Shown here in pieces: positions 1-64,000 of a DNA stretch of 64,000 nt. This DNA is from Astropecten irregularis (Eukaryota > Echinodermata > Asteroidea > Paxillosida > Astropectinidae). Numbering within the stretch: the first letter of the stretch is position 1; every line of letters begins with the position of its first letter. The position numbers and the translations under genes were made by a program. The DNA lies in NCBI GenBank assembly GCA_963971285.1, contig OZ020248.1:7812001-7876000 (forward strand). Direction: 5' to 3'. The notes beneath the pieces are model-generated. The model was not told the origin of the DNA. It did not search any database and was given only the letters and a program-made list of their open reading frames with translations.

Positions 1-217
1 GTTTTAATGCGGCCTGCTCGGAGGCCTTCACGCATAGCGTGTGGTGCTATACTTGGATTTTCGGCCAAGAACATGACTTTGGAATTTGGCACAGCCCATA
101 TTTCCCTGTAGAGTTCATCTGGGGCTAAATATCGTGGAAGTTTCAAGTCGATTGCATCAGTATTCAGGGAAAAGTTTCCAACTCTAGCGTCAAAAAGTGT
201 CTCATAGTCTAAGTGCA
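1..217 (+). repeat. Reference satellite monomer (first copy)
   Basis: This copy is used as the coordinate frame for the array (position 1 is the G of GTTTTAATG). Recurring diagnostic sites are: position 17-23, CTCGGAG, ATCGGAG or CGGCGGCC context; 28-32, TTCACG, TTCTCG, TTAACG or TTCTCT; 45-55, TGGTGCTATAC or TTGCTTTAC; 64-72, TTCGGCC or TTAGGCC; 107-113, CTGTAGAG or CTCTAGAG; about 119-135, GGGGCTACATG or GGGGATACATG; about 147-158, GTCGATTGCC, GTCGGTTTCC or GTCGATTACC; 170-185, AAATTTCCAACTC, AATTCCCAACTC or TTTCGAACTCGAG; 190-205, AAAAAGTG, AAAAATTG or AAAAAGTCAC. Combinations of these define several monomer families that are reshuffled along the array. This copy carries the left-end marker CCAAGAACATG. 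Confidence 0.95.
11..26 (+). other. Short hairpin within each monomer
   Basis: GGCCT at 11-15 and AGGCC at 22-26 are exact reverse complements separated by a 6-base loop, so each monomer can form a 5-bp GC-rich hairpin. It recurs in most copies. It is altered where the variant reads CGGAGTCC (for example near 26934, 29626 and 41088), and weakened in copies with a GGCGGCC variant, such as near 447 and 23457. The stem is short and may have no function. Confidence 0.5.
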
Positions 218-2361
218 GTTTTAATGCGGCCTGCTCGGAGGCCTTAACGCATAGCTTGTGGTGCTATACTTGGATTTTCGGCCATGAACATGACTTTGGA
301 ATTTGGCACAGCCCATATTTCCCTGTAGAGTTCATCTGGGGATACATGTCTTGCAAGTTTCAAGTCGATTGCATCAGTATTCAGGGAGAAATTTCCAACA
401 CTAGCGTCAAAAAGTCACTCATAGTCTAAGTGCAGTTTTAATGCGGCCTGTTCGGCGGCCTTCTCTCATAGCGTGTGGTGCTACACTTGGATTTTCGGCC
501 ATGAACATGACTTTGTAATTTGGCACAGCCCATATTTCCCTGTAGAGTTCATCTGGGGCTACATGTCGTGCAAGTTTCAAGTCGGTTTCCTCAGTATTCA
601 GGGACAAATGTCCAACTCTAGCGTCAAAAAGTGTCAAACAGTCTAAGTGCAGTTTTAATGCGGCCTGCTCGGAGGCCTTCTCGCATAGCGTGTGGTGCTA
701 TACTTGGATTTTCGGCCATGAACATGACTTTGGAATTTGGCACAGCCCATATTTCCCTCTAGAGTACATCTGGGGCTACATGTCGTGCAATTTTCAAGTC
801 GATTACCTCAGTATTCAGGGAAAAATTTTCAACTCGAGCGTCAAAAAGTGTCTCATAGTCAAAGTGCAGTTTTAATGCGGCCTGCTCGGAGGCCTTCACG
901 CATAGCGTGTGGTGCTATACTTGGATTTTCGGCCAAGAACATGACTTTGGAATTTGGCACAGCCCATATTTCCCTGTAGAGTTCATCTGGGGCTAAATAT
1001 CGTGGAAGTTTCAAGTCGATTGCATCAGTATTCAGGGAAAAATTTCCAACTCTAGCGTCAAAAAGTGTCTCATAGTCTAAGTGCAGTTTTAATGCGGCCT
1101 GCTCGGAGGCCTTAACGCATAGCTTGTGGTGCTATACTTGGATTTTCGGCCATGAACATGACTTTGGAATTTGGCACAGCCCATATTTCCCTGTAGAGTT
1201 CATCTGGGGATACATGTCGTGCAAGTTTCAAGTCGATTGCATCAGTATTCAGGGAGAAATTTCCAACACTAGCGTCAAAAAGTCACTCATAGTCTAAGTG
1301 CAGTTTTAATGCGGCCTGTTCGGCGGCCTTCTCTCATAGCGTGTGGTGCTACACTTGGATTTTCGGCCATGAACATGACTTTGTAATTTGGCACAGCCCA
1401 TATTTCCCTGTAGAGTTCATCTGGGGCTACATGTCGTGCAAGTTTCAAGTCGGTTTCCTCAGTATTCAGGGAAAAATGTCCAACTCTAGCGTCAAAAAGT
1501 GTCAAATAGTCTAAGTGCAGTTTTAATGCGGCCTGCTCGGAGGCCTTCTCGCATAGCGTGTGGTGCTATACTTGGATTTTCGGCCATGAACATGACTTTG
1601 GAATTTGGCACAGCCCATATTTCCCTCTAGAGTACATCTGGGGCTACATGTCGTGCAATTTTCAAGTCGATTACCTCAGTATTCAGGGAAAAATGTTCAA
1701 CTCGAGCGTCAAAAAGTGTCTCATAGTCAAAGTGCAGTTTTAATGCGGCCTGCTCGGAGGCCTTCACGCATAGCGTGTGGTGCTATACTTGGATTTTCGG
1801 CCAAGAACATGACTTTGGAATTTGGCACAGCCCATATTTCCCTGTAGAGTTCATCTGGGGCTAAATATCGTGGAAGTTTCAAGTCGATTGCATCAGTATT
1901 CAGGGAAAAATTTCCAACTCTAGCGTCAAAAAGTGTCTCATAGTCTAAGTGCAGTTTTAATGCGGCCTGCTCGGAGGCCTTAACGCATAGCTTGTGGTGC
2001 TATACTTGGATTTTCGGCCATGAACATGACTTTGGAATTTGGCACAGCCCATATTTCCCTGTAGAGTTCATCTGGGGATACATGTCGTGCAAGTTTCAAG
2101 TCGATTGCCTCAGTATTCAGGGAGAAATTTCCAACTCTAGCGTCAAAAAGTGTCTCATAGTCTAAGTGCAGTTTTAATGCGGCCTGCTCGGAGGCCTTCA
2201 CGCATAGCGTGTGGTGTAATACTTTGATTTTCGGCCATGAATATGACTTTGTAATTTGACACAGCCCATATTTCCCTGTAGAGTTCATCTGGGACTACAT
2301 GTCGTGCAAGTTTCAAGTCGATTGCCTCAGTATTCAGGGAAAAATGTCAAACTCTAGCGTC

Positions 2362-2367
2362 AAAAAA
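2362..2367 (+). other. 1-bp A-run expansion shared by HOR copies
   Basis: The run after GCGTC is six A here instead of the usual five, which shifts the monomer phase by one base. The identical change is at 5618-5623, exactly 3256 bp away. It is seen nowhere else in this part of the array, so it arose once and was copied with the HOR. Confidence 0.9.
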
Positions 2368-3256
2368 GTGTCTCATAGTCTAAGTGCAGTTTTAATGCGG
2401 CCTGCTCGGAGGCCTTCACGCATAGCGTGTGGTGTTATTCTTTGATTTTCGGCCATGAAAATGACTTTGTAATTTGACACAGCCCATATTTCCCTGTAGA
2501 GTTCATCTGGGGCTACATGTCGTGCAAGTTTCAAGTCGGTTTCCTCAGTATTCAGGGAAAAATGTCCAACTCTAGCGTCAAAAAGTGTCAAACAGTCTAA
2601 GTGCAGTTTTAATGCGGCCTGCTCGGAGGCCTTAACGCATAGCTTGTGGTGCTATACTTGGATTTTCGGCCATGAACATGACTTTGGAATTTGGCACAGC
2701 CCATATTTCCCTGTAGAGTTCATCTGGGGATACATGTCGTGCAAGTTTCAAGTCGATTGCATCAGTATTCAGGGAGAAATTTCCAACACTAGCGTCAAAA
2801 AGTCACTCATAGTCTAAGTGCAGTTTTAATGCGGCCTGTTCGGCGGCCTTCTCTCATAGCGTGTGGTGCTACACTTGGATTTTCGGCCATGAACATGACT
2901 TTGTAATTTGGCACAGCCCATATTTCCCTGTAGAGTTCATCTGGGGCTACATGTCGTGCAAGTTTCAAGTCGGTTTCCTCAGTATTCAGGGAAAAATGTC
3001 CAACTCTAGCGTCAAAAAGTGTCAAATAGTCTAAGTGCAGTTTTAATGCGGCCTGCTCGGAGGCCTTCTCGCATAGCGTGTGGTGCTATACTTGGATTTT
3101 CGGCCATGAACATGACTTTGGAATTTGGCACAGCCCATATTTCCCTCTAGAGTACATCTGGGGCTACATGTCGTGCAATTTTCAAGTCGATTACCTCAGT
3201 ATTCAGGGAAAAATTTTCAACTCGAGCGTCAAAAAGTGTCTCATAGTCAAAGTGCA

Positions 3257-6200
3257 GTTTTAATGCGGCCTGCTCGGAGGCCTTCACGCATAGCGTGTGG
3301 TGCTATACTTGGATTTTCGGCCAAGAACATGACTTTGGAATTTGGCACAGCCCATATTTCCCTGTAGAGTTCATCTGGGGCTAAATATCGTGGAAGTTTC
3401 AAGTCGATTGCATCAGTATTCAGGGAAAAATTTCCAACTCTAGCGTCAAAAAGTGTCTCATAGTCTAAGTGCAGTTTTAATGCGGCCTGCTCGGAGGCCT
3501 TAACGCATAGCTTGTGGTGCTATACTTGGATTTTCGGCCATGAACATGACTTTGGAATTTGGCACAGCCCATATTTCCCTGTAGAGTTCATCTGGGGATA
3601 CATGTCTTGCAAGTTTCAAGTCGATTGCATCAGTATTCAGGGAGAAATTTCCAACACTAGCGTCAAAAAGTCACTCATAGTCTAAGTGCAGTTTTAATGC
3701 GGCCTGTTCGGCGGCCTTCTCTCATAGCGTGTGGTGCTACACTTGGATTTTCGGCCATGAACATGACTTTGTAATTTGGCACAGCCCATATTTCCCTGTA
3801 GAGTTCATCTGGGGCTACATGTCGTGCAAGTTTCAAGTCGGTTTCCTCAGTATTCAGGGACAAATGTCCAACTCTAGCGTCAAAAAGTGTCAAACAGTCT
3901 AAGTGCAGTTTTAATGCGGCCTGCTCGGAGGCCTTCTCGCATAGCGTGTGGTGCTATACTTGGATTTTCGGCCATGAACATGACTTTGGAATTTGGCACA
4001 GCCCATATTTCCCTCTAGAGTACATCTGGGGCTACATGTCGTGCAATTTTCAAGTCGATTACCTCAGTATTCAGGGAAAAATTTTCAACTCGAGCGTCAA
4101 AAAGTGTCTCATAGTCAAAGTGCAGTTTTAATGCGGCCTGCTCGGAGGCCTTCACGCATAGCGTGTGGTGCTATACTTGGATTTTCGGCCAAGAACATGA
4201 CTTTGGAATTTGGCACAGCCCATATTTCCCTGTAGAGTTCATCTGGGGCTAAATATCGTGGAAGTTTCAAGTCGATTGCATCAGTATTCAGGGAAAAATT
4301 TCCAACTCTAGCGTCAAAAAGTGTCTCATAGTCTAAGTGCAGTTTTAATGCGGCCTGCTCGGAGGCCTTAACGCATAGCTTGTGGTGCTATACTTGGATT
4401 TTCGGCCATGAACATGACTTTGGAATTTGGCACAGCCCATATTTCCCTGTAGAGTTCATCTGGGGATACATGTCGTGCAAGTTTCAAGTCGATTGCATCA
4501 GTATTCAGGGAGAAATTTCCAACACTAGCGTCAAAAAGTCACTCATAGTCTAAGTGCAGTTTTAATGCGGCCTGTTCGGCGGCCTTCTCTCATAGCGTGT
4601 GGTGCTACACTTGGATTTTCGGCCATGAACATGACTTTGTAATTTGGCACAGCCCATATTTCCCTGTAGAGTTCATCTGGGGCTACATGTCGTGCAAGTT
4701 TCAAGTCGGTTTCCTCAGTATTCAGGGAAAAATGTCCAACTCTAGCGTCAAAAAGTGTCAAATAGTCTAAGTGCAGTTTTAATGCGGCCTGCTCGGAGGC
4801 CTTCTCGCATAGCGTGTGGTGCTATACTTGGATTTTCGGCCATGAACATGACTTTGGAATTTGGCACAGCCCATATTTCCCTCTAGAGTACATCTGGGGC
4901 TACATGTCGTGCAATTTTCAAGTCGATTACCTCAGTATTCAGGGAAAAATGTTCAACTCGAGCGTCAAAAAGTGTCTCATAGTCAAAGTGCAGTTTTAAT
5001 GCGGCCTGCTCGGAGGCCTTCACGCATAGCGTGTGGTGCTATACTTGGATTTTCGGCCAAGAACATGACTTTGGAATTTGGCACAGCCCATATTTCCCTG
5101 TAGAGTTCATCTGGGGCTAAATATCGTGGAAGTTTCAAGTCGATTGCATCAGTATTCAGGGAAAAATTTCCAACTCTAGCGTCAAAAAGTGTCTCATAGT
5201 CTAAGTGCAGTTTTAATGCGGCCTGCTCGGAGGCCTTAACGCATAGCTTGTGGTGCTATACTTGGATTTTCGGCCATGAACATGACTTTGGAATTTGGCA
5301 CAGCCCATATTTCCCTGTAGAGTTCATCTGGGGATACATGTCGTGCAAGTTTCAAGTCGATTGCCTCAGTATTCAGGGAGAAATTTCCAACTCTAGCGTC
5401 AAAAAGTGTCTCATAGTCTAAGTGCAGTTTTAATGCGGCCTGCTCGGAGGCCTTCACGCATAGCGTGTGGTGTAATACTTTGATTTTCGGCCATGAATAT
5501 GACTTTGTAATTTGACACAGCCCATATTTCCCTGTAGAGTTCATCTGGGACTACATGTCGTGCAAGTTTCAAGTCGATTGCCTCAGTATTCAGGGAAAAA
5601 TGTCAAACTCTAGCGTCAAAAAAGTGTCTCATAGTCTAAGTGCAGTTTTAATGCGGCCTGCTCGGAGGCCTTCACGCATAGCGTGTGGTGTTATTCTTTG
5701 ATTTTCGGCCATGAAAATGACTTTGTAATTTGACACAGCCCATATTTCCCTGTAGAGTTCATCTGGGGCTACATGTCGTGCAAGTTTCAAGTCGGTTTCC
5801 TCAGTATTCAGGGAAAAATGTCCAACTCTAGCGTCAAAAAGTGTCAAACAGTCTAAGTGCAGTTTTAATGCGGCCTGCTCGGAGGCCTTAACGCATAGCT
5901 TGTGGTGCTATACTTGGATTTTCGGCCATGAACATGACTTTGGAATTTGGCACAGCCCATATTTCCCTGTAGAGTTCATCTGGGGATACATGTCGTGCAA
6001 GTTTCAAGTCGATTGCATCAGTATTCAGGGAGAAATTTCCAACACTAGCGTCAAAAAGTCACTCATAGTCTAAGTGCAGTTTTAATGCGGCCTGTTCGGC
6101 GGCCTTCTCTCATAGCGTGTGGTGCTACACTTGGATTTTCGGCCATGAACATGACTTTGTAATTTGGCACAGCCCATATTTCCCTGTAGAGTTCATCTGG

Positions 6201-6512
6201 GGCTACATGTCGTGCAAGTTTCAAGTCGGTTTCCTCAGTATTCAGGGAAAAATGTCCAACTCTAGCGTCAAAAAGTGTCAAATAGTCTAAGTGCAGTTTT
6301 AATGCGGCCTGCTCGGAGGCCTTCTCGCATAGCGTGTGGTGCTATACTTGGATTTTCGGCCATGAACATGACTTTGGAATTTGGCACAGCCCATATTTCC
6401 CTCTAGAGTACATCTGGGGCTACATGTCGTGCAATTTTCAAGTCGATTACCTCAGTATTCAGGGAAAAATTTTCAACTCGAGCGTCAAAAAGTGTCTCAT
6501 AGTCAAAGTGCA
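3257..6512 (+). repeat. 3256-bp HOR (15 monomers), copy 2
   Basis: Near-identical second copy of 1-3256 at a constant offset of 3256 bp. A third copy begins at 6513, where the CCAAGAACATG monomer recurs, but it diverges near 6855, where CTACATGTCGTGAAGG replaces GATACATGTCGTGCAAG. That point is the right edge of this homogenised block. Confidence 0.9.
5618..5623 (+). other. 1-bp A-run expansion, second HOR copy
   Basis: Six A after GCGTC, the counterpart of 2362-2367 at a 3256-bp offset. Confidence 0.9.
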
Positions 6513-7581
6513 GTTTTAATGCGGCCTGCTCGGAGGCCTTCACGCATAGCGTGTGGTGCTATACTTGGATTTTCGGCCAAGAACATGACTTTGGAATTTG
6601 GCACAGCCCATATTTCCCTGTAGAGTTCATCTGGGGCTAAATATCGTGGAAGTTTCAAGTCGATTGCATCAGTATTCAGGGAAAAATTTCCAACTCTAGC
6701 GTCAAAAAGTGTCTCATAGTCTAAGTGCAGTTTTAATGCGGCCTGCTCGGAGGCCTTAACGCATAGCTTGTGGTGCTATACTTGGATTTTCGGCCATGAA
6801 CATGACTTTGGAATTTGGCACAGCCCATATTTCCCTGTAGAGTTCATCTGGGGCTACATGTCGTGAAGGTTTCAAGTCGATTGCCTCAGTATTCAGGGAG
6901 AAATTTCCAACTCTAGTGTCAAAAATTGTCTCATAGTCTAAGTGCAGTTTTAATGCGGCCTGCTCGGAGGCCTTAACGCATAGCTTGTGGTGCTATACTT
7001 GGATTTTCGGCCATGAACATGACTTTGGAATTTGGCACAGCCCATATTTCCCTGTAGAGTTCATCTGGGGCTACATGTCGTGCAGGTTTCAAGTCGATTG
7101 CCTCAGTATTCAGGGAGAAATTTCCAACTCTAGTGTCAAAAATGGTCTCATAGTCTAAGTACAGTTTTAATGCGGCCTGCTCGGAGGCCTTCACGCATAG
7201 CGTGTGGTGCTATACTTGGATTTTCGGCCATGAACATGACTTTGGAATTTGGCACAGCCCATATTTCCCTGTAGAGTTCATCTGGGGATACATGTCGTGC
7301 AAGTTTCAAGTCGATTGCCTCAGTATTCAGGGAGAAATTTCCAACTCTAGCGTCAAAAAGTGTCTCATAGTCTAAGTGCAGTTTTAATGCGGCCTGCTCG
7401 GAGGCCTTCACGCATAGCGTGTGGTGTAATACTTTGATTTTCGGCCATGAATATGACTTTGTAATTTGACACAGCCCATATTTCCCTGTAGAGTTCATCT
7501 GGGGCTACATGTCGTGCAATTTTCAAGTCGGTTTCCTCAGTATTCAGGGAGCAATTTCCAACTCTAGAGTCAAAAATTGTC
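6513..7581 (+). repeat. Satellite transition zone between HOR blocks
   Basis: The first 340 bases or so continue the left-hand HOR. After about 6855 the monomers change type. Two neighbouring monomers, starting 6730 and 6947, are close copies of each other (both carry GGTTTCAAGTCGATTGCC and CTCTAGTGTCAAAAAT), after which mixed types lead into the next HOR. Nothing other than satellite is present. Confidence 0.8.
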
Positions 7582-9751
7582 TCATAGTCTAAGTACAGTT
7601 TTAATGCGGCCTGCTCGGAGGCCTTCACGCATAGCGTGTGGTGCTATACTTGGATTTTCGGCCATGAACATGACTTTGGAATTTGGCATAGCCCATATCT
7701 CCCTGTAGAGTTCATCTGGGGCTACATGTCGTGCAAGTTTCAAGTCGGTTTCCTCAGTATTCAGGGAGAAATTCCCAACTCTAGCGTCAAAAAGTGTCTC
7801 ATAGTCTAAGTGCAGTTTTAATGCGGCCTGCTCGGCGGCCTTCTCTCATAGCGTGTGGTGCTATACTTGGATTTTCGGCCATGAACATGACTTTGTAATT
7901 TGGCACAGCCCATATTTCCCTGTAGAGTTCATCTGGGGCTACATGTCGTGCAATTTTCAAGTCGATTGCCTCAGTATTCAGGGAAAAATGTCAAACTCTA
8001 GCGTCAAAAAGTGTCTCATAGTCTAAGTGCAGTTTTAATGCGGCCTGCTCGGAGGCCTTCACGCATAGCGTGTGGTGTTATACTTTGATTTTCGGCCATG
8101 AAAATGACTTTGTAATTTGACACAGCCCATATTTCCCTGTAGAGTTCATCTGGGGCTACATGTCGTGAGAGTTTCAAGTCGGTTTCCTCAGTATTCAGGG
8201 AAAAATGTCCAACTCTAGCGTCAAAAAGTATCAAATAGTCTAAGTGCAGTTTTAATGCGGCCTGCTCGGAGGCCTTCTCGCATAGCGTGTGGTGCTATAC
8301 TTGGATTTTAGGCCATGAACATGACTTTGGAATTTGGCACAGCCCATATTTCCCTGTAGAGTACATCTGGGGCTACATGTCTTGCAATTTTCAAGTCGAT
8401 AACCACAGTGTTCAGGGAAAAATTTTCAACTCGAGCGTCAAAAAGTGTCTCATAGTCAAAGTGCAGTTTTAATGCGGCCTGCTCGGAGGCCTTCACGCAT
8501 AGCGTGTGGTGCTATACTTGGATTTTCGGCCATGAACATGACTTTGGAATTTGGCACAGCCCATATCTCCCTGTAGAGTTCATCTGGGGCTACATGTCGT
8601 GCAAGTTTCAAGTCGATTGCCTCAGTATTCATGGAGAAATTTCCAACTCTAGAGTCAAAAATTGTCTCATAGTCTAAGTACAGTTTTAATGCGGCCTGCT
8701 CGAAGGCCTTCACGCATAGCGTGTGGTGCTATACTTGGATTTTCGGCCATGAACATGACTTTGGAATTTGGCACAGCCCATATCTCCCTGTAGAGTTCAT
8801 CTGGGGCTACATGTCGTGCAAGTTTCAAGTCGGTTTCCTCAGTATTCGGGGAGAAATTCCCAACTCTAGCGTCAAAAAGTGTCTCATAGTCTAAGTGCAG
8901 TTTTAATGCGGCCTGATCGGAGGCCTTCTCGCATAGCGTGTGTTGCTTTACTTGGATTTTAGGCCATGAACATGACTTTGGAATTTGGCACAGCCCATAT
9001 TTCCCTCTAGAGTACATCTGGGGCTACATGTCGTGCAAGTTTCAAGTCGATTACCTCAGTATTCAGGGACAAATTTCGAACTCGAGCGTCAAAAAGTGTC
9101 TCATAGTCAAAGTGCAGTTTTAATGCGGCCTGCTCGGAGGCCTTCACGCATAGCGTGTGGTGCTATACTTGGATTTTCGGCCATGAACATGACTTTGTAA
9201 TTTGGCACAGCCCATATTTCCCTTTAGAGTTCATCTGGGGCTACATGTCGTGCAAGTTTCAAGTCGGTTTCCTCAGTATTCAGGGAGAAATTTCCAACTC
9301 TAGCGTCAAAAAGTGTCTCATAGTCTAAGTGCAGTTTTAATGCGGCCTGATCGGAGGCCTTCTCGCATAGCGTGTGTTGCTTTACTTGGATTTTCGGCCA
9401 TGAACATGACTTTGGAATTTGGCACAGCCCATATTTCCCTCTAGAGTACATCTGGGGCTACATGTCGTGCAAGTTTCAAGTCGATTACCTCAGTATTCAG
9501 GGAGAAATTTCCAACTCTAGTGTCAAAAATTGTCTCATAGTCTAAGCACAGTTTTTATGCGGCCTGCTCGGAGGCCTTCACGCATAGCGTGTGGTGCTAT
9601 ACTTGGATTTTCGGCCATGAACATGACTTTGGAATTTGGCACAGCCCATATTTCCCTGTAGAGTTCATCTGGGGATACATGTCGTGCAAGTTTCAAGTCG
9701 ATTGCCTCAGTATTCAGGGAGAAATTTCCAACTCTATCGTCAAAAAGTGTC
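7582..9751 (+). repeat. 2170-bp HOR (10 monomers), copy 1
   Basis: Sequence from about 7582 matches sequence from about 9752 at a constant 2170-bp offset, as far as about 9198/11368. Private shared markers are TTTGGCATAGCC (7682 and 9852), GTCGTGAGAGTTTC (8162 and 10332), AAAGTATCAAATAG (8223 and 10393) and the unusual GATAACCACAGTGTTC (8398 and 10568). Differences include CTCTAGAGTAC against CTCTAGATTAC (near 9008 and 11178) and GGTTTCC against CCGTTTCC (near 8832 and 11001). Boundaries are accurate to tens of bases. The first TTGCTTTACTTGG-type monomer of the window lies here, near 8938. Confidence 0.85.
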
Positions 9752-11368
9752 TCATAGTCTAAGTACAGTTTTAATGCGGCCTGCTCGGAGGCCTTCACGC
9801 ATAGCGTGTGGTGCTATACTTGGATTTTCGGCCATGAACATGACTTTGGAATTTGGCATAGCCCATATCTCCCTGTAGAGTTCATCTGGGGCTACATGTC
9901 GTGCAAGTTTCAAGTCGGTTTCCTCAGTATTCAGGGAGAAATTCCCAACTCTAGCGTCAAAAAGTGTCTCATAGTCTAAGTGCAGTTTTAATGCGGCCTG
10001 CTCGGCGGCCTTCTCTCATAGCGTGTGGTGCTATACTTGGATTTTCGGCCATGAACATGACTTTGTAATTTGGCACAGCCCATATTTCCCTGTAGAGTTC
10101 ATCTGGGGCTACATGTCGTGCAAGTTTCAAGTCGATTGCCTCAGTATTCAGGGAAAAATGTCAAACTCTAGCGTCAAAAAGTGTCTCATAGTCTAAGTGC
10201 AGTTTTAATGCGGCCTGCTCGGAGGCCTTCACGCATAGCGTGTGGTGTTATACTTTGATTTTCGGCCATGAAAATGACTTTGTAATTTGACACAGCCCAT
10301 ATTTCCCTGTAGAGTTCATCTGGGGCTACATGTCGTGAGAGTTTCAAGTCGGTTTCCTCAGTATTCAGGGAAAAATGTCCAACTCTAGCGTCAAAAAGTA
10401 TCAAATAGTCTAAGTGCAGTTTTAATGCGGCCTGCTCGGAGGCCTTCTCGCATAGCGTGTGGTGCTATACTTGGATTTTAGGCCATGAACATGACTTTGG
10501 AATTTGGCACAGCCCATATTTCCCTGTAGAGTACATCTGGGGCTACATGTCTTGCAATTTTCAAGTCGATAACCACAGTGTTCAGGGAAAAATTTTCAAC
10601 TCGAGCGTCAAAAAGTGTCTCATAGTCAAAGTGCAGTTTTAATGCGGCCTGCTCGGAGGCCTTCACGCATAGCGTGTGGTGCTATACTTGGATTTTCGGC
10701 CATGAACATGACTTTGGAATTTGGCACAGCCCATATCTCCCTGTAGAGTTCATCTGGGGCTACATGTCGTGCAAGTTTCAAGTCGATTGCCTCAGTATTC
10801 ATGGAGAAATTTCCAACTCTAGAGTCAAAAATTGTCTCATAGTCTAAGTACAGTTTTAATGCGGCCTGCTCGAAGGCCTTCACGCATAGCGTGTGGTGCT
10901 ATACTTGGATTTTCGGCCATGAACATGACTTTGGAATTTGGCACAGCCCATATCTCCCTGTAGAGTTCATCTGGGGCTACATGTCGTGCAAGTTTCAAGT
11001 CCGTTTCCTCAGTATTCAGGGAGAAATTCCCAACTCTAGCGTCAAAAAGTGTCTCATAGTCTAAGTGCAGTTTTAATGCGGCCTGATCGGAGGCCTTCTC
11101 GCATAGCGTGTGTTGCTTTACTTGGATTTTAGGCCATGAACATGACTTTGGAATTTGGCACAGCCCATATTTCCCTCTAGATTACATCTGGGGCTACATG
11201 TCGTGCAAGTTTCAAGTCGATTACCTCAGTATTCAGGGAAAAATTTCGAACTCGAGCGTCAAAAAGTGTCTCATAGTCAAAGTGCAGTTTTAATGCGGCC
11301 TGCTCGGAGGCCTTCACGCATAGCGTGTGGTGCTATACTTGGATTTTCGGCCATGAACATGACTTTGG
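9752..11368 (+). repeat. 2170-bp HOR, copy 2 (partial)
   Basis: Second copy of the 10-monomer unit. It ends where the match to copy 1 breaks at GACTTTGTAA against GACTTTGGAA (9193 against 11363). The GATAACCACAGTGTTC marker of this unit occurs again near 13823 and 16210, so the same ancestral segment also seeds the next HOR family. Confidence 0.82.
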
Positions 11369-12025
11369 AATTTGGCACAGCCCATATCTCCCTGTAGAGT
11401 TCATCTGGGGCTACATGTCGTGCAAGTTTCAAGTCGATTGCCTCAGTATTCATGGAGAAATTTCCAACTCTAGAGTCAAAAATTGTCTCATAGTCTAAGT
11501 ACAGTTTTAATGCGGCCTGCTCGAAGGCCTTCACGCATAGCGTGTGGTGCTATACTTGGATTTTCGGCCATGAACATGACTTTGGAATTTGGCACAGCCC
11601 ATATCTCCCTGTAGAGTTCATCTGGGGCTACATGTCGTGCAAGTTTCAAGTCGGTTTCCTCAGTATTCGGGGAGAAATTCCCAACTCTAGCGTCAAAAAG
11701 TGTCTGATAGTCTAAGTGCAGTTTTAATGCGGCCTGATCGGAGGCCTTCTCGCATAGCGTGTGTTGCTTTACTTGGATTTTAGGCCATGAACATGACTTT
11801 GGAATTTGGCACAGCCCATATTTCCCTCTAGAGTACATCTGGGGCTACATGTCTTGCAAGTTTCAAGTCGATTACCTCAGTATTCAGGGACAAATTTCGA
11901 ACTCGAGCGTCAAAAAGTGTCTCATAGTCAAAGTGCAGTTTTAATGCGGCCTGCTCGGAGGCCTTCACGCATAGCGTGTGGTGCTATACTTGGATTTTCG
12001 GCCATGAACATGACTTTGGAATTTG
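10588..12025 (+). repeat. 651-bp trimer duplication
   Basis: Sequence from about 10588 recurs at a 651-bp offset up to about 12025. The monomers marked by TTCATGGAGAAATTTCC and GCTCGAAGGCC appear at 10797/10869 and again at 11448/11520, each followed by a TTGCTTTACTTGG monomer (11112 and 11763). This duplication is superimposed on the 2170-bp unit and is younger than it. Edges are approximate. Confidence 0.78.
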
Positions 12026-12904
12026 GCACAGCCCATATTTCCCTGTAGAGTTCATCTGGGGCTACATGTCGTGCAGGTTTCAAGTCGGTTGCCTCAGTAT
12101 TCAGGGAGAAATTTCCAACTCTAGTGTCAAAAATTGTCTCATAGTCTAAGTACAGTTTTAATGCGGCCTGCTCGGAGGCCTTCACGCATAGCGTGTGGTG
12201 CTATATTTGGATTTTCGGCCATGAACATGACTTTGGAATTTGGCACAGCCCATATTTCCCTGTAGAGTTCATCTGGGGCTACATGTCGTGCAAGTTTCAA
12301 GTCGGTTTCCTCAGTATTCAGGGAGAAATTTCCAACTCTAGCGTCAAAAAGTGTCTCATAGTCTAAGTGCAGTTTTAATGCGGCCTGATCGGAGGCCTTC
12401 TCGCATAGCGTGTGTTGCTTTACTTGGATTTTCGGCCATGAACATGACTTTGGAATTTGGCACAGCCCATATTTCCCTCTAGAGTACATCTGGGGCTACA
12501 TGTCGTGCAAGTTTCAAGTCGATTACCTCAGTATTCAGGGAGAAATTTCCAACTCTAGTGTCAAAAATTGTCTCATAGTCTAAGCACAGTTTTAATGCGG
12601 CCTGCTCGGAGGCCTTCACGCATAGCGTGTGGTGCTATACTTGGATTTTCGGCCATGAACATGACTTTGGAATTTGGCACAGCCCATATTTCCCTGTAGA
12701 GTTCATCTGGGGATACATGTCGTGCAAGTTTCAAGTCGATTGCCTCAGTATTCAGGGAGAAATTTCCAACTCTAGCGTCAAAAAGTGTCTCATAGTCTAA
12801 GTGCAGTTTTAATGCGGCCTGCTCGGAGGCCTTCATGCATAGCGTGTGGTGTAATACTTTGATTTTCGGCCATGAATATGACTTTGTAATTTGACACAGC
12901 CCAT

Positions 12905-15291
12905 ATTTCCCTGTAGAGTTCATCTGGGGCTACATGTCGTGCAATTTTCAAGTCGGTTTCCTCAGTATTCAGGGAGCAATTTCCAACTCTAGAGTCAAAA
13001 ATTGTCTCATAGTCTAAGTACTGTTTTAATGCGGCCTGCTCGGAGGCCTTCACGCATAGCGTGTGGTGCTATACTTGGATTTTCGGCCATGAACATGACT
13101 TTGGAATTTGGCATAGCCCATATCTCCCTGTAGAGTTCATCTGGGGCTACATGTCGTGCAAGTTTCAAGTCGGTTTCCTCAGTATTCAGGGAGAAATTGC
13201 CAACTCTAGCGTCAAAAAGTGTCTCATAGTCTAAGTGCAGTTTTAATGCGGCCTGCTCGGCGGCCTTCTCTCATAGCGTGTGGTGCTATACTTGGATTTT
13301 CGGCCATGAACATGACTTTGTAATTTGGCACAGCCCATATTTCCCTGTAGAGTTCATCTGGGGCTACATGTCGTGCAAGTTTCAAGTCGATTGCCTCAGT
13401 ATTCAGGGAAAAATGTCAAACTCTAGCGTCAAAAAGTGTCTCATAGTCTAAGTGCAGTTTTAATGCGGCCTGCTCGGAGGCCTTCACGCATAGCGTGTGG
13501 TGTTATACTTTGATTTTCGGCCATGAAAATGACTTTGTAATTTGACACAGCCCATATTTCCCTGTAGAGTTCATCTGGGGCTACATGTCGTGAGAGTTTC
13601 AAGTCGGTTTCCTCAGTATTCAGGGAAAAATGTCCAACTCTAGCGTCAAAAAGTATCAAATAGTCTAAGTGCAGTTTTAATGCGGCCTGCTCGGAGGCCT
13701 TCTCGCATAGCGTGTGGTGCTATACTTGGATTTTAGGCCATGAACATGACTTTGGAATTTGGCACAGCCCATATTTCCCTGTAGAGTACATCTGGGGCTA
13801 CATGTCTTGCAATTTTCAAGTCGATAACCACAGTGTTCAGGGAAAAATTTTCAACTCGAGCGTCAAAAAGTGTCTCATAGTCAAAGTGCAGTTTTAATGC
13901 GGCCTGCTCGGAGGCCTTCACGCATAGCGTGTGGTGCTATACTTGGATTTTCGGCCATGAACATGACTTTGGAATTTGGCACAGCCCATATCTCCCTGTA
14001 GAGTTCATCTGGGGCTACATGTCGTGCAAGTTTCAAGTCGATTGCCTCAGTATTCATGGAGAAATTTCCAACTCTAGAGTCAAAAATTGTCTCATAGTCT
14101 AAGTACAGTTTTAATGCGGCCTGCTCGAAGGCCTTCACGCATAGCGTGTGGTGCTATACTTGGATTTTCGGCCATGAACATGACTTTGGAATTTGGCACA
14201 GCCCATATCTCCCTGTAGAGTTCATCTGGGGCTACATGTCGTGCAAGTTTCAAGTCCGTTTCCTCAGTATTCAGGGAGAAATTCCCAACTCTAGCGTCAA
14301 AAAGTGTCTCATAGTCTAAGTGCAGTTTTAATGCGGCCTGATCGGAGGCCTTCTCGCATAGCGTGTGTTGCTTTACTTGGATTTTAGGCCATGAACATGA
14401 CTTTGGAATTTGGCACAGCCCATATTTCCCTCTAGAGTACATCTGGGGCTACATGTCGTGCAAGTTTCAAGTCGATTACCTCAGTATTCAGGGAAAAATT
14501 TCGAACTCGAGCGTCAAAAAGTGTCTCATAGTCAAAGTGCAGTTTTAATGCGGCCTGCTCGGAGGCCTTCACGCATAGCGTGTGGTGCTATACTTGGATT
14601 TTCGGCCATGAACATGACTTTGGAATTTGGCACAGCCCATATTTCCCTGTAGAGTTCATCTGGGGATACATGTCGTGCAAGTTTCAAGTCGATTGCCTCA
14701 GTATTCAGGGAGAAATTTCCAACTCTAGCGTCAAAAAGTGTCTCATAGTCTAAGTTCAGTTTTAATGCGGCCTGCTCGGAGGCCTTCACGCATAGCGTGT
14801 GGTGCTATACTTGGATTTTCGGCCATGAACATGACTTTGGAATTTGGCATAGCCCATATCTCCCTGTAGAGTTCATCTGGGGCTACATGTCGTGCAAGTT
14901 TCAAGTCGGTTTCCTCAGTATTCAGGGAGAAATTCCCAACTCTAGCGTCAAAAAGTGTCTCATAGTCTAAGTGCAGTTTTAATGCGGCCTGCTCGGAGGC
15001 CTTCTCGCATAGCGTGTGTTGCTTTACTTGGATTTTAGGCCATGAACATGACTTTGGAATTTGGCACAGCCCATATTTCCCTCTAGAGTACATCTGGGGC
15101 TACATGTCGTGCAAGTTTCAAGTCGATTACCTCAGTATTCAGGGAAAAATTTCGAACTCGAGCGTCAAAAAGTGTCTCATAGTCAAAGTGCAGTTTTAAT
15201 GCGGCCTGCTCGGAGGCCTTCACGCAGAGCGTGTGGTGTAATACTTTGATTTTCGGCCATGAACATGACTTTGGAATTTGGCACAGCCCAT
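12905..15291 (+). repeat. 2387-bp HOR (11 monomers), copy 1
   Basis: A constant 2387-bp offset links this interval to 15292-17678. Shared private changes are GGGAGCAATTTCC (12971 and 15358), AAGTACTGTTTTAATG (13016 and 15403), GAGAAATTGCC (13191 and 15578) and AAGTTCAGTTTTAATG (14752 and 17139). Before about 12905 the match is lost at the CATATTTCCC/CATATCTCCC site. Confidence 0.87.
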
Positions 15292-17678
15292 ATCTCCCTG
15301 TAGAGTTCATCTGGGGCTACATGTCGTGCAATTTTCAAGTCGGTTTCCTCAGTATTCAGGGAGCAATTTCCAACTCTAGAGTCAAAAATTGTCTCATAGT
15401 CTAAGTACTGTTTTAATGCGGCCTGCTCGGAGGCCTTCACGCATAGCGTGTGGTGCTATACTTGGATTTTCGGCCATGAACATGACTTTGGAATTTGGCA
15501 TAGCCCATATCTCCCTGTAGAGTTCATCTGGGGCTACATGTCGTGCAAGTTTCAAGTCGGTTTCCTCAGTATTCAGGGAGAAATTGCCAACTCTAGCGTC
15601 AAAAAGTGTCTCATAGTCTAAGTGCAGTTTTAATGCGGCCTGCTCGGCGGCCTTCTCTCATAGCGTGTGGTGCTATACTTGGATTTTCGGCCATGAACAT
15701 GACTTTGTAATTTGGCACAGCCCATATTTCCCTGTAGAGTTCATCTGGGGCTACATGTCGTGCAAGTTTCAAGTCGATTGCCTCAGTATTCAGGGAAAAA
15801 TGTCAAACTCTAGCGTCAAAAAGTGTCTCATAGTCTAAGTGCAGTTTTAATGCGGCCTGCTCGGAGGCCTTCACGCATAGCGTGTGGTGTTATACTTTGA
15901 TTTTCGGCCATGAAAATGACTTTGTAATTTGACACAGCCCATATTTCCCTGTAGAGTTCATCTGGGGCTACATGTCGTGAGAGTTTCAAGTCGGTTTCCT
16001 CAGTATTCAGGGAAAAATGTCCAACTCTAGCGTCAAAAAGTATCAAATAGTCTAAGTGCAGTTTTAATGCGGCCTGCTCGGAGGCCTTCTCGCATAGCGT
16101 GTGGTGCTATACTTGGATTTTAGGCCATGAACATGACTTTGGAATTTGGCACAGCCCATATTTCCCTGTAGAGTACATCTGGGGCTACATGTCTTGCAAT
16201 TTTCAAGTCGATAACCACAGTGTTCAGGGAAAAATTTTCAACTCGAGCGTCAAAAAGTGTCTCATAGTCAAAGTGCAGTTTTAATGCGGCCTGCTCGGAG
16301 GCCTTCACGCATAGCGTGTGGTGCTATACTTGGATTTTCGGCCATGAACATGACTTTGGAATTTGGCACAGCCCATATCTCCCTGTAGAGTTCATCTGGG
16401 GCTACATGTCGTGCAAGTTTCAAGTCGATTGCCTCAGTATTCATGGAGAAATTTCCAACTCTAGAGTCAAAAATTGTCTCATAGTCTAAGTACAGTTTTA
16501 ATGCGGCCTGCTCGAAGGCCTTCACGCATAGCGTGTGGTGCTATACTTGGATTTTCGGCCATGAACATGACTTTGGAATTTGGCACAGCCCATATCTCCC
16601 TGTAGAGTTCATCTGGGGCTACATGTCGTGCAAGTTTCAAGTCCGTTTCCTCAGTATTCAGGGAGAAATTCCCAACTCTAACGTCAAAAAGTGTCTCATA
16701 GTCTAAGTGCAGTTTTAATGCGGCCTGATCGGAGGCCTTCTCGCATAGCGTGTGTTGCTTTACTTGGATTTTAGGCCATGAACATGACTTTGGAATTTGG
16801 CACAGCCCATATTTCCCTCTAGAGTACATCTGGGGCTACATGTCGTGCAAGTTTCAAGTCGATTACCTCAGTATTCAGGGAAAAATTTCGAACTCGAGCG
16901 TCAAAAAGTGTCTCATAGTCAAAGTGCAGTTTTAATGCGGCCTGCTCGGAGGCCTTCACGCATAGCGTGTGGTGCTATACTTGGATTTTCGGCCATGAAC
17001 ATGACTTTGGAATTTGGCACAGCCCATATTTCCCTGTAGAGTTCATCTGGGGATACATGTCGTGCAAGTTTCAAGTCGATTGCCTCAGTATTCAGGGAGA
17101 AATTTCCAACTCTAGCGTCAAAAAGTGTCTCATAGTCTAAGTTCAGTTTTAATGCGGCCTGCTCGGAGGCCTTCACGCATAGCGTGTGGTGCTATACTTG
17201 GATTTTCGGCCATGAACATGACTTTGGAATTTGGCATAGCCCATATCTCCCTGTAGAGTTCATCTGGGGCTACATGTCGTGCAAGTTTCAAGTCGGTTTC
17301 CTCAGTATTCAGGGAGAAATTCCCAACTCTAGCGTCAAAAAGTGTCTCATAGTCTAAGTGCAGTTTTAATGCGGCCTGCTCGGAGGCCTTCTCGCATAGC
17401 GTGTGTTGCTTTACTTGGATTTTAGGCCATGAACATGACTTTGGAATTTGGCACAGCCCATATTTCCCTCTAGAGTACATCTGGGGCTACATGTCGTGCA
17501 AGTTTCAAGTCGATTACCTCAGTATTCAGGGAAAAATTTCGAACTCGAGCGTCAAAAAGTGTCTCATAGTCAAAGTGCAGTTTTAATGCGGCCTGCTCGG
17601 AGGCCTTCACGCAGAGCGTGTGGTGTAATACTTTGATTTTCGGCCATGAATATGACTTTGTAATTTGACACAGCCCAT
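15292..17678 (+). repeat. 2387-bp HOR (11 monomers), copy 2
   Basis: Second copy of the 11-monomer unit with isolated differences, such as CTCTAACGTC near 16676 where copy 1 has CTCTAGCGTC. Both copies carry CACGCAGAGCGTG (15222 and 17609), a change from CACGCATAGCGTG that I see only in this family. Confidence 0.87.
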
Positions 17679-18440
17679 ATTTCCCTGTAGAGTTCATCTG
17701 GGGCTACATGTCGTGCAAGTTTCAAGTCGGTTTCCTCAGTATTCAGGGACCAATTTCCAACTCTAGAGTCAAAAATTGTCTCATAGTCTAAGTTCAGTTT
17801 TAATGCGGCCTGCTCGGAGGCCTTCACGCATAGCGTGTGGTGCTATACTTGGATTTTCGGCCATGAACATGACTTTGGAATTTGGCATAGCCCATATCTC
17901 CCTGTAGAGTTCATCTGGGGCTACATGTCGTGCAAGTTTCAAGTCGGTTTCCTCAGTATTCAGGGAGAAATTCCCAACTCTAGCGTCAAAAAGTGTCTCA
18001 TAGTCTAAGTGCAGTTTTAATGCGGCCTGCTCGGCGGCCTTCTCTCATAGCGTGTGGTGCTATACTTGGATTTTCGGCCATGAACATGACTTTGTAATTT
18101 GGCACAGCCCATATTTCCCTGTAGAGTTCATCTGGGGCTACATGTCGTGCAAGTTTCAAGTCGATTGCCTCAGTATTCAGGGAAAAATGTCAAACTTTAG
18201 CGTCAAAAAGTGTCTCATAGTCTAAGTGCGGTTTTAATGCGGCCTGCTCGGAGGCCTTCACGCATAGCGTGTGGTGTTATACTTTGATTTTCGGCCATGA
18301 AAATGACTTTGTAATTTGACACAGCCCATATTTCCCTGTAGAGTTCATTTGGGGCTACATGTCGTGAGAGTTTCAAGTCGGTTTCCTCAGTATTCAGGGA
18401 AAAATGTCCAACTCTAGCGTCAAAAAGTGTCTCATAGTCT
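17679..18440 (+). repeat. 2387-bp HOR, copy 3 (partial)
   Basis: About 760 bases continue the 2387-bp periodicity with some divergence, including GGGACCAATTTCC near 17746, AACTTTAGCG near 18193 and GTTCATTTGGGG near 18344. The match ends near 18440, where a TTGCTTTACTTGG monomer follows instead of the expected type. That is a recombination breakpoint between families. Confidence 0.78.
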
Positions 18441-18664
18441 AAGTGCAGTTTTAATGCGGCCTGATCGGAGGCCTTCTCGCATAGCGTGTGTTGCTTTACT
18501 TGGATTTTAGGCCATGAACATGACTTTGGAATTTGGCACAGCCCATATTTCCCTCTAGAGTACATCTGGGGCTACATGTCGTGCAAGTTTCAAGTCGATT
18601 ACCTCAGTATTCAGGGAAAAATTTCGAACTCGAGCGTCAAAAAGTGTCTCATAGTCAAAGTGCA

Positions 18665-19532
18665 GTTTTAATGCGGCCTGCTCGGAGGCCTTCACGCATA
18701 GCGTGTGGTGCTATACTTGGATTTTCGGCCATGAACATGACTTTGGAATTTGGCACAGCCCATAATTCCCTGTAGAGTTCATCTGGGGCTACATGTCGTG
18801 CAGGTTTCAAGTCGGTTGCCTCAGTATTCAGGGAGAAATTTCCAACTATAGTGTCAAAAAGTGTCTCATAGTCAAAGTGCAGTTTTAATGCGGCCTGCTC
18901 GGAGGCCTTCACGCATAGCGTGTGGTGCTATACTTGGATTTTCGGCCATGACCATGACTTTGTAATTTGGCACAGCCCATATTTCCCTGTAGAGTTCATC
19001 TGGGGATACATATCGTGCAAGTTTCAAGTCGATTGCCTTAGTATTCAGGGAGAAATTTCCAACTCTAGTGTCAAAAATTGTCTCATAGTCTAAGTACAGT
19101 TTTAATGCGGCCTGCTCGGAGGCCTTCACGCATAGCGTGTGGTGCTATACTTGGATTTTCGGCCATGAACATGACTTTGGAATTTGGCACAGCCCATATT
19201 TCCCTGTAGAGTTCATCTGGGGCTACATGTCGTGCAGGTTTCAAGTCGGTTGCCTCAGTATTCAGGGAGAAATTTCCAACTCTAGTGTCAAAAAGTGTCT
19301 CATAGTCAAAGTGCAGTTTTAATGCGGCCTGCTCGGAGGCCTTCACGCATAGCGTGTGGTGCTATACTTGGATTTTCGGCCATGACCATGACTTTGGAAT
19401 TTGGCACAGCCCATATTTCCCTGTAGAGTTCATCTGGGGATACATATCGTGCAAGTTTCAAGTCGATTGCCTCAGTATTCAGGGAGAAATTTCCAACTCT
19501 AGTGTCAAAAATTGTCTCATAGTCTAAGTACA
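18665..19532 (+). repeat. 434-bp dimer HOR, two copies
   Basis: Two different monomers alternate twice (18665-19098 and 19099-19532). The second monomer of each pair introduces ATGACCATGACTTTG, absent from all sequence to the left, together with GATACATATCGTG. Differences between the copies include ACTATAGTGTC against ACTCTAGTGTC and TGCCTTAG against TGCCTCAG. Confidence 0.82.
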
Positions 19533-20830
19533 GTTTTAATGCGGCCTGCTCGGAGGCCTTCACGCATAGCGTGTGGTGCTATACTTGGATTTTCGGCCAT
19601 GAACATGACTTTGGAATTTGGCACAGCCCATATCTCCCTGTAGAGTTCATCTGGGGCTTCATGTCGTGCAAGTTTCAAGTCGGTTTCCTCAGTATTCAGG
19701 GAGAAATTCCCAACTCTAGCGTCAAAAAGTGTCTCATAGTCTAAGTGCAGTTTTAATCCGGCCTGATCGGAGGCCTTCTCGCATAGCGTGTGTTGCTTTA
19801 CTTGGATTTTAGGCCATGAACATGACTTTGGAATTTGGCACAGCCCATATTTCCCTCTAGGGTACTTCTGGGGCTACATGTCGTGCAAGTTTCAAGTCGA
19901 TTACCTCAGTATTCAGGGAAAAATTTCGAACTCGAGCGTCAAAAAGTGTCTCATAGTCAAAGTGCAGTTTTAATGCGGCCTGCTCGGAGGCCTTCACGCA
20001 TAGCGTGTGGTGCTATACTTGGATTTTCGGCCATGAACATGACTTTGGAATTTGGCACAGCCCATATCTCCCTGTAGAGTTCATCTGGGGCTACATGTCG
20101 TGCAAGTTTCAAGTCGGTTTCCTCAGTATTCAGGGAGAAATTCCCAACTCTAGCGTCAAAAAGTGTCTCATAGTCTAAGTGCAGTTTTAATGCGGCCTGA
20201 TCGGAGGCCTTCTCGAATAGCGTGTGTTGCTTTACTTGGATTTTAGGCCATGAACATGACTTTGGAATTTGGCACAGCCCATATTTCCCTCTAGAGTACA
20301 TCTGGGGCTACATGTCGTGCAAGTTTCAAGTCGATTACCTCAGTATTCAGGGAGAAATTTCCAACTCTAGCGTCAAAAAGTGTCTCATAGTCTAAGTGCA
20401 GTTTTAATGCGGCCTGATCGGAGGCCTTCTCGCATAGCGTGTGTTGCTTTACTTGGATTTTCGGCCATGAACATGACTTTGGAATTTGGCACAGCCCATA
20501 TTTCCCTCTAGAGTACATCTGGGGCTACATGTCGTGCAAGTTTCAAGTCGATTACCTCAGTATTCAGGGAGAAATTTCCAACTCTAGTGTCAAAAATTGT
20601 CTCATAGTCTAAGCACAGTTTTAATGCGGCCTGCTCGGAGGCCTTCACGCATAGCGTGTGGTGCTATACTTGGATTTTCGGCCATGAACATGACTTTGTA
20701 ATTTGGCACAGCCCATATTTCCCTGTAGAGTTCATCTGGGGCTACATGTCGTGCAGGTTTCAAGTCGATTGCCTCAGTATTCAGGGAGAAATTTCCAACT
20801 CTTGTGTCAAAAACTGTCTCATAGTCTAAG
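19533..20830 (+). repeat. Satellite segment without a clear HOR partner
   Basis: About six monomers of mixed type, including three TTGCTTTACTTGG-type copies. Private changes are GTTTTAATCCGG (19750), CTAGGGTACTTCTGG (19856) and CTCGAATAGCG (20212). Adjacent material is only loosely periodic. Nothing other than satellite is present. Confidence 0.75.
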
Positions 20831-23800
20831 TACAGTTTTAATGCGGCCTGCTCGGAGGCCTTCACGCATAGCGTGTGGTGCTATACTTGGATTTTCGGCC
20901 ATGAACATGACTTTGGAATTTGGCACAGCCCATATCTCCCTGTAGAGTTCATCTGGGGCTACATGTCGTGCAAGTTTCAAGTCCGTTTCCTCAGTATTCA
21001 GGGAGAAATTCCCAACTCTAGCGTCAAAAAGTGTCTCATAGTCTAAGTGCAGTTTTAATGCGGCCTGATCGGAGGCCTTCTCGCATAGCGTGTGTTGCTT
21101 TACTTGGATTTTAGGCCATGAACATGACTTTGGAATTTGGCACAGCCCATATTTCCCTCTAGAGTACATCTGGGGCTACATGTCGTGCAAGTTTCAAGTC
21201 GATTACCTCAGTATTCAGGGAAAAATTTCGAACTCGAGCGTCAAAAAGTGTCTCATAGTCAAAGTGCAGTTTTAATGCGGCCTGCTCGGAGGCCTTCACG
21301 CATAGCGTGTGGTGCTATACTTGGATTTTCGGCCATGACCATGACTTTGGAATTTGGCACAGCCCATATTTCCCTGTAGAGTTCATCTGGGGATACATAT
21401 CGTGCAAGTTTCAAGTCGATTGCCTCAGTATTCAGGGAGAAATTTCCAACTCTAGTGTCAAAAATTGTCTCATAGTCTAAGTACAGTTTTAATGCGGCCT
21501 GCTCGGAGGCCTTCACGCATAGCGTGTGGTGCTATACTCGGATTTTCGGCCATGAACATGACTTTGGAATTTGGCACAGCCCATATCTCCCTGTAGAGTT
21601 CATCTGGGGCTTCATGTCGTGCAAGTTTCAAGTCGGTTTCCTCAGTATTCAGGGAGAAATTCCCAACTCTAGCGTCAAAAAGTGTCTCATAGTCTAAGTG
21701 CAGTTTTAATGCGGCCTGATCGGAGGCCTTCTCGCATAGCGTGTGTTGCTTTACTTGGATTTTAGGCCATGAACATGACTTTGGAATTTGGCACAGCCCA
21801 TATTTCCCTCTAGAGTACATCTGGGGCTACATGTCGTGCAAGTTTCAAGTCGATTACCTCAGTATTCAGGGAAAAATTTCGAACTCGAGCGTCAAAAAGT
21901 GTCTCATAGTCAAAGTGCAGTTTTAATGCGGCCTGCTCGGAGGCCTTCTCGCATAGCGTGTGTTGCTTTACTTGGATTTAAGGCCATGAACATGACTTTG
22001 GAATTTGGCACAGCCCATATTTCCCTCTAGAGTACATCTGGGGCTACATGTCGTGCAAGTTTCAAGTCGATTACCTCAGTATTCAGGGACAAATTTCGAA
22101 CTCGAGCGTCAAAAAGTGTCTCATAGTCAAAGTGCAGTTTTAATGCGGCCTGCTCGGAGGCCTTCACGCATAGCGTGTGGTGCTATACTTGGATTTTCGG
22201 CCATGAACATGACTTTGGAATTTGGCACAGCCCATATTTCCCTGTAGAGTTCATCTGGGGCTACATGTCGTGCAGGTTTCAAGTCGATTGCCTCAGTATT
22301 CATGGAGAAATTTCCAACTCTAGAGTCAAAAATTGTCTCATAGTCTAAGTACAGTTTTAATGCGGCCTGCTCGGAGGCCTTCACGCATAGCGTGTGGTGC
22401 TATACTTGGATTTTCGGCCATGAACACGACTTTGGAATTTGGCACAGCCCATATCTCCCTGTAGAGTTCATCTGGGGCTACATGTCGTGCAAGTTTCAAG
22501 TCGGTTTCCTCAGTATTCAGGGAGAAATTCCCAACTCTAGCGTCAAAAAGTGTCTCATAGTCTAAGTGCAGTTTTAATGCGGCCTGATCGGAGGCCTTCT
22601 CGCATAGCGTGTGTTGCTTTACTTGGATTTTAGGCCATGAACATGACTTTGGAATTTAGCACAGCCCATATTTCCCTCTAGAGTACATCTGGGGCTACAT
22701 GTCGTGCAAGTTTCAAGTCGATTACCTCAGAATTCAGGGGAAAATTTCGAACTCGAGCGTCAAAAAGTGTCTCATAGTCAAAGTGCAGTTTTAATGCGGC
22801 CTGCTCGGAGGCCTTCACGCATAGCGTGTGGTGCTATACTTGGATTTTCGGCCATGAACATGACTTTGGAATTTGGCACAGCCCATATCTCCCTGTAGAG
22901 TACATCTGGGGCTACATGTCGTGCAAGTTTCAAGTCGATTACCTCAGTATTCAGGGAAAAATTTCGAACTCGAGCGTCAAAAAGTGTCTCATAGTCAAAG
23001 TGCAGTTTTAATGCGGCCTGCTCGGAGGCCTTCACGCATAGCGTGTGGTGCTATACTTGGATTTTCGACCATGAACATGACTTTGGAATTTGGCACAGCC
23101 CATATTTCCCTGTAGAGTTCATCTGGGGCTACATGTCGTGCAGGTTTCAAGTCGGTTGCCTCAGTATTCAGGGAGAAATTTCCAACTCTAGTGTCAAAAA
23201 TTGTCTCATAGTCTAGGTACAGTTTTAATGCGGCCTGCTCGGAGGCCATCACGCATAGCGTGTGGTGCTATACTTGGATTTTCAGCCATGAACATGACTT
23301 TGGAATTTGGCACAGCCCATATTTCCCTCTAGAGTACATCTGGGGCTACATGTCGTGCAAGTTTCAAGTCGATTACCTCAGTATTCAGGGAGAAATTTCC
23401 AACTCTAGTGTCAAAAATTGTCTCATAGTCTAAGCACAGTTTTAATGCGGCCTGTTCGGCGGCCTTCTCTCATAGCGTGTGGTGCTACACTTGGATTTTC
23501 GGCCATGACCATGACTTTGGAATTTGGCACAGCCCATATTTCCCTGTAGAGTTCATCTGGGGATACATGTCGTGCAAGTTTCAAGTCGATTGCCTCAGTA
23601 TTCAGGGAGAAATTTCCAACTCTAGCGTCAAAAATTGTCTCATAGTCTAAGTGCAGTTTTAATGCGGCCTGATCGGAGGCCTTCTCGCATAGCGTGTGTT
23701 GCTTTACTTGGATTTTAGGCCATGAACATGACTTTGGAATTTGGCACAGCCCATATTTCCCTCTAGAGTACATCTGGGGCTACATGTCGTGCAAGTTTCA

Positions 23801-24085
23801 AGTCGATTACCTCAGTATTCAGGGAAAAATTTTGAACTCGAGCGTCAAAAAGTGTCTCATAGTCAAAGTGCAGTTTTAATGCGGCCTGCTCGGAGGCCTT
23901 CACGCATAGCGTGTGGTGCTATACTTGGATTTTCGGCCATGAACATGACTTTGGAATTTGGCACAGCCCATATTTCCCTGTAGAGTTCATCTGGGGCTAC
24001 ATGTCGTGCAGGTTTCAAGTCGATTGCCTCAGTATTCATGGAGAAATTTCCAACTCTAGAGTCAAAAATTGTCTCATAGTCTAAG
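20831..24085 (+). repeat. 3255-bp HOR (15 monomers), copy 1
   Basis: A constant 3255-bp offset joins this to 24086 onward. Shared private changes are TATACTCGGATTTTCGG (21533 and 24788), GGGGCTTCATGTCG (21606 and 24861), ACTTGGATTTAAGGCC (21969 and 25224), ATGAACACGACTTTGG (22420 and 25675) and GGAATTTAGCACAG (22651 and 25906). The first copy alone contains the segment from about 22735 to 23602. Confidence 0.85.
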
Positions 24086-25990
24086 TACAGTTTTAATGCG
24101 GCCTGCTCGGAGGCCTTCACGCATAGCGTGTGGTGCTATACTTGGATTTTCGGCCATGAACATGACTTTGGAATTTGGCACAGCCCATATCTCCCTGTAG
24201 AGTTCATCTGGGGCTACATGTCGTGCAAGTTTCAAGTCCGTTTCCTCAGTATTCAGGGAGAAATTCCCAACTCTAGCGTCAAAAAGTGTCTCATAGTCTA
24301 AGTGCAGTTTTAATGCGGCCTGATCGGAGGCCTTCTCGCATAGCGTGTGTTGCTTTACTTGGATTTTAGGCCATGAACATGACTTTGGAATTTGGCACAG
24401 CCCATATTTCCCTCTAGAGTACATCTGGGGCTACATGTCGTGCAAGTTTCAAGTCGATTACCTCAGTATTCAGGGAAAAATTTCGAACTCGAGCGTCAAA
24501 AAGTGTCTCATAGTCAAAGTGCAGTTTTAATGCGGCCTGCTCGGAGGCCTTCACGCATAGCGTGTGGTGCTATACTTGGATTTTCGGCCATGACCATGAC
24601 TTTGGAATTTGGCACAGCCCATATTTCCCTGTAGAGTTCATCTGGGGATACATATCGTGCAAGTTTCAAGTCGATTGCCTCAGTATTCAGGGAGAAATTT
24701 CCAACTCTAGTGTCAAAAATTGTCTCATAGTCTAAGTACAGTTTTAATGCGGCCTGCTCGGAGGCCTTCACGCATAGCGTGTGGTGCTATACTCGGATTT
24801 TCGGCCATGAACATGACTTTGGAATTTGGCACAGCCCATATCTCCCTGTAGAGTTCATCTGGGGCTTCATGTCGTGCAAGTTTCAAGTCGGTTTCCTCAG
24901 TATTCAGGGAGAAATTCCCAACTCTAGCGTCAAAAAGTGTCTCATAGTCTAAGTGCAGTTTTAATGCGGCCTGATCGGAGGCCTTCTCGCATAGCGTGTG
25001 TTGCTTTACTTGGATTTTAGGCCATGAACATGACTTTGGAATTTGGCACAGCCCATATTTCCCTCTAGAGTACATCTGGGGCTACATGTCGTGCAAGTTT
25101 CAAGTCGATTACCTCAGTATTCAGGGAAAAATTTCGAACTCGAGCGTCAAAAAGTGTCTCATAGTCAAAGTGCAGTTTTAATGCGGCCTGCTCGGAGGCC
25201 TTCTCGCATAGCGTGTGTTGCTTTACTTGGATTTAAGGCCATGAACATGACTTTGGAATTTGGCACAGCCCATATTTCCCTCTAGAGTACATCTGGGGCT
25301 ACATGTCGTGCAAGTTTCAAGTCGATTACCTCAGTATTCAGGGAAAAATTTCGAACTCGAGCGTCAAAAAGTGTCTCATAGTCAAAGTGCAGTTTTAATG
25401 CGGCCTGCTCGGAGGCCTTCACGCATAGCGTGTGGTGCTATACTTGGATTTTCGGCCATGAACATGACTTTGGAATTTGGCACAGCCCATATTTCCCTGT
25501 AGAGTTCATCTGGGGCTACATGTCGTGCAGGTTTCAAGTCGATTGCCTCAGTATTCATGGAGAAATTTCCAACTCTAGAGTCAAAAATTGTCTCATAGTC
25601 TAAGTACAGTTTTAATGCGGCCTGCTCGGAGGCCTTCACGCATAGCGTGTGGTGCTATACTTGGATTTTCGGCCATGAACACGACTTTGGAATTTGGCAC
25701 AGCCCATATCTCCCTGTAGAGTTCATCTGGGGCTACATGTCGTGCAAGTTTCAAGTCGGTTTCCTCAGTATTCAGGGAGAAATTCCCAACTCTAGCGTCA
25801 AAAAGTGTCTCATAGTCTAAGTGCAGTTTTAATGCGGCCTGATCGGAGGCCTTCTCGCATAGCGTGTGTTGCTTTACTTGGATTTTAGGCCATGAACATG
25901 ACTTTGGAATTTAGCACAGCCCATATTTCCCTCTAGAGTACATCTGGGGCTACATGTCGTGCAAGTTTCAAGTCGATTACCTCAGTATTC
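24086..25990 (+). repeat. 3255-bp HOR, copy 2, internally contracted by 868 bp
   Basis: The copy follows copy 1 to about 25990, then continues with sequence matching copy 1 four monomers further on. The marker AAAAATTTTGAACTCG at 23825 recurs at 26212, an offset of 2387 and not 3255. The difference is exactly 4 x 217 bp, as expected from unequal exchange between misaligned monomers in register. Confidence 0.82.
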
Positions 25991-26775
25991 AGGGAGAAAT
26001 TTCCAACTCTAGCGTCAAAAATTGTCTCATAGTCTAAGTGCAGTTTTAATGCGGCCTGATCGGAGGCCTTCTCGCATAGCGTGTGTTGCTTTACTTGGAT
26101 TTTAGGCCATGAACATGACTTTGGAATTTGGCACAGCCCATATTTCCCTCTAGAGTACATCTGGGGCTACATGTCGTGCAAGTTTCAAGTCGATTACCTC
26201 AGTATTCAGGGAAAAATTTTGAACTCGAGCGTCAAAAAGTGTCTCATAGTCAAAGTGCAGTTTTAATGCGGCCTGCTCGGAGGCCTTCACGCATAGCGTG
26301 TGGTGCTATACTTGGATTTTCGGCCATGAACATGACTTTGGAATTTGGCACAGCCCATATTTCCCTGTAGAGTTCATCTGGGGCTACATGTCGTGCAGGT
26401 TTCAAGTCGGTTGCCTCAGTATTCAGGGAGAAATTTCCAACTCTAGTGTCAAAAATTGTCTCATAGTCTTAGTACAGTTTTAATGCGGCCTGCTCGGAGG
26501 CCTTCACGCATAGCGTGTGGTGCTATACTTGGATTTTCGGCCATGAACATGACTTTGGAATTTGGCACAGCCCATATTTCCCTGTAGAGTTCATCTGGGG
26601 ATACATGTCGTGCAAGTTTCAAGTCGATTGCCTCAGTATTCAGGGAGAAATTTCCAACACTAGCGTCAAAAAGTCACTCATAGTCTAAGTGCAGTTTTAA
26701 TGCGGCCTGTTCGGCGGCCTTCTCTCATAGCGTGTGGTGCTACACTTGGATTTTCGGCCATGAACATGACTTTGT

Positions 26776-29467
26776 AATTTGGCACAGCCCATATTTCCCT
26801 GTAGAGTTCATCTGGGGCTACATGTCGTGCAAGTTTCAAGTCGGTTTCCTCAGTATTCAGGGAGAAATTTCCAACTCTAGCGTCAAAAGGTGTCTCATAG
26901 TCTAAGCACAGTTTTAATGCGGCCTGCTCGGAGTCCTTCACGCATAGCGTGTGGTGCTTTACTTGGATTTTCGGCCATGAACATGACTTTGGAATTTGGC
27001 ACAGCCCATATTTCCCTGTAGAGTTCATCTGGGGCTACATGTCGTGCAGGTTTCAAGTCGATTACCTCAGTATTCAGGGAAAAATTTCGAACTCGAGCGT
27101 CAAAAAGTGTCTCATAGTCAAAGTGCAGTTTTAATGCGGCCTGCTCGGAGGCCTTCACGCATAGCGTGTGGTGCTATACTTGGATTTTCGGCCATGAACA
27201 TGACTTTGGAATTTGGCACAGCCCATATTTCCCTGTAAAGTTCATATGGGGCTACATGTCGTGCAGGTTTCAAGTCGGTTGCCTCAGTATTCAGGGAGAA
27301 ATTTCCAACTCTAGTGTCAAAAATTTTCTCATAGTCTAGGTACAGTTTTAATGCGGCCTGCTCGGAGGCCATCACGCATAGCGTGTGGTGCTATACTTGG
27401 ATTTTTAGCCATGAACATGACTTTGGAATTTGGCACAGCCCATATTTCCCTCTAGAGTACATCTGGGGCTACATGTCGTGCAAGTTTCAAGTCGATTACT
27501 TCAGTATTCAGGGAGAAATTTCCAACTCTAGTGTCAAAAATTGTCTCATAGTCTAAGCACAGTTTTAATGCGGCCTGTTCGGCGGCCTTCTCTCATAGCG
27601 TGTGGTGCTACACTTGGATTTTCGGCCATGACCATGACTTTGGAATTTGGCACAGCCCATATTTCCCTGTAGAGTTCATCTGGGGATACATGTCGTGCAA
27701 GTTTCAAGTCGATTGCCTCAGTATTCAGGGAGAAATTTCCAACTCTAGCGTCAAAAAGTGTCTCATAGTCTAAGTGCAGTTTTAATGCGGCCTGATCGGA
27801 GGCCTTCTCGCATAGCGTGTGTTGCTTTACTTGGATTTTAGGCCATGAACATGACTTTGGAATTTGGCACAGCCCATATTTCCCTCTAGAGTACATCTGG
27901 GGCTACATGTCGTGCAAGTTTCAAGTCGATTACCTCAGTATTCAGGGAAAAATTTCGAACTCGAGCGTCAAAAAGTGTCTCATAGTCAAAGTGCAGTTTT
28001 AATGCGGCCTGCTCGGAGGCCTTCACGCATAGCGTGTGGTGCTATACTTGGATTTTCGGCCATGAACATGACTTTGGAATTTGGCACAGCCCATATTTCC
28101 CTGTAGAGTTCATCTGGGGCTACATGTCGTGCAGGTTTCAAGTCGATTGCCTCAGTATTCATGGAGAAATTTCCAACTCTAGAGTCAAAAATTGTCTCAT
28201 AGTCTAAGTACAGTTTTAATGCGGCCTGCTCGGAGGCCTTCACGCATAGCGTGTGGTGCTATACTTGGATTTTCGGCCATGACCATGACTTTGGAATTTG
28301 GCACAGCCCATATCTCCCTGTAGAGTTCATCTGGGGATACATGTCGTGCAAGTTTCAAGTCGATTGCCTCAGTATTCAGGGAGAAATTTCCAACTCTAGA
28401 GTCAAAAATTGTCTCATAGTCTAATTGCAGTTTTAATGCGGCCTGCTCGGAGGCCTTCTCGCATAGCGTGGGGTGCTATACTTGGATTTTAGGCCATGAA
28501 CATGACTTTGAAATTTGGCACAGCCCATATTTCCCTGTAGAGTACATCTGGGGCTACATGTCGTACACGTTTCAAGTCGGTTTCCTCAGTATTCAGGGAG
28601 AAATTTCCAACTCTAGCGTCAAAAAGTGTCTCATAGTCTAAGTGCAGTTTTAATGCGTCCTGATCGGAGGCCTTCTCGCATAGCGTGTGTTGCTTTACTT
28701 GGATTTTAGGCCATGAACATGACTTTGGAATTTGGCACAGCCCATATTTCCCTCTAGAGTACATCTGGGGCTACATGTCGTGCAAGTTTCAAGTCGATTA
28801 CCTCAGTATTCAGGGAAAAATTTCGAACTCGAGCGTCAAAAAGTGTCTCATAGTCAAAGTGCAGTTTTAATGCGGCCTGCTCGGAGGCCTTCACGCATAG
28901 CGTGTGGTGCTATACTTGGATTTTCGGCCATGAACATGACTTTGGAATTTGGCACAGCCCATATTTCCCTGTAGAGTTCATCGCATAGCGTGTGGTGCTA
29001 TACTTGGATTTTCGGCCATGAACATGACTTTGGAATTTGGCACAGCCCATATCTCCCTGTAGAGTTCATCTGGGGCTTCATGTCGTGCAAGTTTCAAGTC
29101 GGTTTCCTCAGTATTCATGGAGAAATTCCCAACTCTAGCGTCAAAAAGTGTCTCATAGTCTAAGTGCAGTTTTAATGCGGCCTGATCGGAGGCCTTCTCG
29201 CATAGCGTGTGTTGCTTTACTTGGATTTTAGGCCATGAAAATGACTTTGGAATTTGGCACATCCCATATTTCCCTCTAGAGTACATCTGGGGCTACATGT
29301 CGTGCAAGTTTCAAGTCGATTACCTCAGTATTCAGGGAAAAATTTCGAACTCGAGCGTCAAAAAGTGTCTCATAGTCAAAGTGCAGTTTTAATGCGGCCT
29401 GCTCGGAGGCCTTCTCGCATAGCGTGTGTTGCTTTACTTGGATTTTAGGCCATGAACATGACTTTGG
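26776..29467 (+). repeat. 2692-bp HOR (12 monomers plus 88 bp), copy 1
   Basis: Sequence repeats at 29468-32159 with a constant 2692-bp offset, which is 12 x 217 + 88. The odd 88 bp comes from one internally deleted monomer. Private shared changes include GTCAAAAGGTGTC (26882 and 29574), GCTCGGAGTCCTTC (26928 and 29620), CTGTAAAGTTCATATGG (27233 and 29925), ATGCGTCCTGATCGG (28655 and 31347) and GGCACATCCCATATT (29267 and 31959). I saw no clear difference within the paired core, suggesting a very recent duplication. Confidence 0.92.
28975..28990 (+). other. Truncated-monomer junction 1
   Basis: GAGTTCATC (monomer positions up to 119) is joined directly to GCATAGCG (position 32 of the next monomer), removing 129 bp. 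Both flanks carry TC at the breakpoint, so 2 bp of microhomology is compatible with the deletion. The identical junction is at 31667-31682, 42476-42491 and 45385-45400. Confidence 0.93.
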
Positions 29468-32173
29468 AATTTGGCACAGCCCATATTTCCCTGTAGAGTT
29501 CATCTGGGGCTACATGTCGTGCAAGTTTCAAGTCGGTTTCCTCAGTATTCAGGGAGAAATTTCCAACTCTAGCGTCAAAAGGTGTCTCATAGTCTAAGCA
29601 CAGTTTTAATGCGGCCTGCTCGGAGTCCTTCACGCATAGCGTGTGGTGCTTTACTTGGATTTTCGGCCATGAACATGACTTTGGAATTTGGCACAGCCCA
29701 TATTTCCCTGTAGAGTTCATCTGGGGCTACATGTCGTGCAGGTTTCAAGTCGATTACCTCAGTATTCAGGGAAAAATTTCGAACTCGAGCGTCAAAAAGT
29801 GTCTCATAGTCAAAGTGCAGTTTTAATGCGGCCTGCTCGGAGGCCTTCACGCATAGCGTGTGGTGCTATACTTGGATTTTCGGCCATGAACATGACTTTG
29901 GAATTTGGCACAGCCCATATTTCCCTGTAAAGTTCATATGGGGCTACATGTCGTGCAGGTTTCAAGTCGGTTGCCTCAGTATTCAGGGAGAAATTTCCAA
30001 CTCTAGTGTCAAAAATTTTCTCATAGTCTAGGTACAGTTTTAATGCGGCCTGCTCGGAGGCCATCACGCATAGCGTGTGGTGCTATACTTGGATTTTTAG
30101 CCATGAACATGACTTTGGAATTTGGCACAGCCCATATTTCCCTCTAGAGTACATCTGGGGCTACATGTCGTGCAAGTTTCAAGTCGATTACTTCAGTATT
30201 CAGGGAGAAATTTCCAACTCTAGTGTCAAAAATTGTCTCATAGTCTAAGCACAGTTTTAATGCGGCCTGTTCGGCGGCCTTCTCTCATAGCGTGTGGTGC
30301 TACACTTGGATTTTCGGCCATGACCATGACTTTGGAATTTGGCACAGCCCATATTTCCCTGTAGAGTTCATCTGGGGATACATGTCGTGCAAGTTTCAAG
30401 TCGATTGCCTCAGTATTCAGGGAGAAATTTCCAACTCTAGCGTCAAAAAGTGTCTCATAGTCTAAGTGCAGTTTTAATGCGGCCTGATCGGAGGCCTTCT
30501 CGCATAGCGTGTGTTGCTTTACTTGGATTTTAGGCCATGAACATGACTTTGGAATTTGGCACAGCCCATATTTCCCTCTAGAGTACATCTGGGGCTACAT
30601 GTCGTGCAAGTTTCAAGTCGATTACCTCAGTATTCAGGGAAAAATTTCGAACTCGAGCGTCAAAAAGTGTCTCATAGTCAAAGTGCAGTTTTAATGCGGC
30701 CTGCTCGGAGGCCTTCACGCATAGCGTGTGGTGCTATACTTGGATTTTCGGCCATGAACATGACTTTGGAATTTGGCACAGCCCATATTTCCCTGTAGAG
30801 TTCATCTGGGGCTACATGTCGTGCAGGTTTCAAGTCGATTGCCTCAGTATTCATGGAGAAATTTCCAACTCTAGAGTCAAAAATTGTCTCATAGTCTAAG
30901 TACAGTTTTAATGCGGCCTGCTCGGAGGCCTTCACGCATAGCGTGTGGTGCTATACTTGGATTTTCGGCCATGACCATGACTTTGGAATTTGGCACAGCC
31001 CATATCTCCCTGTAGAGTTCATCTGGGGATACATGTCGTGCAAGTTTCAAGTCGATTGCCTCAGTATTCAGGGAGAAATTTCCAACTCTAGAGTCAAAAA
31101 TTGTCTCATAGTCTAATTGCAGTTTTAATGCGGCCTGCTCGGAGGCCTTCTCGCATAGCGTGGGGTGCTATACTTGGATTTTAGGCCATGAACATGACTT
31201 TGAAATTTGGCACAGCCCATATTTCCCTGTAGAGTACATCTGGGGCTACATGTCGTACACGTTTCAAGTCGGTTTCCTCAGTATTCAGGGAGAAATTTCC
31301 AACTCTAGCGTCAAAAAGTGTCTCATAGTCTAAGTGCAGTTTTAATGCGTCCTGATCGGAGGCCTTCTCGCATAGCGTGTGTTGCTTTACTTGGATTTTA
31401 GGCCATGAACATGACTTTGGAATTTGGCACAGCCCATATTTCCCTCTAGAGTACATCTGGGGCTACATGTCGTGCAAGTTTCAAGTCGATTACCTCAGTA
31501 TTCAGGGAAAAATTTCGAACTCGAGCGTCAAAAAGTGTCTCATAGTCAAAGTGCAGTTTTAATGCGGCCTGCTCGGAGGCCTTCACGCATAGCGTGTGGT
31601 GCTATACTTGGATTTTCGGCCATGAACATGACTTTGGAATTTGGCACAGCCCATATTTCCCTGTAGAGTTCATCGCATAGCGTGTGGTGCTATACTTGGA
31701 TTTTCGGCCATGAACATGACTTTGGAATTTGGCACAGCCCATATCTCCCTGTAGAGTTCATCTGGGGCTTCATGTCGTGCAAGTTTCAAGTCGGTTTCCT
31801 CAGTATTCATGGAGAAATTCCCAACTCTAGCGTCAAAAAGTGTCTCATAGTCTAAGTGCAGTTTTAATGCGGCCTGATCGGAGGCCTTCTCGCATAGCGT
31901 GTGTTGCTTTACTTGGATTTTAGGCCATGAAAATGACTTTGGAATTTGGCACATCCCATATTTCCCTCTAGAGTACATCTGGGGCTACATGTCGTGCAAG
32001 TTTCAAGTCGATTACCTCAGTATTCAGGGAAAAATTTCGAACTCGAGCGTCAAAAAGTGTCTCATAGTCAAAGTGCAGTTTTAATGCGGCCTGCTCGGAG
32101 GCCTTCTCGCATAGCGTGTGTTGCTTTACTTGGATTTTAGGCCATGAACATGACTTTGGAATTTGGCACAGCC
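29468..32173 (+). repeat. 2692-bp HOR, copy 2
   Basis: Second copy of the 12.4-monomer unit. The match to copy 1 ends at the CTGTAGAG/CTCTAGAG difference near 29482/32174. Parts of the same unit, including the deletion junction, recur near 42-46 kb. Confidence 0.92.
31667..31682 (+). other. Truncated-monomer junction 2
   Basis: Same TTCATC to GCATAGCG join as at 28975-28990, exactly 2692 bp downstream and inherited with the HOR. Confidence 0.93.
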
Positions 32174-35100
32174 CATATTTCCCTCTAGAGTACATCTGGG
32201 GCTACATGTCGTGCAAGTTTCAAGTCGATTACCTCAGTATTCAGGGAAAAATTTCGAACTCGAGCGTCAAAAAGTGTCTCATAGTCAAAGTGCAGTTTTA
32301 ATGCGGCCTGCTCGGAGGCCTTCACGCATAGCGTGTGGTGCTATACTTGGATTTTCGGCCATGAACATGACTTTGGAATTTGGCACAGCCCATATTTCCC
32401 TGTAGAGTTCATCTGGGGCTACATGTCGTGCAGGTTTCAAGTCGATTGCCTCAGTATTCATGGAGAAATTTCCAACTCTAGAGTCAAAAATTGTCTCATA
32501 GTCTAAGTACAGTTTTAATGCGGCCTGCTCGGAGGCCTTCACGCATAGCGTGTGGTGCTATACTTGGATTTTCGGCCATGACCATGACTTTGGAATTTGG
32601 CACAGCCCATATCTCCCTGTAGAGTTCATCTGGGGATACATGTCGTGCAAGTTTCAAGTCGATTGCCTCAGTATTCAGGGAGAAATTTCCAACTCTAGAG
32701 TCAAAAATTGTCTCATAGTCTAAGTGCAGTTTTAATGCGGCCTGCTCGGAGGCCTTCTCGCATAGCGTGAGGTGCTATACTTGGATTTTAGGCCATGAAC
32801 ATGACTTTGAAATTTGGCACAGCCCATATTTCCCTGTAGAGTACATCTGGGGCTACATGTCGTACACGTTTCAAGTCGGTTTCCTCAGTATTCAGGGAGA
32901 AATTTCCAACTCTAGCGTCAAAAAGTGTCTCATAGTCAAAGTGCAGTTTTAATGCGGCCTGCTCGGAGGCCTTCACGCATAGCGTGTGGTGCTATACTTG
33001 GATTTTCGGCCATGAACATGACTTTGGAATTTGGCACAGCCCATATCTCCCTGTAGAGTACATCTGGGGCTACATGTCGTGCAAGTTTCAAGTCGATTAC
33101 CTCAGTATTCAGGGAAAAATTTCGAACTCGAGCGTCAAAAAGTGTCTCATAGTCAAAGTGCAGTTTTAATGCGGCCTGCTCGGAGGCCTTCACGCATAGC
33201 GTGTGTTGCTTTACTTGGATTTTAGGCCATGAACATGACTTTGGAATTTGGCACAGCCCATATTTCCCTCTAGAGTACATCTGGGGCTACATGTCGTGCA
33301 AGTTTCAAGTCGATTACCTCAGTATTCAGGGAAAAATTTCGAACTCGAGCGTCAAAAAGTGTCTCATAGTCAAAGTGCAGTTTTAATGCGGCCTGCTCGG
33401 AGGCCTTCACGCATAGCGTGTGGTGCTATACTTGGATTTTCGGCCATGAACATGACTTTGGAATTTGGCACAGCCCATATTTCCCTGTAGAGTTCATCTG
33501 GGGCTACATGTCGTGCAGGTTTCAAGTCGATTGCCTCAGTATTCATGGAGAAATTTCCAACTCTAGAGTCAAAAATTGTCTCATAGTCTAAGTACAGTTT
33601 TAATGCGGCCTGCTCGGAGGCCTTCACGCATAGCGTGTGGTGCTATACTTGGATTTTCGGCCATGAACATGACTTTGGAATTTGGCACAGCCCATATCTC
33701 CCTGTAGAGTTCATCTGGGGCTACATGTCGTGCAAGTTTCAAGTCGGTTTCCTCAGTATTCAGGGAGAAATTCCCAACTCTAGCGTCAAAAAGTGTCTCA
33801 TAGTCTAAGTGCAGTTTTAATGCGGCCTGATCGGAGGCCTTCTCGCATAGCGTGTGTTGCTTTACTTGGATTTTAGGCCATGAACATGACTTTGGAATTT
33901 GGCACAGCCCATATTTCCCTCTAGAGTACATCTGGGGCTACATGTCGTGCAAGTTTCAAGTCGATTACCTCAGTATTCAGGGAAAAATTTCGAACTCGAG
34001 CGTCAAAAAGTGTCTCATAGTGAAAGTGCAGTTTTAATGCGGCCTGCTCGGAGGCCTTCACGCATAGCGTGTGGTGCTATACTTGGATTTTCGGCCATGA
34101 ACATGACTTTGGAATTTGGCACAGCCCATATCTCCCTGTAGAGTACATCTGGGGCTACATGTCGTGCAAGTTTCAAGTCGATTACCTCAGTATTCAGGGA
34201 AAAATTTCGAACTCGAGCGTCAAAAAGTGTCTCATAGTCAAAGTGCAGTTTTAATGCGGCCTGCTCGGAGGCCTTCACGCATAGCGTGTGGTGCTATACT
34301 TGGATTTTCGACCATGAACATGACTTTGGAATTTGGCACAGCCCATATTTCCCTGTAGAGTTCATCTGGGGCTACATGTCGTGCAGGTTTCAAGTCGGTT
34401 GCCTCAGTATTCAGGGAGAAATTTCCAACTCTAGTGTCAAAAATTGTCTCATAGTCTAGGTACAGTTTTAATTCGGCCTGCTCGGAGGCCATCACGCATA
34501 GCGTGTGGTGCTATACTTGGATTTTCAGCCATGAACATGACTTTGAAATTTGGCACAGCCCATATTTCCCTCTAGAGTACATCTGGGGCTACATGTCGTG
34601 CAAGTTTCAAGTCGATTACCTCAGTATTCAGGGAGAAATTTCTAACTCTAGTGTCAAAAATTGTCTCATAGTCTAAGCACAGTTTTAATGCGGCCTGTTC
34701 GGCGGCCTTCTCTCATAGCGTGTGGTGCTACACTTGGATTTTCGGCCATGACCATGACTTTGGAATTTGGCACAGCCCATATTTCCCTGTAGAGTTCATC
34801 TGGGGATACATGTCGTGCAAGTTTCAAGTCGATTGCCTCAGTATTCAGGGAGAAATTTCCAACTCTAGCGTCAAAAAGTGTCTCATAGTCTAAGTGCAGT
34901 TTTAATGCGGCCTGATCGGAGGCCTTCTCGCATAGCGTGTGTTGCTTTACTTGGATTTTAGGCCATGAACATGACTTTGGAATTTGGCACAGCCCATATT
35001 TCCCTCTAGAGTACATCTGGGGCTACATGTCGTGCAAGTTTCAAGTCGATTACCTCAGTATTCAGGGAAAAATTTCGAACTCGAGCGTCAAAAAGTGTCT

Positions 35101-36480
35101 CATAGTCAAAGTGCAGTTTTAATGCGGCCTGCTCGGAGGCCTTCACGCATAGCGTGTGGTGCTATACTTGGATTTTCGGCCATGAACATGACTTTGGAAT
35201 TTGGCACAGCCCATATTTCCCTGTAGAGTTCATCTGGGGCTACATGTCGTGCAGGTTTCAAGTCGATTGCCTCAGTATTCATGGAGAAATTTCCAACTCT
35301 AGAGTCAAAAATTGTCTCATAGTCTAAGTACAGTTTTAATGCGGCCTGCTCGGAGGCCTTCACGCATAGCGTGTGGTGCTATACTTGGATTTTCGGCCAT
35401 GAACATGACTTTGGAATTTGGCACAGCCCATTTCTCCCTGTAGAGTTCATCTGGGGCTACATGTCGTGCAAGTTTCAAGTCGGTTTCCTCAGTATTCGGG
35501 GAGAAATTCCCAACTCTAGCGTCAAAAAGTGTCTCATAGTCTAAGTGCAGTTTTAATGCGGCCTGATCGGAGGCCTTCTCGCATAGCGTGTGTTGCTATA
35601 CTTGGATTTTAGGCCATGAACATGACTTTGGAATTTGGCACAGCCCATATTTCCCTCTAGAGTACATCTGGGGCTACATGTCGTGCAAGTTTCAAGTCGA
35701 TTACCTCAGTATTCAGGGAAAAATTTCGAACTCGAGCGTCAAAAAGTGTCTCATAGTCAAAGTGCAGTTTTAATGCGGCCTGCTCGGAGGCCTTCACGCA
35801 TAGCGTGTGGTGCTATACTTGGATTTTCGGCCATGAACATGACTTTGGAATTTGGCACAGCCCATATTTCCCTGTAGAGTTCATCTGGGGCTACATGTCG
35901 TGCAGGTTTCAAGTCGGTTGCCTCAGTATTCAGGGAGAAATTTCCAACTCTAGTGTCAAAAATTGTCTCATAGTCTAAGTACAGTTTTAATGCGGCCTGC
36001 TCGGAGGCCTTCACGCATAGCGTGTGGTGCTATACTTGGATTTTCGGCCATGAACATGACTTTGGAATTTGGCACAGCCCATATTTCCCTGTAGAGTTCA
36101 TCTGGGGATACATGTCGTGCAAGTTTCAAGTCGATTGCCTCAGTATTCAGGGAGAAATTTCCAACACTAGCGTCAAAAAGTCACTCATAGTCTAAGAGCA
36201 GTTTTAATGCGGCCTGTTCGGCGGCCTTCTCTCATAGCGTGTGGTGCTACACTTGGATTTTCGGCCATGAACATGACTTTGTAATTTGGCACAGCCCATA
36301 TTTCCCTGTAGAGTTCATCTGGGGCTACATGTCGTGCAAGTTTCAAGTCGGTTTCCTCAGTATTCAGGGAGAAATTTCCAACTCTAGCGTCAAAAAGTGT
36401 CTCATAGTCTAAGTGCAGTTTTAATGCGGCCTGATCGGAGGCCTTCTCGCATAGCGTGTGTTGCTTTACTTGGATTTTAG
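32174..36480 (+). repeat. Mosaic satellite segment with partial 1085-bp periodicity
   Basis: About 20 monomers. Some recur at five-monomer spacing: the CATATCTCCCTGTAGAGTAC type near 33047 and 34132, and the TTCATGGAGAAATTT type near 32458 and 33543. Intervening monomers do not match, so this is a patchwork and not a clean HOR. Sequence near 30.9-33.2 kb reappears near 41.7-44.0 kb. Private changes include ATTCGGCCTGC (34472) and GATTTTCGACCATG (34310, also 23064). Nothing other than satellite is present. Confidence 0.72.
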
Positions 36481-37782
36481 GCCATGAACATGACTTTGGA
36501 ATTTGGCACAGCCCATATCTCCCTGTAGAGTACATCTGGGGCTACATGTCGTGCAAGTTTCAAGTCGATTACCTCAGTATTCAGGGAGAAATTTCCAACT
36601 CTAGTGTCAAAAATTGTCTCATAGTCTAAGCACAGTTTTAATGCGGCCTGTTCGGCGGCCTTCTCTCATAGCGTGTGGTGCTACACTTGGATTTTCGGCC
36701 ATGACCATGACTTTGGAATTTGGCACAGCCCATATTTCCCTGTAGAGTTCATCTGGGGATACATGTCGTGCAAGTTTCAAGTCGATTGCCTCAGTATTCA
36801 GGGAGAAATTTCCAACTCTAGCGTCAAAAAGTGTCTCATAGTCTAAGTGCAGTTTTAATGCGGCCTGATCGGAGGCCTTCTCGCATAGCGTGTGTTGCTT
36901 TACTTGGATTTTAGGCCATGAACATGACTTTGGAATTTGGCACAGCCCATATTTCCCTCTAGAGTTCATCTGGGGATACATGTCGTGCAAGTTTCAAGTC
37001 GATTGCCTCAGTATTCAGGGAGAAATTTCCAACACTAGCGTCAAAAAGTCACTCATAGTCTAAGTGCAGTTTTAATGCGGCCTGTTCGGCGGCCTTCTCT
37101 CATAGCGTGTGGTGTTACACTTGGATTTTCGGCCATGAACATGACTTTGTAATTTGGCACAGCCCATATTTCCCTGTAGAGTTCATCTGGGGCTACATGT
37201 CGTGCAAGTTTCAAGTCGGTTTCCTCAGTATTCAGGGAGAAATTTCCAACTCTAGCGTCAAAAAGTGTCTCATAGTCTAAGTGCAGTTTTAATGCGGCCT
37301 GATCGGAGGCCTTCTCGCATAGCGTGTGTTGCTTTACTTGGATTTTCGGCCATGAACATGACTTTGGAATTTGGCACAGCCCATATTTCCCTCTAGAGTA
37401 CATCTGGGGCTACATGTTGTGCAAGTTTCAAGTCGATTACCTCAGTATTCAGGGAAAAATTTCGAACTCGAGCGTCAAAAAGTGTCTCATAGTCAAAGTG
37501 CAGTTTTAATGCGGCCTGCTCGGAGGCCTTCACGCATAGCGTGTGGTGATATACTTGGATTTTCGGCCATGAACATGACTTTGGAATTTGGCACAGCCCA
37601 TATCTCCCTGTAGAGTTCATCTGGGGCTACATGTCGTGCAAGTTTCAAGTCGGTTTCCTCAGTATTCGGGGAGAAATTTCCAACTCTAGTGTCAAAAATT
37701 GTCTCATAGTCTAGGTACAGTTTTAATGCGGCCTGCTCGGAGGCCATCACGCATAGCGTGTGGTGCTATACTTGGATTTTCA
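36481..37782 (+). repeat. 1302-bp HOR (6 monomers), copy 1
   Basis: A constant 1302-bp offset links this to 37783-38840. Each copy contains, in order, two GGCGGCC/TTCTCTCATAG monomers separated by a TTGCTTTACTTGG monomer, plus CAACACTAGCG with AAAAGTCACTC. Differences include CATATCTCCC against CATATTTCCC (near 36517 and 37819) and GGTGTTACAC against GGTGCTACAC (37109 and 38411). Confidence 0.84.
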
Positions 37783-38840
37783 GCCATGAACATGACTTTG
37801 GAATTTGGCACAGCCCATATTTCCCTGTAGAGTACATCTGGGGCTACATGTCGTGCAAGTTTCAAGTCGATTACCTCAGTATTCAGGGAGAAATTTCCAA
37901 CTCTAGTGTCAAAAATTGTCTCATAGTCTAAGCACAGTTTTAATGCGGCCTGTTCGGCGGCCTTCTCTCATAGCGTGTGGTGCTACACTTGGATTTTCGG
38001 CCATGACCATGACTTTGGAATTTGGCACAGCCCATATTTCCCTGTAGAGTTCATCTGGGGATACATGTCGTGCAAGTTTCAAGTCGATTGCCTCAGTATT
38101 CAGGGAGAAATTTCCAACTCTAGCGTCAAAAAGTGTCTCATAGTCTAAGTGCAGTTTTAATGCGGCCTGATCGGAGGCCTTCTCGCATAGCGTGTGTTGC
38201 TTTACTTGGATTTTAGGCCATGAACATGACTTTGGAATTTGGCACAGCCCATATTTCCCTGTAGAGTTCATCTGGGGATACATGTCGTGCAAGTTTCAAG
38301 TCGATTGCCTCAGTATTCAGGGAGAAATTTCCAACACTAGCGTCAAAAAGTCACTCATAGTCTAAGTGCAGTTTTAATGCGGCCTGTTCGGCGGCCTTCT
38401 CTCATAGCGTGTGGTGCTACACTTGGATTTTCGGCCATGAACATGACTTTGTAATTTGGCACAGCCCATATTTCCCTGTAGAGTTCATCTGGGGCTACAT
38501 GTCGTGCAAGTTTCAAGTCGGTTTCCTCAGTATTCAGGGAGAAATTTCCAACTCTAGCGTCAAAAAGTGTCTCATAGTCTAAGTGCAGTTTTAATGCGGC
38601 CTGATCGGAGGCCTTCTCGCATAGCGTGTGTTGCTTTACTTGGATTTTCGGCCATGAACATGACTTTGGAATTTGGCACAGCCCATATTTCCCTCTAGAG
38701 TACATCTGGGGCTACATGTCGTGCAAGTTTCAAGTCGATTACCTCAGTATTCAGGGAAAAATTTCGAACTCGAGCGTCAAAAAGTGTCTCATAGTCAAAG
38801 TGCAGTTTTAATGCGGCCTGCTCGGAGGCCTTCACGCATA
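37783..38840 (+). repeat. 1302-bp HOR, copy 2 (partial)
   Basis: Second copy of the 6-monomer unit. It diverges near 38840, where ATAGCTTGTGG and later GCAGGTTTC replace the copy 1 states. Confidence 0.82.
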
Positions 38841-39775
38841 GCTTGTGGTGCTATACTTGGATTTTCGGCCATGAACATGACTTTGGAATTTGGCACAGCC
38901 CATATTTCCCTGTAGAGTTCATCTGGGGCTACATGTCGTGCAGGTTTCAAGTCGATTGCCTCAGTATTCATGGAGAAATTTCCAACTCTAGAGTCAAAAA
39001 TTGTCTCATAGTCTAAGTACAGTTTTAATGCGGCCTGCTCGGAGGCCTTCACGCATAGCGTGTGGTGCTATACTTGGATTTTCGGCCATGAACATGACTT
39101 TGGAATTTGGCACAGCCCATATCTCCCTGTAGAGTTCATCTGGGGCGACATGTCGTGCAAGTTTCAAGTCGGTTTCCTCAGTATTCGGGGAGAAATTCCC
39201 AACTCTAGCGTCAAAAAGTGTCTCATAGTCTAAGTGCAGTTTTAATGCGGCCTGATCGGAGGCCTTCTCGCATAGCGTGTGTTGCTTTACTTGGATTTTA
39301 GGCCATGAACATGACTTTGGAATTTGGCACAGCCCATATTTCCCTCTAGAGTACATCTGGGGCTACATGTCGTGCAAGTTTCAAGTCGATTACCTCAGTA
39401 TTCAGGGAAAAATTTCGAACTCGAGCGTCAAAAAGTGTCTCATAGTCAAAGTGCAGTTTTAATGCGGCCTGCTCGGAGGCCTTCACGCATAGCGTGTGGT
39501 GCTATACTTGGATTTTCGGCCATGAACATGACTTTAGAATTTGGCACAGCCCATATTTCCCTGTAGAGTTCATCTGGGGCTACATGTCGTGCAGGTTTCA
39601 AGTCGGTTGCCTCAGTATTCAGGGAGAAATTTCGAACTCGAGCGTCAAAAAGTGTCTCATAGTCAAAGTGCAGTTTTAATGCGGCCTGCTCGGAGGCCTT
39701 CACGCATAGCGTGTGGTGCTATACTTGGATTTTCGGCCATGAACATGACTTTGGAATTTGGCACAGCCCATATTT
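38841..39775 (+). repeat. Satellite left flank of the transposon
   Basis: Four-plus monomers resembling 35.1-36.1 kb. They include the TTCATGGAGAAATTT monomer and a TTGCTTTACTTGG monomer, and they end after CATATTT, monomer position 103. Private changes are GGGGCGACATGTCG (39143) and GACTTTAGAATTTGG (39530). The partial monomer is completed on the far side of the insertion. Confidence 0.85.
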
Positions 39776-39787
39776 AGCTGTTCCGAC
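39776..39787 (+). repeat. 5' asymmetric terminal inverted repeat
   Basis: AGCTGTTCCGAC at the extreme 5' end of the element is perfectly complementary to 40469-40480. In Helentrons this repeat sits at the 5' tip while its partner is displaced inward at the 3' side, as here. Confidence 0.85.
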
Positions 39788-39806
39788 ATTTCTTATGTCG
39801 GAACAG
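39778..39806 (+). repeat. Perfect 12-bp terminal hairpin at 5' end
   Basis: CTGTTCCGACAT (39778-39789) and ATGTCGGAACAG (39795-39806) are perfect inverted repeats around the 5-base loop TTCTT. The inner arm contains the same GTCGGAACAG core as the 3' subterminal repeat. The 5' arm therefore has two possible partners in the element: the local arm, or the distant one 680 bp away. Confidence 0.9.
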
Positions 39807-40042
39807 GTTTAGTTTTTGTTCTGGTTTTTATTATTATTATACCTTCGCACTTTTGGCTTCCATAGCTTTGTGTGATAAGTTTGTTTATTCCTAATCTTTT
39901 ATAATCTTTTTCTGGTAAGCTTATGTGTGGTATATTATGGAAGCTTATAAGCTGAAGTTAATCCTAAGACTGAGTTTGTTAAAATTCTTAATTAATTAGT
40001 CATGTGACAGTCATTTGAATATTTAATAAGACAATTTTGTTC
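39807..40042 (+). other. AT-rich left body of the element
   Basis: About 236 bp with no coding frame of note. It contains a short TTA microsatellite near 39828-39840 and a perfect 12-bp palindrome, AGCTTATAAGCT, at 39942-39953. The last 40 bases (GTGACAGTCAT onward) faintly resemble the end of the core repeats that follow and may be a decayed partial repeat. Confidence 0.6.
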
Positions 40043-40182
40043 GCAGCATATCTCGAGAACCACAAATGCTATGGAAATGATTCTTTTTGCAAAAGCTTTG
40101 TTTTATCATGTAGTTGTGCATGCTGCCACGAAATTTAGTGTGACGTCATCATGACGTCATCAAAAAAGCTGATTTTTGATTA
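40043..40182 (+). repeat. Element core repeat 1 (about 140 bp)
   Basis: Starts GCAGCATATCTCGAGAACC, continues through ATGATTCTTTTTGCAAAAGC, and ends with two TGACGTCA palindromes (40141-40148 and 40152-40159) and AAAGCTGATTTTTG. It is the best-preserved copy of three direct repeats. Confidence 0.88.
40141..40159. promoter_or_regulatory. Tandem TGACGTCA palindromes (CRE-like)
   Basis: Two TGACGTCA palindromes separated by three bases. TGACGTCA is the consensus cAMP-response element bound by CREB/ATF bZIP proteins in animals. Whether these copies are bound is unknown. The same position in core repeats 2 and 3 has one intact palindrome plus one TGACATCA. Confidence 0.35.
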
Positions 40183-40324
40183 GCAGTATATCTCGAGAAC
40201 GGTAAGTGCTACAGTAATGATTCTTTTTGCAAAAGCTTTGTTATATCATGCATGTAGTTGTGCATTGCTTCGAAAAATGAACATGATGACATCATGACGT
40301 CATCAAAAAGCCTGATTTTTGTTT
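40183..40324 (+). repeat. Element core repeat 2 (about 142 bp)
   Basis: Starts GCAGTATATCTCGAGAACGG and keeps the same order of motifs: ATGATTCTTTTTGCAAAAGC, a CATGTAGTTGTGCAT stretch, one TGACATCA and one TGACGTCA (40294-40301). Substitutions and small indels relative to repeat 1 are spread throughout. Confidence 0.87.
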
Positions 40325-40462
40325 GCAGCATATTTGAAGAATGACAAATGCTATGGTAATGATTCTTTTTATAAAAGCTTTGCTGCATCATGTACATGAG
40401 TATGCTGCCATGAAATTGACCGTGACATCATCATGACGTCATCAGAGCTTACAAAGCTGATT
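40325..40462 (+). repeat. Element core repeat 3 (about 138 bp)
   Basis: Starts GCAGCATATTTGAAGAATG, where the CTCGAG of the other copies is lost. It carries ATGATTCTTTTTATAAAAGC, a TGACATCA and a TGACGTCA (40434-40441), and ends in AAGCTGATT just before the 3' terminal module. It is the most diverged of the three. Confidence 0.85.
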
Positions 40463-40468
40463 AAATAA

Positions 40469-40480
40469 GTCGGAACAGCT
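40469..40480 (-). repeat. 3' subterminal inverted repeat
   Basis: GTCGGAACAGCT, the perfect 12-bp reverse complement of the element's first 12 bases, lies 32 bp inside the 3' end. This displacement is the asymmetry expected of Helentrons. Confidence 0.85.
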
Positions 40481-40482
40481 CC

Positions 40483-40500
40483 GTGTTCGTCCACGAACAC
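40483..40500 (+). terminator. 3' hairpin of the rolling-circle element
   Basis: GTGTTCGT and ACGAACAC are perfect inverted arms flanking CC; in practice a 7-bp stem with a TCCA loop. The hairpin stands 12 bases before the CTAG end. In Helitron-class elements a hairpin at this position is thought to mark the end of rolling-circle transposition. It is not a transcription terminator; the type used here means transposition terminator. Confidence 0.75.
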
Positions 40501-40512
40501 TTAAATGTCTAG

Positions 40513-41204
40513 TTCCCTGTAGAGTTCATCTGGGGATACATGTCGTGCAAGTTTCAAGTCGATTGCCTCAGTATTCAGGGAGAAATTTCCAACACTAGCG
40601 TCAAAAAGTCACTCATAGTCTAAGTGCAGTTTTAATGCGGCCTGTTCGGCGGCCTTCTCTCATAGCGTGTGGTGCTACACTTGGATTTTCGGCCATGAAC
40701 ATGACTTTGTAATTTGGCACAGCTCATATTTCCCTGTAGAGTTCATCTGGGGCTACATGTCGTGCAAGTTTCAAGTCGGTTTCCTCAGTATTCAGGGAGA
40801 AATTTCCAACTCTAGCGTCAAAAAGTGTCTCATAGTCTAAGTGCAGTTTTAATGCGGCCTGATCGGAGGCCTTCTCGCATAGCGTGTGTTGCTTTACTTG
40901 GATTTTCGGCCATGAACATGACTTTGGAATTTGGCACAGCCCATATTTCCCTCTAGAGTACATCTGGGGCTACATGTCGTGCAATTTTCAAGTCGATTAC
41001 CTCAGTATTCAGGGAGAAATTTCCAACTCTAGTGTCAAAAATTGTCTCATAGTCTAAGCACAGTTTTAATGCGGCCTGCTCGGAGTCCTTCACGCATAGC
41101 GTGTGGTGCTTTACTTGGATTTTCGGCCATGAACATGACTTTGGAATTTGGCACAGCCCATATTTCCCTGTAGAGTTCATCTGGGGCTACATGTCGTGCA
41201 GGTT
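40513..41204 (+). repeat. Satellite right flank of the transposon
   Basis: The interrupted monomer resumes at TTCCCTGTAGAG. Its sequence (GGGGATACATG, then CAACACTAGCG and AAAAGTCACTC) matches what follows the equivalent monomer near 36100. No satellite was lost on insertion. The next monomer has the private change GCACAGCTCATATT (40719). Confidence 0.88.
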
Positions 41205-43896
41205 TCAAGTCGATTACCTCAGTATTCAGGGAAAAATTTCGAACTCGAGCGTCAAAAAGTGTCTCATAGTCAAAGTGCAGTTTTAATGCGGCCTGCTCGG
41301 AGGCCTTCACGCATAGCGTGTGGTGCTATACTTGGATTTTAGGCCATGAACATGACTTTGGAATTTGGCACAGCCCATATTTCCCTGTAGAGTTCATCTG
41401 GGGCTACATGTCGTGCAGGTTTCAAGTCGGTTGCCTCAGTATTCAGGGAGAAATTTCCAACTCTAGTGTCAAAAATTGTCTCATAGTCTAGGTACAGTTT
41501 TAATGCGGCCTGCTCGGAGGCCATCACGCATAGCGTGTGGTGCTATACTTGGATTTTCAGCCATGAACATGACTTTGGAATTTGGCACAGCCCATATTTC
41601 CCTCTAGAGTACATCTGGGGCTACATGTCGTGCAAGTTTCAAGTCGATTACCTCAGTATTCAGGGAGAAATTTCCAACTCTAGTGTCAAAAATTGTCTCA
41701 TAGTCTAAGCACAGTTTTAATGCGGCCTGTTCGGCGGCCTTCTCTCATAGCGTGTGGTGCTACACTTGGATTTTCGGCCATGACCATGACTTTGGAATTT
41801 GGCACAGCCCATATTTCCCTGTAGAGTTCATCTGGGGATACATGTCGTGCAAGTTTCAAGTCGATTGCCTCAGTATTCAGGGAGAAATTTCCAACTCTAG
41901 AGTCAAAAATTGTCTCATAGTCTAAGTGCAGTTTTAATGCGGCCTGCTCGGAGGCCTTCTCGCATAGCGTGGGGTGCTATACTTGGATTTTAGGCCATGA
42001 ACATGACTTTGAAATTTGGCACAGCCCATATTTCCCTGTAGAGTACATCTGGGGCTACATGTCGTACACGTTTCAAGTCGGTTTCCTCAGTATTCAGGGA
42101 GAAATTTCCAACTCTAGCGTCAAAAAGTGTCTCATAGTCTAAGTGCAGTTTTAATGCGGCCTGATCGGAGGCCTTCTCGCATAGCGTGTGTTGCTTTACT
42201 TGGATTTTAGGCCATGAACATGACTTTGGAATTTGGCACAGCCCATATTTCCCTCTAGAGTACATCTGGGGCTACATGTCGTGCAAGTTTCAAGTCGATT
42301 ACCTCAGTATTCAGGGAAAAATTTCGAACTCGAGCGTCAAAAAGTGTCTCATAGTCAAAGTGCAGTTTTAATGCGGCCTGCTCGGAGGCCTTCACGCATA
42401 GCGTGTGGTGCTATACTTGGATTTTCGGCCATGAACATGACTTTGGAATTTGGCACAGCCCATATTTCCCTGTAGAGTTCATCGCATAGCGTGTGGTGCT
42501 ATACTTGGATTTTCGGCCATGAACATGACTTTGGAATTTGGCACAGCCCATATCTCCCTGTAGAGTTCATCTGGGGCTTCATGTCGTGCAAGTTTCAAGT
42601 CGGTTTCCTCAGTATTCAGGGAGAAATTCCCAACTCTAGCGTCAAAAAGTGTCTCATAGTCTAAGTGCAGTTTTAATGCGGCCTGATCGGAGGCCTTCTC
42701 GCATAGCGTGTGTTGCTTTACTTGGATTTTAGGCCATGAACATGACTTTGGAATTTGGCACAGCCCATATTTCCCTCTAGAGTACATCTGGGGCTACATG
42801 TCGTGCAAGTTTCAAGTCGATTACCTCAGTATTCAGGGAAAAATTTCGAACTCGAGCGTCAAAAAGTGTCTCATAGTCAAAGTGCAGTTTTAATGCGGCC
42901 TGCTCGGAGGCCTTCTCGCATAGCGTGTGTTGCTTTACTTGGATTTTAGGCCATGAACATGACTTTGGAATTTGGCACAGCCCATATTTCCCTCTAGAGT
43001 ACATCTGGGGCTACATGTCGTGCAAGTTTCAAGTCGATTACCTCAGTATTCAGGGAAAAATTTCGAACTCGAGCGTCAAAAAGTGTCTCATAGTCAAAGT
43101 GCAGTTTTAATGCGGCCTGCTCGGAGGCCTTCACGCATAGCGTGTGGTGCTATACTTGGATTTTCGGCCATGAACATGACTTTGGAATTTGGCACAGCCC
43201 ATATTTCCCTGTAGAGTTCATCTGGGGCTACATGTCGTGCAGGTTTCAAGTCGATTGCCTCAGTATTCATGGAGAAATTTCCAACTCTAGAGTCAAAAAT
43301 TGTCTCATAGTCTAAGTACAGTTTTAATGCGGCCTGCTCGGAGGCCTTCACGCATAGCGTGTGGTGCTATACTTGGATTTTCGGCCATGACCATGACTTT
43401 GGAATTTGGCACAGCCCATATCTCCCTGTAGAGTTCATCTGGGGATACATGTCGTGCAAGTTTCAAGTCGATTGCCTCAGTATTCAGGGAAAAATGTCCA
43501 ACTCTAGAGTCAAAAATTGTCTCATAGTCTAAGTGCAGTTTTAATGCGGCCTGCTCGGAGGCCTTCTCGCATAGCGTGGGGTGCTATACTTGGATTTTAG
43601 GCCATGAACATGACTTTGAAATTTGGCACAGCCCATATTTCCCTGTAGAGTACATCTGGGGCTACATGTCGTACACGTTTCAAGTCGGTTTCCTCAGTAT
43701 TCAGGGAGAAATTTCCAACTCTAGCGTCAAAAAGTGTCTCATAGTCAAAGTGCAGTTTTAATGCGGCCTGCTCGGAGGCCTTCACGCATAGCGTGTGGTG
43801 CTATACTTGGATTTTCGGCCATGAACATGACTTTGGAATTTGGCACAGCCCATATCTCCCTGTAGAGTACATCTGGGGCTACATGTCGTGCAAGTT
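41205..43896 (+). repeat. 2692-bp HOR, second locus, copy 1
   Basis: Related to the unit at 26.8-32.2 kb and containing the same 129-bp deletion junction. It recurs at 43897-46318, first at a 2692-bp offset and then, from about 45.2 kb, at 2909 bp because copy 2 has one extra monomer. Shared markers are GGCCATCACGCATAG (41520 and 44212), GTCGTACACGTTTC (42061 and 44753) and GCGTGGGGTGC (41967 and 44659). Confidence 0.85.
42476..42491 (+). other. Truncated-monomer junction 3
   Basis: TTCATC joined to GCATAGCG, the same 129-bp deletion breakpoint as at 28975-28990 and carried in a related HOR more than 10 kb away. Confidence 0.93.
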
Positions 43897-45169
43897 TCAA
43901 GTCGATTACCTCAGTATTCAGGGAAAAATTTCGAACTCGAGCGTCAAAAAGTGTCTCATAGTCAAAGTGCAGTTTTAATGCGGCCTGCTCGGAGGCCTTC
44001 ACGCATAGCGTGTGGTGCTATACTTGGATTTTCGGCCATGAACATGACTTTGGAATTTGGCACAGCCCATATTTCCCTGTAGAGTTCATCTGGGGCTACG
44101 TGTCGTGCAGGTTTCAAGTCGGTTGCCTCAGTATTCAGGGAGAAATTTCCAACTCTAGTGTCAAAAATTGTCTCATAGTCTAGGTACAGTTTTAATGCGG
44201 ACTGCTCGGAGGCCATCACGCATAGCGTGTGGTGCTATACTTGGATTTTCAGCCATGAACATGACTTTGGAATTTGGCACAGCCCATATTTCCCTCTAGA
44301 GTACATCTGGGGCTACATGTCGTGCAAGTTTCAAGTCGATTACCTCAGTATTCAGGGAGAAATTTCCAACTCTAGTGTCAAAAATTGTCTCATAGTCTAA
44401 GCACAGTTTTAATGCGGCCTGTTCGGCGGCCTTCTCTCATAGCGTGTGGTGCTACACTTGGATTTTCGGCCATGACCATGACTTTGGAATTTGGCACAGC
44501 CCATATTTCCCTGTAGAGTTCATCTGGGGATACATGTCGTGCAAGTTTCAAGTCGATTGCCTCAGTATTCAGGGAGAAATTTCCAACTCTAGAGTCAAAA
44601 ATTGTCTCATAGTCTAAGTGCAGTTTTAATGCGGCCTGCTCGGAGGCCTTCTCGCATAGCGTGGGGTGCTATACTTGGATTTTAGGCCATGAACATGACT
44701 TTGAAATTTGGCACAGCCCATATTTCCCTGTAGAGTACATCTGGGGCTACATGTCGTACACGTTTCAAGTCGGTTTCCTCAGTATTCAGGGAGAAATTTC
44801 CAACTCGAGCGTCAAAAAGTGTCTCATAGTCTAAGTGCAGTTTTAATGCGGCCTGATCGGAGGCCTTCTCGCATAGCGTGTGTTGCTTTACTTGGATTTT
44901 AGGCCATGAACATGACTTTGGAATTTGGCACAGCCCATATTTCCCTCTAGAGTACATCTGGGGCTACATGTCGTGCAAGTTTCAAGTCGATTACCTCAGT
45001 ATTCAGGGAAAAATTTCGAACTCGAGCGTCAAAAAGTGTCTCATAGTCAAAGTGCAGTTTTAATGCGGCCTGCTCGGAGGCCTTCACGCATAGCGTGTGG
45101 TGCTATACTTGGATTTTCGGCCATGAACATGACTTTGGAATTTGGCACAGCCCATATTTCCCTGTAGAG

Positions 45170-45386
45170 TTCATCTGGGGCTACATGTCGTGCAGGTTTC
45201 AAGTCGATTGCCTCAGTATTCAGGGAGAAATTTCCAACTCTTGTGTCAAAAACTGTCTCATAGTCTAAGTACAGTTTTAATGCGGCCTGCTCGGAGGCCT
45301 TCACGCATAGCGTGTGGTGCTATACTTGGATTTTCGGCCATGAACATGACTTTGGAATTTGGCACAGCCCATATTTCCCTGTAGAG
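45170..45386 (+). repeat. Extra monomer inserted in HOR copy 2
   Basis: One full 217-bp monomer present here but absent from the corresponding place in copy 1 (near 42478). Its TCTTGTGTCAAAAACTG signature also occurs near 20800 and 51400, so it was probably brought in by exchange with such a family and not newly mutated. Edges are approximate. Confidence 0.72.
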
Positions 45387-45400
45387 TTCATCGCATAGCG
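45385..45400 (+). other. Truncated-monomer junction 4
   Basis: Fourth occurrence of the TTCATC to GCATAGCG join. It lies 2909 bp from junction 3, equal to 2692 + 217. Confidence 0.93.
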
Positions 45401-46318
45401 TGTGGTGCTATACTTGGATTTTCGGCCATGAACATGACTTTGGAATTTGGCACAGCCCATATCTCCCTGTAGAGTTCATCTGGGGCTTCATGTCGTGCAA
45501 GTTTCAAGTCGGTTTCCTCAGTATTCAGGGAGAAATTCCCAACTCTAGCGTCAAAAAGTGTCTCATAGTCTAAGTGCAGTTTTAATGCGGCCTGATCGGA
45601 GGCCTTCTCGCATAGCGTGTGTTGCTTTACTTGGATTTTAGGCCATGAACATGACTTTGGAATTTGGCACAGCCCATATTTCCCTCTAGAGTACATCTGG
45701 GGCTACATGTCGTGCAAGTTTCAAGTCGATTACCTCAGTATTCAGGGAAAAATTTCGAACTCGAGCGTCAAAAAGTGTCTCATAGTCAAAGTGCAGTTTT
45801 AATGCGGCCTGCTCGGAGGCCTTCTCGCATAGCGTGTGTTGCTTTACTTGGATTTTAGGCCATGAACATGACTTTGGAATTTGGCACAGCCCATATTTCC
45901 CTCTAGAGTACATCTGGGGCTACATGTCGTGCAAGTTTCAAGTCGATTACCTCAGTATTCAGGGAAAAATTTCGAACTCGAGCGTCAAAAAGTGTCTCAT
46001 AGTCAAAGTGCAGTTTTAAGGCGGCCTGCTCGGAGGCCTTCACGCATAGCGTGTGGTGCTATACTTGGATTTTCGGCCATGAACATGACTTTGGAATTTG
46101 GCACAGCCCATATTTCCCTGTAGAGTTCATCTGGGGCTACATGTCGTGCAGGTTTCAAGTCGATTGCCTCAGTATTCATGGAGAAATTTCCAACTCTAGA
46201 GTCAAAAATTGTCTCATAGTCTAAGTACAGTTTTAATGCGGCCTGCTCGGAGGCCTTCACGCATAGCGTGTGGTGCTATACTTGGATTTTCGGCCATGAC
46301 CATGACTTTGGAATTTGG

Positions 46319-46978
46319 CATAGCCCATATTTCCCTCTAGAGTACATCTGGGGCTACATGTCGTGCAAGTTTCAAGTCGATTACCTCAGTATTCAGGGAA
46401 AAATTTCGAACTCGAGCGTCAAAAAGTGTCTCATAGTCAAAGTGCAGTTTTAATGCGGCCTGCTCGGAGGCCTTCACGCATAGCGTGTGGTGCTAAACTT
46501 GGATTTTCGGCCATGAACATGACTTTGGAATTTGGCACAGCCCATATTTCCCTGTAGAGTTCATCTGGGGCTACATGTCGTGCAGGTTTCAAGTCGATTG
46601 CCTCAGTATTCAGGGAGAAATTTCCAACTCTAGAGTCAAAAATTGTCTCATAGTCTAAGTACAGTTTTAATGCGGCCTGCTCGGAGGCCTTCACGCATAG
46701 CGTGTGGTGCTATACTTGGATTTTCGGCCATGAACATGACTTTGGAATTTGGCACAGCCCATATCTCCCTGTAGAGTTCATCTGGGGCTACATGTCGTGC
46801 AAGTTTCAAGTCGGTTTCCTCAGTATTCAGGGAGAAATTTCCAACTCTAGCGTCAAAAAGTTTCTCATAGTCTAAGTGCAGTTTTAATGCGGCCTGCTCG
46901 GAGGCCTTCACGCATAGCGTGTGGTGCTATACTTGGATTTTCGGCCATGAACATGACTTTGGAATTTGGCACAGCCCA
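46319..46978 (+). repeat. Mixed satellite segment
   Basis: Three monomers of differing type between HOR blocks. They include one with GTGCTAAACTTGG (46490) and one with AAAAAGTTTCTCATAG (46856), a state typical of the right-hand part of the array. Nothing other than satellite is present. Confidence 0.75.
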
Positions 46979-49000
46979 TATTTCCCTGTAGAGTTCATCT
47001 GGGGATACATGTCGTGCAGGTTTCAAGTCGATTGCCTCAGTATTCAGGGAGAAATTTCCAACTCTTGTGTCAAAAATTGTCTCATAGTCTAAGTACAGTT
47101 TTAATGCGGCCTGCTCGGAGGCCTTCACGCATAGCGTGTGGTGCTATACTTGGATTTTCGGCCATGAACATGACTTTGGAATTTGGCACAGCCCATATCT
47201 CCCTGTAGAGTTCATCTGGGGCTACATGTCGTGCAAGTTTCAAGTCGATTACCTCAGTATTCAGGGAAAAATTTCCAACTCGAGCGTCAAAAAGTGTCTC
47301 ATAGTCAAAGTGCAGTTTTAATGCGGCCTGCTCGGAGGCCTTCACGCATAGCGTGTGGTGCTATACTTGGATTTTCGGCCATGACCATGACTTTGGAATT
47401 TGGCACAGCCCATATTTCCCTGTAGAGTTCATCTGGGGATACATGTCGTGCAAGTTTCAAGTCGATTGCCTCAGTATTCAGGGAGAAATTTCCAACTCGA
47501 GCGTCAAAAAGTTTCTCATAGTCTAAGTGCAGTTTTAATGCGGCCTGCTCGGAGGCCTTCACGCATAGCGTGTGGTGCTATACTTGGATTTTCGGCCATG
47601 AACATGACTTTGGAATTTGGCACAGCCCATATTTCCCTGTAGAGTTCATCTGGGGCTACATGTCGTGCAGGTTTCAAGTCGATTGCCTCAGTATTCAGGG
47701 AGAAATTTCCAACTCGAGCGTCAAAAAGTTTCTCATAGTCTAAGTGCAGTTTTAATGCGGCCTGCTCGGAGGCCTTCACGCATAGCGTGTGGTGCTATAC
47801 TTGGATTTTCGGACATGAACATGACTTTGGAATTTGGCACAGCCCATATTTCCCTGTAGAGTTCATCTGGGGCTACATGTCGTGCAGGTTTCAAGACGAT
47901 TGCCTCAGTATTCAGGGAGAAATTTCCAACTCTTGTGTCAAAAATTGTCTCATAGTCTAAGTACAGTTTTAATGCGGCCTGCTCGGAGGCCTTCTCGCAT
48001 AGCGTGTGGTGCTATACTTGGATTTTCGGCCATGAACATGACTTTGGAATTTGGCACAGCCCATATCTCCCTGTAGAGTTCATCTGGGGCTACATGTCGT
48101 GCAAGTTTCAAGTCGGTTTCCTCAGTATTCAGGGAGAAATTCCCAACTCTAGCGTCAAAAAGCGTCTCATAGTCTAAGTGCAGTTTTAATGCGGCCTGAT
48201 CGGAGGCCTTCTCGCATAGCGTGTGTTGCTTTACTTGGATTTTAGGCCATGAACATGACTTTGGAATTTGGCACAGCCCATATTTCCCTCTAGAGTACAT
48301 CTGGGGCTACATGTCGTGCAAGTTTCAAGTCGATTACCTCAGTATTCAGGGAAAAATTTCGAACTCGAGCGTCAAAAAGTGTCTCATAGTCAAAGTGCAG
48401 TTTTAATGCGGCCTGCTCGGAGGCCTTCACGCATAGCGTGTGGTGCTATACTTGGATTTTCGGCCATGACCATGACTTTGGAATTTGGCACAGCCCATAT
48501 TTCCCTGTAGAGTTCATCTGGGGATACATGTCGTGCAAGTTTCAAGTCGATTGCCTCAGTATTCAGGGAGAAATTTCCAACTCTAGTGTCAAAAATTGTC
48601 TCATAGTCTAAGTACAGTTTTAATGCGGCCTGCTCGGAGGCCTTCACGCATAGCGTGTGGTGCTATGCTTGGATTTTCGGCCATGAACATGACTTTGGAA
48701 TTTGGCAAAGCCCATATTTCCCTCTAGAGTTCATCTGGGGCTACATATCGTGCACGTTTCAAGTCGATTGCATCAGTATTCAGGGAAAAATGTCTAACTC
48801 TAGCGTCAAAAAGTGTCTCATAGTCTAAGTGCAGTTTTAATGCGGCCTGCTCGGAGGCCTTCTCGCATAGCATGTGGTGCTATACTTGGATTTTAGGCCA
48901 TGAACATGACTTTGAAATTTGGCACAGCCCATATTTCCCTCTAGAGTACATCTGGGGCTACATGTCGTGCAAGTTTCAAGTCGATTACCTCAGTATTCAG
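46979..49000 (+). repeat. Long HOR (23-24 monomers), copy 1 head
   Basis: The head of a unit that recurs from about 52187 to 53987. The offset is 5208 bp (24 monomers) up to about 47.5 kb and 4991 bp (23 monomers) from about 47.8 kb. Shared private changes are AAAAAGCGTCTCATAG (48159 and 53150), GTGCTATGCTTGG (48661 and 53652), AAAATGTCTAACTC (48786 and 53777) and CGCATAGCATGTGG (48864 and 53855). A run of near-identical monomers at 47.4-47.8 kb is where one was gained or lost. Confidence 0.83.
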
Positions 49001-51218
49001 GGAAAAATTTCGAACTCGAGCGTCAAAAAGTGTCTCATAGTCAAAGTGCAGTTTTAATGCGGCCTGCTCGGAGGCCTTCACGCATAGCGTGTGGTGCTAT
49101 ACTTGGATTTTCGGCCATGAACATGACTTTGGAATTTGGCACAGCCCATATCTCCCTGTAGAGTTCATCTGGGGCTACATGTCGTGCAGGTTTCAAGTCG
49201 GTTGCCTCAGTATTCAGGGAGAAATTTCCAACTCTAGTGTCCAAAAGTCACTCATAGTCTAAGTGCAGTTTTAATGCGGCCTGTTCGGCGGCCTTCTCTC
49301 ATAGCGTGTGGTGCTACACTTGGATTTTAGGCCATGAACATGACTTTGTAATTTGGCACAGCCCATATTTCCCTGTAGAGTACATCTGGGGCTACATGTC
49401 GTGCAAGTTTCAAGTCGGTTTCCTCAGTATTCAGGGAGAAATTTCCAACTCTAGCGTCAAAAAGTGTCTCATAGTCTAAGTGCAGTTTTAATGCGGCCTG
49501 ATCGGAGGCCTTCTCGCATAGCGTGTGTTGCTTTACTTGGATTTTCGGCCATGAACATGACTTTGGAATTTGGCACAGCCCATATTTCCCTCTAGAGTAC
49601 ATCTGGGGCTACATGTCGTGCAAGTTTCAAGTCGATTACCTCAGTATTCAGGGAGAAATTTCCAACTCTAGTGTCAAAAATTGTCTCATAGTCTAAGCAC
49701 AGTTTTAATGCGGCCTGCTCGGAGGCCTTCACGCATAGCGTGTGGTGCTATACTTGGATTTTCGGCCATGAACATGACTTTGGAATTTGGCACAGCCCAT
49801 ATTTCCCTCTAGAGTACATCTGGGGCTACATGTCGTGCAAGTTTCAAGTCGATTACCTCAGTATTCAGGGAGAAATTTCTAACTCTAGTGTCAAAAATTG
49901 TCTCATAGTCTAAGCACAGTTTTAATGCGGCCTGTTCGGCGGCCTTCTCTCATAGCGTGTGGTGCTACACTTGGATTTTCGGCCATGACCATGACTTTGG
50001 AATTTGGCACAGCCCATATTTCCCTGTAGAGTTCATCTGGGGATACATGTCGTGCAAGTTTCAAGTCGATTGCCTCAGTATTCAGGGAGAAATTTCCAAC
50101 TCTAGCGTCAAAAAGTGTCTCATAGTCTAAGTGCAGTTTTAATGCGGCCTGATCGGAGGCCTTCTCGCATAGCGTGTGTTGCTTTACTTGGATTTTAGGC
50201 CATGAACATGACTTTGGAATTTGGCACAGCCCATATTTCCCTCTAGAGTACATCTGGGGCTAAATGTCGTGCAAGTTTCAAGTCGATTACCTCAGTATTC
50301 AGGGACAAATTTCGAACTCGAGCGTCAAAAAGTGTCTCATAGTCAAAGTGCAGTTTTAATGCGGCCTGCTCGGAGGCCTTCACGCATAGCGTGTGGTGCT
50401 ATACTTGGATTTTCGGCCATGAACATGACTTTGGAATTTGGCACAGCCCATATTTCCCTGTAGAGTTCATCTGGGGCTACATGTCGTGCAGGTTTCAAGT
50501 CGGTTGCCTCAGTATTCAGGGAGAAATTTCCAACTCTAGTGTCAAAAATTGTCTCATAGTCTAAGTACAGTTTTAATGCGGCCTGCTCGGAGGCCTTCAC
50601 GCATAGCGTGTGGTGCTATACTTGGATTTTCGGCCATGAACATGACTTTGGAATTTGGCACAGCCCATATTTCCCTGTAGAGTTCATCTGGGGATACATG
50701 TCGTGCAAGTTTCAAGTCGATTGCCTCAGTATTCAGGGAGAAATTTCCAACACTAGCGTCAAAAAGTCACTCATAGTCTAAGTGCAGTTTTAATGCGGCC
50801 TGTTCGGCGGCCTTCTCTCATAGCGTGTGGTGCTACACTTGGATTTTCGGCCATGAACATGACTTTGTAATTTGGCACAGCCCATATTTCCCTTTAGAGT
50901 TCATCTGGGGCTACATGTCGTGCAAGTTTCAAGTCGGTTTCCTCAGTATTCATGGAGAAATTTCCAACTCTAGCGTCAAAAAGTGTCTCATAGTCTAAGT
51001 GCAGTTTTAATGCGGCCTGATCGGAGGCCTTCTCGCATAGCATGTGTTGCTTTACTTGGATTTTCGGCCATGAACATGACTTTGGAATTTGGCACAGCCC
51101 ATATTTCCCTCTAGAGTACATCTGGGGCTACATGTCGTGCAAGTTTCAAGTCGATTACCTCAGTATTCAGGGAGAAATTTCCAACTCTAGTGTCAAAAAT
51201 TGTCTCATAGTCTAAGCA
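49001..51218 (+). repeat. Mosaic satellite segment inside the long HOR
   Basis: About ten monomers of families also seen at 34-37 kb, including GGCGGCC/TTCTCTCATAG copies and AAAAGTCACTC copies. Private changes are GTGTCCAAAAGTCAC (49237), GGGGCTAAATGTCG (50256) and CATAGCATGTGTTGC (51036). Nothing other than satellite is present. Confidence 0.75.
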
Positions 51219-51757
51219 CAGTTTTAATGCGGCCTGCTCGGAGGCCTTCACGCATAGCGTGTGGTGCTATACTTGGATTTTCGGCCATGAACATGACTTT
51301 GGAATTTGGCACAGCCCATATTTCCCTGTAGAGTTCATCTGGGGCTACATGTCGTGCAGGTTTCAAGTCGATTGCCTCAGTATTCAGGGAGAAATTTCCA
51401 ACTCTTGTGTCAAAAACTGTCTCATAGTCTAAGTACAGTTTTAATGCGGCCTGCTCGGAGGCCTTCACGCATAGCGTGTGGTGCTATACTTGGATTTTCG
51501 GCCATGAACATGACTTTGGAATTTGGCACAGCCCATATTTCCCTGTAGAGTTCATCTGGGGCTACATGTCGTGCAGGTTTCAAGTCGATTGCCTCAGTAT
51601 TCAGGGAGAAATTTCCAACTCTTGTGTCAAAAACTGTCTCATAGTCTAAGTACAGTTTTAATGCGGCCTGCTCGGAGGCCTTCACGCATAGCGTGTGGTG
51701 CTATACTTGGATTTTCGGCCATGAACATGACTTTGGAATTTGGCACAGCCCATATCT
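51219..51757 (+). repeat. Adjacent identical monomers
   Basis: Sequence matches itself at a 217-bp offset across about two and a half units, including the rare TCTTGTGTCAAAAACTG marker at 51402 and 51619. Neighbouring monomers elsewhere usually differ, so this is a fresh single-monomer duplication. Confidence 0.82.
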
Positions 51758-53640
51758 CCCTGTAGAGTTCATCTGGGGCTACATGTCGTGCAAGTTTCAA
51801 GTCGGTTTCCTCAGTATTCAGGGAGAAATTCCCAACTCTAGCGTCAAAAAGTGTCTCATAGTCTAAGTGCAGTTTTAATGCGGCCTGATCGGAGGCCTTC
51901 TCGCATAGCGTGTGTTGCTTTACTTGGATTTTAGGCCATGAACATGACTTTGGAATTTGGCACAGCCCATATTTCCCTCTAGAGTACATCTGGGGCTACA
52001 TGTCGTGCAAGTTTCAAGTCGATTACCTCAGTATTCAGGGAAAAATTTCGAACTCGAGCGTCAAAAAGTGTCTCATAGTCAAAGTGCAGTTTTAATGCGG
52101 CCTGCTCGGAGGCCTTCACGCATAGCGTGTGGTGCTATACTTGGATTTTCGGCCATGACCATGACTTTGGAATTTGGCACAGCCCATATTTCCCTGTAGA
52201 GTTCATCTGGGGATACATGTCGTGCAGGTTTCAAGTCGATTGCCTCAGTATTCAGGGAGAAATTTCCAACTCTTGTGTCAAAAATTGTCTCATAGTCTAA
52301 GTACAGTTTTAATGCGGCCTGCTCGGAGGCCTTCACGCATAGCGTGTGGTGCTATACTTGGATTTTCGGCCATGAACATGACTTTGGAATTTGGCACAGC
52401 CCATATCTCCCTGTAGAGTTCATCTGGGGCTACATGTCGTGCAAGTTTCAAGTCGATTATCTCAGTATTCAGGGAAAAATTTCCAACTCGAGCGTCAAAA
52501 AGTGTCTCATAGTCAAAGTGCAGTTTTAATGCGGCCTGCTCGGAGGCCTTCACGCATAGCGTGTGGTGCTATACTTGGATTTTCGGCCATGACCATGACT
52601 TTGGAATTTGGCACAGCCCATATTTCCCTGTAGAGTTCATCTGGGGATACATGTCGTGCAAGTTTCAAGTCGATTGCCTCAGTATTCAGGGAGAAATTTC
52701 CAACTCTAGCGTCAAAAAGTTTCTCATAGTCTAAGTGCAGTTTTAATGCGGCCTGCTCGGAGGCCTTCACGCATAGCGTGTGGTGCTATACTTGGATTTT
52801 CGGCCATGAACATGACTTTGGAATTTGGCACAGCCCATATTTCTCTGTAGAGTTCATCTGGGGCTACATGTCGTGCAGGTTTCAAGTCGATTGCCTCAGT
52901 ATTCAGGGAGAAATTTCCAACTCTTGTGTCAAAAATTGTCTCATAGTCTAAGTACAGTTTTAATGCGGCCTGCTCGGAGGCCTTCTCGCATAGCGTGTGG
53001 TGCTATACTTGGATTTTCGGCCATGAACATGACTTTGGAATTTGGCACAGCCCATATCTCCCTGTAGAGTTCATCTGGGGCTACATGTCGTGCAAGTTTC
53101 AAGTCGGTTTCCTCAGTATTCAGGGAGAAATTCCCAACTCTAGCGTCAAAAAGCGTCTCATAGTCTAAGTGCAGTTTTAATGCGGCCTGATCGGAGGCCT
53201 TCTCGCATAGCGTGTGTTGCTTTACTTGGATTTTAGGCCATGAACATGACTTTGGAATTTGGCACAGCCCATATTTCCCTCTAGAGTACATCTGGGGCTA
53301 CATGTCGTGCAAGTTTCAAGTCGATTACCTCAGTATTCAGGGAAAAATTTCGAACTCGAGCGTCAAAAAGTGTCTCATAGTCAAAGTGCAGTTTTAATGC
53401 GGCCTGCTCGGAGGCCTTCACGCATAGCGTGTGGTGCTATACTTGGATTTTCGGCCATGACCATGACTTTGGAATTTGGCACAGCCCATATTTCCCTGTA
53501 GAGTTCATCTGGGGATACATGTCGTGCAAGTTTCAAGTCGATTGCCTCAGTATTCAGGGAGAAATTTCCAACTCTAGTGTCAAAAATTGTCTCATAGTCT
53601 AAGTACAGTTTTAATGCGGCCTGCTCGGAGGCCTTCACGC
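51653..53640 (+). repeat. 1302-bp HOR (6 monomers), two copies
   Basis: A constant 1302-bp offset relates about 51.7-52.3 kb to 53.0-53.6 kb, in a series containing the TTGCTTTACTTGG monomer (51912 and 53214) and the ATGACCATGA monomer (52157 and 53459). It is nested inside the 23/24-monomer unit. Private differences include GATTATCTCAG (52455), TTTCTCTGTAG (52840) and AAAAAGCGTC (53150) against AAAAAGTGTC (51848). Confidence 0.75.
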
Positions 53641-54257
53641 ATAGCGTGTGGTGCTATGCTTGGATTTTCGGCCATGAACATGACTTTGGAATTTGGCACA
53701 GCCCATATTTCCCTCTAGAGTTCATCTGGGGCTACATATCCTGCACGTTTCAAGTCGATTGCATCAGTATTCAGGGAAAAATGTCTAACTCTAGCGTCAA
53801 AAAGTGTCTCATAGTCTAAGTGCAGTTTTAATGCGGCCTGCTCGGAGGCCTTCTCGCATAGCATGTGGTGCTATACTTGGATTTTAGGCCATGAACATGA
53901 CTTTGAAATTTGGCACAGCCCATATTTCCCTCTAGAGTACATCTGGGGCTACATGTCGTGCAAGTTTCAAGTCGATTACCTCAGTATTCAGGGAGAAATT
54001 TCCAACTCTAGCGTCAAAAAGTGTCTCATAGTCTAAGTGCAGTTTTAATGCGGCCTGATCAGAGGCCTTCTCGCATAGCGTGTGTTGCTTTACTTGGATT
54101 TTAGGCCATTAACATGACTTTGGAATTTGGCACAGCCCATATTTCCCTCTAGAGTACATCTGGGGCTACATGTCGTGCAAGTTTTAAGTCGATTACCTCA
54201 GTATTCAGGGAGAAATTTCCAACTCTAGTGTCAAAAATTGTCTCATAGTCTAAGTAC
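53641..54257 (+). repeat. Satellite segment joining two HOR families
   Basis: Continues the 23/24-monomer unit to about 53987, then passes through monomers with CCTGATCAGAGGCC (54054), GGCCATTAACATG (54105) and GTTTTAAGTCG (54181). Two of these markers recur near 62514 and 62640, showing that this junction was itself copied to the right end of the window. Confidence 0.78.
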
Positions 54258-54644
54258 AGTTTTAATGCGGCCTGCTCGGAGGCCTTCACGCATAGCGTGT
54301 GGTGCTATACTTGGATTTTCGGCCATGAACATGACTTTGGAATTTGGCACAGCCCATATTTCCCTGTAGAGTTCATCTGGGGATACATGTCGTGCAAGTT
54401 TCAAGTCGATTGCCTCAGTATTCAGGGAGAAATTTCCAACTCTAGCGTCAAAAAGTCACTCATAGTCTAAGTGAAGTTTTAATGCGGCCTGCTCGGCGGC
54501 CTTCTCTCATAGCGTCTGGTGCTATACTTGGATTTTCGGCCATGAACATGTCTTTGTAATTTGGCACAGCCCATATTTCCCTGTAGAGTTCATCTGGGGC
54601 TACATGTCGTGCAAGTTTCAAGTCGATTGCCTCAGTATTCAGGG

Positions 54645-54650
54645 AAAAAA
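54645..54650 (+). other. 1-bp A-run expansion in HOR copy 1
   Basis: Six A after CAGGG where five are usual. The same change is at 58766-58771 in copy 2, but the third, partial copy has five A near 63104-63109. Confidence 0.85.
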
Positions 54651-55209
54651 TGTCAAACTCTAGCGTCAAAAAGTGTATCATAGTCTAAGTGCAGTTTTAA
54701 TGCGGCCTGCTCGGAGGCCTTCACGCATAGCGTGTGGTGTAATACTTTGATTTTCGGCCATGAACATGACTTTGTAATTTGACACAGCCCATATTTCCCT
54801 GAAGAGTTCATCTGGGGCTACATGTCGTGCAAGTTTCAAGTCGGTTTCCTCAGTATTCAGGGAGAAATTTCCAACTCTAGCGTCAAAAAGTTTCTCATAG
54901 TCTAAGTGCAGTTTTAATGCGGCCTGCTCGGAGGCCTTCACGCATAGCGTGTGGTGCTATACTTGGATTTTCGGCCATGAACATGACTTTGGAATTTGGC
55001 ACAGCCCATATCTCCCTGTAGAGTTCATCTGGGGCTACATGTCGTGCAAGTTTCAAGTCGGTTTCCTCAGGATTCAGGGAGAAATTCCCAACTCTAGCGT
55101 CAAAAAGCGTCTCATAGTCTAAGTGCAGTTTTAATGCGGCCTGCTCGGAGGCCTTCACGCATAGCGTGTGGTGCTATACTTGGATTTTCGGCCATGAACA
55201 TGACTTTGG

Positions 55210-56075
55210 AATTTGGCACAGCCCATATTTCCCTGTAGAGTTCATCTGGGGATACATGTCGTGCAAGTTTCAAGTCGATTGCCTCAGTATTCAGGGAGAA
55301 ATTTCCAACTCTAGCGTCAAAAAGTCACTCATAGTCTAAGTGCAGTTTTAATGCAGCCTGCTCGGCGGCCTTCTCTCATAGCGTCTGGTGCTATACTTGG
55401 ATTTTCGGCCATGAACATGTCTTTGTAATTTGGCACAGCCCATATTTCCCTGTAGAGTTCATCTGGGGCTACATGTCGTGCAAGTTTCAAGTCGATTACC
55501 TCAGTATTCAGGGAAAAATTTCGAACTCGAGCGTCAAAAAGTGTCTCATAGTCAAAGTGCAGTTTTAATGCGGCCTGCTCGGAGGCCTTCACGCATAGCG
55601 TGTGGTGCTATACTTGGATTTTCGGCCATGACCATGATTTTGGAATTTGGCACAGCCCATATTTCCCTGTAGAGTTCATCTGGGGATACATGTCGTGCAA
55701 GTTTCAAGTCGATTGCCTCAGTATTCAGGGAGAAATTTCCAACTCTAGCGTCAAAAAGTCACTCATAGTCTAAGTGCAGTTTTAATGCGGCCTGCTCGGC
55801 GGCCTTCTCTCATAGCGTCTGGTGCTATACTTGGATTTTCGGCCATGAACATGTCTTTGTAATTTGGCACAGCCCATATTTCCCTGTAGAGTTCATCTGG
55901 GGCTACATGTCGTGCAAGTTTCAAGTCGATTACCTCAGTATTCAGGGAAAAATTTCGAACTCGAGCGTCAAAAAGTGTCTCATAGTCAAAGTGCAGTTTT
56001 AATGCGGCCTGCTCGGAGGCCTTCACGCATAGCGTGTGGTGCTATACTTGGATTTTCGGCCATGACCATGACTTT
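55210..56075 (+). repeat. 434-bp dimer duplication private to HOR copy 1
   Basis: A CATGTCTTTGTAA monomer and its neighbour occur twice at a 434-bp offset (for example CTCGGCGGCC near 55359 and 55793), whereas copy 2 has the pair once (near 59480). This accounts for the change of offset from 4121 to 3687 bp. Edges are approximate. Confidence 0.8.
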
Positions 56076-57833
56076 GGAATTTGGCACAGCCCATATTTCC
56101 CTGTAGAGTTCATCTGGGGATACATGTCGTGCAAGTTTCAAGTCGATTGCCTCAGTATTCAGGGAGAAATTTCCAACTCTAGTGTCAAAAATTGTCTCAT
56201 AGTCTAAGTACAGTTTTAATGCGGCCTGCTCGGAGGCCTTCACGCATAGCGTGTGGTGCTATACTTGGATTTTCGGCCATGAACATGACTTTGGAATTTG
56301 GCACAGCCCATATTTCCCTCTAGAGTTCATCTGGGGCTACATATCGTGCACGTTTCAAGTCGATTGCATCAGTATTCAGGGAAAAATGTCTAACTCTAGC
56401 GTCAAAAAGTGTCTCATACTCTAAGTGCAGTTTTAATGCGGCCTGCTCGGAGGCCTTCTCGCATAGCATGTGGTGCTATACTTGGATTTTAGGCCATGAA
56501 CATGACTTTGAAATTTGGCACAGCCCATATTTCCCTCTAGAGTACATCTGGGGCTACATGTCGTGCAAGTTTCAAGTCGATTACCTCAGTATTCAGGGAA
56601 AAATTTCGAACTCGAGCGTCAAAAAGTGTCTCATAGTCAAAGTGCAGTTTTAATGCGGCCTGCTCGGAGGCCTTCACGCATAGCGTGTGGTGCTATACTT
56701 GGATTTTCGGCCATGACCATGATTTTGGAATTTGGCACAGCCCATATTTCCCTGTAGAGTTCATCTAGGGCTACATGTCGTGCAGGTTTCAAGTCGATTG
56801 CCTCAGTATTCAGGGAGAAATTTCCAACTCTAGCGTCAAAAAGTGTCTCATAGTCTAAGTGCAGTTTTAATGCGGCCTGATCGGAGGCCTTCTCGCATAG
56901 CGTGTGTTGCTTTACTTGGATTTTAGGCCATGAACATGACTTTGGAATTTGGCACAGCCCATATTTCCCTCTAGAGTACATCTGGGGCTACATGTCGTGC
57001 AAGTTTCAAGTCGATTACCTCAGTATTCAGGGAAAAATTTCCAACTCTAGTGTCAAAAATTGTCTCATAGTCTAAGTACAGTTTTAATGCGGCCTGCTCG
57101 GAGGCCTTCACGCATAGCGTGTGGTGCTATACTTGGATTTTCGGCCATGAACATGACTTTGGAATTTGGCACAGCCCATATTTCCCTGTAGAGTTCATCT
57201 GGGGCTACATGTCGTGCAGGTTTCAAGTCGATTGCCTCAGTATTCAGGGAGAAATTTCCAACTCTAGCGTCAAAAAGTGTCTCATAGTCTAAGTGCAGTT
57301 TTAATGCGGCCTGATCGGAGGCCTTCTCGCATAGCCTGTGTTGCTTTACTTGGATTTTAGGCCATGAACATGACTTTCGAATTTGGCACAGCCCATATTT
57401 CCCTGTAGAGTTCATCTGGGGATACATGTCGTGCAAGTTTCAAGTCGATTGCCTCAGTATTCAGGGAGAAATTTCCAACTCTAGCGTCAAAAAGTCACTC
57501 ATAGTCTAAGTGCAGTTTTAATGCGGCCTGCTCGGCGGCCTTCTCTCATAGCGTCTGGTGCTATACTTGGATTTTCGGCCATGAACATGTCTTTGTAATT
57601 TGGCACAGCCCATATTTCCCTGTAGAGTTCATCTGGGGCTACATGTCGTGCAAGTTTCAAGTCGATTGCCTCAGTATTCAGGGAAAAATGTCAAACTCTA
57701 GCGTCAAAAAGTGTCTCATAGTCTAAGTGCAGTTTTAATGCGGCCTGCTCGGAGGCCTTCACGCATAGCGTGTGGTGTAATACTTTGATTTTCGGCCATG
57801 AACATGACTTTGTAATTTGACACAGCCCATATT

Positions 57834-57842
57834 TCCCTTAGA
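57834..57842 (+). other. 1-bp deletion in CCCTGTAGAG (copy 1)
   Basis: Reads CCCTTAGAG in place of CCCTGTAGAG. The same change is at about 61521-61529 in copy 2, offset 3687 bp. Confidence 0.88.
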
Positions 57843-58260
57843 GTTCATCTGGGGCTACATGTCGTGCAAGTTTCAAGTCGGTTTCCTCAGTATTCAGGGA
57901 GAAATTTCCAACTCTAGCGTCAATAAGTTTCTCATAGTCTAAGTGCAGTTTTAATGCGGCCTGCTCGGAGGCCTTCACGCATAGCGTGTGGTGCTATACT
58001 TGGATTTTCGGCCATGAACATGACTTTGGAATTTGGCACAGCCCATATTTCCCTGTAGAGTTCATCTGGGGCTACATGTCGTGCAGGTTTCAAGTCGATT
58101 GCCTCAGTATTCAGGGAGAAATTTCCAACTCTTGTGTCAAAAATTGTCTCATAGTCTAAGTACAGTTTTAATGCGGCCTGCTCGGAGGCCTTCTCGCATA
58201 GCGTGTGGTGCTATACTTGGATTTTCGGCCATGAACATGACTTTGGAATTTGGCACAGCC

Positions 58261-58274
58261 CATATCCATGTAGA
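58261..58274 (+). other. 2-bp deletion in CATATCTCCCTG (copy 1)
   Basis: Reads CATATCCATGTAG where neighbours read CATATCTCCCTGTAG: two bases shorter, with a substitution. The identical sequence is at 61948-61961. It joins two frames and so creates a longer chance open frame on the plus strand at both sites. Confidence 0.88.
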
Positions 58275-58765
58275 GTTCATCTGGGGCTACATGTCGTGCA
58301 AGTTTCAAGTCGGTTTCCTCAGTATTCAGGGAGAAATTCCCAACTCTAGCGTCAAAAAGCGTCTCATAGTCTAAGTGCAGTTTTAATGCGGCCTGCTCGG
58401 AGGCCTTCACGCATAGCGTGTGGTGCTATACTTGGATTTTCGGCCATGAACATGACTTTGGAATTTGGCACAGCCCATATTTCCCTGTAGAGTTCATCTG
58501 GGGATACATGTCGTGCAAGTTTCAAGTCGATTGCCTCAGTATTCAGGGAGAAATTTCCAACTCTAGCGTCAAAAAGTCACTCATAGTCTAAGTGAAGTTT
58601 TAATGCGGCCTGCTCGGCGGCCTTCTCTCATAGCGTCTGGTGCTATACTTGGATTTTCGGCCATGAACATGTCTTTGTAATTTGGCACAGCCCATATTTC
58701 CCTGTAGAGTTCATCTGGGGCTACATGTCGTGCAAGTTTCAAGTCGATTGCCTCAGTATTCAGGG

Positions 58766-58771
58766 AAAAAA
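58766..58771 (+). other. 1-bp A-run expansion in HOR copy 2
   Basis: Counterpart of 54645-54650 at a 4121-bp offset. Confidence 0.85.
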
Positions 58772-61520
58772 TGTCAAACTCTAGCGTCAAAAAGTGTATC
58801 ATAGTCTAAGTGCAGTTTTAATGCGGCCTGCTCGGAGGCCTTCACGCATAGCGTGTGGTGTAATACTTTGATTTTCGGCCATGAACATGACTTTGTAATT
58901 TGACACAGCCCATATTTCCCTGAAGAGTTCATCTGGGGCTACATGTCGTGCAAGTTTCAAGTCGGTTTCCTCAGTATTCAGGGAGAAATTTCCAACTCTA
59001 GCGTCAAAAAGTTTCTCATAGTCTAAGTGCAGTTTTAATGCGGCCTGCTCGGAGGCCTTCACGCATAGCGTGTGGTGCTATACTTGGATTTTCGGCCATA
59101 AACATGACTTTGGAATTTGGCACAGCCCATATCTCCCTGTAGAGTTCATCTGGGGCTACATGTCGTGCAAGTTTCAAGTCGGTTTCCTCAGGATTCAGGG
59201 AGAAATTCCCAACTCTAGCGTCAAAAAGCGTCTCATAGTCTAAGTGCAGTTTTAATGCGGCCTGCTCGGAGGCCTTCACGCATAGCGTGTGGTGCTATAC
59301 TTGGATTTTCGGCCATGAACATGACTTTGGAATTTGGCACAGCCCATATTTCCCTGTAGAGTTCATCTGGGGATACATGTCGTGCAAGTTTCAAGTCGAT
59401 TGCCTCAGTATTCAGGGAGAAATTTCCAACTCTAGCGTCAAAAAGTCACTCATAGTCTAAGTGCAGTTTTAATGCAGCCTGCTCGGCGGCCTTCTCTCAT
59501 AGCGTCTGGTGCTATACTTGGATTTTCGGCCATGAACATGTCTTTGTAATTTGGCACAGCCCATATTTCCCTGTAGAGTTCATCTGGGGCTACATGTCGT
59601 GCAAGTTTCAAGTCGATTACCTCAGTATTCAGGGAAAAATTTCGAACTCGAGCGTCAAAAAGTGTCTCATAGTCAAAGTGCAGTTTTAATGCGGCCTGCT
59701 CGGAGGCCTTCACGCATAGCGTGTGGTGCTATACTTGGATTTTCGGCCATGACCATGACTTTGGAATTTGGCACAGCCCATATTTCCCTGTAGAGTTCAT
59801 CTGGGGATACATGTCGTGCAAGTTTCAAGTCGATTGCCTCAGTATTCAGGGAGAAATTTCCAACTCTAGTGTCAAAAATTGTCTCATAGTCTAAGTACAG
59901 TTTTAATGCGGCCTGCTCGGAGGCCTTCACGCATAGCGTGTGGTGCTATACTTGGATTTTCGGCCATGAACATGACTTTGGAATTTGGCACAGCCCATAT
60001 TTCCCTCTAGAGTTCATCTGGGGCTACATATCGTGCACGTTTCAAGTCGATTGCATCAGTATTCAGGGAAAAATGTCTAACTCTAGCGTCAAAAAGTGTC
60101 TCATACTCTAAGTGCAGTTTTAATGCGGCCTGCTCGGAGGCCTTCTCGCATAGCATGTGGTGCTATACTTGGATTTTAGGCCATGAACATGACTTTGAAA
60201 TTTGGCACAGCCCATATTTCCCTCTAGAGTACATCTGGGGCTACATGTCGTGCAAGTTTCAAGTCGATTACCTCAGTATTCAGGGAAAAATTTCGAACTC
60301 GAGCGTCAAAAAGTGTCTCATAGTCAAAGTGCAGTTTTAATGCGGCCTGCTCGGAGGCCTTCACGCATAGCGTGTGGTGCTATACTTGGATTTTCGGCCA
60401 TGAACATGACTTTGGAATTTGGCACAGCCCATATTTCCCTGTAGAGTTCATCTAGGGCTACATGTCGTGCAGGTTTCAAGTCGATTGCCTCAGTATTCAG
60501 GGAGAAATTTCCAACTCTAGCGTCAAAAAGTGTCTCATAGTCTAAGTGCAGTTTTAATGCGGCCTGATCGGAGGCCTTCTCGCATAGCGTGTGTTGCTTT
60601 ACTTGGATTTTAGGCCATGAACATGACTTTGGAATTTGGCACAGCCCATATTTCCCTCTAGAGTACATCTGGGGCTACATGTCGTGCAAGTTTCAAGTCG
60701 ATTACCTCAGTATTCAGGGAAAAATTTCCAACTCTAGTGTCAAAAATTGTCTCATAGTCTAAGTACAGTTTTAATGCGGCCTGCTCGGAGGCCTTCACGC
60801 ATAGCGTGTGGTGCTATACTTGGATTTTCGGCCATGAACATGACTTTGGAATTTGGCACAGCCCATATTTCCCTGTAGAGTTCATCTGGGGCTACATGTC
60901 GTGCAGGTTTCAAGTCGATTGCCTCAGTATTCAGGGAGAAATTTCCAACTCTAGCGTCAAAAAGTGTCTCATAGTCTAAGTGCAGTTTTAATGCGGCCTG
61001 ATCGGAGGCCTTCTCGCATAGCGTGTGTTGCTTTACTTGGATTTTAGGCCATGAACATGACTTTCGAATTTGGCACAGCCCATATTTCCCTGTAGAGTTC
61101 ATCTGGGGATACATGTCGTGCAAGTTTCAAGTCGATTGCCTCAGTATTCAGGGAGAAATTTCCAACTCTAGCGTCAAAAAGTCACTCATAGTCTAAGTGC
61201 AGTTTTAATGCGGCCTGCTCGGCGGCCTTCTCTCATAGCGTCTGGTGCTATACTTGGATTTTCGGCCATGAACATGTCTTTGTAATTTGGTACAGCCCAT
61301 ATTTCCCTGTAGAGTTCATCTGGGGCTACATGTCGTGCAAGTTTCAAGTCGATTGCCTCAGTATTCAGGGAAAAATGTCAAACTCTAGCGTCAAAAAGTG
61401 TCTCATAGTCTAAGTGCAGTTTTAATGCGGCCTGCTCGGAGGCCTTCACGCATAGCGTGTGGTGTAATACTTTGATTTTCGGCCATGAACATGACTTTGT
61501 AATTTGACACAGCCCATATT

Positions 61521-61529
61521 TCCCTTAGA
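61521..61529 (+). other. 1-bp deletion in CCCTGTAGAG (copy 2)
   Basis: CCCTTAGAG, the counterpart of the change at 57834-57842. Confidence 0.88.
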
Positions 61530-61947
61530 GTTCATCTGGGGCTACATGTCGTGCAAGTTTCAAGTCGGTTTCCTCAGTATTCAGGGAGAAATTTCCAACT
61601 CTAGCGTCAAAAAGTTTCTCATAGTCTAAGTGCAGTTTTAATGCGGCCTGCTCGGAAGCCTTCACGCATAGCGTGTGGTGCTATACTTGGATTTTCGGCC
61701 ATGAACATGACTTTGGAATTTGGCACAGCCCATATTTCCCTGTAGAGTTCATCTGGGGCTACATGTCGTGCAGGTTTCAAGTCGATTGCCTCAGTATTCA
61801 GGGAGAAATTTCCAACTCTTGTGTCAAAAATTGTCTCATAGTCTAAGTACAGTTTTAATGCGGCCTGCTCGGAGGCCTTCTCGCATAGCGTGTGGTGCTA
61901 TACTTGGATTTTCGGCCATGAACATGACTTTGGAATTTGGCACAGCC

Positions 61948-61961
61948 CATATCCATGTAGA
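61948..61961 (+). other. 2-bp deletion in CATATCTCCCTG (copy 2)
   Basis: CATATCCATGTAG, the counterpart of 58261-58274 at a 3687-bp offset. Confidence 0.88.
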
Positions 61962-62446
61962 GTTCATCTGGGGCTACATGTCGTGCAAGTTTCAAGTCGG
62001 TTTCCTCAGTATTCAGGGAGAAATTCCCAACTCTAGCGTCAAAAAGCGTCTCATAGTCTAAGTGCAGTTTTAATGCGGCCTGATCGGAGGCCTTCTCGCA
62101 TAGCGTGTGTTGCTTTACTTGGATTTTAGGCCATGAACATGACTTTGAAATTTGGCACAGCCCATATTTCCCTCTAGAGTACATCTGGGGCTACATGTCG
62201 TGCAAGTTTCAAGTCGATTACCTCAGTATTCAGGGAAAAATTTCGAACTCGAGCGTCAAAAAGTGTCTCATAGTCAAAGTGCATTTTTAATGCGGCCTGC
62301 TCGGAGGCCTTCACGCATAGCGTGTGGTGCTATACTTGGATTTTCGGCCATGAACATGACTTTGGAGTTTGGCACAGCCCATATTTCCCTGTAGAGTTCA
62401 TCTGGGGCTACATGTCGTGCAGGTTTCAAGTCGATTGCCTCAGTAT

Positions 62447-64000
62447 TCAGGGAGAAATTTCCAACTCTAGCGTCAAAAAGTGTCTCATAGTCTAAGTGCA
62501 GTTTTAATGCGGCCTGATCAGAGGCCTTCTCGCATAGCGTGTGTTGCTTTACTTGGATTTTAGGCCATGAACATGACTTTGGAATTTGGCACAGCCCATA
62601 TTTCCCTCTAGAGTACATCTGGGGCTACATGTCGTGCAAGTTTTAAGTCGATTACCTCAGTATTCAGGGAGAAATTTCCAACTCTAGTGTCAAAAATTGT
62701 CTCATAGTCTAAGTACAGTTTTAATGCGGCCTGCTCGGAGGCCTTCACGCATAGCGTGTGGTGCTATACTTGGATTTTCGGCCATGAACATGACTTTGGA
62801 ATTTGGCACAGCCCATATTTCCCTGTAGAGTTCATCTGGGGATACATGTCGTGCAAGTTTCAAGTCGATTGCCTCAGTATTCAGGGAGAAATTTCCAACT
62901 CTAGCGTCAAAAAGTCACTCATAGTCTAAGTGCAGTTTTAATGCGGCCTGCTCGGCGGCCTTCTCTCATAGCGTCTGGTGATATACTTGGATTTTCGGCC
63001 ATGAACATGTCTTTGTAATTTCGCACAGCCCATATTTCCCTGTAGAGTTCATCTGGGGCTACATGTCGTGCAAGTTTCAAGTCGATTGCCTCAGTATTCA
63101 GGGAAAAATGTCAAACTCTAGCGTCAAAAAGTGTATCATAGTCTAAGTGCAGTTTTAATGCGGCCTGCTCGGAGGCCTTCACGCATAGCGTGTGGTGTAA
63201 TACTTTGATTTTCGGCCATGAACATGACTTTGTAATTTGACACAGCCCATATTTCCCTGTAGAGTTCATCTGGGGCTACATGTCGTGCAAGTTTCAAGTC
63301 GGTTTCCTCAGTATTCAGGGAGAAATTTCCAACTCTAGCGTCAAAAAGTTTCTCATAGTCTAAGTGCAGTTTTAATGCGGCCTGCTCGGAGGCCTTCACG
63401 CATAGCGTGTGGTGCTATACTTGGATTTTCGGCCATGAACATGACTTTGGAATTTGGCACAGCCCATATCTCCCTGTAGAGTTCATCTGGGGCTACATGT
63501 CGTGCAAGTTTCAAGTCGGTTTCCTCAGTATTCAGGGAGAAATTCCCAACTCTAGCGTCAAAAAGCGTCTCATAGTCTAAGTGCAGTTTTAATGCGGCCT
63601 GCTCGGAGGCCTTCACGCATAGCGTGTGGTGCTATACTTGGATTTTCGGCCATGAACATGACTTTGGAATTTGGCACAGCCCATATTTCCCTGTAGAGTT
63701 CATCTGGGGATACATGTCGTGCAAGTTTCAAGTCGATTGCCTCAGTATTCAGGGAGAAATTTCCAACTCTAGCGTCAAAAAGTCACTCATAGTCTAAGTG
63801 CAGTTTTAATGCGGCCTGCTCGGCGGCCTTCTCTCATAGCGTCTGGTGCTATACTTGGATTTTCGGCCATGAACATGTCTTTGTAATTTGGCACAGCCCA
63901 TATTTCCCTGTAGAGTTCATCTGGGGCTACATGTCGTGCAAGTTTCAAGTCGATTACCTCAGTATTCAGGGAAAAATTTCGAACTCGAGCGTCAAAAAGT
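62447..64000 (+). repeat. HOR third copy, running off the right edge
   Basis: From about 62447 the sequence follows 53988 onward. It shares CCTGATCAGAGGCC, GTTTTAAGTCG and then the CATGTCTTTGTAA series, including AAAAAGTGTATCATAG (63126, also 54670 and 58791). It lacks the A-run expansion present in copies 1 and 2 and has private changes TGGTGATATAC (62976) and ATTTCGCACAGCC (63018). The last base is monomer position 198. Confidence 0.82.

Follow-up and report, generated by a model that had tools for sequence, protein, structure and literature searches.

The window, by which we mean the whole 64,000-nucleotide stretch of Astropecten irregularis DNA analyzed here (C11:7812001–7876000 in a host genome of 475.7 Mb and 168 contigs), is a tandem array of a 217-bp satellite that is interrupted at a single place. 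What kind of DNA makes up this interruption, how did it come to stand in the array, and what have its relatives done elsewhere in the genome? An earlier note, written from the letters alone, had described the insert as the only nonsatellite sequence in the 64 kb and as having the layout of a Helentron. The first claim is borne out by the monomer coverage, which leaves a sole uncovered stretch of at least 15 bases, at 39782–40509. The second was followed through the anatomy of the insert, its copies, and the genes that might move it.

Anatomy of the insert

The features of the window are as follows.

1–39775, unstranded: 217-bp satellite array, left part
39773–39775, unstranded: host TTT, left of the element; the empty junctions read CATA-TTT-CCCT in 210 cases and CATA-TCT-CCCT in 45 (n = 255)
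39776–40512, + strand: whole element, very probably a HINE; 737 bp, without a gene; ends common to 17 of 17 other fetched full-length copies
39776–39787, + strand: 5′ subTIR AGCTGTTCCGAC, with its exact reverse complement at 40469–40480
39778–39806, + strand: 5′ stem-loop with a perfect 12-bp stem and a 5-nt loop; the 5′ arm is nested in the subTIR
39825–39840, + strand: T run and (TTA)n microsatellite; the insertion place of further elements in relatives
40035–40444, + strand: central tandem repeat, period ~140 bp, 2.9 copies
40469–40480, + strand: 3′ subTIR GTCGGAACAGCT, reverse complement of AGCTGTTCCGAC
40483–40500, + strand: 3′ palindrome GTGTTCGT-CC-ACGAACAC, 12 bp away from the 3′ terminus
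40509–40512, + strand: 3′ terminus CTAG (TTAAATGTCTAG); CTAG in 17 of 17 other fetched full-length copies
40513–40514, unstranded: TT, right of the element; the filled site equals the empty site plus two T
40513–64000, unstranded: 217-bp satellite array, right part

The element is AT-rich and has no coding capacity, the longest listed ORF inside it being 62 aa. Its 5′ end begins with AGCTG after the TT. Within the window, AGCTGTTCCGAC occurs once, at 39776, and its reverse complement GTCGGAACAGCT once, followed by 32 bp up to position 40512; an inverted repeat of 12 bp between the first 20 and the last 60 bases was reached in none of 2,000 dinucleotide shuffles. The 12-bp 5′ stem, with arms at 39778–39789 and 39795–39806, was matched in none of 2,000 such shuffles either, and its DNA fold gave a z score of –10.4. 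The 3′ hairpin taken alone beats the shuffles modestly (z = –2.2, with 7 of 200 shuffles equally good). The terminal repeat with its displaced reverse complement, the hairpin followed by CTAG, and the T's on both flanks had all been pointed out before and are present as described, while the 5′ stem, the (TTA)n tract, and the ~140-bp repeats are additions to that description. A search of Rfam with positions 39700–40600 at E values up to 1 gave no matches.

Ends, copies, and target site

Searching the genome with the element returned at least 125 matches, 16 of which, counting the window copy, were full length and at least 95% identical. We fetched 14 dispersed full-length copies and, from satellite of the same kind, the three that are identical to the window's. 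In all 17, the first base is the equivalent of 39776 and the last that of 40512 (14 of 14 for the dispersed ones), and the conserved ends of genomic copies thus coincide with those that had been read from the single copy. A TT stands on the left of every dispersed copy (ATT in 11, TTT in 3) and on the right of 13 of the 14; the exception, with TC, is L023, the copy farthest from the majority (8.4%). No regular longer target duplication was apparent to the eye in the fetched copies, which carry just the TT on each side. Over the 25 bp flanking them, the 14 dispersed copies are unlike each other by eye, and one of them, L014, sits inside a nest of relatives. The 3′ terminus, consisting of subTIR and palindrome, occurs 1,202 times at up to three mismatches, compared with zero occurrences of a reversed control pattern. 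Judged from the 14 dispersed copies checked, the family is dispersed, multicopy, and fixed in its ends.

A pattern search caught 255 uninterrupted junctions in the window, and these paralogous sites serve as a clean empty site that shows what the insertion changed: an empty monomer junction consists of three bases (TTT or TCT), whereas at the filled site TTT stands before the element and TT after it. From this comparison, the insertion added 737 bp and two T. The excerpted text of PMC4067079 gives the HINE target as two or more T to the left and to the right, with no indication of a change in the target.

Relatives beyond the host were sought as well. There were none in viral contigs with two terminus patterns and none in contigs of prokaryote genomes with one, and phages and plasmids gave only chance-level matches of 22–30 bp.

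Assignment to the HINEs

The ends and the TT flanks support the earlier reading of a Helentron-like layout as opposed to that of a TIR transposon; what changes is the filing, as the element belongs with the HINEs, which are noncoding derivatives, and not with the Helentrons themselves. That the insert is a HINE, a noncoding and nonautonomous Helentron, we regard as close to certain, and with this adjustment the reading from raw sequence alone is confirmed. Excerpts of PMC4067079 describe HINEs as noncoding elements with subTIRs of 12–15 bp, a 3′ palindrome, a T-rich target, and, in some copies, a microsatellite or tandem repeats. Taking the marks of the class in turn, subTIRs of about 11–15 bp are represented here by an exact pair of 12 bp, and a palindromic subTIR or an inverted repeat nested in the 5′ subTIR by the 12-bp stem at 39778–39806. 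A palindrome 8–35 bp from the 3′ end is found at 12 bp, with a fold energy modestly beyond that of shuffles. The element further shows a TT or T-rich target without duplication beyond T, no coding sequence, a microsatellite with central repeats, and a dispersed family with fixed ends.

The type of element is already established, and oysters, flies, and mites have the same kind. In the parts of PMC7492417 available, Cg_HINE of Crassostrea gigas has the same order of modules (5′ subTIR, complementary inverted repeat, microsatellite, central repeats, 3′ subTIR, and palindrome) and likewise inserts at TT without target duplication, the likeness being one of layout; its central repeats are predominantly 140–180 bp, next to a unit of ~140 bp here. 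The remaining comparisons draw on the excerpts of PMC4067079. DINE-1/INE-1 of Drosophila resembles the element in carrying an inverted-repeat 5′ arm inside the 5′ subTIR and has the microsatellite, the central repeats, the 3′ stem-loop, and the TT in common with it, again as a matter of layout. HINE-Mo of the mite Metaseiulus occidentalis shares the subTIRs of 12–15 bp, the 3′ palindrome, and the T-rich target but differs in the position of the 3′ subTIR: The 32 bp from the end in our element fall outside the 38–60 bp of the mite families, a range that describes those families and is not the classification rule of that study. The mite HINEs also have 2–4 nt between the TT and the 5′ subTIR, whereas here the subTIR follows the TT directly, and their subTIRs are themselves palindromic, whereas the 5′ arm of our element has the layout of DINE-1. 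A literature search with the 10-mer GTCGGAACAG gave no Helentron paper by title among the matches listed.

Nested relatives

Closely packed copies were found in twelve places, among them L029, where eight 5′ ends follow one another. We read these places as nests by letting each 5′ end open a bracket and each 3′ end close one; the depth so obtained is two to six levels (L029, L030, L031, L032, L033, L034, L038, L039, and L040). Left outside the nest count were L035, L036, L037, L041, L042, and L043, which contain no complete multilevel nest, and L079, which is mixed. The ends pair fully in six nests (L030, L032, L034, L038, L039, and L040); L030 shows one further opening, where the palindromic motif matches on the reverse strand. 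Inner elements start in the T run/TTATT tract of the outer one, ~55 bp in, and the outer element mostly resumes with TTATTATT directly after the inner 3′ end. Subfamily differences sit just before and just after this tract, and with the linkage of the main subfamilies taken from unbroken copies, the two halves of an interrupted element can be typed by eye. The outer 5′/3′ pairs of the six orderly nests match by subfamily in 10 of 10 cases, in last-in-first-out order; L032 combines three different types, and its outer pairs still match. With the inner elements subtracted, the outermost window-type elements measure 735, 734, 738, 739, and 732 bp (L030, L034, L038, L039, and L040, respectively), and the length of 14 of 15 measured copies is 728–738 bp. 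A window-type element is outermost in five of the six orderly nests and is, therefore, the oldest there.

We had first read the packed arrays as rolling-circle concatemers, which, like products of unequal exchange, would require no nested insertion, and dropped that reading since the ends pair. Rolling-circle replication has been credited for arrays with several 5′ ends (review PMC12628747, as excerpted), and three of the places do lack clean pairing: L031 has six pairs, the outermost 734 bp long, plus one extra 3′ end, with a type match in two of five outer pairs; L033 has one 3′ body in excess; and the row of 5′ ends in L029 is followed by four 3′ ends only, the first of the wrong type. Arrays of this origin are, however, hard to reconcile with six nests of paired ends, with 10 outer pairs matched by eye in last-in-first-out order, and with outermost elements that in five nests have the length (732–739 bp) of an ordinary copy, and we consider concatemers or unequal exchange improbable. 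L029, L031, and L033 may owe their irregular pairing to slippage, to conversion, or to the transposition of composites that carry several 5′ ends.

Under nested insertion, the packed relatives constitute a record of insertion order. Self-insertion of Helitrons has already been proposed in print: For the composite FoHeli of Fusarium oxysporum, the excerpts of PMC5148889 propose that it led to several 5′ ends with one 3′ end. In contrast to FoHeli, the nests here have several levels and paired 5′ and 3′ ends, and the inner elements begin in a T run/microsatellite near the 5′ end. In the portion of the literature consulted, we found no description of nests built via a HINE's own microsatellite.

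A longer relative of ~3.5–4.5 kb is present at six sites (L074–L079), the main shared stretches being 97.1–99.0% identical to the L074 copy. Its 3′ part corresponds to bases 187 to 737 of the window element. The 5′ motif occurs in all six, intact and preceded by TT in five and with its first bases changed in L079, and four of the six contain an internal 3′ end, as expected of a composite. No open stretch of more than 150 codons is common to the copies; L076 has two open stretches, of which that of 216 codons is on the reverse strand and that of 153 codons spans the 5′ end, and in L078 a stretch of 232 codons likewise spans the 5′ end. The pattern suggests that longer, composite forms moved as units.

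The six orderly nests with their matched outer pairs and the composite-like ends of the longer relative led us to consider that the (TTA)n tract, ~55 bp into the element, serves its own superfamily as a landing pad at which new copies enter older ones, so that the outer ends would be kept and the composite would grow inward while remaining mobile as a unit. We see the case for this as evenly balanced; three further nests pair only in part. If true, the tract would provide a route from transposon to tandem array without rolling-circle concatemers. How Helentrons seed tandem repeats is a question under discussion in the satellite-DNA literature (PMC12628747, as excerpted), and the recorded insertion order would allow it to be tested.

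Helentron genes in the genome

On the established model of the class, a Rep/helicase/endonuclease of a Helentron encoded elsewhere would nick the 5′ end of the element, one strand would be peeled off, copying would stop at the 3′ palindrome, and the strand would be joined into a TT site without duplication beyond the ambiguous T's. The element would thus depend on a Helentron partner. Profile searches of the genome gave 149 matches to Helitron_like_N (PF14214) and 147 to PIF1, many of both in uninterrupted frames of more than 3,000 codons. Rep motif 2 reads VEFQQRGSPHTH (RGSPHTH), with the Helentron S, in all 30 of the loci that score best among the 149; excerpts of PMC4067079 give a serine in this motif as a mark of Helentrons. 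In one gene, an Exo_endo_phos domain (PF03372, E = 3.1e-8) lies downstream of PIF1 in the same phase. The frame with the phase of this domain ends ~1.5 kb downstream of PIF1, and with 0.8 kb between PIF1 and the endonuclease unread, a fusion of the two in that gene is likely.

These genes bear on a neighboring class. A Helitron2-type derivative, served by a Rep/helicase partner without endonuclease, would also be expected to have asymmetrical inverted repeats and palindromes at both ends, going by the excerpts of PMC4067079. Against it stand the Helentron signature in every one of the 30 best-scoring Rep loci, the endonuclease domain downstream of one of them, and the insertion of the element at TT, and we rate this origin as unlikely.

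The earlier note had proposed a search for a longer relative with Rep-helicase and endonuclease domains and with both termini. The genome does carry Helentron genes, and none of them could be linked to the termini. On contig C1, none of the 37 listed PIF1 matches is followed within 15 kb downstream by an exact 3′ end of its own strand, the nearest being at 23 kb; the comparison drew on a list of 100 exact 3′ ends, which all belong to C1 and are part of the 1,202. The 3′ subTIR, at up to two mismatches, was absent from the first 1.6 to 4.3 kb past the stop, depending on the gene, in three of three Helentron genes.

The same three genes have tandem arrays 0.2 to 2 kb downstream of the stop, with periods of 75, 91, and 24 bp, all different.

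L080:2599–3056: downstream tandem array
L081:1–981: downstream tandem array
L082:260–1699: downstream tandem array

The part of the Helentron frames that precedes the Rep domain contains a K- and Y-rich, repetitive-looking stretch (L060 and other loci, by eye). At ~6–13 Mb of C1, many short or broken Helentron gene matches occur along with dense same-strand clusters of HINE 3′ ends; as a guess, this is perhaps a heterochromatic or sex-linked region.

History of the window copy

At a distance of 1.2% from the majority of 15 copies, the window copy is recent; the mean pairwise difference between dispersed copies is 2.8% (L022 and L023 excluded). The three copies identical to it lie 50–55 kb further on, ~25 kb between the window end and the fetched stretch being unread. 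Among the four, the first two monomers to the left and to the right are 97.2–100% alike, compared with 94% for random in-phase monomers, and monomers farther out are 91–100% alike; on its left, the window copy has a monomer that is only 97.2% like its counterpart at the other three. The last three identical copies follow at spacings of 2,258 and 2,475 bp, a difference of exactly one monomer. Given the identical elements, the shared neighboring monomers, and the one-monomer difference in spacing, the four copies would most simply go back to one insertion amplified with its adjoining monomers.

All four occupy the same monomer site, as independent insertions at a hot spot would. Such insertions would hardly yield four identical elements when dispersed pairs differ by 2.8% on average, nor adjoining monomers alike beyond background, and we think this origin very improbable in comparison with a single insertion followed by amplification.

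Other identities

A common origin of element and satellite was rejected, as a BLAST comparison of the element with one monomer yielded only chance-level similarity (best match 10 bp, E = 0.47). The canonical Helitron, with 5′ TC, A/T insertion, and no subTIRs, does not fit an element that has AGCTG after TT and carries subTIRs. A MITE or a DNA transposon of the foldback type, dependent on a cut-and-paste transposase, is very improbable. It would account for the short inverted repeats, the AT-richness, and the lack of a gene but needs flush inverted repeats and a target duplication, whereas the 3′ repeat lies 32 bp inside the end, so that the ends are not terminal inverted repeats, nothing beyond TT is duplicated, and the nested 5′ stem, 3′ palindrome, and central repeats make up a HINE layout.

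The satellite itself contains four 88-bp partial duplications with the same consensus (28890–29070, 31582–31762, 42391–42571, and 45300–45480), perhaps one event copied along the array.
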